DNA of 64,000 bases from Trissonchulus latispiculum (taxonomy: Eukaryota > Nematoda > Enoplea > Enoplida > Ironidae), in contig JASAND010018061.1 of assembly GCA_030248195.1 (NCBI GenBank), positions 1-64,000 of the forward strand, read 5' to 3'. The translations under genes were made by a program, and so were the position numbers. Positions 1 to 64,000 of the stretch are shown here, piece by piece (position 1 is the first letter of the stretch; each line of letters starts with the position of its first letter). The notes below the pieces were generated by a model. It saw nothing but the letters and a program-made list of their open reading frames with translations, was not told the origin of the DNA and did no database searches.

Positions 1-1184
1 GTAACATTAGAGGGAGCAACTTTAAAATTCTCTATTTCAAGGGGAGCAACATTCGAGGGAGCAACCTTAACACTCTCTATTTCAGGGGGAGCAGTCTAAA
101 ATTTCACTAATTTCCAAGGGGAAGCAAACTAATTTTCTCTCTTGCGGAGTAAGAGCCTGCTTTTAGGAACACTTTAACCCACGTTTCCTCGCTTTCTTGA
201 TTTTGGTGAAGCGAAGTACGCAGGATTTGTTGGTGTACAAAGCGATTAGATTAAAATGCTTAAGGTTAATAATGACAATAATAATAATAATGATTATAAT
301 ATTAAGCGTATATAATAATAAATGTTGTTACTTGGTGTTTGAAGTCATTGCTTCAGTTCGGAAAAGACCGGTAAAATAATGTATAATTTCAAATTAATCT
401 TCATATTCTAGAAAAAGAATTTGTCTTGAGCTTAGGTAATTGTGTTTCCCAAAATTTTTCTTGTTCCCAGAGCTGACACAGATTTCCTCACAGTTCAGTT
501 CATTTCAGTTCATTCAGTTCATTTCAGTTCATTCAGTTCACAACAATTCATTTCAGGTTGTGTTATAATCTAATTAAGTCCAAAGACGAAAGTGAATGTG
601 AAAATATGAACTCAGTTTCTAGCCAATTAGAATCTATGTACCAAAAGATTATCACTTAGGGCATACAAATAGACAAGAATGTAGTGCGTATTGTATATCT
701 AAAATTGGAGCACAGAGTACATTTTCCCAAGGAAACAGGAAAGTGTACCGGAAGTGGGTGTGCTAGGTGTGACTTTTTCACTCAATAAACTCATTTCTAT
801 TAGATTCATTGCTAAAGTCGGTTGGTTTCTAATATCTGTTTCTTCGGATTGCTCTGGCCTTTTCTGTCATAGTGGTAAGTATATCAGACTTTAGCTTAGT
901 AGTTGCCAAATATAGTTATCTGAGATAACTGTATTAAAAACAAAATTCTAAATCATTCAAAGAAGTATGGTTAATATTGAGTGTCAAAGCAGATAATATT
1001 GAGCTTTAGCAAAGTAAATTTAATTCAAATTTAAACGAATATCCGTTTCAAGCAGCAAAGAAGAATTAAAAAATGGTTGTAGGATCTTAATACTAATATT
1101 TAAACACAAAATGTTTAGTTGAAGTTAAACTTAAAATAAACTCACTTATTAACACTTTGCAAACATAACTCAATTACGTTTCAG

Positions 1185-1686
1185 AGTGTTCCAGCTCTAT
1201 AGCGGAGAGCATTCACCGATGCTCTCCGGCCCCACAAACGAAATGTCCCAAGTGCAATGCTACATTCTCAAGATCTGGCAAACTGCGTAATCATATGAAA
1301 CGCCTCCATCTACCAGTGACTAGTCCCAGAAAAGAAAATGTTGTAAAGCCATCAACTTCTTCCATGTCTTTGCTTCGTGATAAACATGCAACATCCGGTT
1401 TGTCAATGTCCACACGTAAACCACCACTTGCGGAACCATCAGCGTCAGCTGGAAAATCACCGCCGTTAGAATCCTTGGCGTCCGCTGACTACCTGCAGAA
1501 ATCTCAGCCTGCAATGGAAGATAAAATTTCCAGAAAAGAAAAGGAAAGAGACCTTGGAGAACTGTTGGGATTAAACCAACTTCATCAGGACTACTCAAAA
1601 GAGCAGCAATTTCGTCACAGACAGAGGAAGTCCCAGTTAAATCTGCAGCGTCACTAACCCAGGAGGATTCACATTCTGATACTGAG
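1185..1686 (+). pseudogene. C2H2 zinc-finger exon, tandem copy 1
   Basis: The exon is bounded by ACGTTTCAG and the donor GAG|GTACAC. It encodes one classical C2H2 finger (KCPKCNATFSRSGKLRNHMK, the last His following in RLH) and then a Ser/Pro/Lys-rich linker. The finger frame meets a stop at 1655-1657. The overlapping frame ends SHSDTE in phase 0 at the donor, and that phase would join the downstream PolB exon. A frame change inside the linker is therefore needed for a continuous product. It is probably a duplicated, non-functional 5' exon of the Polinton PolB gene. The finger could help DNA binding, but that is inference from the motif only. Confidence 0.6.
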
Positions 1687-3517
1687 GTACACGTCGATTG
1701 CTTAGTTTACCCTTTATACCCTAATACAGAAATAAGATGTTCTTACTAATGGCTTTTAAAACCTAAATATGGAAAATTTCTGCAAGCTAGCATAACAATA
1801 TTTTCCCCTTTAACTTAACTAAACGACATTTAAATCTAAAAAAATGGCATGAGCCAAAATTAATAATGTCCTACTCTTCACTAATAAATGAATTCAACAT
1901 AGTAGAATCTTGAATACATACTGAATCGAAAATTGAATCAAAATTACGTTTTTTTAGGCGCTAGTTTTTATATTATATCAAATCACTAAAATTATGTTCG
2001 AATCTTGTCAATTCCTAATAAGATGAACATCTTAACGTGAAAAGTCCATTCGCAAGTTCAGAAAGCCAAAAGAGTGAATAATGGTTGCTGGGTTCGATTC
2101 CCGCAACATAACTGTATACTAATGGGTTTTAACCCATTTGATTCAAGCGCGGATTGAGAAGTCTCTCGCCTGGTCAGACCGGATCAGCATTTAGTCGATT
2201 ACTTGTGGATTGTTCAGTGGAATTAGGACTCGGAATAGATTAGAATCAGTGATTACTGTTGGAACTCGGAACAGACCATTACGCTGTAGTTGGTACACAG
2301 TATTGGAATTGGATATTGATTAGAGTTGGAAGGCAGAGATAGTAACATTAGAGGGAGCAACTTTAAAATTCTCTATTTCAGGGGGAGCAACATTTGAGGG
2401 AGCAACCTTAACACTCTCTATTTCAGGGGGAACAGTCTAAAATTTCACTAATTTCCAAGGGGAAGCAAACTAATTTTCTCTTGCGGAGTAAGAGCCTGCT
2501 TTTAGGAACACTTTAACCCACGTTTCCTCGCTTTCTTGATTTTGGTGAAGCGAAGTACGCAGGATTTGTTGGTGTACAAAGCGACTAGATTAAAATGCTT
2601 AAGGTTAATAATGACAATAATAATAATAATGATTATAATATTAAGCGTATATAATAATAAATGTTGTTACTTGGTGTTTGAAGTCATTGCTTCAGTTCGG
2701 AAAAGACCGGTAAAATAATGTATAATTTCAAATTAATCTTCACATTCTAGAAAAAGAATTTGTCTTGAGCTTAGGTAATTGTGTTTCCCAAAATTTTTCT
2801 TGTTCCCAGAGCTGACACAGATTTCCTCACAGTTCGGTTCATTTCAGTTCATTCAGTTCACAACAATTCAGTTCAGGTTGTGTTATAATCAAATTAAGTC
2901 CAAAGACGAAAGTGAAGGTCCCAAATAAAAATATGAACTCAGTTTCTAGTCAATTAGAATCTATGTACCAAAAGATTATCACTTAGGGCATACAAATAGA
3001 CAAGAATGTAGTGCGTATTGTATATCTAAAGTTGGAGCACAGAGTACATTTTCCCAAGGAAATAGGAAAGTGTACGTACCGGAAGTGGGTGTGCTAGGTG
3101 TGACTTTTTCATTCAATAAACTCATTTCTATTTGATTCATTGCTAAAGTCGGTTGGTTTCTAATATCTGTTTCTTCGGATTGCTCTGGCCTTTTCTGTCA
3201 TAGTTGTAAGTATATCAGACTTTAGCTTAGTAGCTGCCAAATATAGTTAACATCTGAGATAACTGTATTAAAAACAAAATTCTAAATCATTCAAAGAAGT
3301 ATGGTTAATATTGAGTGTCAAAGCAGATAATATTGAGCTTTAGCAAAGTAAATTTAATTCAAATTTAACTGAATATCCGTTTCAAGCAGTAAAGAAGAAT
3401 TAAAAAATGGTTGTAGATCTTAATACTAATATTTAAACACAAAATGTTTAGTTGAAGTTAAACTTAAAATAAACTCACTTATTAACACTTTGCAAACATA
3501 ACTCAATTACGTTTCAG

Positions 3518-3905
3518 AGTGTTCCAGCTCTATAGCGGAGAGCATTCACCGATGCTCTCCGACCCCACAAACGAAATGTCCCCAGTGCAATGCTACATTC
3601 TCAAGATCTGGCAAACTGCGTAATCATATGAAACGCCTCAATCTACCAGTGAGTAGTCCCAGAAAAGAAAATGCTGTAAAGCCATCAACTTCTTCCATGT
3701 CATTGCTTCGTGATAAACATGCAACGTCCGGTTTGTCAATGTCCACACGTAAACCACCACTTGCGGAACCATCAGCGTCAGGTGTTGGGATTAAACCAAC
3801 TTCATCAGGACTACTCAAAAGAGCAGTAATTTTGTCGCAGACAGAGGAAGTCCCAGTTAAATCTGCAGCGTCACTACCCAGGAGGATTCACATTCTGATA
3901 CTGAG
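3518..3905 (+). pseudogene. C2H2 zinc-finger exon, tandem copy 2 (internally deleted)
   Basis: Same exon as copy 1, with the finger intact (KCPQCNATFSRSGKLRNHMK). It lacks about 113 bp found in copies 1 and 3: the linker passes from PSAS directly to GVGIKPTSSG. The deletion removes the frame conflict inside the linker. However, this copy has also lost one A in the CACTAACCCAGG stretch present in the others, which shifts the frame just before the donor. The two lesions together suggest drift rather than function. Confidence 0.6.
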
Positions 3906-5738
3906 GTACACGTCGACTGCTTAGTTTACCCTTTATACCCTAATACAAAAATAAGATGTTCTTACTAATGGCTTTTAAAACCTAAATATGGAAAATTTCT
4001 GCAAGCTAGCACAACAATATTTTCCCCTTTAACTTAACTAAACGACATTTAAGTCTAAAAAGATGACATGAGCCAAAATTAATAATGTCCTACTCTTCAC
4101 TAATAAATGAATTCAACATAGTAGAATCTTGAATACATACTGAATCGAAAATTGAATCAAAATTACGTTTTTTCTTTAGGCGCTAGTCTTTATATTATAT
4201 CGAATCACTAAAATTATGTTCGAATCTTGTCAATTCCTAATAAGATGAACATCTTAACGTGAAAAGTCCATTCGCAAGTTCAGAAAGCCAAAAGTGTGAA
4301 TAATGGTTGCTGGGTTCGATTCCCGCAACATAACTGTATACTAATGGGTTTTAACCCATTTGATTCAAGCGCGGATGGAGAAGTCTCTCGCCTGGTCAGA
4401 CCGGATCAGCATCTAGTCGATTACTTGTGCATTGTTCAGTGGAATTAGGACTCAGAATAGATTAGAATCAGTGATCACTGTTGGAACTCGGAACAGACCA
4501 TTACGCTGTAGGTGGTACACAGTATTGGAATTGGATATTGATTAGAGTTGGAAGGCAGAGATAGTAACATTAGAGGGAGCAACTTTAAAATTCTCTATTT
4601 CAGGGGGAGCAACATTTGAGGGAGCAACCTTAACACTCTCTATTTCAGGGGGAGCAGTCTAAAATTGCACTAATTTCCAGGGGGAAGCAAACTAATTTTC
4701 TTTCTTGCGGAGTATGAGCCTGCTTTTAGGAACACTTTAACCCACGTTTCCTCGCTTTCTTGATTTTGGTGAAGCGAAGTACGCAGGATTTGTTGGTGTA
4801 CAAAGCGACTAGATTAAAATGTTTAAGGTTAATAATGACAATAATAATAATAATGATTATAATATTAATCGTATATAATAATAAATGTTGTTACTTGGTG
4901 TTTGAAGTCATTGCTTCAGTTCGGAAAAGACCGGTAAAATAATGTATAATTTCAAATTAATCTTCACATTTTAGAACAAGAATTTGTCTTGAGCTTAGGT
5001 AATTGTGTTTCCCAAAATTTTTCTTGTTCCCAGAGCTGACACAGATTTCCTCACAGTTCAGTTCATTTCAGTTCATTCAGTTCACAACAATTCAATTCAG
5101 GTTGTGTTGTAATCTAATTAAGTACAAAGACGAAAGTGAAGGTCTCAAATAAAAATATGAACACAGTTTCTAGTCAATTAGAATCTATGTACCAAAAGAT
5201 TATCACTTAGGGCATACAAATAGACAAGAATGTAGTGCGTATTGTATATCTAATGTTGGAGCACAGGGTACATTTTCTCAAGGAAATAGGAAAGTGTACC
5301 GGAAGTGGGTGTGCTAGGTGTGACTTTTTCATTCAATAAACTCATTTCTATTTGATTCATTGCTAAAGTCGGTTGGTTTCTAATATCTGTTTCTTCGGAT
5401 TGCTCTGGCCTTTTCTGTCATAGTGGTAAGTATATCAGACTTTAGCTTAGTAGTTGCCAAATATAGTTAACATCTGAGATAACTGTATTAAAAACAAAAT
5501 TACAAATCATTCAAAGAAGTGTGATTAATATTGAGTGTCAAAGCAGATAATATTGAGCTTTAGCAATGTAAATTTAATTCAAATTTAACTGAATATCCGT
5601 TTCAAGCAGTGAAGAAGAATTAGAAAATAGTTGTAGAATCTTAATACTAATATTCAAACACAAAATGTTTAGTTGAAGTTAAACCTAAAATAAATTCACT
5701 TATTAACACTTTGCAAACATAACTCAATTACGTTTCAG

Positions 5739-6240
5739 AGTGTTCCAGCTCTATAGCGGGGAGGATTCACAGGTGCTCTCCGGCTCCACAAACGAAATGT
5801 CCCAAGTGCAATGCTACATTCTCAAGATCTGACAAACTGCGTAATCATATGAAACACCTCCATCTACCAGTGAGTAGTCCCAGAAAAGAAAATGTTGTAA
5901 AGCCATCAACTTCTTCCATGTCATTGCTTCGTGATAAACATGCAAAGTCCGGTTTGTCAATGTCCACACGTAAACCACCACTTGCAGAACCATCAGCGTC
6001 AGCTGGAAAATCACCGCCTTTAGCATCCTCGGCGTCTGCTGACTACCTGCAGAAATCTCAGCCAGCAATGGAAGATAAAATTTCCAGAAAAGAAAAGGAA
6101 AGATACCTTGGAGAACTGTTGGGATTAAACCAACTTCATCAGGAGTACTCAAAAGAGCAGCAATTTCGTCACAGACAGAGGAAGTCCCAGTTAAATCTGC
6201 AGCGTCACTAACCCAGGAGGATTCACATTCTGATACTGAG
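5739..6240 (+). pseudogene. C2H2 zinc-finger exon, tandem copy 3 (adjacent to PolB)
   Basis: Third copy of the finger exon (KCPKCNATFSRSDKLRNHMK). It is followed by a 273-bp intron (6241-6513, GTACAC...TTTAG), and the next exon begins at 6514 with the PolB N-terminal finger. The donor (ending SHSDTE) and acceptor (starting VHEQRN) are both phase 0 in one frame, which supports a real former splice. The finger frame itself stops at about 6209-6211, so the exon is broken or needs an additional splice. It shows that this Polinton polymerase gene had introns. Confidence 0.6.
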
Positions 6241-6513
6241 GTACACGTCGACTGCTCAGTTTACCCTTTATACCCTAATACAAAAATAAGATGTTCTTAC
6301 TAATGGCTTTTAAAACCTAAATATGGAAAATTTCTGCAAGCTAGCAGAACAATATTTTCCCCTTTAACTTAACTAAACGACATTTAAATCTAAAAAGATG
6401 ACATGAGCCAAAATTAATAATGTCCTACTCTTCACTAATAAATGAATTCAGCATAATAGAATCTTGAATACATACTGAATCGAAATTGAATCAAAATTAC
6501 GTTTTTTCTTTAG

Positions 6514-9500
6514 GTGCACGAACAACGGAATGTTATCAGCAGAAACTTCCAGTGCCCTGTATGTGAAAAGTCATTTCCCGAAAAGTGGAGACTTATGAGA
6601 CATCGGCGTACTCATAAACACAGTGGCCCTTTTCCAGCGAAACCAGTATCAACACCTCAAGACCAATCCACAAGTGTGGAATCAGATAGAGAGGACGATA
6701 TAGACCCACCCACTGACCTTAACATCCCCCCTGATTTAGCCCAAATTTTTATAGATAACTGGCAGAAAATCAAAATCTACGAACACACATGCAATGGTGG
6801 TATTCTCAAGAAGTACAACATCAGACTGCAAGGAAACAGGTTGATCGAAATCAAGTCAAACCTTTCTCGAGTATTCGAAAAGTAAACCACAGCATCAAAG
6901 TTTAACATCTCTTTTGGATTCTGCCTACGAAGCTTAGTCAATGATGAGTTGTCCTACTGGTATGAATCGGCAAACACCAAAGTCCTCGACAAACCAAAGC
7001 ACGTGGATAACAAAACTCAACTGAAAGAACTGTTGCATATTATTGATGGCATTGATCTTCAAGAATGGGCCCACAAGAAAAGACCAACAACTAAGTTTGT
7101 CCTCGAGCGTTTGATTAATATGACGGTTTATGTTTATAAGGTTCCCAACTTCCCCGTTGGTTTAGGAGTCAGGCTACCTGAGCATGTTAGGGAGAATCCT
7201 GCCATAATGTCCCTGACGCATAGCCATGGTCTTCCGTATAACGACCATCTATGCTTTTTCAGCTGTTTGGTAACCTCAATGTCTGGTCGTAACAGAGACT
7301 ACTTGGAAAAACTAACCAAACGCCTTTTTGTCTTTGGTGCCACCACAAAGGTGTAAATCCAGATCAACCATTCCATGGAGTAACCTTTGCGGATCTGGAT
7401 GACCTCGAAAGATATTTTAAAATCAATATTTACGTCTACGAACTTTTAAAAAGTTCTGATGACCTATCTGAGAACGAATCCGAGGAAGGCGAGGATGAAG
7501 AGAAACCAATTGAAGATGAACCTGCCATAAAACCAGCTGTAGATAACCAAGAACCAGGGGAAACGCCCGTCACAATTGCCTCTCAGAATGAGGTCGTGCA
7601 AATGGTTGATTCTGATGAATTGGCTCAGAGTCACGAGGATGAATTGCTTACAACATCTGGTGTTACTTTAGCTGATTTACTGAGAGAAGCGGACGTGTCA
7701 GAAAGAATACCATTTCCTGTGTTGGCAGTACGTGAAGATAGTGAAAGCGACAACAGCATGTCTCTGGTAGAGGAATCCAGGAATCGCTTGCCCCGAAATC
7801 CGTTCATTTTAGACGAGGCAGAAGTCTCCAACGGGGATGATGACGATGATTGTGCTGACAATGAATCAGTCAGTGTGACCGTGTAGCCGAATGGTTAAGG
7901 CTCCGGACTTCGGATCGAAAGGTCCGAGGTTCGATTCCCGCCTTAGCGATAATGACGTTACATTGCTTCCTTGAGCAAGAACCTTAGGCCACTGCTCCGC
8001 CGGTCGGATGAGGCGTTAAAATGGTGGGCCCGTGTGCTGCCTTGCTGGGGGTAGTGCACGCTAAAGAACCCTAAATCCACTTATCGTCAAGAGTAGTGCG
8101 AGGGAGTGTTGGGTGCAAACGAGTCATGTACTCAAAATGGATCACACAACTTTCCGGGTTTGTCTCTGATCCCACCCTATCTGCGCTTGGGGCTTGGAGT
8201 GTTGAAAGATGCTGTGCTCCTCTACCTTGCGTATGAGTAGTTAATGGATGTCTTACTACAAGAGCCGTAAGGCCAAGAAGATGTCTGCTCGAGCTTACCA
8301 TTGTGGGACAGCATTCAGGCGACGAAGCGAGAGTCATACTAGCTATGACTGATGGGGAGAGACAAAGGTTAGCGCCCTCATATAGCCTCTTGGCTGAGTA
8401 GCCCGGGAATAACAACAGCAACAGCAACAATGCATCAGTTCAGGGCACTCCTACCCACGATGACCCAGACAACCCAGGTGATGAGGTCACTACCGCACCC
8501 CCACAAATACCAAGGACTACTGCACACACGACAGGTGCAGTTTGCACGTTTGGTTCGACGTCCCAAATAGTTGGATAGTAACCGTTTTCAGTACCTCAAT
8601 TTGTGTTAAAATCGCTTTTCCCTTTAATCACTGATATCGAGCAATTACTCCAAATGCTGGCGTTGACAAAAGTGCGACAGACTTTTCGACAAAAGAAGCA
8701 ACTACAATAGACATGCTAATCTGTGTAAAGGATCTCCAACAAAATATATTTATCCTGGAGGAGGATAGAGCATGCCAAAGCAGGTTCATGAGTTGTTGGT
8801 AGAAGAGGGATTCAACATCCCAGAAAGATTCTATCCCTTCCGAGCAACCTATAACTTTGAAGCTATGTTTGAACAGTTAGACCAACGAAGCCCTTCTGGA
8901 AAACTCGTTTTTACGAAAAAGCTGATACCAGCTTCTGTCAGTATTGCCTCGAATGTCCCCGGCTATAAAGAGCCTGTATGCTATGTATTTGAGGGTGATC
9001 CCGGAGAAATTGTGAAAAAATGGTCGATTACCTATGCCCACACTGTGCTAAAGAAAATGAATGGTTGTTGATATCACAGTGGGAGCTATCAAATGAAAAT
9101 TACAGAAGGTTCAAGGAAAGAAAGTATTTCAGAATTCAACACAGATTCAATGGTGGTCAGAAAAAGTTCTACAATGGTTCGTCAGTCTACCCTGTCGACG
9201 GATTCCTGCCTCACTACCCCTTAATAAACGGTTCAATTATTTTTCAATTTCATGGTTGCTACTTTCACGGGCATAACTGACCGTCAACATGGATGCCGAA
9301 TTGAAACGGACGAAGGCACAAAACACTGCTGACATTGATGCCTTTTTGAGAACCCGATGTGCTGAATATAGAACAATTTATGAATGTGAATTCAACAAAG
9401 GTTATCGAATTAACTTGCCATCCAAAAAGAAACCAAAGATTTTTACAGCTGACGGTTTAATTCAGCAGATCTTGGGGGGAACATCTTTTGTCTCGTTGAA

Positions 9501-10541
9501 TGTAATATCCAGATTCCCTGGTTTAGAAGAGATCTTTGACACTTCTTCGAGGAACTCCCACCGATCTTCAAAAACACTTTAGTGTCGACCGAAACTATTG
9601 GACCGACAATGCGACAATTTGCTGAGGTCCTTGATCCGATGAAAACACCGAGACGAAGCTTGATATCTAGATATTACGCAACGAAAATACTGCTGGCTAC
9701 GCCTCAGTTAGAATGGTATTTGTACCAAAGAGCTCGTGTGACACGAGTCTATGAGGTAATAGAATTCGACCGAGGGCAGCCGTTTCTTGGTATCGAAACG
9801 GAAATAGCCGATCACCGCCGAGCCGCCGATCAGGCGAGTCTCAACAAATTGCTGGAAAGCTGTGGAAGCTCATAGGCAATTCGTACTATGGTCGATCCTG
9901 CATGGACCTCGAAAAACATGTAAACGTTAAGCTTGCAAACAGTGGCAAGCTTCGAAAACTTATTAATGATCCCCTATTAAAAGATAGCGAAGACATTACT
10001 GATGGTGTATATGAAGCAGCTCTAGCAAAGTCAACAATCATCTTTAACCTTCCCAACTTGATTGGGTTATTCGTATACGCTCATGCCAAAATCAGGATGT
10101 TGGAGTTTTATGTCTTTCTAAGAAAGTATTTGGGAGAGGAAAATTTCCAAATTTCCAATTTTCAAATCCCAATACCTCGCCACGAATGAATAAGATCAAA
10201 GGACGCCAGGGTTATTCAAGCTAGAATGGAGAGGGGACAGAATGGTTGCCCTATGCTCCAAATCCAAATACGATTGGAAGAACGACCCTACCACTGGCCA
10301 ACAAATTGCAAGTGCAAAGGTGTCCACCAAGGGACCTTCCAAGCAAACCAATGCGGTTACAAAGGAAATGTTCATTCAGTCTTTGATGGACAACGTTGTC
10401 AGTGGAGGAACGAATCGTGGATTTCGCCTTAACTAAGATGAACTGGTGCAGTACAAACAAGAAAAGAACGCTCTCACCTTCATGTACCCTAAAGGGATAG
10501 TTCTGGCTGATAACATCTCCACGAAGCCACTACTAATTTAA
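6514..10541 (+). pseudogene. Polinton/Maverick protein-primed type-B DNA polymerase, degraded
   Basis: A decayed PolB readable in pieces on one strand. In order: an N-terminal C2H2 finger (FQCPVCEKSFPEKWRLMRH, 6550-6620); the conserved N-terminal domain with NDHLCFFSCLV (about 7240-7270); an acidic linker; the exonuclease-like start YNFEAMFEQ, with Asn where an acidic residue is expected (8850-8875); a GCYFHGH box (about 9253-9273); PPIFKNTLVSTE and PRRSLI (9555-9670); the polymerase motif KLWKLIGNSYYG (around 9865-9895); and a C-terminal part with GTNRGF and KGIVLADNIST ending at 10541. There are frameshifts near 7356, 9060, 9280, 9582, 9870 and 10190 and several stops. The DTDS catalytic motif expected after FLRKYLGEENF is deleted. 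A SINE splits it at 7877-8432. Replication enzyme of a virus-like transposon, certainly inactive here. Confidence 0.85.
7877..8432 (+). mobile_element. tRNA-Arg(TCG)-derived SINE inserted in PolB
   Basis: The head (7877-7949) resembles a tRNA: an A box (TAGCCGAATGG), an anticodon-like loop CTTCGGA and a perfect B box (GGTTCGATTCC), closest in layout to tRNA-Arg-TCG. The body continues with a SINE-like domain (CCTTGAGCAAGAACCTTAGG) and ends in an AACAACAGCAACAGCAACAA tail. Imperfect flanking repeats (AATGAATCAGTCAG before, AATGCATCAGTTCAG after) look like the target duplication. The acceptor arm is not paired cleanly, so this is a SINE and not a tRNA gene. Antisense reading frames over it are not genes. 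Confidence 0.8.
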
Positions 10542-11119
10542 ACGGTAATTTTCACAATTAGCGCATAAATTTGAAAGTATATAACATTTTTGAAAATCGT
10601 AATTTTAATTACAAAGCACAAACTTTTCAATCACACTATAAACAATAACTCAGGAAAATAGATAGGGTAGAGATTTTTCATATTCTCATTCATAAAATAT
10701 AGTTCAATTTGCGAAGAATACATCAAGTAGGCAGTTTTGATACACATGGTGTAGAAATTTAAAAAACATTTGCTAAAACACAAATACAAATGCTCAATTT
10801 TTTCAGTTTCTTTGCCCTGATACTCCATCGCCAGAAATTGTCAGTTACACATGCACAAATAACTCTCCAAGAAACAATGTACAGAGTGTAGATAATGATC
10901 ATAATGTGCAGCATTCTATTTGTGCTCTGAAATTTATTATTATTTATTATATTACTTTACGTACTTGTTATTCAATCAGCCTTGGAGTGAAAAGTTTTCA
11001 CAGGTTTCTTTTTGATAAAATTATTTATTATCAGCTTAGCTTAAAGCACTCTGCATTAAATAGAAAGTACCTCAAATCTTTTTGTCGAAATTATTCGTAT
11101 GATGTCTTATTATTTCAGG
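10542..11119. other. AT-rich spacer
   Basis: AT-rich sequence after the PolB stop. I see no coding pattern, RNA gene or clear repeat boundary. No Polinton terminal repeat could be recognised at the end of the polymerase. Confidence 0.5.
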
Positions 11120-12441
11120 TTATGTGTACGGCATCGTGTACAGGCCCATTCAATTTATCCGTTAACAGTAGTATACAAAGTGTAAATGTGGATTCTCATA
11201 CTGAAGCTTCACCAATCCGCTCTAAGGTACTTCGAGGTAGTTTGTACCATTTCAAAAAATACTATATTCAATTTTCACCATCGTTATGTTCGGTTCCCAA
11301 TGAACATTTAATGTAAAACCAGTTGTGTCTTTTACTATTTGAGATCCTTTGCGTTTTTGCACCACATCTCCATATCTAACACGAATATACTTAATTAATT
11401 AATGGGAAATCTGCCAACTATTACAGTTGAAACGGTGTAAATGAAGTTGGAACAGAGCCACAATCGTACTGAAATGGGCTAGAGAAATGCTCAAATGCTC
11501 CAATGTATATATTTACATAAATCTTGAACCACATGCAACCTAATAAATTTATATAAAATAATAAAATTAATATTAATTTATCGCAAAATTGACGACTCAG
11601 TGGCATTCTTTATTGTTTCAGCTTCCTCACCCATACACATCTTCACCATCTCCTTCTCCAAACAAGGACACATTCAAGGATATCGCCAATTCTCCTAACC
11701 GTAGTGACATAGACCGTGTTATTGAAGAGCCCCTTCTTACTCAACTAAGAAAAAGGTATATCAAAAGCGTCTAAATTTGAGCATAGATTTTCAAATCTGG
11801 ATAACAAAGTCTTAGCTTAAACACACCCTCCTTAGCAGTGACAGTAGCTAATCGATTATTCCTGAATGAAGCTGACTCTTGGTGGAAATTATACTTTTAC
11901 CCGTCAAACCAAACTTAAGTTATACCAAAATAATATATTATACATCCACAATTTCGGGTTTCAGAATTCACTGCCAGAACCTTCGGACGCAAACAAAAAG
12001 AAGAGTTTGGAGTATGTATCCCAGCTAGAGATTGATTTTGAAGTGGAATCCCCAAGGCGCATAATCATGGACAATTTTAAGGAGGCACCTGAAAGCGAGG
12101 AAGATGAGGTTTACAGGAATCAGGTGGAGAAACTCCTTTCTGAGCGATTTAATCGCTTCTGGAGGAGCAATTTGTGCACGGAAAAGGGTGGTTTAGCAGA
12201 CAACGAGGCCTTAAAACGACTGCCCGCGATATTGAAAGTAGGTATGTGCTATGGCTGTGATCACAGCCTCGGAAACCAACTGACACATACCTGTCTTTCC
12301 ATGTATTGTGAATTGTTTTATCTTGAAGAAGCAATGGAACGATGCGGTATTGAAAAACATTTGTACACTTTACTGCATGACCGCTTCAAAAATGAAATTG
12401 ACAATGACCCGTCTGCCGCACTAGATCAGTTGTATTGGTGA
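11120..12441 (+). CDS. Unrecognised three-exon gene fragment with a Cys/His-rich motif
   Basis: Three exon-like segments with consensus borders: 11120-11226 (TTTCAG | ... AAG|GTACTT), about 11622-11754 (TTTCAG | ... AAAAAG|GTATAT) and 11965-12441 (TTTCAG | ... stop). Exon 2 is Ser/Pro-rich (SSPSPSPNKDTFKD). Exon 3 encodes an acidic stretch, then RFNRFWRSN, and a putative metal-binding motif CYGCDHSLGNQLTHTC, ending ALDQLYW. The exon 2 to exon 3 phases do not match as drawn, so one border is wrong or there is an indel. I cannot place the family. It lies between Polinton parts and could be an element accessory gene or a host gene. Exon 2 and its flanks are duplicated at 16377-16770. Confidence 0.4.
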
Positions 12442-12911
12442 TATTTTCACTTCACTAGCTAAATAGTGCCAGCTGAAGGAAGACATTTTCATATGTTCCA
12501 AATTTTGAAATAATTTCAACGTTTTAGTTTATCTTCAGCCACTGTTTAACCTCAAAATCGGTCCATTTTATTCAGCTTTGTACCTACATGCTTGAATTAG
12601 TTTAAGAATAACTGTTTGACATCCACTATTACAATTCATTGTTCATGTTTACAATTTGTATTACTATTGTTACCCACTTGCTGTTAATAATAACCATGTA
12701 CAACATTTATTTTAGTTAGTTGTATTTGTATATGTAAGTTTATTCAGGTTACTAATAGATCCTTTCATAATCGCAACCAACAATGCCCACCAAAACTACT
12801 GAGAGCCAAGTTTTGAAAGTGATTACGAAGTCGTCGCGAAAAAATTAATACAGGAGGTGAAGGGAAGTCATGAATACATGCCCACTGAACTTATAGAAAA
12901 GTTTTGGTTTT
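12442..12911. other. AT-rich spacer
   Basis: AT-rich, no convincing coding or repeat structure. It could be an intron between the Cys/His exon and the downstream reading frame at 13063. Confidence 0.3.
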
Positions 12912-13062
12912 AGTATGTATGGCATAGGGACATGCTATCATCAGGTCTTGGCGGTGATTGAAGATAATCTTAGACAAACTTGGCTCAGCAAAATTTACGA
13001 AAATAACCAGTTGTGTATAAGCAGTTTCACTAGACTGACAATACTGATGGCAATATATAAAT

Positions 13063-13356
13063 GTGAAGGATATCGAAACGTTAATAAGAAACTGTCTGGA
13101 TCATACATGGGCAATGAACTTGGCTCTAGCCTACACAGCCTTCGATCTCACTGTGCGGGGGTTCAAAATTTTAATTTTTTACGATATGTGTCGACTGTGG
13201 TTTCACAAAGTTCTGTTTCTGTCCCGCAGCTTTCAAGCCCCTTTGTCGGAAAGATTTGCTAACATTTACGCAGTCCTCCAGGATTTTGACGAATCTCGCA
13301 AAAATGCTACAATTTTTATTCTCTGGTTTTACTTAAATAGCAAAGGAATTTTATAG
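13063..13356 (+). CDS. Unrecognised coding-like segment (possible terminal exon)
   Basis: A 97-codon frame with balanced composition (DHTWAMNLALAYTAFDLTV, then RGFKILIFYDMCRLWF, ending LWFYLNSKGIL). It looks protein-like rather than random. A weak AG precedes it and a stop closes it at 13356. No family is recognised. It may be the last exon of the gene starting near 11120, or a remnant of another element. Confidence 0.3.
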   Translation: MKDIETLIRNCLDHTWAMNLALAYTAFDLTVRGFKILIFYDMCRLWFHKVLFLSRSFQAPLSERFANIYAVLQDFDESRKNATIFILWFYLNSKGIL

Positions 13357-14690
13357 ATGCTGTTATAATTCATTCCGTTTTTAAAATTTAATTAGCATTA
13401 TTAACCAAGTTATAACTAGTTTTCATAAATCGAAACCATGACAGCAGTTTGAAAGCCGTGGGAGTCTGATACAACCCTCAAGGCGCGGGGAATCCTTAGT
13501 GGAAACACACAAATGTCTGGCTCCGGCGTACAGTTGCAATTTTATCCGAACTGCTAGTGGGTGACAGTTGTGCAACTTTATGGTTTGGTAAAAATCAGTA
13601 TTAAAAGAGATCCAGCGGGGAAGCATTCGGAAAAAATGTAGTAAAGAACAGCAAAAACAAACTAATCAATTTTTGCACAAATCCAATATCTAGAAAACAA
13701 TTTATAAAGGGAGCGGCGGCAGCATAAAATCAATGTGCGATATAGCTTAAGGAGAATTTTACTTGACAGAATACCTGAATTGACAACATACAGAACTCAG
13801 TAGAGTACGTTTTTGTAGTTTCTCTTAAGCTTAAGATTTATGCTGGGGAGTATCCTAGAGTATCCTTTTGAAACAGAGCGTTGATTTGAAAATTTTTTTG
13901 TTGTCGCAAAAGGTCTTTCTTGGAAACGGACAGGGGTATTCACCGACAATGAACATAAAAATCATCGTTCCCTGATAGCACCCACTTTCCGCCGTTTTAA
14001 GGAAGAACATATAATCAAGAACATGTCAGTAAATACATAAACAACTGCAGGTGGAGCGACCAATGTAAAATGGAAGAATTAAGAGGGAGGTCGTAAAAAC
14101 GGCCGTAAAAAATAAAGGGGTAGCGGTAATAATTCTCCAACTTTCTAATAATGCTAATAATTCTGCAATATTTCTGCAATTCGGGGCAGAGCCGCCTAGA
14201 AGTTGAAGATATTCTTTCATTTTGCAATTAGAACGGTCTTCGTAACTTGAATTCTTTTCACTTTGAAGAACCGAAAAGGTTTTAAAATTCTATACATTTT
14301 AAGCAAGAATAGCAATTTTCTCTGAAAAATCGGATACATTTACAAGATTGTTTTCCATAAACGCAGTAAAAATGCCGTTAAAATTTAGAAAATTCTTTGG
14401 TTTTTAGTAGCACGAAATTTAAAGAATTTGGAAATTATTTGGTTTTTTGCCTTTTTCTATTCTTCTTCTTACTTTTCCATACCTATATATATATATATTC
14501 AATTTTATCATCTGGACCAGTTGGAAAAGTTGTCTCCAGAAAACGAATCATACAGCAGCCTTGAAAAAATAGAAAAATTAAAAATAATATATTCGGGCTC
14601 TAATTAATTACAGTTTTTACGCACTGTTCGTGAGACTACAGAATGAAATCGTTGGTCGGAGCGGATCTCCGGCGCACATCACTAGAGACC
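13357..14690. other. Non-coding AT-rich stretch
   Basis: No supported gene on either strand. Short antisense frames near 13423-13626 and 14015-14227 have no recognisable features. A short TATATATATATA run lies at about 14490. Confidence 0.4.
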
Positions 14691-15310
14691 ATTTTGTTGC
14701 ACGGGATTAAATTTTTATGCACAGGGTAAAAAGTTGGATGCGCGGGATAAAAATATAGTGCACTTTGTTGCGCGAGGGTAAAACGTCTGTTGCTGGATAT
14801 ATATAAAATCTTGATGCGCTTTATTGCGCGGGGGTGAAAATGTTGTTGCGCGGCAATAAAAATTTATTGCGCGGAATAAACTATTGAGGCGCTTTCCTGC
14901 GCGGGGTAAAAGCTTTACTGCGCGGGTATAAAATCTTGAGGCGCTTTCCTGCGCGGTAATAAAATTTGCTGCGCGACTGACGCGCAGAATGACTATTTCT
15001 ACATAATGTTTCTGTGTGATGTACAATATGCCATGGATTTTTTGCCTTTTTATTGGCAACATGCAATGGGTTAAGTTTGAAATTTCGTTGCACGGGACCA
15101 CTTCTAATGCGCTTTGTTGCGCGGAGGTAAAAAGTTAGCTGTGCGGCGATACAAATTTTTTGCGCGGGACAAAATTTTGATGCGCTTTGTTGCACATCGA
15201 TAAAAATTTGCTGCGCGGGATAAAATTTTGAGGCGCTTTCCTGCGCGGGGTAAAAATGTTACTGCGCGGGGGTAAAATTTTTTCTGCGCACTGCGCGGGG
15301 GTAAATTTTC
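14690..15310 (+). repeat. Degenerate GCGCGGGGTAAAA array
   Basis: The motif TGCGCGGG(G/A)TAAAA recurs many times, often alternating with GCGCTTT(G/C)(T/C)TGCGCGG, at intervals of roughly 25-40 bp grouped into longer irregular periods. Around 15000-15105 the array is broken by unique AT-rich sequence. Translations rich in RATK/PRNKAH are by-products of the repeat. GC-rich CpG-containing islands in an AT-rich surrounding make it stand out. Confidence 0.7.
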
Positions 15311-15414
15311 TCTAGTCCGCACATGTGCAGGAGTTGTGCAGGCATTGCCCATGCGTGGTCTGGATGCTATGTCCATATTTGTTGTAAACCGTCTTTAGAT
15401 AATTACCTGAGCAG

Positions 15415-16084
15415 GGCGTTTCACAAAGGGCTCCTAAATCTAGTTCCTAAATCCCTCCTATCTTATCTCTTATGAGCAGTTTACGAGCAATTTATGAGCG
15501 GCTCCTAAAGTGTTTCACAAAGCTCCCTCTTAAACTGCTCCTAGACTTTCGCTCATAACCACCTCTTAGCGCCTTTCTCTTAACTTTCTAAGCACTTTCA
15601 CGCTGGGAACTTATGAGGAGTGCTGGAAAAGTTAAGAGACTTACAAGTTTAAATGACTTTATACTATATTCACCTACTAAATATGGTAATAAATAGATCA
15701 TTGTAATCGAACATTCTCAAATTTAAAGGCAAGGATAAAATTAACTTGTTTCTTATTTTTAGACAAAAGTAATGTCGAAATTCCAAACATTTACTATCAT
15801 ATATTTATACTTTATATTCATCAGTTGAAACTTATAAAAAGACTAATAAGTTTTTACAGAACTTTCCTGGAGGAATACAATACATTACACCTTTATCTTG
15901 GCTAAATATTTGAACAATTAGCACTTGAGAGTGCGTTATGAGCAGATTTTGGGCTCCTAATTTTAAAAGGCGATTTAGGAGGTCTCTTAGTTTAGGAGCT
16001 CTTCGTGAAACACCATTCTCCTAACTTTTATCATAAGTGGTAAACTTAGGAGCTCTTAGCGCTATGAGCCCTTTGTGAAACGCC
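15415..16084. mobile_element. MITE with 19-bp perfect TIRs
   Basis: Left end GGCGTTTCACAAAGGGCTC (15415-15433) is the exact reverse complement of the right end (16066-16084). Inside each end, diverged subterminal copies of GCTCCTAA / TTAGGAG and GAGCAGTTTACGAGC-like motifs repeat. There is no transposase frame. The element is about 670 bp. No clear target duplication is visible, so the superfamily is not assigned. Confidence 0.8.
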
Positions 16085-16257
16085 ACACTGTTTTTAGTTA
16101 TCAACTATATTATATGCTTTCTTGATTTGTCCAATATTGACTGCTGTACAAAGTGGTACAAAGTACACTGTACAAGTACTATGGTACAAAGTTTGTATTA
16201 AGACCATTGAGTGTTGTTTGTATAATTGTTAAAACTGGAATAGTTGCGAATCATCAT

Positions 16258-16376
16258 CAAGTTCAGCGAAAGCTTAAATGCAGATATAAGTATTTTCAGA
16301 TCTTAGGTACGAATAAAGTTCTTCTTTGAATAAAAAAGTTACGGTAGCACGAAATATTTTGAAACTTTTAATGTAA
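16258..16376 (+). pseudogene. Duplicated fragment of the Polinton small ORF at 20879-21226
   Basis: These ~115 bases match 21067-21180 closely (shared AGCGAAAGCTTAAA and ACGGTAGCACGAAATATTTT) but carry indels that break the frame. The fragment ends at GAAACTTTTA, then joins a copy of the host-like exon region from 11313 on. It is a rearrangement product, not a gene. Confidence 0.8.
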
Positions 16377-16770
16377 AATGTAAAATCAGTTGTGTCTTTT
16401 ACTATTTGAGATCCTTTGCGTTTTTGCACCACATCTCCATATCTAACACGAATATACTTAATTAATTAATGGGAAATCTGCCAACTATTACAGTTGAAAC
16501 GGTGTAAATGAAGTTGGAACAGAGCCATAATCGTACTGAAATAGGCTAGAGAAATGCTCAAATGCTCCAATATATATTTACATAAATCTTGAACCACATG
16601 CAACCTAATAAATTTATATAAAATAATAAAATTAAAATTAATTTATCGCGAAAATTAACGAAGCAGTGGCATTCTTTATTGTTTCAGCTTCCTCGCCCAT
16701 ACACATCTTCACCATCTCCTTCTCCAAACAAGGACACATTCAAGGATATCGCCAATTCTCCTAACCGTAG
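16377..16770 (+). repeat. Second copy of the 11313-11705 segment
   Basis: About 390 bp match 11313-11705, including the intron, the acceptor TTTCAG and most of exon 2 (the Ser/Pro-rich segment), with few differences. The match stops at CTAACCGTAG, where the Polinton integrase coding sequence begins. The two copies are in direct orientation about 5.06 kb apart. Confidence 0.85.
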
Positions 16771-17471
16771 TTGCAGCGTCACCGCGTCTTCCAGAATTTA
16801 TTCAAACTGGCACGGGTACAGAATTTAGAGACACCGAGCTTCAAAAGTTATTCATTGATAAAAATATTAAATTTTATACTTCACAAAATCCGCAAACCAA
16901 TGCAATTGTTGCCGAAAGAGTTATACGAACACTAAAGGTAGAATCTTTTGATTTCTTTCTCATAAAAGTTCCTGGGCATACATTGACGATTTGCAAAACA
17001 TTGTGAAGGGGTACAACAGATCTAAGCACAGAAATATAAAAATGGCTCCTAACCAAGTTACAAAAGATAATGAAACAAACCATCGTTAAGCATAAGTTAT
17101 TTCCAAAAGGAAAGGGTTCGTGGAGGAAGCCAAAGCTTAAAGTTGGTGAAACTGTAGAATTCAAAAAGAGAAAAACGTTTTCAGTAAAGGGTATGAACCA
17201 AATTGGACTGAAGAATTTTTTGAAATTATAGAAATTATTCCAAAAAATATCTTGTGTATCGATTACAAGATAGTAATGGTGAGGTTGTTATAGTAGCTTT
17301 TACGAGCAAGAGCTTCAAAAAGTTATTTCTCCCGAATTTTTTAAAATAGAGAAAATTATTAAACGCAGAAAAACCAAGCGAGGAAACGAATATTTAGTAA
17401 AATGGGCGGGATATCCGGAGTCAGCATGCAGCTGGGTTCAGGAAAAAGATATTGACCAAGTTTATTATTAG
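16771..17471 (+). pseudogene. Polinton retroviral-type integrase with C-terminal chromodomain, 5'-truncated
   Basis: The fragment starts inside the DDE core: FIQTGTGTEF (the second catalytic Asp position reads Gly), then AIVAERVIRTLK with the catalytic Glu. The linker (YNRSKHRNIKMAPNQV) and the post-core domain (NWTEEFFEIIEII) follow in shifted frames. A chromodomain closes the protein (FKIEKIIKRRKTKRGNEYLV, WAGYPESACSW, 17340-17471). There are at least three frameshifts and the first catalytic Asp is missing. It would have integrated the element DNA, with the chromodomain guiding it to chromatin. It directly abuts duplicated non-Polinton DNA on its 5' side. Confidence 0.85.
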
Positions 17472-17476
17472 TCTAG

Positions 17477-18063
17477 TTGTCACAGCGAGCGTTTGCGTTC
17501 TGCATATTTACATTTCCGATAAGCACCAATATTCAGGCTACTGTGAATTTCAATCGGTGCTTAGATTTATTGAAAATACCAAAAGCTTTTCCAAACACAA
17601 AATATCAACCTAACAAATTTAGAGGTTTGGTATGGAAAATTCGGCTCAGTAGAGGCAAAAGGGTGACTGTATTACTATTCCCAAATGGGAATGCGTCCAT
17701 TGTAGGCGCGACTTTAGAGGATCACATTTCCGAGAGCATAACTGTGAAATGTTATTAAATAGTCTGAAAATAAAGGTGACAGCATCATCTTATAAAATTC
17801 ATAACGTAGTTGCTGCGGGAAATTTATTCCACCGCATAGACTTAGATTACCTACGCCGAACGTTGCAAAGGAACTATGTCATTATCGATGATGTAGAGCT
17901 TTGTGGCTTAAGAGTGAAGATAGGTTCTAGTGCTGTGGCGATTCTTTTTCATACTAGCAAAATTATTTTAAGTGGAAATAGAACGTTTTCTGACATGCAA
18001 GCTGCAACGGTTGTAATCACCACACCAATAAGAAGCAGCCTGACACTAGATAACCTAGTAGAC
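17477..18063 (+). pseudogene. TBP-like two-repeat saddle protein in a Polinton (frameshifted)
   Basis: Two consecutive frames (to 17758 and from 17749) together read like the two structural repeats of a TATA-box-binding protein. Repeat 1 has IQATVNFNRCLDL, YQPNKFRGLVWKIR and VTVLLFPNGNASIVGAT. Repeat 2 has YKIHNVVAAGNLFHRIDL, then ELCGLRVKI and AVAILFHTSKIILSGNR. Order, spacing (about 90 residues per repeat) and the hydrophobic LIF.SGK.V.TGA-like strand pattern all match the family. Two phenylalanine or equivalent intercalating positions cannot be assigned by eye. A single frameshift lies near 17750-17758. The second frame has no stop before the penton start, so its end is uncertain. Its place between integrase and capsid genes suggests an element-encoded promoter factor. 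Confidence 0.7.
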
Positions 18064-18676
18064 ATGTCAAGTTTTAATGTCACTATATGTTGATAGCACA
18101 GGTGTAGTTCGTCTTTGGAAGTGGGCGACTACGAAGTTGCGGTAACAAAATGTCATTTCACTAGGTCATCTCACCAGGAGATATTAAGCTATCTTCTGAA
18201 TCAGGAAACAAAATTTTTAAATTCGAAGGGGGTATTTTGACACTGAGCGAGATTTGGTTAAACGTGTCAATAAACGTTTTCGAACAGAAGGGCTGAGCAT
18301 TAGACTTAAATTAAAAGGAGATACCATCAAACTAACCGAGGAGGATGGTGTCACTATAACTTTTCCTGAATCGCTTAGTGACATCTTCGGATTTACTGAC
18401 AATGCAACCACTGGCCCGAGGACACTTGTATAGCGTTGAACAAACAGTTTTGTTGTTGCCGATATTGTGCAACCACAACTAGTTAATAGCACAATGCTCC
18501 CTCTGCTTTATGTACACACTCTCCACAATCCAAATTTTCACCTAAATTACTTGAAACTTAGCTGTTCAGAGTTGTCGGCCATAAGTATTAAATGCTTTGA
18601 TTTGAACCTAAAGCCAATAGATACAAACGGCACTACGCTAGTCCTACAACTTCATTTTAGAAAACTTAATAAGTAG
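18064..18676 (+). pseudogene. Polinton minor capsid (penton-like) protein, broken
   Basis: The start MSSFNVT resembles Polinton penton-like proteins, and two stops follow it at once (18091-18096). Next comes LEVGDYEVAVTKCHFTR, the typical 'gives-value-to' strand near the N terminus. The middle is frameshifted (LRLKLKGDTIKLTEEDGV, about 18300-18350), and the C-terminal part is intact: VQPQLVNSTMLPLLYVH and a final LQLHFRK before the stop at 18674. Family knowledge: these single-jelly-roll proteins form the capsid vertices. It sits just before the basic core peptide and the major capsid gene, as part of a structural module. Confidence 0.75.
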
Positions 18677-18704
18677 GACACATGTTTTGGTTTATAAATT
18701 TATC

Positions 18705-18854
18705 ATGCCCAAATCAAAACGTATTGCATTCTTCCCTACTAGTTTGGGTAAGAGAGTGTCTAAATACAAAAGAAGGCATCACAAGCAAATCAAAAAAGTT
18801 GTTCGTCGTCGAAGGCGCCGTTCTACTAAACAACGTAGAAGACGGCATCGATGA
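18705..18854 (+). CDS. 49-aa highly basic, core-protein-like peptide
   Basis: An ATG at 18705 opens a 49-codon frame ending at 18852-18854. It starts MPKSKRIAFFPTSLGKRVSK and ends in a cluster of consecutive Arg (VVRRRRRRSTKQRRRRHR). Nearly half of the residues are Arg or Lys. The stop overlaps the next ATG as ATGA (18851-18854). Composition, size and position beside the capsid genes suggest a DNA-condensing virion core peptide, like small adenovirus core proteins. That is inference; no homologue can be shown here. It is one of the few intact frames of the block. Confidence 0.6.
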   Translation: MPKSKRIAFFPTSLGKRVSKYKRRHHKQIKKVVRRRRRRSTKQRRRRHR

Positions 18855-20189
18855 GCAAGCGAGCTACTAGGACTGAATCTAAGCACGGTTGTAGTGTTGA
18901 TGCATTGGACTACGGTTGAATTCAAAATATTCTGCAGGCTGTGGAAAGTTCGCAAGTACTGGAGGTACCTTGTTACACTAGTCTTCCACGAGAAGATACG
19001 ACCCCGCTAGAGTTCAGAATAGACAAGACCGACACTTACATTGACTTAATAGACAATTCTAAATTGTATCTGAAACTGCAAGCTTTGAAAGAGGACGGTT
19101 CTGAGCTTGGTGCAAAAAATTTCATTTCTACGTGCAATTTATTTTGTTATGCATTATTTGCATGCTGTGAAATTTATATCAGTGATCAGCGTATAACATA
19201 TGATCAAAATGTATATCCTTGGATATGTTATTTGAGATATTTGCTACTTAAAAGTGCAGACTCGTTTGACTTAAAACTTGTCAACTGGACTAAAGATCCG
19301 CCAGAGCATGGAAATGAGCACTACATAACAGCCGTAGGCAAAATGGTGATTTTGAATGCCGCTATGAAAACGAGAAGAGGTGTTATTTCTAATTCAAAAA
19401 ATTAGAAATGCTAATTCCATTGCTAACAGACTTTGACGCATTTGGCAAATTTTTTCCAAATCAAACTGAAATACTTATTAGACTGATACGAACTCCTGCA
19501 TCATTTGCCCTTTTCGATCAAATTGACAAACTCAAATGTAATATCAAAGTTTTAGATGCAAAAGTTTATATCCCCAGAATAAAACTTATAGCTAATGCTC
19601 TTCAGGCGTACGATCGTTTACTAAATTCTAAAGGTTTCGATTACCCACTAACACGCTATATTGGAAAAGCAAAAAGTTTACTTGTTGGAGATCAGAATAT
19701 AGAATGGACAGTGTTTACAGGTGATCTACCGAAACGAATATTTATGTTCAAGGTCCATTCTTCAGCTTACAATTCCATGGTATATTCCAATCCATTCGAT
19801 TTTTAGATGCATACCCTCTCTAACTTATACGTATATATAAATGACATAAGTTTACCTGTAGCAACAGGTTTTAGTGTAAAGTGATAAGGGCGAAATTAGA
19901 ATGTTTACGTACGCGATTGCTAGTGTGGTAAAAGAAAACCAGCAGCTCCATCTAACCTTGAAGGATTTTCTAAAAGTTTTTTTCAATTTTTGTTATTGAT
20001 TGCACTAAAGATCAATCAGCGGGAAGCTGTGGTTACGTAAATCCTCCAACCTACGGCAATCTTCGACTCAGAGTTGACATTAAACGAGCTATTACTGCTG
20101 CAGTCACCTTAGTGGTAATTGCAGAGTTTGACGGAATTTTACACATCGACGCAAACAGAAATCCAAATTGGGTAGAAACAACTTATTAA
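18851..20189 (+). pseudogene. Polinton major capsid protein (double jelly-roll), broken
   Basis: Starts at an ATG overlapping the core peptide stop (MSKRATRTESK). An in-frame TGA follows at 18917-18919 and then a long readable stretch: TPLEFRIDKTDTYIDL, SKLYLKLQAL, ISDQRITYDQNVYPW. After a stop near 19403 it resumes with FGKFFPNQTEILIRLIRT, PLTRYIGKAK, GDLPKRIFMF and YSNPFDF. Beyond further stops and frame changes it ends with YGNLRLRVDI, VVIAEFDGILHIDANRNP, stop at 20187. Total about 445 codons, the normal size for the family. Family knowledge: it forms the pseudo-hexameric capsid shell. At least four lesions are visible. Confidence 0.8.
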
Positions 20190-20248
20190 GTAGACCGCTC
20201 ATCTAAAGTTTTGTTATTTTTGGTTACTCAATTTCAATTATAATCAGT

Positions 20249-20874
20249 ATGATTTTACAGCAACCCTATACGATGGTAGTATCGGGTGCAATCGGGACAG
20301 GAAAAACCGTTTTTCTCAGCAACCTACTTAAAAATCAAGAAAGTTTACATAACAGACCATTTGACAGAATAATCTATTTTTATTCAATGTTTCAAAATAT
20401 TTATACACAACTTCTTAGTTCAATATCAAACATCGAACTAATTCAAGGAGTTCCAGATAATGTACTGGATCTTGTTAGTAGCCAAAGTTCGACTCTGTTA
20501 ATCCTTGACGATCTTATGATGGAGCTAGAAAGAGATAAGCGATTACCAACCATATTTACTAAGTGCCGTCACGTGGACTGCTCAATAATTTTAGTACTAC
20601 AGAACTTATATCACGACTCCAAATATTTGAGAGCAGTTACCAGAAACGCTCACTATGTGGTTCTTTTTCCAAACCCTCGTGATGCCATGATTATACACAA
20701 ATTAGGAAATAAAATTTTTCCCGGAAAATCAAAGTTTTTGCCATCTGCTTTTGTGCAGGCAACAGTAAAGCAGTTCGGCTATTTATTCTTGGATTTAAAA
20801 CTAACAACCACAACAAATTTAAAGAAGGAATACTACCGGGAGAGCAGGAATATTTATATCTACCTCAGAATTAA
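20249..20874 (+). pseudogene. Polinton FtsK/HerA-type genome-packaging ATPase, one frameshift
   Basis: ATG at 20249. Walker A GAIGTGKT (residues 13-20), Walker B LLILDDLM (83-90), and QNLYHD (118-123) after beta-strand SIILVL. The frame is intact to about residue 188 (LFLDLKLTTTTN). There a small frameshift (about 20815-20825) moves the natural ending, LPGEQEYLYLPQN, into another frame, with stop TAA at 20872-20874. In the unshifted frame translation runs on into the following gene. Family knowledge: this enzyme pumps DNA into capsids. It lies just after the major capsid gene, the usual Polinton neighbourhood. Confidence 0.85.
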
Positions 20875-20878
20875 TAAA

Positions 20879-21226
20879 ATGCTACAACTTCAAAACCGCT
20901 TAGTTATGTCTTTAAATCTAAAAGATTATTTGCCTATTCTCAAGGTACTTGCAAGCACAAACCCCAAAGTAGCCAACGCTACCTTGTCCCCAGCAAAAAG
21001 TGGTTTAATTAACGCACTAACAGAAATTGTCCACAACACTCTAAACGGTAGCGTCAATCTTCCTCTTCAAGTTCAGCGAAAGCTTAAACGCAGATATAAG
21101 TATTTTCAGATCTTAGGTACGAAAAAGGTTTCTTTGAATAAAAAAGTTACGGTAGCACGAAATATTTTGAAACTTTTACAGAACGCATTGCAATCAGCAT
21201 TAAAGTTTTTAGATACGCTTCCCTGA
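20879..21226 (+). CDS. Polinton small conserved ORF (Lys-rich, unknown function)
   Basis: ATG at 20879 (MLQLQNRLVMSLNLKDYL), stop TGA at 21224-21226; 115 codons. Features: LKVLASTNPKVANATLSPAK, then ALTEIVHNTLNGSVNLPL, and a basic stretch VQRKLKRRYKYFQILG. This layout (AL.EI..N.L.G...L followed by Lys/Arg) is common in small accessory ORFs of animal Polintons. The role is not established. It is intact here. The C-terminal half is also present, broken, at 16258-16376. Confidence 0.6.
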   Translation: MLQLQNRLVMSLNLKDYLPILKVLASTNPKVANATLSPAKSGLINALTEIVHNTLNGSVNLPLQVQRKLKRRYKYFQILGTKKVSLNKKVTVARNILKLLQNALQSALKFLDTLP

Positions 21227-21478
21227 ATGGCTCAACGAATGGTAGTAGTTCCAGAAAATGTGTATCAGAAATTAATTGCTAGCTCGTCATCTGAAACCAA
21301 ATCTGAAGTACCTGAACCAGGTTACAGTTTTGTGACCGACTCAAAAACTACTCAGTTGCACTGGACAAGTATAAACCGGGCTTTACTACCTAAACATTAT
21401 AGAAATAAAGCTCGAGTATTGTTACATTATTTGGATTGCAACGTTCATTTAGATAAGGTACCGTATTCTCGCGCTTAA
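21227..21478 (+). CDS. Polinton accessory ORF, 3'-truncated
   Basis: ATG follows the preceding stop directly (TGAATG at 21224-21229). The frame begins MAQRMVVVPENVYQKLI and continues with LLPKHYRNKARVLLHYLD. Polinton accessory proteins often open with a similar VPE..Y..L phrase and carry KA..LL..L later. The expected tail is replaced: the frame stops at TAA inside CTTAAGGG (21476-21478), where a TTAA-type repeat begins. The stop is therefore supplied by inserted DNA. Confidence 0.55.
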   Translation: MAQRMVVVPENVYQKLIASSSSETKSEVPEPGYSFVTDSKTTQLHWTSINRALLPKHYRNKARVLLHYLDCNVHLDKVPYSRA

Positions 21479-21489
21479 GGGAACACTCA

Positions 21490-21513
21490 CTTAAGAGAAC
21501 ATGTTCTCTTAAG
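21490..21513. repeat. 24-bp perfect palindrome with TTAA ends
   Basis: Half-site CTTAAGAGAACA followed immediately by its exact reverse complement. It sits between TTAA at 21476 and the start of the TTAA-type repeat at about 21509. It may be an excision footprint or the remnant of a TTAA insertion. Confidence 0.7.
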
Positions 21514-22360
21514 GGGAGGGGGTCGCCAGGTACCAAATTTTATAGTCACCGATTTAGCTCATTTTTGGGTATAATATACCCCCATATGTGCCCAAAAAGA
21601 AGACAAATGTTTAGAGTCCAGGGTCAATCCAGTCTAGAGATATTGCAGTTCAAATCTCTACAATTTAGTATTTACGTCAGTATGCCTCGCTGAGGGCTTC
21701 GAAGTCGCATACAAGTGGGATGACAGGAGACTGTGGCATGACAAATAACATCGATTTAAAGCCTTTACCTGTAGGTGTTTATTACCGCATAAATTACAGT
21801 GGCAACCTAAGCAATGAGCGAGACACGGCGATTGGACGATTTGGTAAATCTTATTTCGACTGTCATTTGTTTCAAACTTTAACTGGCTCTAACTTTCTCA
21901 TACTGCTTTATAGAGACTTGGTGCTAGAAGATAAAATGTTCAGGACATCGAGAGCTTCAATTTGATCTAAAATATGGCTATATTTGAAAAATTTGAATAT
22001 TTGACATTTTTTGCTCATAGGTGTCCGTCATGCCATCGTAGTATGTCACCAGAGGAAAACATAAGCTATTGGCATGGAACTTCACATAAGTGTTGGTTTT
22101 ATCCCAGTCTATTAGCATGCCAAATTTTATTGAGATACCTTAAGATTTGACTGACTTATGAAGCAGCAAACATGAAATTTTGAACAATGAAAAACAAAAA
22201 TGACGATTTTTGAGGAAAAATGGAACTTCCGCTACCAAAACTGCGAGCTACTGAAAAGGCCAAATAGGGATTGATTATATGCAAAATAAAGCTCTAACAA
22301 TATACTGTGCTATTATCTAAACGCGAAGTTTATACACCAAAGGGTTAGTTCAGGACAAGA
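21509..22360 (+). mobile_element. TTAA-type repeat element, copy 1 (right end degraded)
   Basis: Begins TTAAGGGGAGGGGGTCGCC and matches 42066-42375 over the first part (shared TACCAAATTTTATAGTCACC, GTCCAGGGTCAATCCAGT, CATCG/CATCA AATTTAAAGCC). It matches 46405-46460 further on (ATCTAAACGCGAAGTTTATAC, GGTTAGTTCAGG). The sister copy has a right end ending in TTAA; here the right end cannot be found after about 22360. It truncates the Polinton accessory gene. No transposase was seen. Confidence 0.7.
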
Positions 22361-23261
22361 CAAGGTTAAGGAAGAGTTGTGAATAGGTGTATATAATGAT
22401 ATTTTGTATTTTATGATAATCCCATATTGAGCAATTAATGATTTACGTATTGTATTTTTAGTATTTTTACCTGAAAAACTTCGTCGAGTTCTTATGATTC
22501 TGAGCCATTTCACAGCTTATATATTTTTGTAACTGAATGGAAAGCAAAAAACTAAAATAGAAACAATAAAATAAAACAAATATTAGAGGTGTATTAATTA
22601 CAAATACCAATAAGTTAAAATATAAATAACTTAAAGTACAAATAAGTCAAATGGGAAATATAATTAAAAAATCAATTTAAAAACTCAAATTAATACGTGG
22701 GAAAAGATATGATTTTTATTAGTGGGGTTGATTTTATAAGGAACGAACAATAAAAACGATAATTACTAGTGAGACGAAAAAAGGGGGAATGGTAAAAGCA
22801 AATAATTGCAGAAGTGTAAATGAATAGTGAACTAAATCGTGCAGGAGAATGGGATTGATGGTAAGAATGAAGGATTTCAGATTAAGGAAATTCAAGAGCT
22901 GAGATTCCGTATTCATAAATTTACAGAAGTAATGAATCTTTCGGCCCCAATCCCTTAGATTTATACTTAAGCAAATTTATGAATACCTATTAATTTTAAT
23001 TGGGGCGGGTGCCGAAATCCGTCATCAGAGGGATCCAGTATTAAGGTGCCAATAGTGAACATCTCGCTCAGATACAATAGAAGTTATATACTGGTTGGGC
23101 CAAGACTCAACGAGACCCGGACTTCGGACTAATTATTTTCTATATTTACGTCAGCGATCAATTTATCTATGAAAGCTATGTACGACTTCATTTCTATGAC
23201 AAAATTGGTAAAAGATTTTTGGTAATACTAATTAATTTTGTAGAAGATAATTGGTTCGATC
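22361..23261. other. AT-rich spacer
   Basis: No gene supported. It may contain the eroded right part of the TTAA repeat. Short antisense frames (22313-22513, 22734-22916) have no recognisable features. Confidence 0.4.
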
Positions 23262-23352
23262 AAAAAATTTGGCTGTTTTAGCCATATAATTATGACAAGC
23301 GGGTTGGTTACCGCATATTTATGACACACCGTAAAGGTGTAATAATTATGAC
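23262..23352 (-). repeat. Hairpin/linker array A
   Basis: Read on the - strand, three short hairpins with different stems (ACACC/GGTGT, GCGG/CCGC, GGCT/AGCC) are each preceded by a near-constant linker GTCATAA(T/A)TAT. The same linker and layout recur in array B (25196-25283). Different stems with conserved pairing argue for structure. No known element is recognised. Confidence 0.7.
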
Positions 23353-23694
23353 GCAAATCTAAAGAAAAATCGAGAAAATTGATAAGAGAAAGTATGTTTG
23401 AACACGATAAGTAGAATAAGATTAAGCAGAATACGGAAATGACAACGTTTCTGTTACCGATTACAATCAACAAAGCTATGAAGAATTGACGATAAAAATG
23501 ATAAAAATGAACACAGATTAAATATTTACTTTTTGCATAAAAGGTTACTCCATCGATTCTAATGAGAATTAAAACAAAATTTTATCGGACGTTAATAAGA
23601 TTCAAATGGGGTTAGGATTCGCGTTAGGGTTAGGATACATAGAGTACATAGTGGGTAAGGATTATACAGTTACAGTCAAATTCATGAATTCATT

Positions 23695-25038
23695 TCAAAT
23701 ATCAACTTGTTGCAGGAGATTAGGAGCAGTGGAGCCATTGGCTGCAACAGAGTTAGAAGCTGCTGATCCCGGTTCAGAATCTGGATTCGGGGTAGTTTGG
23801 CTAGTAGATGGTAACGGAGCAGACAGTGCTTCGTCGAAAGATTTGAATTTCTGATTGAACGGGTTCACTAGATTTCTAAACTCCGGAGGAATGGAATGCG
23901 CGTCGAAGCGTTGACCTTTGTATACCATACCAGGTTTTGCATACTTGCCACACTAAAAGTAAATAATATAGAAAAGTAAGAATACAGAATATACTATTAA
24001 ATCAATAATATAAAATGAATAAATAAACAAACGAATTACTAATAATTAAGAATTAAAACGGAAAAAAATACAGAATGCATAACGAATCAAAACAATTTAA
24101 ATAAAAGAATTAAATCAGTCAATTCTACCAGTTCATGTGATTAGTATTCAGCTAATCAATGTGTTCATTCAAAGACCAAAGAATAGAATGAACAAATATT
24201 CATTATACCAATAAAAGAAAAGGATGCAATTAGAAATAAGGTTTAAATGTATGTAGGGGCAGACTTTTGTGATATTAACTAGAGACTATTTATTCCAAAA
24301 AGGTTATTATTTACCAAAATTTTGACATCAGATTTTGAGCACAAGTTAGCTGCTATAGCTTTTGCCCGAACATATTCGAGATAACGGGATTCAGCCTCGT
24401 ATTGTGGGGGAAGCTGACGACGAAGGATAATCGGTTTCAGGTCTTTCGCCTTACGATCAATATTAAATTGCCGCAGACGATTAGCTGAATTGAGGCAGAG
24501 CATCTTAACTTCTTGACTAAAAAAGGCTACAATGAGACGCTGTTTGGATGGATCTCCTAACCAATGAACGGTTTCTATGTATCCTTGCGTAATCTGTTGA
24601 TCCTGGCCGCCAAAAATGTGGTCATTAAGAAACTTTACCACCACCTCCTTCAATTTAGGTCTGCTGATTTCCGTAGTAAGATCGAAATTTTCCAAAATAA
24701 GATTTCGGATGCGACTATGGGTACCCTCCATGGCTACCGTGACACTGAGATCTGAAGTAATTCTGGATTGTTCAGCAATACAGTATTCTATATCCCGAAC
24801 TTTGGCGACTACATCTGTTAAGGAGACTTCCGTTTGGTCGTGGGAACTGCCGTCTATACTTGATTCCAGGGAATTTCCAGTTTTTCGCTTCCTAGTTCCG
24901 GTCACGGCTGCCTGCATGGAAGAGGTATTAGGAAACATGCTGTACGACGTATTGCCAGACCTAGATAATGTAGGGATTCCGGTTTGACTAGGTCTAGGTT
25001 TGCCATTGGACAGATTCTGAGAGGAATAGTCTTCATGC
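23695..25038 (-). CDS. LINE ORF1-like protein, two exons, 5' end missing
   Basis: Exon 24315-25038 begins after TATTTTAG and ends TTG|GTAAAT. Exon 23695-23952 begins after CTTTTAG (TGTGGCAAG) and ends at a stop. The phases agree (0/0). The product starts low-complexity and Ser-rich, then a coiled-coil-like segment (VVAKVRDIEYCIAEQSRI). Next is an RRM-like domain (RIRNLILENFD, YIETVHWLGDPSKQRLIVAF) and a C-terminal domain (LKPIILRRQLPPQYEAESRY, then CGKYAKPGMVYKGQRF). That layout resembles ORF1 RNA-binding proteins of non-LTR retrotransposons, but the intron is unusual for one. It could instead be a host gene derived from one. The upstream exon was not found. Confidence 0.5.
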
Positions 25039-25195
25039 CTAAAATACATATTAGAATTAGCTGATTGTATTGATTACCTAAATCATGGAGAAATGTAGTG
25101 CAGGAAGTGATGTGACGTGCTATATTAAAGTTGGATTTGGTGTGATGCTGTATAGTAAATAGTGTTCAGGAAGTTAAGTGCTGTTAGCGTGATAT

Positions 25196-25283
25196 CCTTC
25201 TTGGCAGAAGGTATATAACTATGACGACGGCTTAAAGCCGATATTTATGACCAATATTTATGACTGAGGCAAAGCCCCTAACG
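25196..25283 (-). repeat. Hairpin/linker array B
   Basis: On the - strand: stem GGGGC/GCCTC (one mismatch), linker AGTCATAAATATT, a second linker GGTCATAAATAT, hairpin CGGCT-TTA-AGCCG, linker GTCATAGTTATATA, hairpin CCTTC-TGCCAA-GAAGG. It sits immediately 3' of the reverse transcriptase stop codon (25289). It shares the linker with array A, 1.85 kb away, on the other side of the ORF1-like gene. Confidence 0.7.
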
Positions 25284-25288
25284 TGTTT

Positions 25289-26716
25289 TCAATTTATATC
25301 CTTAATTATGAATTCATGTGCATATTTTTTATTGATCCACTGATTTGCTCTAATTGTCCTGTTGAATACCTCTTTAAAAAGTTTGTTAGAATATCCTCTT
25401 TGCATTAAATTTGCTTTTAATTCTTTTGTTTGTAGAAGGAAGAATTCTTTTAAAGTACAGATTTTTGCTGTTCTTACTATTTGGTTTTGTATCATATTTT
25501 TAAAAACCATTTTAGATATGTTAGAACTTGGTTCAGGAAATCTGTTTATTTTGAAACAAAAATCCTTTCTTTTATCATATATTTTTGTGTCAAATTGATT
25601 ATTGTTTACAGTTATGTCTAAATCCAAAACGTTAGCACTGGTGTTACTAGTGTTAACTTTGTTTAATTCTAAATTACTAGGATACATTTTACCTGAGTTT
25701 TGTTCAAATATATTTTTATCATTTACAGTGGTTATGTCATCTATATGTCGGAAGACAAAATACAAGTATTTGTTTGTTGCCAGATTTTTATCTGAGGTAA
25801 CGAAGTCAAACTCCAAAGAATGCAGTGTAATATTGGCTATGGTGGGTAGAGCATTAGTTCCCATAGGAATACCTATTAATTGTTTAAAGATTTTATCACC
25901 AATAGTGAAATAAGTATTGTCAATTAAGAATTTACACATTTCAATTACGTCAAAATGATCTAGGGTAGGATATTTTTGTTCTCCGTTACCCCAATGAATT
26001 TTATTGTAACGTATGTGTAGTTTGGAATGAAGTGTATCTTTTACCAGTTTTTCGATGGCTGTATTTATAGTTGAGTGTTCCAAGTTGGTGTATAGAGTTG
26101 TAAAGTCATAAGTATTTATAGATTCTGCTGATTTAATTTTGTTAAGAAATTCATTAGTTTCTAGAATTGGAGTATTGTTATCAATTACCCAGTTCGGATT
26201 GCATCCATATTTCCCTTTGTATATGTTGCATTGTTTTTTACGTTTTATAAATAGCAGTTTAAGTATTTGGTCTAATATTTTTGATAAATATTTAGTTGGG
26301 GCATACTTACTGGCTATAATTGTTCTGAATTTTATAGGAAATTTGTGGAATTTGGGGATAATATACATGAATGGTAAATTGAAGGCAGAGTTTTTGTGAT
26401 TTAGTTTTTTATTGTAAAATTCCATTTGTTTAAGTATCTCCTGTGCGGTTTTATTTTCCACAACGGTATATGTATTATTATTGTTATTAATGTTGTTTAT
26501 GAGACCTAATTCTTTTAGCATAGAATAGATGTAGAATTGTTTGCAGGTTGCGGCAAAATTTTGTGATGCTTTATCTGTAAGGGTAAATACAAAATCTTTA
26601 CCTAGTACTTTAAGTTTTTCTTTAACGTCTTTTACATTTATTGTATTATTTTTATTATAGTTAATAAACTTGTGTTTTGATATGGTGTTGTTTAGATTAG
26701 TGCTGATAGTAATCAA
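25289..26716 (-). CDS. Reverse transcriptase of an unusual (Penelope-like?) family
   Basis: An uninterrupted 475-codon frame, very AT-rich and Asn/Lys-rich. RT signatures in order: YIIPKFHKFPIKFRTIIAS (118-136), motif A TYDFTTLYTNL (202-212), motif B GIPMGTNALPTIAN (282-295), motif C FRHIDD (322-327) in place of YxDD, and then MYPSNLELNK, ANVLDLDITV and IYDKRKDFCFKINRFP. This arrangement is typical of a widespread invertebrate RT family related to Penelope-like or other LTR-less elements. No GIY-YIG or AP endonuclease, RNase H or integrase is attached. Intact, so possibly young. Hairpin array B follows its stop at once. The exact clade is not certain. Confidence 0.75.
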   Translation of the reverse strand: MITISTNLNNTISKHKFINYNKNNTINVKDVKEKLKVLGKDFVFTLTDKASQNFAATCKQFYIYSMLKELGLINNINNNNNTYTVVENKTAQEILKQMEFYNKKLNHKNSAFNLPFMYIIPKFHKFPIKFRTIIASKYAPTKYLSKILDQILKLLFIKRKKQCNIYKGKYGCNPNWVIDNNTPILETNEFLNKIKSAESINTYDFTTLYTNLEHSTINTAIEKLVKDTLHSKLHIRYNKIHWGNGEQKYPTLDHFDVIEMCKFLIDNTYFTIGDKIFKQLIGIPMGTNALPTIANITLHSLEFDFVTSDKNLATNKYLYFVFRHIDDITTVNDKNIFEQNSGKMYPSNLELNKVNTSNTSANVLDLDITVNNNQFDTKIYDKRKDFCFKINRFPEPSSNISKMVFKNMIQNQIVRTAKICTLKEFFLLQTKELKANLMQRGYSNKLFKEVFNRTIRANQWINKKYAHEFIIKDIN

Positions 26717-26762
26717 CTAGTTTTTCAAGATGGAGTCACTTATACACGAAAGGGGTAGTTAG

Positions 26763-26965
26763 TGTTGGGTATTATCAGTCTTCAAGCAGGTTGCGGGGTT
26801 GGGAGTGTTGACTCACATATTGGCAGCTGAGAATGCTGTTTTGTATTTTGTACTGCGTTTGTGGTTTGAATTTGGAATGCTTTTGTAATCTTTTGTGAAA
26901 TATTCGAAAATATATAATCTGATTTATTGAAACCATATTAAAGTCATCGTGTTCTGATTTCTACA
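26763..26965 (+). repeat. Putative 203-bp 5' LTR
   Basis: Begins TGTTGGGTATTATC and ends GATTTCTACA (TG...CA). Two bases later comes TGGTACCTATAGTC, a plausible tRNA primer-binding site. A gag-like coding region lies downstream. No second copy is present in the window, so the call rests on ends and position only. Confidence 0.45.
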
Positions 26966-27354
26966 TTTGGTACCTATAGTCGAAAAGCACGAGTGGAGAC
27001 TGGAAAGGCATTAGGCATACACTACCGAATTGCGAACCTGCAGCGAAGTCGTACAACATTATTTAGCATAATATTGGCGAACCACAGTTTTGCACTAGGC
27101 TTAATGACTGCTTCTACTTAATGTAGCCAATTAAGTTTGGTTTTAATTGTTAAGCGTCAAGATATCAAACCATCAAGGTTTAGGTTACCCATTGTGGATT
27201 AGTTGTTAGATTGTTGTTTGTGTTGGTAGATTGTTTTATTAGACCCCCCATAGTCTCTCCCCGATGCGGTAGAGTTTCAGCTTAGCCAAGCCGGGGCGAG
27301 GCCCCGCCCCCCTCAAAATTTTCTTACCCTCAAAATTTTGCGGCAATAGCAGAA

Positions 27355-29880
27355 CAGGATGGGGAGTCTGTTTATAATTCCGCTGTTAATCAAGGTTCGG
27401 GTTCGTCGGGGGCGGAGGGGACCGGTTCCCTTTCAATCGATTCAGTTGTTTTTCAAAGGGAGCTGGCTAATTCTGGGGGTTTGCACACTCATGCCACTAT
27501 GGGTCCTGGTCCGAGTTCTTACCCTCAACCGCTCCAGACAGCGGCTCCAGTCCGGCCGGCCTCTTTCAATATGACCCAAAACATGCGCCGGGACGAGTTA
27601 TTGTACCGTTTGCCTCGCTCTACGCATATGGGTGGATTTTCCTAGCCTCGTGATCAATATGGAAATACCATCTCAAATCGCGAAACTCTTGCTCCAGAAG
27701 ACTCCAGTCTGCAAAAGGGGACCGTCCTTCCCAGTGGCAAATCATACTGGGCCACCCCCCACCGCTTCAGGTCCCTCCCCCTCCCACTCAAAATCCAGAA
27801 TTGGCTTCACCGGATAAAGTGCCTCAGAAGACGGCGTTATATCCCTCGGCATTATTACCCTATTGGACAACATTTGTACGAGGGAGCCCAAATTGCTGCC
27901 CCGGAGCAACATCAGCGTCGTCAGTTGCCTCAGGTACGTTAACAGCCTCCTAATCAATATTATCCGGAGGGGCAATATTTTGAACGTACGCCCCCCAAAC
28001 TTTGACTACGACAAGTTGGAACAGCAGGCATATGCGAATCCAGTGATTCAAGAGCTGGATAAACATCATTTATGGGAAGGACAACATCACAATCTCCCTC
28101 CCCTTCAAGTATCGCCTCAACGGGCTCCGTTGACTCCAAATTATATGAAGGAGATGGTGGCTTCTCATGCCCATGCGGCCGACTTTGTGGCTCAAAATCG
28201 TTCTTCTAGTCCGGAGGAGGTCTCGCACCCCCCGGAGCCCCACTCATTTGCGCTCGCCCTCAGGGAGGCCATGGGTGCTGTGTCGGCTCCCACCGGGGAC
28301 GGTCGCCCTCAGGAAGGCCCACCCCAGGTGCAGCAGGGTTTGGCGGCAATTTCTTCGCCGGGCCCTCATTATCAGCCACAGCAAGTCTACGTGCAGCAGC
28401 CATCAGCTCCTCCTCCACCTCCTCCGGGGCTCCCGCCTCCCCTTCCTCCAGTCTTTGTTCCGATTCCATATCCGGTTGATCATGTACGGGAAAAGTCGAA
28501 AGCCCCAAAAGCCTCGCGTCATCCTACTTCATAAACTATGAAAGCCACGGATATTTCAATTTCCAAATACGACACGGCCCTGTTTCGCTATTATCTGGAG
28601 GTTTTGAGGGACGTCCCCCGCTACGACCCTAAGTACGCATATTTTGAGGATTGGTTGCCTCAATTCGAATGATAAAACTGATAAGATCAGTTTCCGAAGC
28701 CACAGCTTTCGTTGCGCGAACGGCTTTCGGAATTTGCACACCGGGAGCAGCTGCACAACGAATCTGTGCGGCACTATATCTCTGAGCTACAGGCTATGGC
28801 TCTCGACCTTTGGGACTCGCAGAAGGAATGAGAGCAAGAATGCGTCCAGCAACTTTTTGCGGGGGTCCATGATAAATTTGCTACCGCTTTGGCCCCATTG
28901 TTCTTACATGAACGCCCCGCTATGCAGGATGTGCGGCGAGTAATTGACCGGTTGGAGTGCCGGGAAGCGCGCGCCCCGGAGGGGGATGCCCTATCGTATG
29001 ATTTACCGGTGCATTACGTACAAGATGCGGGGTCGGATAAAAAACCACTGCCCCCGAAACCATCGGAAAATCGCCCAATGCCAAATTTAGAAGCCGCTGT
29101 TTCCCGGTTGGAGTTCCGGGAAATGAAAGATTGGGTTGAGCAACAGATTCAGGAAGCTAGGCCAAGTGGGATGAGGATAAACGTAAAAAATTCTCTGTCC
29201 CCTGTAAATATTGTAAAAAACGGGGACATCCACCAGAAAAATGTTGGGACCGATATCCATCAAAAGCCCCTCCGGACTATCATAATGGTTCACCACCGGA
29301 GAGAGTTGATTACGTGGGATACTCTCAATATACGTATCCCACCCAATACCAGGGTTAGGTTTATCATCAACAACACTATATCCCTGCTAATATCACTCCG
29401 GTCACCTCGTCAGCACAGTATGCTCCTCCTCCCTCCAACCCTCTTCCGTTGCAATTTTCTGCTCCCCCAACAACCTCTCTGCCTCCTGTAAATTTGGTGG
29501 ATCAGGGTGGCTGTGCTTTGGGGCAAAATGTATATCCTGGGGCGGCACAAAATTCTACCAGTTCTGCTCCGGCACCGTATCAACTTACATTGGCCACGGC
29601 CAATTTGGGTATACCGGATGTGGCGCAAAACTTTGTGCGTACTTCAGATTCTGGGTTTGCGGTATCAACCGTGCCTACATCAGGAGAAAGGGATTCCCCA
29701 GCCCCAAGTGGAGTTACCACTGAACTGGGCCACTACCACTCAAATTACTCAAAGTTACCACTCAAATTCTGGGCCAGTTTCAACTTAAAATGGTTTCAGT
29801 TCGGGCAGCTGTCGGCAGTGCACCAGGGAGGGAAGGTCCTTCGGTACAGAAAATACAGACTAAAAATTCAAGCTTAGCGA
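27355..29880 (+). pseudogene. LTR-retrotransposon Gag, decayed, with CCHC zinc knuckle
   Basis: Several frames on + read as one Pro/Gln-rich protein. A capsid-like part at 28570-28960 has YAYFEDWLPQFE, LSLRERLSEFAHREQLH, VRHYISELQAMALDLWDS and FATALAPLFLHERP, matching the retrotransposon Gag pattern. A zinc knuckle follows, CKYCKKRGHPPEKC (29197-29238, C-x2-C-x4-H-x4-C). There are at least five frameshifts or stops (for example 28532, 28670, 28828). The region after the knuckle is Pro-rich and ends near 29877. No protease or RT follows. Its likely 5' LTR is 26763-26965. The family is probably Ty3/Gypsy-like, on weak evidence. Confidence 0.6.
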
Positions 29881-30654
29881 AGGCACGTAAGGTCCCTACG
29901 AAAATGCCTAAAATACCGTGAAGTTGGCAGTACATTTTGCAATTTCAATGAAAAGAGCACTCAAAGTGATTGAAATAATCCACACCATCAAGGTATCGAA
30001 CCGATGTAACCGATATCATTTGGTTTGAAACAGCTCCACTCAAAAACCGATAGTTTATTTTTTTTGTAATACACTTCAGACATTTTCGCACCAGAACGCA
30101 AAGGAGCAGGATGGGAAAACAAAAAATTCTACTCATCTTGGATCTTGGTGTTATTTGTATTATAAACATAGACACAAAGTAGTAGTGAAGTTTAAAAATA
30201 TTTATCAAATTTATTGTTTAGAATGAAACAAAACAAAACTTTAGAATAAAAAGAAAGAATTATACATATAAATATAAAATAAATTGCAACAATAACTATA
30301 AAAATAAGGAGTAAACAAAACAAAACCATAATTTACAGCATTAAAAATCAATCTCAAAATACAGTTTTGACTTGAAACACAGTTTTTGAAATGTTCGTGA
30401 ACACGAGTTATGGCCATCACAATCGTCACAGCTGTTACAAAACCGACCAAAGTACAGACATTGTATTGAGTATTTCAGTTTTGTTTTGCAAGAATTACTT
30501 GGATTATTAAACCTTTAAACTCTATGCGTCAAGCGGCTACTAATATCTTTGGACGGACCAAGTCGAATGGAATGCCTTCAAACCGAGTAATTGTATTAGC
30601 TTCTTTCGAAATAGATAGCTAATTAAGCTTTTCATACAAGATAGATATACCACC
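29881..30654. other. Intergenic region upstream of the K2P gene
   Basis: AT-rich, without a supported gene; it should contain the promoter and 5' leader of the channel gene. No clear TATA or initiator can be assigned. The ATG at 30655 follows ATACCACC, a good eukaryotic start context. Confidence 0.4.
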
Positions 30655-32857
30655 ATGTTTGCATCTGGGGACAGTGGTGTCCTTAATTCTTCTCCGTCTG
30701 CTAATTCTTCTTGGGGTGACGCGAAAAGAAAAAGTTTCCAAAGAGCGTCAACAAGATTTTCGATTGCTGATGATTTAGAGGATTCTATTATTGCCAATTT
30801 ATTTTATCGACCCAACAGTGGGCTTTCAAACAAGAAGTCAAGTCGCTGCTGTCCTACTTCTTGCTACAATAAATTGATTTTAGCATGTGACAATATAGGA
30901 CATTATTACAGACAGTATCACTTGAATCAAATAATGCCATTTTTGCTGCTGATCAGCTATTCGTTTTTGGGTGCAGCAATTTTTTATGCAACCGAAAGTA
31001 AGGCTGAGGCAAAACTTGTCGCTGAGCAGGTGGCTTGGCAAGTTCAGAAGCAGGCCAACTACAGTTTCATCAGGTATCAGGTGGCTGAGAAATGCTGGGA
31101 GCTTCACACGGAGGCGATGTATTTGAACTATAGCAGATCCAAGGTTTATTACAGAATGCTTGGAGCGATTGACTGGTTCAAACAAGAAATTGATCGCTTG
31201 GAACTGCGCTCAGAAGTCATACCTGTATGGGGACGATTTGCGAATGCATTATTCTATGCCTGCACTGTGTACACCACTATTGGTAAGTATTTTTAAATTT
31301 GAAGGGGAATTTAATTTGAATTTGAACTTTTAAAGGTAAATTTTGAAATCACCCTATTATTTGCTCATGAGAAGTTGATTTGTAATGGCAAACATGAACA
31401 CTCAATAAACACACTGAGCTGAGCTGCACATTAATTATTCCTTCGAATAGAAACGTCCAAGAAATCCGATGACATCTAATGTAACTGAAGTTTATGCTGG
31501 TCTAATTACGCAGCAGAATTAATTTAATAGCATGAGATTCTAATATCAGAATAAATGTGAACAAAATGCAGTGTTCCTTTATATTCAGGGTTCCAAACTT
31601 TTTTTGATTGGGTTGTTATTGCTAAACTTTGGTTTGTGAGCTTATTGGATTTGTTTTAGCTATAAACTAATCGATGTATTTTAATCTTAGCTTAGTTTAC
31701 TATTTAGGTTACGGCAATATCACTCCAGTGAGTCAGGTGGGACGTGTGATTACAATGGTCTATGCAGTATTTGGGATACCCATGATGTTTTTTGTGTTAC
31801 ACAAATTAGGTCATATGTGTTGCACTCTTATACTACATTTCTGGGAGCTCTTGGCACTGATATGGAGGCGATTGAAAAGACTGATAAAGCCAAGACGCCG
31901 GTCGCTAGACCGATTGTCTCAGAATGCATCCCCTGAAACCAATGGCTTGATAGAGGTTGAGCAAAATGCGAAACCTGATGAAGCTGAGGATGAGGAAGAG
32001 GAAGAAGAACAAACTGTATATCAACTGCATGATGTTCCTATGTCTCTGGCTTTGCTGATCACATTAAGCTGGATGATAATGTGCTCTGGTGAGCCTGGAA
32101 AAGCTTTCGGTTAGTCGCTGTCCTAAAATCTCAGCAAACAGCAGAATAGTCTAAAAGGAAGAAAGCTGTTTAACAGGGGCCAGTTAATGTTATAGTCAGC
32201 ACGCGTTGAAACTGACAAGCGTAGGATTGCAAGAAACGGTTGGACCGTTGGTCGTACAATTGCTATTCTCTGCCATCGAAGCTTAAAAACATTAGCTCAG
32301 CATTTGATAGTAAATTTTTTAGTTTTCATTTTCGGGACCGCTTAGGCATCTGCTTGAACACAGTAAGCAAGAGTAATATAAGAGTCCAAGGTTGTAAAAA
32401 ATATTGCCACGTCAAAACACCGCGTGTGCAATAAATTTTCAATCTAGTAAAAATTGAATCTAGTACTGAGCGAGCAGTAGCTCGTCAATGTTGGAAAAGC
32501 GGAAAAGATAAAAGGATTTTGAAAATCGAAAAACGTTAATAAAAAATTCAAACCTTAACCGATTTTCTTCGTTCTTGCTTCATTCAGATGGCAAAATTTC
32601 CAGAAAGAAAGAAAATTTTAGCATACATATTCCAAGAAAGAACCTCGAGAAAACGTTACTTTTAAATTTGAAAATTTCAAATTTTACAAAAATTTTCCTC
32701 TCATCAGGACGATTCAGAAAAAATATAATGTTGTGGGACTCCGATGAATTTTGAATGCCGTATAGGCGATCACAATTTTCTAAACACAGCTTTGTGTCAG
32801 ACTTTAGTTTACTTGACTTAGACAGGATGCACCATCTTGTAATTAGTTGCATACTTG

Positions 32858-32918
<61 letters not shown>

Positions 32919-33064
32919 TGCTTTGCTTAAGAAATGGCTCAGGCTTAGACGTGTAAAAGCACGCTCTGTTCTAAGCCTAACACACTCTCGGTAAGCCTCC
33001 AATGGACCACTAAGCCTCCAATATGACCCTCAAAAGTGGTGTCCTGATATGACCATCGCTTCGG

Positions 33065-33106
<42 letters not shown>

Positions 33107-34613
33107 GAAAACACTGGAAGTATGGTTTAAGAAGACGAAAGAAAGAGACTTAAATTGAGACTGAAAGAGATAAGATCCGATATGTTGGAGTGACTACTAA
33201 TGAAGCTTTGGATGGAAGATCCACCAAATCCTCGAATAGCCTGATGGGTTGAGTACGTCCGTCCGTTGGCACTGGTGATCCGGCACAAACCGGGTAAGGC
33301 AAATCAACTGGCAGACGCGATGTCTCGCATCAAGTCCGTTCGTGTGTTACCGAAGCATGAGTGGACTGATGCGGAGTTCGTTGTCGCGTTGGCTGAAGAA
33401 AGCGATCCCTCCCAGTTACAGGACCTGGGGCTTGTTCAAGTTGGACCTCTCTGGTACTATGAGGATTGTGGCGAGCTGCGTCTCTATGTCCCAAAGCGCC
33501 TCCGGCAAGGGCTTGTTCTGGAACACCATGGCGGGGCAAAAGGGGGTCACTTCGGGTGGAGATCTATCTACTCCGAGCTGTCCAAGAGGTTCTTCTGGCC
33601 CGGCATGTCCGCTGACACGAAGCGGTGGGTGTTGGCATGCCAGGTGTGTCGCAAACGCCACGCTGGCTTCAGGGAGGTACCATGCCTGACCCCCATTTGG
33701 GTAGAAGGTCCGAATGAGATGGTGGCCGCAGATATAACCCATTTGCCTCGAAGCCATGAGGGGCATAGGTATGTCCTCGCGGTTATTGACCATTTCAGCA
33801 AGTTTGCGCAAGCCTACATACTTCCTGACATCTCATCGAATTCGGTGATTGTGGCATTGACGAAGTACTTCATGGTGGCTGGGTATCCCAAGAAGGTACT
33901 CACCGAGCAAGGAAGGTGCTTTACCTCACGGAATTTTCAAGCTTTCTGTGAGTCCAAGGGGATTGGTCATGCCATGTCAACGCCCAACCATCCACAGGGG
34001 AATGGTGTGGTCGAACGCTTTATCAGAACTCTGATTGACGTTCTTGCAAAGAAGGCCTCAGCTGACCCTTTGAGATGGGATAGCTACTTGGAGGAAGCCG
34101 TCTCCGCCTCCTTGGACACTCCGCATTCGTCCACCGGCAAGACTCCGCGGGAGATTGCTTTTATTAAAGACGAAAGGCTGCTGCAGGAGATACGCCAAAG
34201 GATCAGCAAGGATCAGCTGTTGCGAAAGCAGGCCTTCGATCGGTCCAAAGCTAGACCGAAAACGTTGCGGTCGGGCGACAAGGTCTGCGTCTATGACCGG
34301 TCGAAGAGAGTCGGAAAGGAAGGAAAGCTGGCGTCCCCCTGGGGAGGCCCTATTTCTGTGGAGGAGGTCTATCCTACCACGGCCCGGTGCGTCTATGGGG
34401 ATGGCACCTCTAAGACGCATTCCAGAAGCAACATTGTGAAGATTCAAAACGCAGAGACGCGTTTTCCTCTGGAAGGGGATGATGAAAAGACTGGAAGTAT
34501 GGTTTAAGAAGACGAAAGAAAGAGACTTAAATTGAGACTGAAAGAGATAAGATCCGATATGTTGGAGTGACTACGTTTCATATATATACATTGCATTGTG
34601 ATAAGAGAACATC

Positions 34614-34698
<85 letters not shown>

Positions 34699-36469
34699 CT
34701 TTGCATTGTTGTGATAGTTGTCGGTGTATGTAGAAGTTTGAGCATATATATACACTGTACCAGTTTAATTTACTGGCGAAAAGCTGGTAAGGTGAGTCAA
34801 GTCCAAATATTAACTTTAATTTAGTCTTTAATTAACATTGAATACCGCTAGAAAAAACTGTGCCACTATAATATGCATTACATGTGCAGGGTTGGGGAAA
34901 TGGGTAAGCCCCTCCAGACCTAGAACAGAGCTCACCCCGCCCAGAGGGGTCCCTCACCCCCCCCCCAGAATCCGGATTATTCCGGTTTTTTGGGCAAAAA
35001 ACCGGAAAAATCTGGTTTTCCGGCGGTCTTAGGCCGCCGGCTCACCCCCCCCAGAATTTCCCCTCCTGCACATGTCTGATAATGTGTCTTTTACTTATTC
35101 AGTCTGCAACATTTTTCAACTGTTTGTCACATCATAAGATAATTTTAGGTTTATTTACCATTTGGGAAGACTGGGAGTTTTTCACTTCATTCTATTTCTT
35201 CTTTATTTCCCTCACAACCATCGGTTTTGGGGACATTGTACCTCATCGAATTAATATCATGGTTATGGTCTTCGGAGTGGTAATAATTGGTATGAATGAA
35301 TGACTCCTCGTGATTGGTGTTGTCTTGCATACAATGTTTTTAATGAAAGCTTAAAAATGTTAGTACTTAGTCTAGTCTAGGAGGATTACAAGTTGTCATG
35401 AACTTGCAAGTTTACGAATGGCTCTGAACTGAGAATATGTTAGATTATATATGTTAGAAGTTAGATTTCAACCGATAAATCTCCACAATGTGTTAAACAT
35501 AGGAAAATGAAAAATTTAGGAAAATTATTCTGCTACCAAAAGTTGGAGCGATGCGAAAGAGTATTTGAGTAGATAGTGTTTTGTTTTACTGTGCAGAATT
35601 GTATATGCCGTTGCTCTCTAAGCTGTTTGACTGCTGGAAATTCTACGCTTTACCCAATCTTCCTTATCATAGGCTAATACAGAACTCAGACTAATACATA
35701 GCGTGCACCTATTTTAGGTCTCTCACTGGTTACAATGTGCATCAATCTAGTGCAAGTAAAATTGGAACATCTCTTTCAAGAGACTGTTATGATGATCTTG
35801 AAGAAATATCAGGACGTTGACGAGCACGCAAATGAGGAACTGCAGGGTCAGAGTACTCAGAAAATTCTACAAAAGTTGCTGGAAAAGGGAAAGGGAAAAG
35901 GGTGGCTTCAGGGTCTGATGGGTCAGCAACAGAAGGATCTCCTAGAAAAGGAAATAAAGAAACGATCAAATCTTAGATCCTTTGGAACCCAAACGGATCC
36001 CTGCAGTTTCGGCATTCCAATTCTGCAACACTGTGATACTCTATTCACCATGAATGCTTCTACTCAAACGCCACCGCAGCCTGTGATCTTGCCGCCAGAA
36101 CTGGTTCAACTGATCGAAAAGGTGCTGATCTCTGAGAGCACTGAAACAGAAAATCCTAACCTGGAAAATAAGATGTCCATGACCACACCAGAAAACCTGT
36201 CTATGGCCAGTTTTTCCTCAGAAGACGAATACGGAGGAATGATTCGCCATCCGGTGGAGCAAATTCGACAAATGATAAACAAGGAAGTGACAACTGAAAC
36301 TTTGTCGTCGGAGGGAACAGCGTCTTCCCTACACTTTTACGATTCCGCCGTCCCGTCTATGGACAATACGCCCAGAAGAAAAGGCAGGCCGTTGGACGAA
36401 TTTGGTGAACTGATGTTCCAAATCGATAAGCTGTTGACTGGGTGTCGATATGTCGTTGCAACCAAGTAA
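30655..36469 (+). CDS. Two-pore-domain potassium channel (TWiK-type), four exons, complete
   Basis: Exons 30655-31282, 31708-32088, 35149-35289 and 35718-36469 join in phase 1 throughout to give 633 codons. All introns are GT-AG (425, 3060 and 428 bp). TM1 is about residues 94-112. An extracellular cap region with N-Y-S sites follows. Pore 1 filter TTIGYGN (207-213) spans the first intron and pore 2 filter TTIGFGD (359-365) lies in exon 3. A loop between TM2 and TM3 is basic, then very acidic (DEAEDEEEEEEQ). After TM4 (LSLVTMCINLVQVKLE) there is a long C-terminal tail with FGTQTDP and NASTQTPP repeats. Role: plasma-membrane leak K+ current setting resting potential. No lesion is visible. Intron 2 hosts transposon debris. 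Confidence 0.93.
32860..33104. repeat. (TA)n microsatellites in K2P intron 2
   Basis: Two long TA runs (about 32862-32916 and 33068-33101) flank the left side of the Gypsy fragment. Reading frames over them are artefacts of the repeat. Confidence 0.9.
33106..33197 (+). repeat. 92-bp direct repeat, left copy
   Basis: TGAAAACACTGGAAG to GGAGTGACTAC. It equals 34483-34574 except for one base (C versus G). The pair brackets the Gypsy integrase fragment. It could be short or truncated LTRs (begins TG, ends AC). Confidence 0.85.
33248..34507 (+). pseudogene. Ty3/Gypsy Pol C-terminus: RNase H end plus integrase
   Basis: An open frame of about 413 codons. It starts in the RNase H tail (VIRHKPGKANQLADAMSRI), followed by the integrase zinc-binding region (LEHHGGAKGGHFGW, later ACQVCRKRH). 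The catalytic core has AADITHL (first Asp), VLTEQGRCF (Glu where the second Asp is expected) and NGVVERFIRTL (catalytic Glu). The C-terminal domain has SGDKVCVYDRS. The stop lies inside the right 92-bp repeat (GSMV, TAA). RT, protease and gag are missing. The frame is open yet 5'-truncated and probably inactive given the D-to-E change. GC content is clearly above the surroundings. Confidence 0.85.
34483..34574 (+). repeat. 92-bp direct repeat, right copy
   Basis: Matches 33106-33197 with one mismatch. It contains the last codons and stop of the integrase frame, as the 3' LTR of some Gypsy elements does. Confidence 0.85.
34618..34694. repeat. (TA)n microsatellite
   Basis: A run of about 75 bp of alternating TA in K2P intron 2, right of the Gypsy fragment. 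Confidence 0.95.
34887..35068. mobile_element. Small hAT-like MITE in K2P intron 2
   Basis: Ends CAGGGTTGGGGAAA and TTTCCCCTCCTG are inverted repeats (imperfect). The flanking 8-mers TACATGTG and CACATGTC agree at six of eight positions, as an eroded target duplication. The interior has GGCCGCCGG-type inverted pieces and C runs. It ends 80 bp before exon 3. Confidence 0.6.
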
Positions 36470-37469
36470 GACTTTTAGATTTCAACTTTCTAGCTAGATA
36501 ACCAAACTGTGTAGATGTGAGTATAGCTATTACCTAGTTTATTTTTAGACAAATTTTTATGTAGGGAAGGTTCCATTGATGACTCACTCAAACTAGGGGT
36601 CATATTTTTAGAATTTATTGCAAATTTCGTTGTTTTTGTATGTAAAAATGCGAATGACTAAATTGCAAATTTTACAATACAATTTAGCTTAGCCTAGAAA
36701 TGGCAACATTTCGTTGTTAGCTAGCTAAAAAGTGAAAATTCCTCAAAACAGGCGACGTTGGAAAAAGCTTTGAAAATTGAACAAAAATGGTAACATTTGG
36801 TAATCTATTGGGTTATAAGAGAGCTCGCTGAACGGAGAGCTGCTAGTAAAATACTCCAGAAAGTTTGCGCGAACAATCCTCCATCTCTTAGGAGAAGGAC
36901 AGTGTCAATACCTGTTGATATGTTTGCAATCATCAGCTGAGGTTTGCTGTAGTCAACAACATCCCTACATCATCTATTGGATACCATCCACCCGTCCCGT
37001 GACCTGCGAATAGAGTCCTCCCTTCGAAACCAGACTCGCAGAGAGTCTATTCGGAATCCTACAATCTTGTTATTCAAATCTGTTTGATGTGCCATGGGCA
37101 AGATGGGTTAACTGTGGTAGGTACCTAGTGTTGAAATAAGGTATCGAAGCCACTCATTTTCAGTCAAGAAAATATCGCAAACTTGCAACGTAAGCGTATA
37201 AAATTATACCGGCCGCCCCTCCCCTTTTCGTATTGAGGACAACTCTACCACTCCTAGTATGTATATATATACGCGTTTCCTTACTAAGCTTGACGAGATT
37301 TTAAAAATGAGGTATGTCCGGTGATCAGAAAAGCCACATAGCGTTATGTGGACTCCAAATAATGCCGGATTCTAGCGGAGGTCCACCTATCGCCGTCAAT
37401 ATGGGAACATATATATATAATCGTATACATATAAACTCTTGAATCGCTGACGAGTACGCATTGTAACGC
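36470..37469. other. Downstream region of the K2P gene
   Basis: Contains the 3' UTR. No canonical AATAAA is evident close to the stop. No further gene seen. Confidence 0.4.
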
Positions 37470-37920
37470 AGTACGCAGTGTGGGCATCATTCGAAAGCTA
37501 TTGATGAACTGAACAAATCTTGTAATAGAACCAATGTCCAAAAATGCATCAAATTCCCGGAATTCATAAATTCCGGATTTCACTCTAGCTTGGAAGTTTT
37601 TCTTGAATTCCGAGAAGTGGTCTCATTTCTGTGAGTTGGCTCCATTAAAAACTTTGCTCAGCTCATCAAGAGCTTTCGAATAATACCCATATTGAGGGGT
37701 ATTGGAGAAAATTTTTAAAATCCGGAAAATCCTATTTTAGCGAATTCCGGGAATTGAGTTCACTTTTACGGCTTCATTCTATTACAAAAGTTGTTCAGCC
37801 CGGTATAAGCTTTCGAATGATACCTAGTTTGTGGGTATTGGTGAAAATTTTCAAAATTCGGAAATTTTGAAATCCCGGAATTCAGGAAATTGAGTACATT
37901 TTCGTGAAAACCTTCCAGGA
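37470..37920. repeat. Degenerate ~150-160 bp satellite, both orientations
   Basis: The unit phrase TTGTTCAGC..(G/A)TC...AGCTTTCGAATGATACC followed by a GAATTCCGGGAATTGAGT.CACTTTT box occurs at about 37655-37770 and 37790-37905. A reverse-complement unit lies at 37485-37560 (TCGAAAGCTATTGATGAACTG). More units appear inside the hAT element (39250-39640). Confidence 0.65.
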
Positions 37921-38236
37921 GCAAAAATCTGTAGCGGGAGCAGCTCAATTCGATTGTCAAAACAAAATTTTGATTGCGATAAAATTGGGCGAAAAACTAA
38001 AAATTTTAAATTTTCCGTGAATGAAATCCGGAATTTCGGAGTTTTCCGGATTTTCGAAATCTCGGGTTTCTGTGATTCTAGAAATATATACATTATATAG
38101 GCTACCTTCAAATGATAACTCAGGACAGCCGCTCACATTTCGGTTCCAAGAATTTTTGGTCAGACTTTAGTTTGGTCAAATCACTGAAATTAGCTCAAAC
38201 TGCCAACTCTTGTTGGTAGTAGTAGTGATAAAATAG

Positions 38237-38350
38237 TAGTGATGTGGATCGGATCGGATCGGCAGCCAAAATTACCTACCGATTCGATCCGCCAATTGGT
38301 CGTCGATCCGATCCAGCCCCGGATCGGACCGATCCGATCCGGCCGTAACT
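38237..38350. mobile_element. Partial hAT terminus (GGATC-rich)
   Basis: Starts TAGTGATGTGGATCGG, then GGCAGCCAAAATTACCTACCGATTC. This matches the reverse complement of the right end of the element at 38586-40243 better than its left end. It is a solo or truncated copy of the same family 350 bp away. Confidence 0.7.
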
Positions 38351-38585
38351 TTTAGTTGTTAGTGATAAACTATTAATTGTACACAATTTCTTCTCATCAG
38401 GCTTGCTGTTACTTAACAGTCATAACTACAAGTAAAGCGGTGCATCCGCTCATAATTGATGAACTACTAATTCCTATTTTTGCTTTGTGTTGCTAAAATA
38501 CTTTTAGATAAATGTTAAGCAATATCAAAATATACTATTCTTGATTGCTCAACTTTCACAAGATGCTTGATTTCAAACTTTGTAT

Positions 38586-40243
38586 TAGTGATGTGGATCG
38601 GATCGGCGGATCGGATCGGATCGACCGATCCGGGGTCGGATCGGATCGGATCGACGAATTTTCGGATCGGATCGGCCGGATCGGATCGGCTTGATTTTTC
38701 CGGATCGGCGATCCGGCAAATGAGGAAAATTTTGAAAATTTTTACCAATTTTTTTACAAAATTACAAAACTTTTTGAAGAAATTTTCAAAATCTTTCCTG
38801 AATTTTGTTCAAATGTTGAATTTTCTGTTGTTTATGTTTTTGCTTTATGTGCTCTCTTTGGATAAATAAATTTCTTAAATGTATATATAAAAAGAGTCAA
38901 ATGGAATTGCTCTCTAATATTTCCTGCTAATTAATTTTTGGACAGTCTGTCCCTCTTTTTAAATTCAGCACCGCTGTCTACTGAGAGTGACTTATTCTGA
39001 TTTGATTGAGAACTTGTGCCTCTTGTGAGTGACAAATGTTCTCAACTAATAGGAATGTTGTTTGAAATTAGAAAATTCCATGGGATTAAACCATGGAAAA
39101 TATTTAATATTTAACATTAATTATTTAATTTATTAAAAATTTAAATTTTTCCAAAATTTTATCACATTCAAAATTTTGTATCCATGATCGAATACAGCTG
39201 TTCCAGGTGCATATTTTAACACTTGCATTTGAATGATAGGGTATTATTTAAAAGCTGATTATGAGCTGGAAATAAAACCTGAAAATTCGAGTTCACTATT
39301 CATAAATGGAAGTTTTTGTGAATTCCTGGAACAGGGCGCATTTCTGGAATGTAGTTGTATTATAAAGGTTGTTCAGCTCGTCAAGACCTTTCGAGCCACC
39401 CCAAGACCCATAGAACCATAACTGTTGGTGATGGCAATCATTTAAATTCGGAAAAATCTTGTTTTCGTGAATTTTGGAATCGAGTGCACTTTGGGAAGTG
39501 ATTGTATTATTAAACGTCTTCAGATTGTGAAGAGCTTTTAAATGATTACCATATCGTGGGCATTAAAATTTTTAAAAACCGAAAATTGGGTGCACTTTGG
39601 CTGAAAAGGTTGTAAGTGCAAAAATATGCCACGTAACCAGATCTACATTGATCACGAAAACTAAACCTTCAACGTACATGAATTTGAGCAAACCTTTCAA
39701 TATTTTAGATTTTCCGTAAATAAAACCTGGGATTGAGGATTTTTCCGATTTTCCCTTTCCCCAATTCCGACTGATATTAAACCAGATATATCCATTGTTT
39801 GCTTATAAATACGACCAAAGTTTGTAAGCACATTTTTTGTGTTCTACAACCCTAGCTTCTTCAATTTCATCTTACCCTTATATAGTTAACACTTCTCATT
39901 GTCTTTTGTGTAGTTCTCACTAGATCTTAACCTCCCAAAACAAACCAAATCGTTATTTTCAAAGGTGACTAAACATCATTTTGCAGCTGCAGTTTCTGAT
40001 ACGGGCTTTCAGAATTAGTCAATGAGATTCAGATGCGAAGTTTGATGAAGAGTTTTGCAAAATAATGGGAAATTGGAAAATATAGCAATTTAAGTGTCTA
40101 CAATTGAAAATTCAAATTATGGTCGGATCGGATCGGATCGGTCCGATCCGGGGCTGGATCGGATCGGATCGGATCGCCGGCCATTTGCCGGATCGGATCG
40201 GTAGGTGATTTTGGCTGCCGATCCGATCCGATCCACATCACTA
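38586..40243. mobile_element. 1.66-kb non-autonomous hAT-type element with 8-bp TSD
   Basis: The left end TAGTGATGTGGATCGGATCGG and the right end (reverse complement) share their first 21 bases. Both ends then run into CGGATC-repeat tracts of about 100 bp. An exact 8-bp duplication CTTTGTAT flanks it (38578-38585 and 40244-40251). The interior is AT-rich with satellite units (39250-39640) and no transposase. 8-bp duplications and a TAGTGATG-type end fit the hAT superfamily. Confidence 0.88.
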
Positions 40244-40378
40244 CTTTGTATGTCCCATGTCCATAGTCATATAGCTGAACCTAATTCTGAAAAGTGGGCA
40301 TCAGAAACGACAGAACTAATAAACTTTTGTTGTGCATTGTTTCTTTAAAAATTAAAAACAACCTAAATTTCAAGACTT

Positions 40379-40520
40379 ACCCTGGACTGCACCAACAAAG
40401 TATAAGAATAGCTGCGGAATAGCAAAAGGCTAAGTCCGATTTTTGAATGGGAAACCAGTAGTTAGTTAACCTTCTGCTATTCTGCTACTATTCTTAAACT
40501 TCGTTGGTGCAGTCCAGGGT
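40379..40520. mobile_element. 142-bp hairpin MITE
   Basis: CCCTGGACTGCACCAAC at the left pairs with GTTGGTGCAGTCCAGGG at the right, and pairing continues imperfectly for about 50 bp (AAGTATAAGAATAG / CTATTCTTAAACTT). The whole element would fold into one long hairpin. Flanking TTA / TCA could be an eroded 3-bp duplication. Confidence 0.75.
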
Positions 40521-40529
40521 CAGGGCCTT

Positions 40530-41054
40530 TTCGATTGCGAGTTAAAATGAGCTCTTTAACACTCATTAAACCCTGTGCGAGAAAAGAATTGAGTTACTTT
40601 ATCTGCTTTAGTTCGTTTAACTAGTTGCGAAAAATTATTCGATAGCTTGCATAAATGAGGAAATTATACCTTGCAAAAATTTCAAGTAGGTGTCCCCGAA
40701 AACGTTAATAGAAACGTCAGCAAAATCGGAGAAAACATTTTTCTTTCCCTGGGGCTTTACTAAATTTTAAATTTCATAACGTTACTGCATATCGATCAGA
40801 CATGCTGTCGAATAGAATCGGTTCAATAGAATTTGAACTAAATCGGTGAAGGTTTGCATAAAGAACAGGCTATGTTTGACGCTCGTAACTTACGTCTCAG
40901 TCTCGACGTTTCATTTTCCGTCAAAGCTTTAGTTGATTTCCCAAATTTACTATATTTGGAGACGACACAAAACAAACTTTATATTACATCGTTAAAAATC
41001 ATAACAAACTGTTTCTAATTATTACAAAACCTTCAGCACTTTCTGCAATACAAC
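40530..41054. other. Non-coding AT-rich spacer
   Basis: No gene, RNA or clear repeat seen. Confidence 0.4.
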
Positions 41055-41058
41055 TTAA

Positions 41059-42065
41059 GGTGCTGGTATCCTTTTGTGCAGTGCTTTTGTAGTGATTTTT
41101 CGAAACGCTATAACTTTCGCAATTTTGGGAGTTGGAAAGAGCTTTATACATCGTTTTAAAGCTTATAATCTGTACATTAACATGAGCTTACGAAACTAGC
41201 AAAATTGGCAAAAAATAACAAAAAACTTCCGACATGCTGACATCCGACAGACTGAATATAGACCAAAAATTTTTGAACATCGATTTCTCAAAACTGTAGA
41301 ATCGGCCAAAATTTTTTCTTGTGCCATGGTATGAAGGACATGTGGGCCGAGGGACATTTTTATGGATTTGGCTCAACAAGTCTCAGTACTCCAGAAAATC
41401 CGGCAAATGCGCGATGACACGAAATTTCGCAACTTTCTATTCAGTTTTCTCACAACTGGAGAAGTTTTAGCTCAAACCAAGAAAAATGTCCCTCCGCAAT
41501 AGGGCGAATTTTCATTCAGCCAAAAATCACGCGAATCCATTGGGCAGTTTTTGAGAAATCAATGTTCAAAACAAAATAATCGCAATTTTGCCAAAATGGT
41601 TTTTCGGCGAATTTCCTAGCTTGAAGTAACGAACTCCAGCGAATAGGTATTGATAAAATGGGCAATTGGACGGTGTATCGATTGAGTATAAATAAGCCGA
41701 AATTGTCTGTAAGATTTGGCAGTAATTTTGAAAAAACTGATTTCGTCAAAAATGGCCATTTTTTGACCCCAAAAATCGTTTTTGGCTTATACTGCCTTAA
41801 CTACTAGAGGTAGCTCAAAAGTTGTAAAAGCAAAAATGTTCATTTTGGTGCCCTCTTTCCAGCCATAGCAACCAATCCGGTGTAGCGACTATGTACTGAG
41901 AGAATAAGGGCTAAAACCAAAACTTTCTTGTCTTTACACCTAAAAATCCGGGACTGGTCCCAGAATGTTAAAGAGCACGAAAATAATGTATTTGGAAAGT
42001 TTCATCCACTTTCACAAAGAATTGAAGCCTGTAGGGTCGAATTTACACAAAGCGATACCAGCACC
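41059..42065. mobile_element. 1.0-kb TTAA-flanked MITE
   Basis: TIR GGTGCTGGTATC, then a shared TTTGTG a few bases further. The left copy is at 41059 and the right copy ends at 42065. Both sides are TTAA (41055-41058 and 42066-42069), the target of piggyBac/Kolobok-type transposases. The interior is non-coding. Confidence 0.8.
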
Positions 42066-42411
42066 TTAAGGGAGGGGGTCGCCGGGTACCAAATTTTATA
42101 GTCACCGATTTCGCTCATTTTCGAGTATAATATATATACCGCCATGTGTCCAAAAACAAGACAAATTTATAGTCCAGGGTCAATCCAGTTTAGTTCAAAT
42201 ACCTACAATTTAGTATTTACGTCAGTATTCCTCGCTGAGGGTTTCGAAGTCGTATACACATAGGATGACAAAGGACTACGGCCTAATCAATACATCAAAT
42301 TAAAGCCTCTATCTGGGGCTATTTATTGCTGCACAAATGACAATGATACGCCAAGTAGTTAGCAAGTAAAGATGCTTGAAGGATTTGATCATGCTCATTC
42401 CGACTGTTATA

Positions 42412-42446
42412 CTTACTTGTACTTTACTTTACTTGTTCCATCTCCA
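42412..42446 (-). repeat. 3' tail of the RTE-like LINE
   Basis: On the - strand, downstream of the ORF stop: AAGTAAAGTAAAGTACAAGTA. Short-tandem-repeat tails of this kind end RTE-type LINEs. Confidence 0.6.
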
Positions 42447-45400
42447 TTACTGCTGCAGCAATCTGATGGGCTCCGGATCCATACCAACTTGATTAACCAT
42501 TGCCCTCCACTGGTTTCTGTCTTGAGCCATGGTTTTGACCACATCATCCCACCGGTACCCAGCGTTTCTATATGGGGTCATGTGGGCCCATAGGTCCTTT
42601 TCCACTACCTGCCGCCATGACGTTGCCGGCCGACCGGGTGGTTTCCGCCAGTGACCCGGGATGGAGGAGAAGAACACCTTTCCCGGTGCCCGTAAGGGAT
42701 CCATCCGCCCTAAGTGGCCCAGCCACCGGAGGCGGCCGCGTTGGAGATAGGCTGATAGTCGTTTGTGATTGTGGCATATGTTGTAGAGATCCGTATTTCG
42801 AATATTGTCTCGCCGCCTAATTCTTAGTATGGTGCGTAGGCAGGCGCGTTCGAAAACCTCCAGTTTCTGAAGGTCCGATTTTCGCACTACCCACGATTCG
42901 CTGGCATACAGTAGCACAGGCACAACCATAGCATCGAATACGCGCAGCTTCGTTTTTACGGAGATCTGCCGCCGGGACCAAAGGCATCTGTATAGTTGAC
43001 GAAAAACAGCACTAGCCTTGGCCAGTCTAGCATCAGTTTCAGAACCCTGGTCACAGCCATTGGAGACAATGCTGCCCAGATAAGGAAAATTACGGACTCT
43101 TTCCACTGTTTCTTCGTTGACCGTCACGTTACCAGGGCCTACGGCAGATGTGACCGGAGGGACAACCTTGCATTTCCCAGCATTTAACAGAAGACCGACC
43201 AGTCGGCCATATCCATCGACCCGGTTGCACTGTTGCTGCAAACGATCTTCGGAGCTAGCTAGCAACACCAGATCATCTGCATATTCTAGATCAGCCAGCC
43301 ACATATTTTCAGCCACCTCTACTCCGTCCCCATCTAGGACAGCCTGTTGCATCACCCACTCGATGGCCAGGAGGAACAGAAGAGGAGACAGAATATCTCC
43401 CTGTCGTACGCCGGTCGAGACTTTAAATTCATCCGTAAGTGAGCCATCGACGCGTACTTGACAAACTGATGTTTCATACATGTCTTTAATTATTTCCACC
43501 AGGACGGAGGGGATGCCAGCGTGTGAGAGAAGAGTCCACAAGCAGCTGCGATCTATACTATCAAATGCTGCCTTGAAATCCAGAAAGGCAAGCCATGTGT
43601 CCTTTTTATGGATCTTCCTACGGTGCAACAGCTCTCGTAGAAGGAAAATTTGATCTACGGTGCCGCGTCCTTTCCGGAAGCCGGCTTGCTGATCCCTCAT
43701 CCGACTGTCCAACTGCGACACAATTCTTCTCAGGATAATCAGCGACAGTATTTTCCCTGCAATTGGTAGCAAGGAGATGCCTCGATAGTTATCACAAGCC
43801 TGTCTGTCACCTTTCTTCAACACAGGAACAATGATTGCCCTCTGCCACTGGGTGGGAGAATGTCTTTGCACCCAGATTTTCTCGAATAACTTCTCTAGGT
43901 GTGGGGCAATTTCTGTGTCTGCTGCCAGGAACAGTTCTGGACTTAGTCCATCATAGCCGGCAGCTTTACGAGGTTTTAGGAGGCGAATAGCATCTATGAT
44001 TTCGGCTGTAGTAGGTGGTCCTCCAACTATGGTCTCGTCGTCCGGTCGGATGAGAGGCGGTTGAGGAGGTTGAGCACCAGGTAGAGTGGGTTGCGGAACA
44101 GGCCGATTGAGCAGTGAATCAAAATGTTGTTTCCAGCGGTCTAATTGGAGAGATTTATCTTTGATTAAGTTTCCATTACGGTCCTTCACAGCTCCACAGA
44201 CTGGTGGTTTCCTGCCAGTGGCCTCACGTAGTAAAGCAAACAGAGATCTGGAATTACCAGTTCGGCCAGCATTCTCCATTTTCTGGGCCAGATTGTTCCA
44301 GTTCCTTTCCTTATCCCTCTTAAGTTGACGCCGTAGTGCCTTCTTCAAGAGTTTCTTGGTCTCCGGGTTTGCGGCATCCCGACAGGCAGCTGCTAACCTG
44401 TCTGATTCAGCCGAAAGTGGTACCGGTCTTCGTCTACCTGGTTTGCGACCAAGGACCTGTAGTGCCGGTTTACTTATGCAGTCCGCCATTTTCGACCACA
44501 ACAGATCCAGTGGAATGTCATCATCATCAGATTGTCCTTCAGCCAAAGCTTCGAACCTGTTTCTGACTTCAATTTTGAATGCCCGTAGACTATCTGGGTC
44601 CTTCAGTTTTTCCAGGTTATATTGTGCAGTTCTTGTGGTCTTGGGGACAGCAGCTAGTTTCAGGTTTATTTTTGCAAGCACCAATTCATGATCTGAGGGA
44701 AGGGCAGTTCTCCGTTTGATCCTGACATCGACAACAGATGACTGCCATCGCCGTCTGACCAGAACATAGTCTAATAATTTGGCAGTTCGTCCGGTATTAC
44801 TCCTCCAGGAAAGGAAATGGGCAGCTTTGTGCCGGAAAAAGCTGTTGGTTATGACAAGATCGTAAGTGTCCGCCAAAGATAGTAAGCGCGTACCGTTGTT
44901 ATTTAGTGACCCTGTACCAAATGGGCCACGGGCTCGGCTGTCGTTGCGGCTGTGGCCAAGCTCAGCGTTAAAATCGCCAAGCAGCAGTAGGAAATCCGAG
45001 TTCGGAATGCCGGCAAAGGCGTCCTGTAGTTGCTGGTAAAAATCGTCCTTCGTATCATCGTCGGAAACGTCAGTCGGTGCATAGCAGCCAATGACAGAAA
45101 CATAACCGTTCCAGGATTTCAAACGAGCATACAATAACCTGTCACTTATTCCCTGGAAGGCTACCAGAGACTTAGAGATTTCTTCAGACAGAGCAAGCCC
45201 GACTCCTCTGACAGCGTGGATCTCGTGCCCACTATAGTGAAGGCTGTATTTCGTATTATCCCCGATGATGTCGACACCAGAGCCTGGGATTCGGACTTCG
45301 GTCAGGACAGCAATGCCAACATTATGGCAGGCAAGGTCAGCGGCTATGACGCTGCGGCGGGTTGGATCAGCAGCAGTTTGTACGTTCCAGGTGGCAACCA

Positions 45401-45722
45401 ATGTGAGCTGCTTAGGGTGGAGTAGGGGTCTGGGATGCCGGTTTTGGTAGTCGCGGAGACGCAGCAGACGGTTCACACGCCGCCTAGCAGAGCGCAGTTC
45501 CGAGGGTGAGAATCCCTGAAAAGATGGTGAATCGGTGCCATTATTAGACTCTGAGTAAACCGGTAGTAGAGATTCAGTTAGCTCTATATCTGAGGGTGAG
45601 AATCCATCAAAATTGTCCATTGAGTCATCCAAATAACAGTTCGTAAAAGTTTCCATACAGCATGGATCTCGGGGAGAGAAAGGGAAGCGTCCCCGGCGGA
45701 GCCCCGGAACGCCAGGGGTCAC
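42447..45722 (-). CDS. RTE-like non-LTR retrotransposon polyprotein (AP endonuclease + RT), intact
   Basis: One uninterrupted 1091-codon frame. AP endonuclease motifs: LVATWNVQTA, VLTEVRI, LLLLGDFNAELG, LLDYVLVRRRW, LPSDHELVLA. Reverse transcriptase: NYRGISLLPIAGKIL, AFLDFKAAFDSID (motif A), GVRQGDILSPLLFLLAIEW (B), LEYADDLVLLA (C, YADD). The C-terminal part has LRTILRIRRRDNIRN and GRLRWLGHLGRMDP, followed by GRPATSWRQVVEKDL, as in RTE/RTEX-like LINEs. The start may be 45722 or the second Met at 45656. Its length, lack of stops and complete catalytic residues suggest recent activity. It is inserted in a TTAA element in antisense to the + strand. The region 45723-46390 holds its 5' UTR. Confidence 0.9.
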   Translation of the reverse strand: MTPGVPGLRRGRFPFSPRDPCCMETFTNCYLDDSMDNFDGFSPSDIELTESLLPVYSESNNGTDSPSFQGFSPSELRSARRRVNRLLRLRDYQNRHPRPLLHPKQLTLVATWNVQTAADPTRRSVIAADLACHNVGIAVLTEVRIPGSGVDIIGDNTKYSLHYSGHEIHAVRGVGLALSEEISKSLVAFQGISDRLLYARLKSWNGYVSVIGCYAPTDVSDDDTKDDFYQQLQDAFAGIPNSDFLLLLGDFNAELGHSRNDSRARGPFGTGSLNNNGTRLLSLADTYDLVITNSFFRHKAAHFLSWRSNTGRTAKLLDYVLVRRRWQSSVVDVRIKRRTALPSDHELVLAKINLKLAAVPKTTRTAQYNLEKLKDPDSLRAFKIEVRNRFEALAEGQSDDDDIPLDLLWSKMADCISKPALQVLGRKPGRRRPVPLSAESDRLAAACRDAANPETKKLLKKALRRQLKRDKERNWNNLAQKMENAGRTGNSRSLFALLREATGRKPPVCGAVKDRNGNLIKDKSLQLDRWKQHFDSLLNRPVPQPTLPGAQPPQPPLIRPDDETIVGGPPTTAEIIDAIRLLKPRKAAGYDGLSPELFLAADTEIAPHLEKLFEKIWVQRHSPTQWQRAIIVPVLKKGDRQACDNYRGISLLPIAGKILSLIILRRIVSQLDSRMRDQQAGFRKGRGTVDQIFLLRELLHRRKIHKKDTWLAFLDFKAAFDSIDRSCLWTLLSHAGIPSVLVEIIKDMYETSVCQVRVDGSLTDEFKVSTGVRQGDILSPLLFLLAIEWVMQQAVLDGDGVEVAENMWLADLEYADDLVLLASSEDRLQQQCNRVDGYGRLVGLLLNAGKCKVVPPVTSAVGPGNVTVNEETVERVRNFPYLGSIVSNGCDQGSETDARLAKASAVFRQLYRCLWSRRQISVKTKLRVFDAMVVPVLLYASESWVVRKSDLQKLEVFERACLRTILRIRRRDNIRNTDLYNICHNHKRLSAYLQRGRLRWLGHLGRMDPLRAPGKVFFSSIPGHWRKPPGRPATSWRQVVEKDLWAHMTPYRNAGYRWDDVVKTMAQDRNQWRAMVNQVGMDPEPIRLLQQ

Positions 45723-46879
45723 CCAATATATGTACAGTCACTGCTTAGAACTGGATACACCTCCAGCCATACATCCCTCAGGCGCAGGAACCATGGGATT
45801 GGGATAGGTTAGGGGGAATCTGTTGGCATGGATTTGGGAGATACACGGCTAGCGTAGCGCGACGGCTGAGAGACGCCAGTTCTCAGCCCCAGGGATGCCC
45901 TTTTGCCCGGGGAAGGGCCCAAGGTACCCCACACGGGACCCCAAACCACCCTCCAGTCGGCCGGCAGGCAATCCTATAACAAAAGCACAACATGTAGCTG
46001 ATGTAGGGACCCACAACCATGGAGGGGGCTTGGGGGTGGGGAGGGTTTGGTCCTGTGGCGCCAATCTGCAATGCCACAGACTACCAGGGTTAGTTGGAGC
46101 TGGCAAGGCCCCGGAACTACCTCCCCCAACCCCAACTACCTCCCCCAACCCCAGTATGTATATGTACTGCAAACTTTAATGCGCCGTTTCAAAGTAAGAG
46201 AGGGGGAGAAGAAAAATGTGGAAGAGAGCTAAATAGATATAAAATTGGGATATTTGGGAAATTGCCTTTTTGGATAATAGGCGGAGAAGGGGGATTGGGT
46301 TGGAGGGGTACCGAGGACATATTAAAAGGAGAAAAGTTTGGGGGAAAGGGGGGAAAAGGGTGAGAGAGGATTGTGTGTATGCATATTGAACCTTTATTTG
46401 TGTACTGTGTTAATATCTATACGCGAAATTTATGCAGTGAATGGTTAGTTCAGGGCATGACGAAACATTTCTTCGGTGGCATTTTTTAAGTCAGAATTGT
46501 GCAAAAACCGGCTTGTCCACTTGAAATTTTTTGGAAATGGTGGGTACGAAAAACACCTCATATAGATATTAACACGCTACCTAGTCCAGATTAACATTAT
46601 GCCAAGTTATAGTTCATTCTTGCACGCTCAAACTTTTGGTCACAGTGAAATTTTCCTATGTCTAACACATGTCGGGGTCCCCTTCGGAGGACTATTGCGA
46701 ATGATAGGGAAAGTTGAAAATGAGAAAAATCGGAGATGGTCGAAAATTGGCGCCACTCCCCCTTAACCAGCATATGAATAAGTAATTTAATATCATAAAT
46801 TCGAATTGAGATAAAATAAATTTATACGTGAGGAAGAAAACATTTTCAACAAAAAACCCCTCATTCAAATGGTATTTTT

Positions 46880-47028
46880 AGAATTTATGTGAAACTCTGC
46901 AAAATTTTCGAAAATAGCAACATTTGTGTGAAATTCCAAAAATTCTTTCTCATTTGCCGGATCGACGATCCGGGAAAATCAAGCGGATCCCATCCAAAAT
47001 TTAGTCGATCCGATCCGAAAATAGTTAC
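46880..47028 (-). mobile_element. Truncated hAT-family (GGATC) fragment
   Basis: TTTGCCGGATCGACGATCCGG and AGTCGATCCGATCCG are the reverse complement of the left part of the element at 38586. The end itself is lost. Confidence 0.65.
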
Positions 47029-47266
47029 CTTAATGCATTTGTTTCAGAGACATGGATCCGAGAACCGCTCGACGTATGCTCCTCAATTGGTTTTCAGTAT
47101 ACAAGAGGAATTTCGACTGGCCAACATTGCGACCAACACCAAGGGAGAGCATTACTACTTCTATATCCGACGACAGACAAATACCAACAAAAGAGCCTCC
47201 CTGAAGCCTCACCTAAGCTGCCTAACTAAATGCTTACTGTCTTATTTTTCTTAATAAACAACAAGT

Positions 47267-50200
47267 TTACTCATGTAAAAGTTTATCAAAAACATCTGTC
47301 ATCACAGCATCATCCACCAAACAAGAAATTTCTTTTTCGTTCAACCGGTTCAAAACAGTCTCGCTATCTCGATAGATAAGCCATATAAGGAAAGCTGCCA
47401 GAACCCTTAAGTGTAGAGGTTTCAAGGCTATGTTGTCAGCCGTGAGTCGAAGCATGGTGATGTAGTCACAAAGCATGTCACGAAAATCCGCATACTCAAT
47501 GGCCAGCTTGGGAAGAAATAGTTTCCAAACAAATCGAAGCCTTTCCATCAGCAGGGATACACGCCGGGCCTTCTGATGCACTGAATCCACCAACGGAAGA
47601 ATGATTTTATCGCTAGGTTCTGCATCTTCACTACTCTCAACAGAATACTCTTGACCAGATAAATAAGAGCGCACACGTTTAATATAGTCCTGAACGTCAG
47701 GCGGAATAGCGGCGCTCATCGTAGAATTAGCAGCAATAGCTTCCTCACTGCCTGTTTCCTGAAACACTTAGCACGTTACAGAAATATATATTACTCCACC
47801 GAAATCTGAAGCTGGTAATAAGTTACATGCTTAGGCCCGGTTTATACTTATTTTCCGCTTGTCCGATTGTCTGTTTCTCCGTTTGTCAGTTTTTCTGATT
47901 TCACAGATCTGTTCATACCTAGCTTTCCGTTTGTGTGGTTTGCTTTTATGAACTGAATCATACTTGTTGCTTACGGACAACTGAAAAAGTAGAGCAGCGT
48001 TGAAATGTAAACAGATATCCCTTACGGACCAACAGACAAACGGACAACTATGAATCAACTCAAAAGAGCAAACGGACAAGCGGACCAACGCGTAAAAGGA
48101 CAAAAGGAGAAACGGAAAAGTATGAACTAGTATGTGAACAGACAACGGACAACCAGAAACGGACAAACGGGCAGAGGTACGAACCGGGCTTTACAAGAAA
48201 TTAATGAACTAATTTATACCTGAAATACTTAGAGGACGCTTTTTGAGTTAAATCAAAGCGAAAAGAAATGATAGGAAACGGAAATAAAAAGAATTGTAAG
48301 TGCAATACTATACCAAGATAAGGTAGGGAGAGATACTTTTGTAGGTTTGCGTAATTTTACCAAAGAAACGACAAGCGAAATGTGGGAAACGATGAGATAA
48401 TAATAAAGTAACGAAAACAAAAATGAGAAAATAAGCGGGAGAAATAAATAATTATACAAGTATATATAACAATGCAGGAGACTGACTGTTGGTGAGTACG
48501 AGCAGTGGCGCACATACGAAATTTTTTCAGGGGGGGGGGCGGACCTCAAAAAAATTTGGGGGGTCTGGGGGGCGAAGCCCACCAGAAGTTGAAAAATTTT
48601 TGAAAACAAGGTTGAAAATGGAAAAATAGCGTAAAGTAAGCAAAAGTCTAATAAATTTTGCGCCGACGGCGCAAAAAATTTTGACAATGTTAACAAAAGT
48701 CGTTATTGAAAGGTTTAAAACGCTGAAATAAGGGTTAATGAAGCAAAAATGATGTAAATTTCGCGCCGAAGGCGCGAAAATTTTTGAAATTGTATGCCCG
48801 CGCTACGCGCGGACAATAAAATTTTTCCTTTACGTCTGGTTTCGGGGGGCGCCCCCCCCCCTAAGTGCGCCCCTGAGAACGAGGGATGTTGAAATTAGTA
48901 AATGCAAGAACAAGATTCATCTTGCGGCCCAATCCCTGAGAATCAGACTTCAGAAAATTTAGGAGTTCCAAAAAGATTCATTGGGGTGGGTACAGAAATT
49001 CGTCATAAATTAGCAACAGAAACATAACGAACATTGAAATGAACAAGCATGATCAGTAAATTATCAAGCAAAATCAGAAAAGTCATTATCATTACGTGAC
49101 AATTTTAAAATAAAAATGTCGTTAATTACGGCGGGCAACAATTAAAAATTCGATTCAATCGATTAAATAATAGTCGGAAAAAAGATGTAAATTGGAAAGT
49201 TGAAAATGCTCTTAAAAATTTAATTACAACTCAACGTTGGAATCGTTCCCTACGGGAGTTTTTATTTAGATTTCACAAATGAAATTTTTCCTGGAGAAAA
49301 TTTTCTATGCGGAAAATTTCACCGTGACACCGACAACTTTCGTAGCAACCACCCGAATAGCCAAAGGAAAGAGGACAAGTAGAAACCGGGCTCAATTAAT
49401 TTATGAGCGATGCAGGCTGGTTTCTCAATATCCGGAATCTCCACTACGTACTTGTCCGTGTGGTGATTCTCTGTAAGCGACCTTCTCATGAAGTGGGTAC
49501 CCTTCTGGTACCAAGTTGTGCCTTGAACAAACTGCTCAGAAGGCCAAACCCTCAAATAACTTACCAACCTCGCTTTTCACTTGATTTGCACCTTATTTCT
49601 GCACTAAAACTAACTTTTCAACGAACAAAAACAACGCAATTTTGGCATATTTTAGACAATTTTTCGCACTTCCAATGTCTTGCCTCCAGCGAGGAACTCA
49701 GAATTGTTGAAATGTTACAGTTTCACAGATAAGTTATGAGTGTTCAGTGGATTGTATTAAGCAAAACGTCGGTGACGCAACTTATATGTAAAAGGAAACA
49801 TCGAAGTCAATTTCATTCTCAAAAATCTCGAAAATTCGAAATGACATTCATCACAAAAAGCCAAGGCATACAAATAGCTTCCCTTACTGCAAGAGGTAGT
49901 GGTCTACGAAATGTCAGCTTCAATCGATCTGACAGAAATCCAGCCAACAACGTGTTAACTTCAGAGGCGTTGATTCCGGCAATAATAGACTTTGTTTTAA
50001 CTGGGACTGGCTTGGTCTGCGGCCGGGGCTCAATCTGCTGAATCGTTAGTTTTTTGGGAGTCCACTGTCCTTTGGAATTTTGTTCAAAATACTTTTTACG
50101 AATTTCATCCACAGCGCTTCGTTTCTGCGAACAACCCGTGTCAGAATCACCAATCGTTGAGTCCGTGCAGGTAGCTGTGGGGGGCGGACATTCTTGTGGG

Positions 50201-53200
50201 CGTCTCCTCGATTCAGGAGAATCAGTGACTGAGCTTTCCTGAGATGAAACCGGCACAGGAAAATCTTCTAATCCGCCCAAGTCGCCATCAGTTTCGTTTT
50301 CAATTTCAGGAGAGTCTTGTATAGACTCTGAAGGCGGAATTTGGGTTGTTGCAGTGTATTCTTGATCCCGGTCCTGAAAATAATTAAGCCAGTTAACATA
50401 CAGTTACGACAACAAGAATAAAATTAAGCTAAATCACAGAAGCAGGGTTGTTCAATGGAGTTCGCTCTTCACACTGAGTTAATTTTAGCCGAACAAAGTG
50501 GGCTGGCATTTTTTGTGGGGGTGGGGGGTGGGCCCCCCACTTTCGGGTCCCCTTCCACTTTTCGGAGCCCCCCCACTTTTCGGCAAGCCCCCACCCACTT
50601 TTTTGGGGGTCGCCAAAAGTGTCAAAAAATTAGGTTCTTGAGGTCCAATTTTCTTAATTTTTAGCTAATTTGCTCATTTTAAGCTTAAATACAGCGATTA
50701 TTTGCGTTTTTACCTTAAAAATGCTAATTTTTCGCTAAAAATTTTCGTATATTTTTACCATTGGCTCGCCTTCCCCCACTTTTCGGAATTCCCCCAACTT
50801 CCCCCTCCTTAGGGGCCCCCCACTTTCAAAACCCTAAAAAAATGCCAGGTGGGGGTGGGAAAAGTGGGAGTGGGATAAAATGACCTAGAAATCCCACGGT
50901 AAAGTAGCCGGTATATTGCTATAACTAAGCTAAAACAGCTCAAGAATCAAGTTTCAATACCAAAATAGACGATTTTAGACAAAAAATTCCGGCGAAGCCG
51001 GAAATGCTTTAAAAATGTTGACCAGAAATCTTTAAAATTTGGCATTAGGCAAGTGGGGGAATCCCAAAAAGTGTGGGTGGGACCGAATGGAGTGAACCCA
51101 AAAAGAGGCCCCCCAACTAAAATAATCCCAGTTACAAGCAGTGCATTTCAAAGTGCGCTGAAAGGGAAAACAGCTGATTGAAACAACAGCGTTCACTAAA
51201 GAAGCCAAAGACAAGATTCAAGGCTTATATAATTTTCCAAAATATAACAACGCATCGAGTTCCCTTTCGTTTGCATTTATATCTATATCTTGTTGGAGAC
51301 GGGTGGTAGACACTAGCGCAGGCAGAAAACTTGGGATGGGGGGGTGGCAACGGATTATTGAAATACCGCTTTAAAAAATTTTCACACACAACTAGCACTG
51401 CAAGCAAACAAGTTTATGCGCACTGCTACTAAACTAGAATATGAGAAAATTTGTTCCTGAATAGAGACTGGCTAACGCTACTAATTGCATAGCTAAAACT
51501 AAATAAAACTAAAAATTATATATACACATTAACAAATTCATGTACTTGGCATTTACAGGCAGCAGGAATTTCCGTATTGAATTGTTCCGAGTGAATCTGT
51601 AGCTTATTCATGGACGCGACAAGATCATTCCTGAAGCATTTATATACACAACAAATAAGTACGTAATATAAGCGCGAAATGACAATTAAACATAACGGTA
51701 GCTCATGGACATTCGACAAAAGTACACTGGAAAATTACATAGCGTATAATAAAATAAAAAAGTGGCATTATACCTACACCAAAGAACCCAATCATGGGGT
51801 ACCAAACAATAATAAGAAGTAACCAAGACCGTACATTTAAACGTACGGTAAAAAAACGAGAGCAACATTAGAACGCAGGCTGGCAAATTAAAAACACTCA
51901 CTGAATATCTATTTGATCACCGCGAAGACCGCTATTTTCTTCTCGGCACAGCAAAGAAATCTTAAGAGGATTGCGAGGACCTGTGATCCAAAGAGGCTCT
52001 TCCGGAAGTTGGTCCAGAACATAACGGAAAGCAGCATAGCATTTATCGGAACAAAATTTCCGACGTTCTCTCACATCATAAACTTGTCTCCTAATAATGG
52101 CATAAGTAGCGTCAATTCGTTTTGTCTGAAACACCAATAAATGCAAAAGCATAAATAGCGCAACGCAATACAATGTAGGTGCAACCGGAGTATAGCTGAA
52201 GGGGGGATATCCAGCCAAATTTTCCAGTTACCCATCGATCGCTCAATTCCACTTATAGTACGTACGTATCCAAGGCCGCACCCAGGGGGGGGGGTTCAAG
52301 GGGTCTAGACCCCCCCTTTTGGGATGACAAAATGGAAAATTTTTGATATTTTTACGGCAAAAACAGCTATTTATAAAAAATTTTTGCGCCTTCGGCGCGA
52401 ACATTTCCTTTTTGAAAGAAATAAACGTCCAATGTACTGTTTTTTGGCAAAAATGCAAAAAATTCTGCAACTTCTGGGGGGCTCCGCCCCCCAGACCCCC
52501 CTTGCGTTTGGCCTTGGACCCCCCCCTTTTCAAAATCCTGGGTGCGGGCCTGTACGTATCCCAAATACTTCTCCAAAAACAAGATTAATTCTTAGAATAA
52601 TTTTTAGAGAAGTTAAAATAGAACCATTACAAGAATAGGCAACACATGCAGAAGTTTACGAAGTGCACAGCGAGGGCAAGAACACTCACCGATACAAGGC
52701 TAGGTAATGCATCAAACTAAAGCCTCCATCTAACCAGTAGCAGAATTTATTTAAATTTATATAATGATTCAGTTCAGCTTTAATTACGTAACGGGATTCA
52801 GATTACAACACTATATAAATGACAAGAAACGGTAATGAGCTGAATGATTTGATACAACTAGAATTCCATGGGCGCACCCAGGGGGGGGGGGGGCTTGGGG
52901 GTTCCGACCCCCCCCAGAAATTTTTGGGGAGAAGGCAAAATTTGAGCTATGTTCAGTGCAGTCTATTAAAAAATATATATAAAATTTTCACGCCTGCGGC
53001 GCTGTTCTATCTCATTTGTTTAAATTTTCGTCGCCTGCTCCGCTTTTCAATTTCAATTTTACAAATTTTCGTTGCCTGCGGCGCTTTTCTATTTCAATTT
53101 CACAAAATTTCGAGCCTGCAGCGGGCGCTATTTGTCTGGTCTCAGCCTTTAAAATCTTTTGCGCGTGCGGTGCTTTTGTGGCTCAAGTTTTTTAATTCGT

Positions 53201-53739
53201 TGCGCCTGCAGAGCATTTTATCCAAATATTTTCAAAAATTCTCAACTTTTATTAAAATCTTTGTAAAGGGTTCCATTACGGATTTTTTCATAATTTCAAA
53301 AATTTTTTCAACTTCTGGGGGCTCCGCCCTCCCAGACCCCCCGAGTGGGCTACTGATTATTCCCAAGTTTCATCACTTGTGCTGCGGCAACTGGAGCATG
53401 TTGAAAATTGTTGCCGCCATCCCCCCTAGCCGCGTTAAGCAAAACAAAAATTTTTTCCACTCGACCCCTCCCTTTTCAAAATCCTCTGTGCACCCCTGTT
53501 GCAACATAAAATAACCCTTAATCCACTTTTCATCGAAGCCGCAAGCGAACGTTAGGATGTAGCATGTAGCATGTTTGGCACTCACAATTACGAAAAGAAA
53601 TATACCCATAGAGAAATAAGAAATTAAATAGTCTTACTGCTGGAGACAATGATACCGAGCAAAGAGGGTAACCGCACCAATCCGATAAGTTACGCTCTTC
53701 TGACACGTCTCTGAAACTGCACTTGTCCAGAACTGCAGC
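47267..53739 (-). CDS. RPAP2: RPAP2/Rtr1-type RNA polymerase II CTD phosphatase, multi-exon
   Basis: Exons read on -: 53638-53739, 51902-52125, 51546-51630, 49888-50373 and the last exon 47267-47758. The phases of the first four join (0, 2, 0, 0). The zinc-binding phosphatase core has EERNLSDWCGYPLCS (C-x4-C) in the first exon and RRKFCSDKCYAAF (C-x3-C) plus LPEEPLW in the second. The middle is Ser/Pro-rich. The last exon carries the C-terminal helical domain (PLVDSVHQKARRV, LTADNIALKPLHLRVLAAFL). Family role: dephosphorylates Ser5 of the Pol II CTD and assists Pol II nuclear import. The first coding exon with the Met was not found. One or more exons between 49888 and 47758 are unresolved; a candidate frame at 49319-49540 has WYQKGTHFMRRSLTEN. 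Introns contain several MITEs. Confidence 0.85.
47834..48190. mobile_element. PIF/Harbinger-like MITE with TTA duplication
   Basis: The left end GGCCCGGTTTATACTT and right end (reverse complement AGCCCGGTTCGTACC) are inverted repeats. TTA flanks both sides (47831-47833, 48191-48193). The interior is full of scattered CCGTTTGTC / GACAAACGG motifs in both orientations. It lies in an RPAP2 intron. Confidence 0.75.
48503..48875. mobile_element. hAT-like MITE of the CAGnGGCGCAC family, copy 1
   Basis: TIR CAGTGGCGCAC / CAGGGGCGCAC with 8-bp flanks AGTACGAG and AGAACGAG (one mismatch). Interior G runs, then small palindromes such as GCGCCGACGGCGC and CGCGCCGAAGGCGCG separated by AATTTT. It lies in an RPAP2 intron. 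Confidence 0.75.
50503..50848. mobile_element. MITE with CTGGCATTTTTT ends
   Basis: The left end CTGGCATTTTTTGTGGG and right end (reverse complement CTGGCATTTTTTTAGGG) are inverted repeats. The interior has repeated CCCCCACTTTTCGG boxes and an AT-rich core. No clear target duplication. It lies in an RPAP2 intron. Confidence 0.6.
52271..52552. mobile_element. hAT-like MITE of the GCGCACCCAGG family with exact 8-bp TSD
   Basis: TIR CAAGGCCGCACCCAGG / CAGGCCCGCACCCAGG. Exact duplication TACGTATC on both sides (52263-52270, 52553-52560). Interior: GGGGTCTAGACCCCCCC, GCGCCTTCGGCGCGAA and GGGGGCTCCGCCCCC. It lies in an RPAP2 intron. Confidence 0.85.
52867..53497. mobile_element. MITE of the GCGCACCCAGG family, larger copy
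   Basis: Left CATGGGCGCACCCAGG, right (reverse complement) CAGGGGTGCACAGAGG. The interior has many CGCCTGCGGCGCT-type boxes spaced by AATTTT-rich sequence. No matching target duplication is visible. It lies in an RPAP2 intron. Confidence 0.65.
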
Positions 53740-54150
53740 CTGAAACTGAAAGTAAGTATATACTGTGAATAAGAGTAAGACACTGATAAACACATTGGAA
53801 TTGTTATCGTGAATAAGTTTAGAATATCAGCGAAAGTTAACGGATAGCCGGACAATATCCGATCATTCTGACAAAAGTCAACGGTAACCGTTTACGTTTC
53901 AGACAAAATGAGTCATCAAATCGGAGAAAATTTAGAAAGAAATTAAGAAACGCGAATTCTATCCGTATTAGGCTATATCATTGAACAGCACTCTGGGAGT
54001 TTGTCTCACTTTGGTGCAAAGGCTGTTATTGCCTTGTTTTTGCATTGAAGATGTGTGCTGTGTGCTGCTCCTGGGGCTAGCCGCCAGATGTGGCAACGCC
54101 AAGGCCGGCGAAGCATGTGTCTTAAAAGAAGAGGCATCATCCGTCGTGGT
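53740..54150. other. Upstream side of RPAP2, no exon resolved
   Basis: The start-codon exon of RPAP2 should lie at or beyond this region on the - strand. I cannot identify it here. The LINE to the right may sit in the first intron. Confidence 0.3.
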
Positions 54151-54159
54151 GTCGACCAG

Positions 54160-57100
54160 GTCAGTGTGTCCAATATTTCTGTAGATGAACCTTTAGATTC
54201 AAGCAAGCATGGTATTATACATTTCATTCCAAACTTTAACCTTTCAAAACAACGTTCAGAATTTGGGCATAACAGAGATTTTTTAAGGGCTGATTGTGAT
54301 AGTATGTCTGTGTTTTTTGACACTGTTGACTGGAACGTGCTGTTTATGGAATGTATTACTGTTGATCAATACTGGACGGAATTTAAGAATTGTCTAAATT
54401 TTGCGATTACCCATTATGTTCCAAAGTTTAATTGTAGAAAACGAAATTCCTGTATTCGACTCTGGATTTGATTGCACAAAAGAAACGGACATGGAAAAGA
54501 TACAAGAAAGCTAAAACGGCATATAATAGAAAACTCCATCACGATTTAGTAATCATAGTTAAACGTGCAGTCGCTACAGATAGAAGACTGTATGAAAGCG
54601 GTTTAGCAGAAAAGTCATGTATGAAAAAATTTTACTCTTACGCCAAAAAACGTATTAATCCAAATAATTCCAGTATTGGTTCCTTAGTTAATAATATAGG
54701 TGATGTTGTTACTGATGATATCGAGAAGTGTGATTTGCTTAATGAAGTGTTTGTGTCTGTATTTACTAATGATAATGGCATAATGCCTGTATAGAGGTCG
54801 GGGAAAAAACCAAGGTAGTCACTTTTTGGACTCTGCAGAACTACCCAGTGGAGCAATCCGGCTACAAATTATTTTCTTATCAAGCCCTGTCTAGACTGTC
54901 ATTTTGGTATATAAATCGCCTCTCTAGGTCCTGTCGTTAATTAGTAATTAACGGTTAATTAGCCGGGGTAAAAAAACCAATGGCGGGAAAAAAAAACCAA
55001 CCGGTGGGAAAAAAACCAACCCCAGTATTCGGTCAGGGTAACTCATATTAGCGATTTTATGCATGCGACAGGTAAAATCGGCGTCGCTGACTTCATATCT
55101 GCAGTTATTTTTGCGATATTCCTTATAATAAGTGAGAAAATCAAACATCAAAATTTGCAGCATCAACTGGCTAGGTTTCATCAAATTTGCCAGTTTCTAT
55201 GTTAAAATGCAAAAATTTGTAAATCTTTCGAAATTCGATGAAATTAATTAAAATAAACGTTGTTTCAGTGTTTTTTCGCGTATTTCTTTGTCCCAGAGTA
55301 CTTTTTGGCCGCTTTAGCTGAGCCAAACAGCCGATCCGCCGAAACGAGGTTTTTACCGGCTAGCACAAAATTGCCAAGTCCAAATGCAATTTTGAGCTGT
55401 TCACGTGAAAGAACGCATTAAACTTGCTATGTGGATGACTTTTGAGCAACTAAGAACCATTTTTGGGAGTTTGGCAGCAAAAGTAAAAATTGGTTTTTTT
55501 TCCCACCCCTTGGTTTTTTTTCCCATTTTGTAAAAATTCTGCTGGCAGCTTGCCAAGCGTCGCAGGAAGGCGAGACCGACATTTTTGGAAAGAGCACATG
55601 TTGTTCTCATAGAAACTATTAAAAGTTATTATCTAACTGCTATGGAAAATTTTTTACAGGCCTTCAAAAATAGGCAAATTTTGAATTTTTGGGGGGTCAA
55701 AAATGCCAAAATTTTCAAAATGTCACAAAATGCTCAAAAGTGGTCCGATTTAGCTCAAATTTGGTGTGGTAGGTGGGATGGGCCCTACCAACTTGCATGC
55801 AAAAATTGAGCCCGCTAGCTCATCCCCATCGCCCAAACGGGGGGTTGGTTTTTTTTCCCCACCACTTGCGGGTTGGTTTTTTTTCCCCGACCTCTATATT
55901 GCCGGATTTAGTAGCCGATGACAGTGTATTAGCAGATTGTTTCTTTGATGAGCTTGATGTTTATAACGTAATGAAAAACCTAGATCCGAAATTATCTGCA
56001 GGTCCTGATGGATTTCAAAGCATTCTTTTTAAAAAACTAGCCTTTTCTTTAGCTTCACCGCTTTGCAAAATCTTTAAGGTATCCATGGAAACTGGTCAAT
56101 TGCCCTCGGACTGGTTGAAGGCAGACGTTTGCCCCATTTTTAAAAAGGGTGATTCAAAGAATCCAAAAAATTATCGTCCGGTCAGTTTAACAGCTGTTTG
56201 TTGTCGAATACAAGAAAGAGTTTTAAAGCCCCTTCTGGTCAATCATGTGAATTGCTCAAACTTAATCAGCAAGTGCCAACATGGCTTTGTAAAGAGAAAG
56301 TCTACTTTAACGCAGTTGCTTGACTGCATACAAAGTTGGTTCGAATCTTGGGATAATGGTGATTGTATCGATGTAATTTATATTGATTTGATGCGTACTT
56401 TTGATACTGTTTCGCATACGAAGTTGTTGAAGAAATTAGAAGCTTTTGGAATACGTGGGAAAGTGCTAGCTTGGATAAAGGCTTTTTTGACGAACAGATT
56501 TCAAAGAGTAAAATTGGGTACAACTAAGTCTAATTGGGCTGCGGTTAGCAGTGGTGTACCACAGGGATCTGTTCTTGGGCCTTTTTTGTTTCTCATTTAT
56601 ATCAATGATCTGCCGGAAAATATTCTAGCTGAAACTCGTTTGTTTGCAGATGATGCAAAAATCTCCAAAATTGTAAATTCGGTTGAAGATGCAAATCTGT
56701 TACAATTAGACTTAAATTCTTTAGAGGCGTGGACACGCCGATGGCAAATGAATGTAACTGTATCAAAGTGCTTTGTTATGCATATTGGATATCAAAATCT
56801 AAATTATGACTTTGTTCTAGATGGTCAAAGTATTAATGAAGCAGACGCAGTACGGGATCTTGGTATAAACATGTGCCAGGATTTAAATTTTTCAAAGCAT
56901 ATTAGTCAAATTAAAGCAAAAGCAAATCAACGGGTAGCTATTATCTTTCGAAGTTTTAATAGTAGGAATATTCAGCTAATGGTTAAGCTTTTTAAAACGT
57001 ATGTCAGGCCAATGTTAGAGTATTGCACACCGATTTGGTCTCCTCACTTGCTAAAAGATATTGATGCCATCGAAAACGTGCAGCGTTCATTTACTAGACG

Positions 57101-57479
57101 TCTGCATGGACTTGGTGGGTTAAGTTATAGGGAGAGGTTGGTCAGATGTGCTTTGCAGTCGCTAGAAATGCGGCGTATTCTAAATGATCTGTATCTAATG
57201 CATAATATTGTGTACAATGCATTTGATTGTTCATTTGATAGTTGCTTTACGTATTCTCCAGACGCCGGGACGAGGAGGCAAAATTCTGGCTGTAATTCCA
57301 AAAAGATATAAAAAGTCTCGGACTGGTCATTCGTATTTCTATAGAATTTGCAATGTTTGGAATGATCTTCCTGAAAATATTGTTACTATTTCCTCTTTGG
57401 TAATTATTAAGCAACGCTTATCTGACATTGAACCTCAGCTTCAGAAATTTATTCGGGGGCGTGCACTACAAGGACCTTA
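54160..57479 (+). pseudogene. CR1/Jockey-type LINE ORF2, 5'-truncated and split by a MITE
   Basis: Begins at the end of the endonuclease (DEPLDSSKHGIIHF, Lys in place of Asp in SDH). The linker helices and RT follow: FKKGDSKNPKNYRPVSLTAV, VIYIDLMRTFDTVSH (motif A), SSGVPQGSVLGPFLFLIYIN (B) and LFADDAKIS (C, FADD). The C-terminal domain ends WNDLPENIVTI and a stop at 57477-57479. There are frameshifts near 54455 and 57265. The MITE at 54792-55896 splits a codon run: VMPV-type residues before it and LPDLVADD after it are continuous once it is removed. It is related to, but clearly diverged from, the LINE downstream. Confidence 0.85.
54792..55896. mobile_element. TA-inserted MITE (Tc1/mariner-like) inside a LINE
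   Basis: Ends TAGAGGTCGGGG and CCCCGACCTCTA are perfect 12-bp inverted repeats, flanked by TA duplicates (54790-54791, 55897-55898). The interior carries repeated GGTTGGTTTTTTTTCCC boxes in both orientations near both ends (54965-55025, 55490-55530, 55845-55885). No transposase. The host reading frame is restored exactly if the element and one TA are removed. Confidence 0.88.
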
Positions 57480-57645
57480 GTCCTTTGCATGCCACGGTAA
57501 ATCCTGCATTGGTTTCTCGAGAAATATATACTAACTATTTTTTACTAACTATGTTAGATACGTAATGTACATTCCCGTGGCCTACCAAACTCTGGCGTCA
57601 CCGTAACTGTTTGTCTACTAACCCTGACATGATCTTGCCGCTTGC

Positions 57646-60273
57646 ATGCACCAGCATTGTCATGTCAGATGTAGTATTAATTGTGCTATTATGGTTTCCA
57701 CTATGCTGCAGTGCTGTCAAGTGAATGTGCCTGTTCACAATGATGCTGATGTAGTTTGTATAAAAATTAAGTGTTGCGATTTAGATATGCTCGTATGCAA
57801 TGTATACAGGCCTTCGGTTTCTCTTAGCCACCTCGTGGAATACTTTGACCTGCTATTAGAATTTTTAAATGATCAGAACCTTCCTGTTATTTTTGCGAGT
57901 GACCTCAATTTACCTGGTATTGACTGGCCTAACAATACAGCTTCCGCGGTGCATAAACAAGATGAATTCTTAGATCTTTTCACTTCTTTTGATCTTGTTC
58001 AACATGTACTTGAACCGACAAGGGATGTGGCTGTTTTGGATTTAATATTTGCGAACACACCCTCCCTCATTTCAGAAACAAAATGTATGCCCCCATTAGG
58101 GAACAGTGATCACAACGTTGTTACTTTTTCTATTAATGCTGCATGCTTGAATTCTGTACCAAATAATTTACCTACAAAGGTCTGGGCTAATTCTGATAAC
58201 GCTGCTTTGTATGGGTGCTTGCAGGCTACGAACTGGGGTTTGCTGTTTAAAGACAAATCTGTTAACGAAATGTGGACAATTTTTAAGGATATTTGCTTGA
58301 ACCTCATTGATATCTTTGTACCGACGAAACTAACGGGCAAGCGGAAACACCCTCGAAGGTACTCTAATAATACCAAGAGAATGTTGGCCAATAAGAAAAA
58401 AGCGTTTCGAAAGATGAAAAAGAGTCCTTCTTCTGATAACAGGAAAGCGTATAAACAAGTTGCTAAATTTTGTTCTGAATCTGTAAAAAAAGATAACCTG
58501 AAATATGAGGCCAAATTTTTGTCAAATCGAAACTCTAAAGCATTTTACTCCTGTGTTAAAAAATCTTTGTCTCCTCATAGTAGTTTGTCTCTGCTAGTTG
58601 ATGGTGACCGCCAGGTGTCTGAGGATTTTGATATGTCGAATGTGTTTGCTAACCAGTTTTCTTCTGTTTATGTTACTGATGATAAAAATCTGCCTACGGT
58701 TCCGGAATATGTTGTCGATGAGGATATAGCCCATTCACTCTCTAGCTTTAGAATCACCCGAAAACATGTAGAAAATGCCATTTCGAAACTGAAGCCAAAT
58801 TCTAGCCCTGGGCCTGATGCCCTCCCAGCTGTTTTCTTTAAAAGGTTTAGCATACTTCTGTCTGTTCCTCTCCAATTAATTTTTCATGAATCCTTTGTAA
58901 CAGGAATAGTGCCTTGTGACTGGAAGCAAGCTATAGTTGTTCCCATATATAAAGGCAAGGGTTCTAAGGCGGGAGCGGCTAACTACAGGCCAGTTAGTTT
59001 GACATGTATTTGCTGTAAACTGATGGAACGAATACTGAAGGATGAACTTTTTGATTACTTTACTAAATCCGGTTTTATATCTTGTCACCAGCACGGTTTT
59101 GTCTCTGGTAGGTCAACTCAAACACAACTTTTGAACTGTGTAAAGGATTGGGTCACATTTATTGACAAAAACATTCCGGTAGATGTAGTTTATATCGATA
59201 TTAGTAAAGCCTTTGACACGGTCAGTCATTTGAAGCTGCTCTACAAACTGAAACGCTATAAAGTTCCTGATATATTTTGTAAATGGATAGAAAATTTTCT
59301 AAACGATCGCTATCAGGTGGTTCGGGTGAACGGGGTGTATTCAACACGGTGTCGGGTTCTGAGTGGGGTTCCTCAAGGAAGTGTGTTAGGTCCACTATTG
59401 TTCTTGGTGTATATTAATGATGTAGTTAGTAGAGTTGAACAAAGCTATGTAAAAATATATGCAGATGATACAAAAATATATTATACATGTGGTAGTGATG
59501 TTGACCGTAGTGTACTCTTACATGATATCGAAAACGTTTTTGGGTGGGCGAACGAGAACCAATTGAAAATTGCTTTGGAAAAGTGTGTTTTAATGCATTT
59601 CGGTGGAAACAACAGTGAATTCGATTATACTGTGAGCAATGTTCAGATTCCAGTTGTAAACTCTATGAAAGATCTAGGAATAGTTGTAGATGATAAATTA
59701 AAGTTTTCCCAACACTGCTCATCAATCAGTGTTAAAGCTTTGACTCGTATGAACATTATTTTTAAGTCATTTCGATCACGAGACCGGGATTTTTTGTGTG
59801 CGATGTACACTACTTATATCCGACCTATTTTGGAGTATAATTCGCCGGTATGGTCTCCGTATTTAAAAAAAGATATTGAGAGAGTAGAAAACGTTCAAAG
59901 GCGGTTTTCAAAGCGGATTCCGGGTTTGCGCAATAAAACGTATTCTGAGCGTTTGGCAATTTTGGGATTAGAAAGTTTGGAATTGCGTAGGATCAAAGCA
60001 GATCTCAATCAGTGCTTTCGCATAGTGAAAAATCTCGACAACATAGATTTTTCTGACTATTTTGCCTACCGTCAGGATGTGGGATTAAGGGGACGTAATT
60101 TAATGTTAGTTTCTGTACACTGCCGAAGAAATGAGAAATTAAATTTTTTCAGTAGCAGAGTAGTTAAATTGTGGAATAACCTCCCCCTTGAAGTTATCAA
60201 GGTTGATTCACTTGAGGCTTTTAAATCTAAACTGAAGGATATAGATTTGTCGATTTATACAAAGATCTTTTAG
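57646..60273 (+). CDS. CR1/Jockey-type LINE ORF2 (endonuclease C-terminal part + RT), 5'-truncated
   Basis: An open frame of 875 codons. Endonuclease remnants: CNVYRPSVSLSHLVEYF, FASDLNLPGIDW, LDLIFANTP, LGNSDHNVVTF. RT: ANYRPVSLTCICCKL, DVVYIDISKAFDTVSH (A), LSGVPQGSVLGPLLFLVYIN (B), KIYADDTKIYY (C, YADD), and a C-terminal domain with RRFSKRIPGLRNKTYSERL and VVKLWNNLPLEV. The endonuclease N-terminal third is missing or frameshifted before 57646. RT residues are complete. The annotated start is arbitrary, as no real Met context exists. It follows the previous LINE head to tail. Confidence 0.85.
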   Translation: MHQHCHVRCSINCAIMVSTMLQCCQVNVPVHNDADVVCIKIKCCDLDMLVCNVYRPSVSLSHLVEYFDLLLEFLNDQNLPVIFASDLNLPGIDWPNNTASAVHKQDEFLDLFTSFDLVQHVLEPTRDVAVLDLIFANTPSLISETKCMPPLGNSDHNVVTFSINAACLNSVPNNLPTKVWANSDNAALYGCLQATNWGLLFKDKSVNEMWTIFKDICLNLIDIFVPTKLTGKRKHPRRYSNNTKRMLANKKKAFRKMKKSPSSDNRKAYKQVAKFCSESVKKDNLKYEAKFLSNRNSKAFYSCVKKSLSPHSSLSLLVDGDRQVSEDFDMSNVFANQFSSVYVTDDKNLPTVPEYVVDEDIAHSLSSFRITRKHVENAISKLKPNSSPGPDALPAVFFKRFSILLSVPLQLIFHESFVTGIVPCDWKQAIVVPIYKGKGSKAGAANYRPVSLTCICCKLMERILKDELFDYFTKSGFISCHQHGFVSGRSTQTQLLNCVKDWVTFIDKNIPVDVVYIDISKAFDTVSHLKLLYKLKRYKVPDIFCKWIENFLNDRYQVVRVNGVYSTRCRVLSGVPQGSVLGPLLFLVYINDVVSRVEQSYVKIYADDTKIYYTCGSDVDRSVLLHDIENVFGWANENQLKIALEKCVLMHFGGNNSEFDYTVSNVQIPVVNSMKDLGIVVDDKLKFSQHCSSISVKALTRMNIIFKSFRSRDRDFLCAMYTTYIRPILEYNSPVWSPYLKKDIERVENVQRRFSKRIPGLRNKTYSERLAILGLESLELRRIKADLNQCFRIVKNLDNIDFSDYFAYRQDVGLRGRNLMLVSVHCRRNEKLNFFSSRVVKLWNNLPLEVIKVDSLEAFKSKLKDIDLSIYTKIF

Positions 60274-60473
60274 CATTTCTGTGGCTATTTATATACTGCA
60301 CATGTTTATACTGTTTTCACGTATATAGTTTGTGGATGTAGATATTAGTCTGAACTAGGTTTTATCTGATTGTTTTATATTGTTGTATGTACGGATGCAT
60401 GTAAGTAGCTGTGTATACAGTTCTTTGTATTCCTTTTCAGTAAATGTTTTACTGCGTGACTATAATCTTTACT

Positions 60474-60510
60474 GAATAAACCAATTGTTTGTTTGTTTGT
60501 TTGTTTAGTA
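60474..60510 (+). repeat. 3' end and (TTTG)n tail of the LINE
   Basis: GAATAAACCAATTG followed by five TTTG units ending in TTTA. It includes an AATAAA signal and marks the 3' terminus of the element whose ORF ends at 60273. Confidence 0.8.
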
Positions 60511-60657
60511 CATTGTTGTATGTGGACGCGGCGTAATGGGGTGGGCAGCCGCGGGGTGAGTCACGTGGATGTAATAAAAATTTATTTGTTTACTAACACC
60601 ACGTGATTTGCTCGGGATCCCCCCCCAAAAAAAGGCCCTGATACTCCGTCAGGCAAC

Positions 60658-60806
60658 TTGGTTGAGTTGTTTTTGACAACCTTTACGGGGCCAGTTAAAA
60701 ATTTTGGTGATGATCACATTGTGACGTCTAATGCAGCAGCAAACAACAACAAACCGGAAACACATCGCCGCGCCACCGTAACTGGGCCGGGGCGCAACTT
60801 TTTAAC
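60658..60806 (+). other. Possible 5' exon of an unknown gene
   Basis: A frame reading VELFLTTFTGPVKNFGDDH, then THRRATVTGPGRN, ends at a strong donor AACG|GTAAGTG (about 60808). GC content is above its flanks. No Met is near a good context, no partner exon is visible, and no family is recognised. It may also be part of an unidentified transposon. Confidence 0.2.
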
Positions 60807-60828
60807 GGTAAGTGATACGGGGAGAAAA

Positions 60829-60831
<3 letters not shown>

Positions 60832-60860
<29 letters not shown>
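60832..60860. repeat. (TA)n microsatellite
   Basis: About 29 bp of alternating TA. Confidence 0.9.
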
Positions 60861-60862
<2 letters not shown>

Positions 60863-61324
60863 AAAAACTATTTTATACACACACGTTTTTACACTGAAAG
60901 TTTGTCCAGTTGAAATAGTGTACGTATACGTATATATCATTTGAACATTTTTAGATTAGTTATTACAGTTTATAAAAACAGGCAAATTTTACTGCATTTT
61001 AGTGTAGATGCCCTCCTCCCCCACTCCCACCTCCTCCTTTTTCGCCTAAAGAAAACCCAGAGCCAGAACATAACGAGATTATTGATTTTAAAAAACGTCT
61101 TTAACGAACGAATAAACGTACGTGTTTGACAAAAGCATCCTCTTCGACAACATCATTCAGGCACAAATACTGGACAGAATTCAGCACGTGTTTTCTAGAA
61201 GATAGAGCCATTCAAATTGGTAGAACCGTCAGTCGTCAACTCCTCTGAAAAACAGAGTAGACAAAAATTAACTTCTGATTCTGATCAAGGTAGCATCCGG
61301 GCGGGGGCTGTTGTAGGCTACAAA

Positions 61325-62443
61325 CATAGGTGTGGCTGGCGAAAAAGTGGGGGTGGGGTTCAGAAAAAAGTAGGGAGGGGGTTTGGCGAAAAAAGGGGGA
61401 GGGGGGGGGGTCGCGAAAAGTCTATTTGGAGGGAGGGGTAAGACAAATTTTGGCACTTATGTATATAGATGGGGGGGACAAAAATTGTGCCTTGGTCCCC
61501 CCCCTTATGATTCGAAAAAATTTTTTGTCTCCGATTTGGCTGAGAAGTTGCCCCTAGGGTAAGTCGACGTCGCTGATTTCAAAAATCGAATCGAGGGATC
61601 GATCCGATGAATCGATCGATCAGTAGAATCGATCGATCAAAATCGATCAAAAAATTTTTTGTCTTCGATTTTCGCGAAAAGTCGCCTATAGGGTAATTCG
61701 GGGGCGCTGATTCCGAATCTGCAATCGAAATTTTATGAAAATCGATCCTGCGCTCGCAAAAATCGATTTTCATCGATTTTTCAAAAATTCGTCAATAAGT
61801 CGATTTTGACAGCTTGGATCGAAATTTCGAGTGCAGATTCGGAATCAGCACCCCTGAATTACCCTAGGGGCGACTTTTCGCAAAAATTGGTGACAAAAAA
61901 TTTTTTGATCGATTTTGATCGATCGATTATACTGATCGATTGATTCATCGGATCGATCCCTCGATTCGATTTTTGAAATCAGCGACCTCGACTTACCCTA
62001 GGGGCAACTTCTCAGCCAAATCGGAGACAAAAATTTTTTTCGAATCATAAGGGGGGACCAAGGCAAAATTTTTGTCCCCCCCCCCCCCGCCCCCCCCCAT
62101 CTACATACATAAGTGCCCAAATTATCTAAGGGGGGTCGGCGAAAAATTTCAAAAAAAGTAGGTTTTTCGTTAAAAAAACGAAAAATTTTCTCAATTTACA
62201 GCTATTTTTAACGATTTTTAGCTTAATTAAGCGAATTCTAGCAATTTTTCGCTAATTTTTGGGATTTTTTGGAAAAATTTCGAATTTTTAGCTAAAAATT
62301 TTCAAAAATTTAGGTAGGGGTGTGAAAATTTTTAGGGGGGAGGGGTCTGAAAAAATCGATTTGGGGGAGGGGTAGGAAAAAATTTTTATTGGGGGGGGGG
62401 TTGGCGATCCCTCCATTTGGTCCCCCCCCTAAACACACCTATG
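61325..62443. mobile_element. hAT-like foldback element with exact 8-bp TSD
   Basis: TIR CATAGGTGTG / CACACCTATG with identical flanking 8-mers GCTACAAA (61317-61324 and 62444-62451). About 61446-61760 and 61800-62129 are near-complete inverted copies of each other (shared GGCACTTATGTAT, GCCTTGGTCCCCCC, AGTTGCCCCTAGGGTAAGTC, GATCGATCGAT tracts). The centre near 61770 is a short AAAATCGATTTT-type spacer. G runs lie toward the ends. No coding capacity. Confidence 0.88.
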
Positions 62444-62449
62444 GCTACA

Positions 62450-64000
62450 AATGCGTATGTAATCTAAAGGTGAAACTAGTCGTTTAAATAGTATAAAATA
62501 ATTTAATTATAAGTAAAAACTGGAAAGTTAGAATACAACTTTGAGCTGTTCAGTTGAAATATCGTATTAAACTTGCTTGATAGTTTTGAGCAGTTTTGAG
62601 GGTTTTAAAATTTTTGAGGTTTGGGTAGGGTCTCTGTATATAACTTTGTAAAGGCTGACCACCACAGGTGTAAAGGAGATTACTCTCCTCCTCCTCCGTT
62701 TCTAAGGGCCTTCTGGAGAAACTGAACAAACTTTTAAAATTTTTAAGGTCGGGGTCTGGGGGCTGGGCTCTGGCAAATTTGGCTAGATGTAGTCTGAGAT
62801 TTGACCGTTGGGCGTGGGGTCAGTCTCCAAAATTTCGAGGGTGGTACTGGGGGGGGGGGGGGGGGAGGGGGCACCCCCCCCCCACTTCTTGGGTTCCCTT
62901 GGCTTCCCCCCGTCGAGCACCCCCCCCCCCCCACTTTTTGGGTTCCCTTGGCGTCCCCCAGTCGAGCACCTCCCCCCCCCACTCGGCCCCACCCCCACTT
63001 TTTTTGGGCTTTTTATAAAATTTTTGGAATAATTTTAAATTTCCAATCTGAAAGAAGCTTGCAACGTAAAATTAAAAAATAATATATAACCTAAAATAAA
63101 ATCTAAATTCAGAAAATAACAACTATAGCAACATTTTTGTGAACTCAGCGTAACTTTTTATCAAATCAACCTTTCAACTTGTAGACACCTAGATTCGGCT
63201 TAACCGTTTATATCTTTCAAAGTGAGGTTCAACCTATTTTAAGCTTTTCATTGTTACTTCCAGTCTGGTTATATTTTCTAGCTACATTTTGATTGATATT
63301 AATCCGACAATGGGGAGAGTGAACTTATGTACTCTCCTGTGCGGTGCTTAGATAAAGCTGCTGCTGCTGTCAATCAATCTGCAATCAGCTGCCAATGGAC
63401 GGATATGAACACAGTAGCGCACGAACAGGCTACTCACCTAAGTCAATGCTTTTTATTGAGTTGTAATAATAGGTATCCTTCCTGCTGGTCTTTTCGCATA
63501 GGTAATAAACTGGCCAGTTGTAGCGTATGCTAAAGTGTCGGCTACATTCAAGCCAGCCGGTTAATTAAATTAATAGTCTTGAACTAAACTATTTATTAGA
63601 CCACGTTAATCGCTCCTTTTTAAATATTTAACTTAGTTTTGTTTGACACTAGTCTTGGGGGTAAAAAAGGTCCCCCCGGGTTTTTGTCAATAAAATGACG
63701 AAAGTACGATTCTGGCGCAGAGACACAGGAGGCATCGGAGGTATCAATACCGTGTATGTTACGTTACGGTTTGCGTTACAGTTGAAATCGTACTTTACTT
63801 AAATACCTAACCACTATGTTCGAGAAACTACTGGAACAAAAGTTGTACTCACTTCAAAACAATGCATGCTGAGTTTAAAATGTTCACTTTAAAACAAAAG
63901 TTGTTTACTCGCTGCGCGCGTACTCACTTTAAGGTGGTGATTCCTTTTAGGCACATATTGTTATTTGGCGGCGTAAATCAAGATGAAATTTGATGAAACT
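62450..64000. other. Non-coding right end of the window
   Basis: AT-rich sequence with a G/C-homopolymer island at 62840-63005. No supported gene. The frame at 63327-63533 has no recognisable features and no splice support. Confidence 0.4.
62870..62975 (+). repeat. Two ~60-bp tandem units with long C runs
   Basis: The unit CACTT(C/T)TTGGGTTCCCTTGG, then C(G/T)TCCCCC.GTCGAGCACC and a C run, occurs twice, preceded by a run of over 15 G. Assembly length here may be unreliable. Confidence 0.7.

Follow-up and report, generated by a model that had tools for sequence, protein, structure and literature searches.

Does a TATA-binding protein (TBP) gene that lies inside a nematode Polinton belong to the element, and what could it do there? 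The locus that raises this question is a 64,000-nucleotide stretch of Trissonchulus latispiculum contig JASAND010018061.1 (positions 1-64,000; hereafter the window), in which a first-pass annotation had read two adjacent frames as the two repeats of TBP. Profile searches bear this out, with order and spacing of the repeats as expected. Searched separately, frame 17477-17755 matches Pfam TBP PF00352 with 48.4 bits (E 8.7e-13, profile positions 5-75 of 85) and frame 17653-18090 matches it with 27 bits (E 4.2e-6, positions 2-78 of 85). Both exceed the curated cut-off of 22.9 bits, so the absence of a profile match that was to have told against the idea did not occur. Among PDB sequences, the first frame has 35 distinct matches, 34 of them named TBP or TBP fusions (best 1mp9, 1.7e-16). 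The 35th, 4wzs, carries the name 'ECU04_1440 protein', which we take to be a TBP as well. For the second frame there are nine PDB matches; the top seven are TBP or 4wzs, and the last two are an unrelated '6b protein'. An AlphaFold2 model of the first frame, made without an alignment, had a pLDDT of 50.8, and PHROGs profiles returned only weak matches in the window.

The window copy of the gene is interrupted and occupies two forward-strand frames, split near 17740-17758. Repeat 1 spans about 17525-17743 (in frame 17477-17755; 53% identity to an open type F copy, as defined below), and repeat 2 lies in a different frame at 17743-18057 (in frame 17653-18090; 44%). By comparison with open relatives, the two repeats sit between the integrase (16776-17453) and the minor capsid match (18230-18673). 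A chance match is excluded, because open relatives score 84-127 bits with both repeats in one frame. Judged from sequence, a TBP-like gene is present within the window Polinton.

The gene content identifies the surrounding copy as a decayed Polinton (Maverick) of type F, in which each member of the hallmark set of PolB, integrase, major and minor capsid proteins and ATPase has a match. All features lie on the forward strand. The C-terminal part of PolB is found in five pieces at 9041-10538 (tblastn with type F PolB, 39-64% identity), and the decayed integrase matches its type F counterpart at 46% (tblastn, E 2e-50). Downstream of the TBP repeats follow a decayed minor capsid (penton-like) protein at 18064-18673, with its tblastn match at 43%, and an open frame for a small, very basic protein at 18705-18854, whose place suggests a core or PW-like product. 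The major capsid protein lies in pieces at 18839-20186 (tblastn with the type F protein, 43-74% by piece). An A32-like packaging ATPase matches within one open frame at 20255-20875 (PF04665, E 5.1e-9; 69% to type F). Terminal inverted repeats of at least 40 bp were absent from window positions 1-30000 of this decayed copy. Outside the element, a second integrase-like stretch lies at 33614-34159 (26-31% to Polinton integrases), and a 475-aa open frame at 25289-26716 has, by eye, the look of a retroelement reverse transcriptase.

The gene is not peculiar to this copy. In the assembly (733.8 Mb, 21,732 contigs), the PF00352 search gave 1,271 first-look candidates, and all 150 that were scored pass the cut-off. 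The highest-scoring pair, at 112 and 105 bits, are ordinary host TBP exons as judged by eye. The other 148 score 62.7-74.6 bits, some loci giving two matches, one per repeat; individual inspection covered the fetched loci among them. Twenty pieces of about 10 kb around TBP matches were fetched, hand-picked from the matches listed, and every one contains another Polinton gene (tblastn, with some of the queries drawn from these very pieces). Seen from the capsid side, a TBP match lies within 4.5 kb at at least 66 of 91 major capsid places. This count used all 98 major capsid rows, the 88 of 106 rows seen to reach into TBP in a search with a type F frame (L031, described below), and 58 of the 150 PF00352 rows that were type B-like by eye, the other 92 being left out.

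Sorted by gene order and similarity, the TBP-bearing Polintons fall into four types, A, B, C and F. Type A has the order integrase, TBP, minor capsid, major capsid, ATPase. In type B, integrase and ATPase are followed by small genes, a NADAR gene, TBP, minor capsid and major capsid. In type C, TBP is encoded in the reverse orientation relative to the ATPase, integrase and capsid genes beside it. Type F runs from integrase through TBP and minor capsid in one frame to the small basic protein, major capsid and ATPase. TBP is a separate frame in types A, B and C. Open relatives score 105-127 bits against PF00352 in A, B and C and 84-102 bits in F, and two PF00352 stretches were found in all seven open frames tested across the four types. 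Open relatives in the same genome, for which the first-pass annotation had advised looking, have a two-repeat TBP between integrase and minor capsid genes, so that its second refuting outcome did not occur either. The integrase of one A copy and one F copy matches Pfam rve and Chromo, that is, an integrase with a chromodomain. NADAR genes (PF08719) were recognized in type B, directly before TBP (L015:717-1262, E 7.6e-43), and in type A (L022:9610-9999, E 8.2e-20). One type B copy holds NADAR and TBP in a single 328-aa frame (L035:4863-5846). Separately, a type A copy encodes a CARD domain (PF00619, E 3.7e-7) at L022:2720-3256, possibly a cell-death or immune-signalling gene within a Polinton.

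Capsid names rest on gene order and profile comparison. The capsid half of the type F frame aligns with its type C counterpart at an hhalign probability of 95.1% (E 3.3e-8, three-row profile) and with its type B counterpart over 62 columns at 92.9% (E 3.8e-7). Against PDB, the capsid profiles gave no real match (A4 two chance-level rows, A5 and A8 none). Many near-full-length major capsid matches list one to three internal stops, possibly where the match overruns the start of a frame whose open length is about 450-470 aa. Among IMG/VR viral contigs, no relative was found with the second TBP frame, the window ATPase, or the major capsid, integrase and ATPase queries. The TBP alignment retrieved one IMG/VR contig, L021 (TBP frame 7055-7669); it was rejected as a Polinton for its terminase- and portal-like frames, recognized by eye, and is read as a tailed, perhaps archaeal virus.

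Element TBP is mostly under purifying selection. Within types, dN/dS (Nei-Gojobori) is at or below 0.25 in 42 of the 50 pairs with a value; the highest values, 0.68 and 0.72, come from two type C pairs with dS near 0.05. The capsid half has ratios of 0.06-0.19 in the seven type F pairs outside group F6 that gave a value; two pairs within F6, at dS 0.02, gave 0.58 and 0.67. A maximum-likelihood tree of 21 TBPs recovers each type as a single clade (F 98/96, A 100/99, B 99/97, C 98/100), with A and F joined at 83/84. Host TBP (L001, L002) is of the same family and has the same two repeats, yet it groups with the TBPs of microsporidia and archaea (support 86/78, drawn as open), and the element TBPs form separate clades outside this group. 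Hence, the element TBPs do not resemble recent copies of the host gene. Two Asn and four Phe positions are presumably the DNA contacts of cellular TBP, namely the central Asn pair and the intercalating Phe. The Asn pair and three of the Phe are invariant in 17 aligned TBPs. Types B and C also retain the third intercalating Phe; one of three A rows has Tyr there, and all eight F rows have lost it, a point against the transcription-factor reading developed below. By alignment, then, most of the putative DNA-contact positions are kept in element TBP.

The type F arrangement places TBP and minor capsid in one reading frame. A genome search with the 407-aa frame of L031 gave 106 matches, from 102 scored of 640 candidates. 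At least 29 of the 106 matches listed, the query included, run through both halves as one stop-free frame (query start at or before 46, query end at or beyond 319, no stop), and within these 29 identity to the query falls to 31%. Another seven matches cover both halves but contain stops, and one of these is a type A copy without the fusion. Twelve fused copies, chosen by length and aligned, have no interruption anywhere in the frame. All 12 share a conserved Met at the fusion junction, where the unfused type A protein begins, and the spacing before this Met is constant. A TATA-like box lies 39 bp upstream of the Met, inside TBP codons. Its Ile codon is ATA in 12 of 12 fused frames, compared with 81 of the 344 other Ile codons there, and the 12 are not independent events because the copies are related. 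Since a single frame, a box and a conserved Met coincide at the junction, we infer that type F would yield both a TBP-minor-capsid fusion and the minor capsid protein alone. In the pair L042 and L044, dS is 0.24 in the TBP halves and 0.85 in the capsid halves, which suggests that the halves recombined.

Could the type F TBP domain be mainly a part of the virion? Placed N-terminal to the minor capsid protein, it would hold the genome, or be delivered with it for immediate transcription in the cell entered next. The persistence of one frame across such divergence speaks for this, as does the constant spacing between box codon and Met in the 12 copies read, which had been chosen for length. The box and conserved Met at the junction suggest, on the other hand, that the capsid half is also made alone, and TBP stands as a separate frame in A, B and C. 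We consider a mainly structural role unlikely and prefer to read element TBP as a transcription factor, for which the sequences upstream of element genes are the relevant evidence.

TATA-like boxes do occur there, and their sequence depends on the type: TTAATAAG-like in A, F and C, and TATAAAAG in B. Within 120 bp upstream of 82 filtered starts, TATAAA was the top 6-mer (31 sense, 8 antisense, 9.4 +/- 2.5 in shuffles). TATAAA as the common box of all types was dropped when a larger set, split by type, revealed type-specific boxes. The larger set comprises 175 of 261 starts (74 in A+F, 47 in C, 54 in B), included because a diverged homologue exists in another of the fetched pieces or because they are the minor capsid start of a fused frame; near-alike upstream stretches were removed, and some starts may be spurious. 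The top 7-mer is TTAATAA in A+F (19 sense, 6 antisense, 2.1 expected) and TATAAAA in B (18, 2 and 1.6). For type C, GATGCAA ranks first (7, 0 and 0.3), followed by AATAAGA (10, 1 and 0.8) and TAAGAAG (10, 2 and 0.8). The shorter word AATAAG occurs 19 times sense and twice antisense in A+F, with 10 of the 19 at -40 to -31. It is found 15 against 2 times in C, scattered from -80 to -21, and 0 against 2 times in B. Conversely, TATAAA is strand-biased in B (23 against 4, with 14 of the 23 at -40 to -31) and stands at 7 against 4 in both A+F and C.

A positional control in 45-bp bins concentrates these patterns before the starts; the longer A/F/C pattern had been picked after the sequences were seen. 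In A+F it is present in 8 of 68 in the bin from -95 and 13 of 68 in the bin from -50, then in 0-4 per bin through +310. It also recurs in 7 of 64 in the bin from +355, which counts against a promoter reading. For C, the figures are 11 and 5 of 47 in the bins from -95 and -50, none up to +310, and 2 of 47 after that. Type B has TATAAAA in 18 of 54 in the bin from -50 and in 0-3 of 54 in the other bins. Overall, a box precedes 10 of 35 starts in A, 14 of 39 in F, 16 of 47 in C and 22 of 54 in B (TATAAA), some of the starts perhaps being spurious, and the A/F/C pattern precedes only one of 54 starts in type B. Type B boxes keep to a narrow range of distances from the ATG (median 36, quartiles 34-40); those of A, F and C vary more (median 52, quartiles 40-67), which again counts against promoters. 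With both strands counted, window positions 16001-22500 hold four pattern matches, of which two are exactly 39 bp upstream of an ATG: CCAATAAGAAG at 18025-18035, within TBP codons and ahead of the minor capsid ATG at 18064, and TTAATAAGTAG at 18666-18676, ahead of the ATG at 18705. Elsewhere (32001-64000) the pattern density is 0.25 (+) and 0.34 (-) per kb.

Capsid genes are among those so marked. Type B elements have TATAAAAG, usually between -34 and -42, at the genes for minor capsid, major capsid and ATPase, at a small basic gene and at one whose product begins MDKKK or MEKKK; for each of these genes, only some copies have the box. Upstream of minor capsid, ATPase and several small genes in A and F stands the TTAATAAG-type box, which some copies also have before the major capsid gene. 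The integrase, hardly a late gene, carries it in all four type A copies, and part of the type C TBP genes carry a TTAATAAG box themselves; both observations count against the promoter reading. The type A TBP gene is preceded instead by TATATAAA or TATATAAG (4 of 4), and neither box was found in the 54-80 bp upstream of the type F TBP gene in 12 copies. A G+C-rich stretch (GAGCGG) stands shortly before the TBP ATG in type F copies L042, L044-L047 and L052, perhaps a different promoter class. On balance, we favour the view that the boxes would act as promoters, perhaps with another role for part of those in A, F and C.

Because a TBP is combined with a TATA-like signal before part of the genes, the element probably marks its own genes for transcription. 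Our main reading, to which we assign a probability of roughly 0.6 on sequence grounds, is that element TBP recognises the element's own boxes and recruits host RNA polymerase II, as the late TBP mimics of herpesviruses do. Element TBP would bind the element boxes and bend the DNA as cellular TBP does. Together with host TFIIB, it would then bring host RNA polymerase II to element genes, including those for the capsid. The first step in types A and F would be activation of the TBP gene by the host machinery: A has TATATAAA or TATATAAG at this gene, and in F neither box was seen. The first-pass annotation had likewise proposed an element-borne promoter-recognition factor; it did not cover the frame shared with the minor capsid protein, the presence of TBP in four Polinton types, or the boxes. 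Boxes that differ by element type support the proposal, but they stand at only part of the genes. No TFIIB was found in 20 element frames, which counts against the mechanism. A paired change of TBP and box would fit the finding that both differ between types. The canonical box belongs to type B alone, whose TBP has the four Phe; type C also has four Phe, and its boxes are mostly variant.

That host TBP could serve TATAAAAG counts against recognition by the element's own TBP and leads to a second alternative, in which element TBP is a decoy or poison that depresses host transcription by sequestering host TFIIB or promoters, while host TBP serves the boxes. Host TBP should indeed bind the canonical TATAAAAG of type B and TATATAAA before the type A TBP gene. 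Such a role nevertheless leaves the non-canonical, type-dependent boxes of A, F and C unaccounted for, as well as the retention of most DNA-contact positions, and we regard it as quite improbable. Least plausible of all is a third alternative, in which the boxes, those of A, F and C at any rate, belong to the preceding gene as its poly(A) signal or stop codon and are unrelated to TBP: AATAAA is sense-biased too in A+F (22 against 6), and 9 of 26 A/F/C boxes begin 8 to 1 bases before a stop and overlap it, the TAA of the box being that stop in 6 of the 9. Against this, the box starts ahead of the upstream frame's stop for 20 of 26 cases in A, F and C and 10 of 13 in B, lies mid-frame in the fused frames, precedes some type C TBP genes on the strand opposite to their neighbours, and is replaced by TATAAAAG in type B.

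Recruitment of host RNA polymerase II by element TBP stays our preferred reading. In a more far-reaching version, animal Polintons would have a promoter code of their own, with a matching TBP and TATA-like box in every lineage, and the type F TBP, as part of the minor capsid (vertex) protein, would travel in the particle and reach the next cell together with the genome; we offer this tentatively and rate it as rather doubtful. If the general reading is true, these elements would be a small, Pol II-dependent case of viral promoter takeover. They would also offer a natural series of diverged TBP/box pairs for the study of how TBP specificity changes. TBP in a capsid frame would link virion assembly with transcription, a connection of which we met no description.

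Searches of open-access PMC brought up no description of a TBP in an animal Polinton. Vertebrate Mavericks have the order integrase, minor capsid, PW, major capsid (PMC8097293), which fits types A and F; the nematode elements differ from them in placing TBP between integrase and minor capsid or fusing it to the latter. The words 'TATA' and 'transcription' do not occur in the main text of that paper. The type orders also agree with the position of the penton gene near the major capsid gene in PMC4028283.

TBP is known from other viral and virus-derived genomes. A mimivirus-type TBP appears in PMC11464507, and TATA-binding proteins in the Cymbomonas genome belong to elements of putative mirusvirus origin (PMC10675990). 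The TBPs of large dsDNA viruses are two-lobed and conserve the DNA-contact positions (PMC7221094), and the Polinton TBP resembles them in both respects. Nearly all of these viruses encode a TFIIB-like protein as well (PMC7221094); the 20 Polinton frames showed none.

The closest precedent for the proposed role lies in herpesviruses. The TBP mimic of gammaherpesviruses takes the place of host TBP at late promoters, which carry a TATT motif, and binds Pol II (PMC7498053). As with KSHV ORF24 and EBV BcRF1 of the beta/gamma-herpesvirus system, the Polintons would combine an element-coded TBP-like factor, a presumed use of host Pol II and a TATA variant before a set of genes (PMC7498053), the role here being proposed by analogy. 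The two differ in several respects. The herpesvirus TBP-like domain was found by fold threading (PMC7498053), whereas plain Pfam detects the Polinton TBP. The herpesvirus mimic depends on additional viral partners and contacts the Pol II tail (PMC7498053), whereas in type F the Polinton TBP and a capsid protein occupy one frame. Set beside the herpesvirus late system, the Polinton boxes are non-canonical in types A, F and C and canonical in type B.
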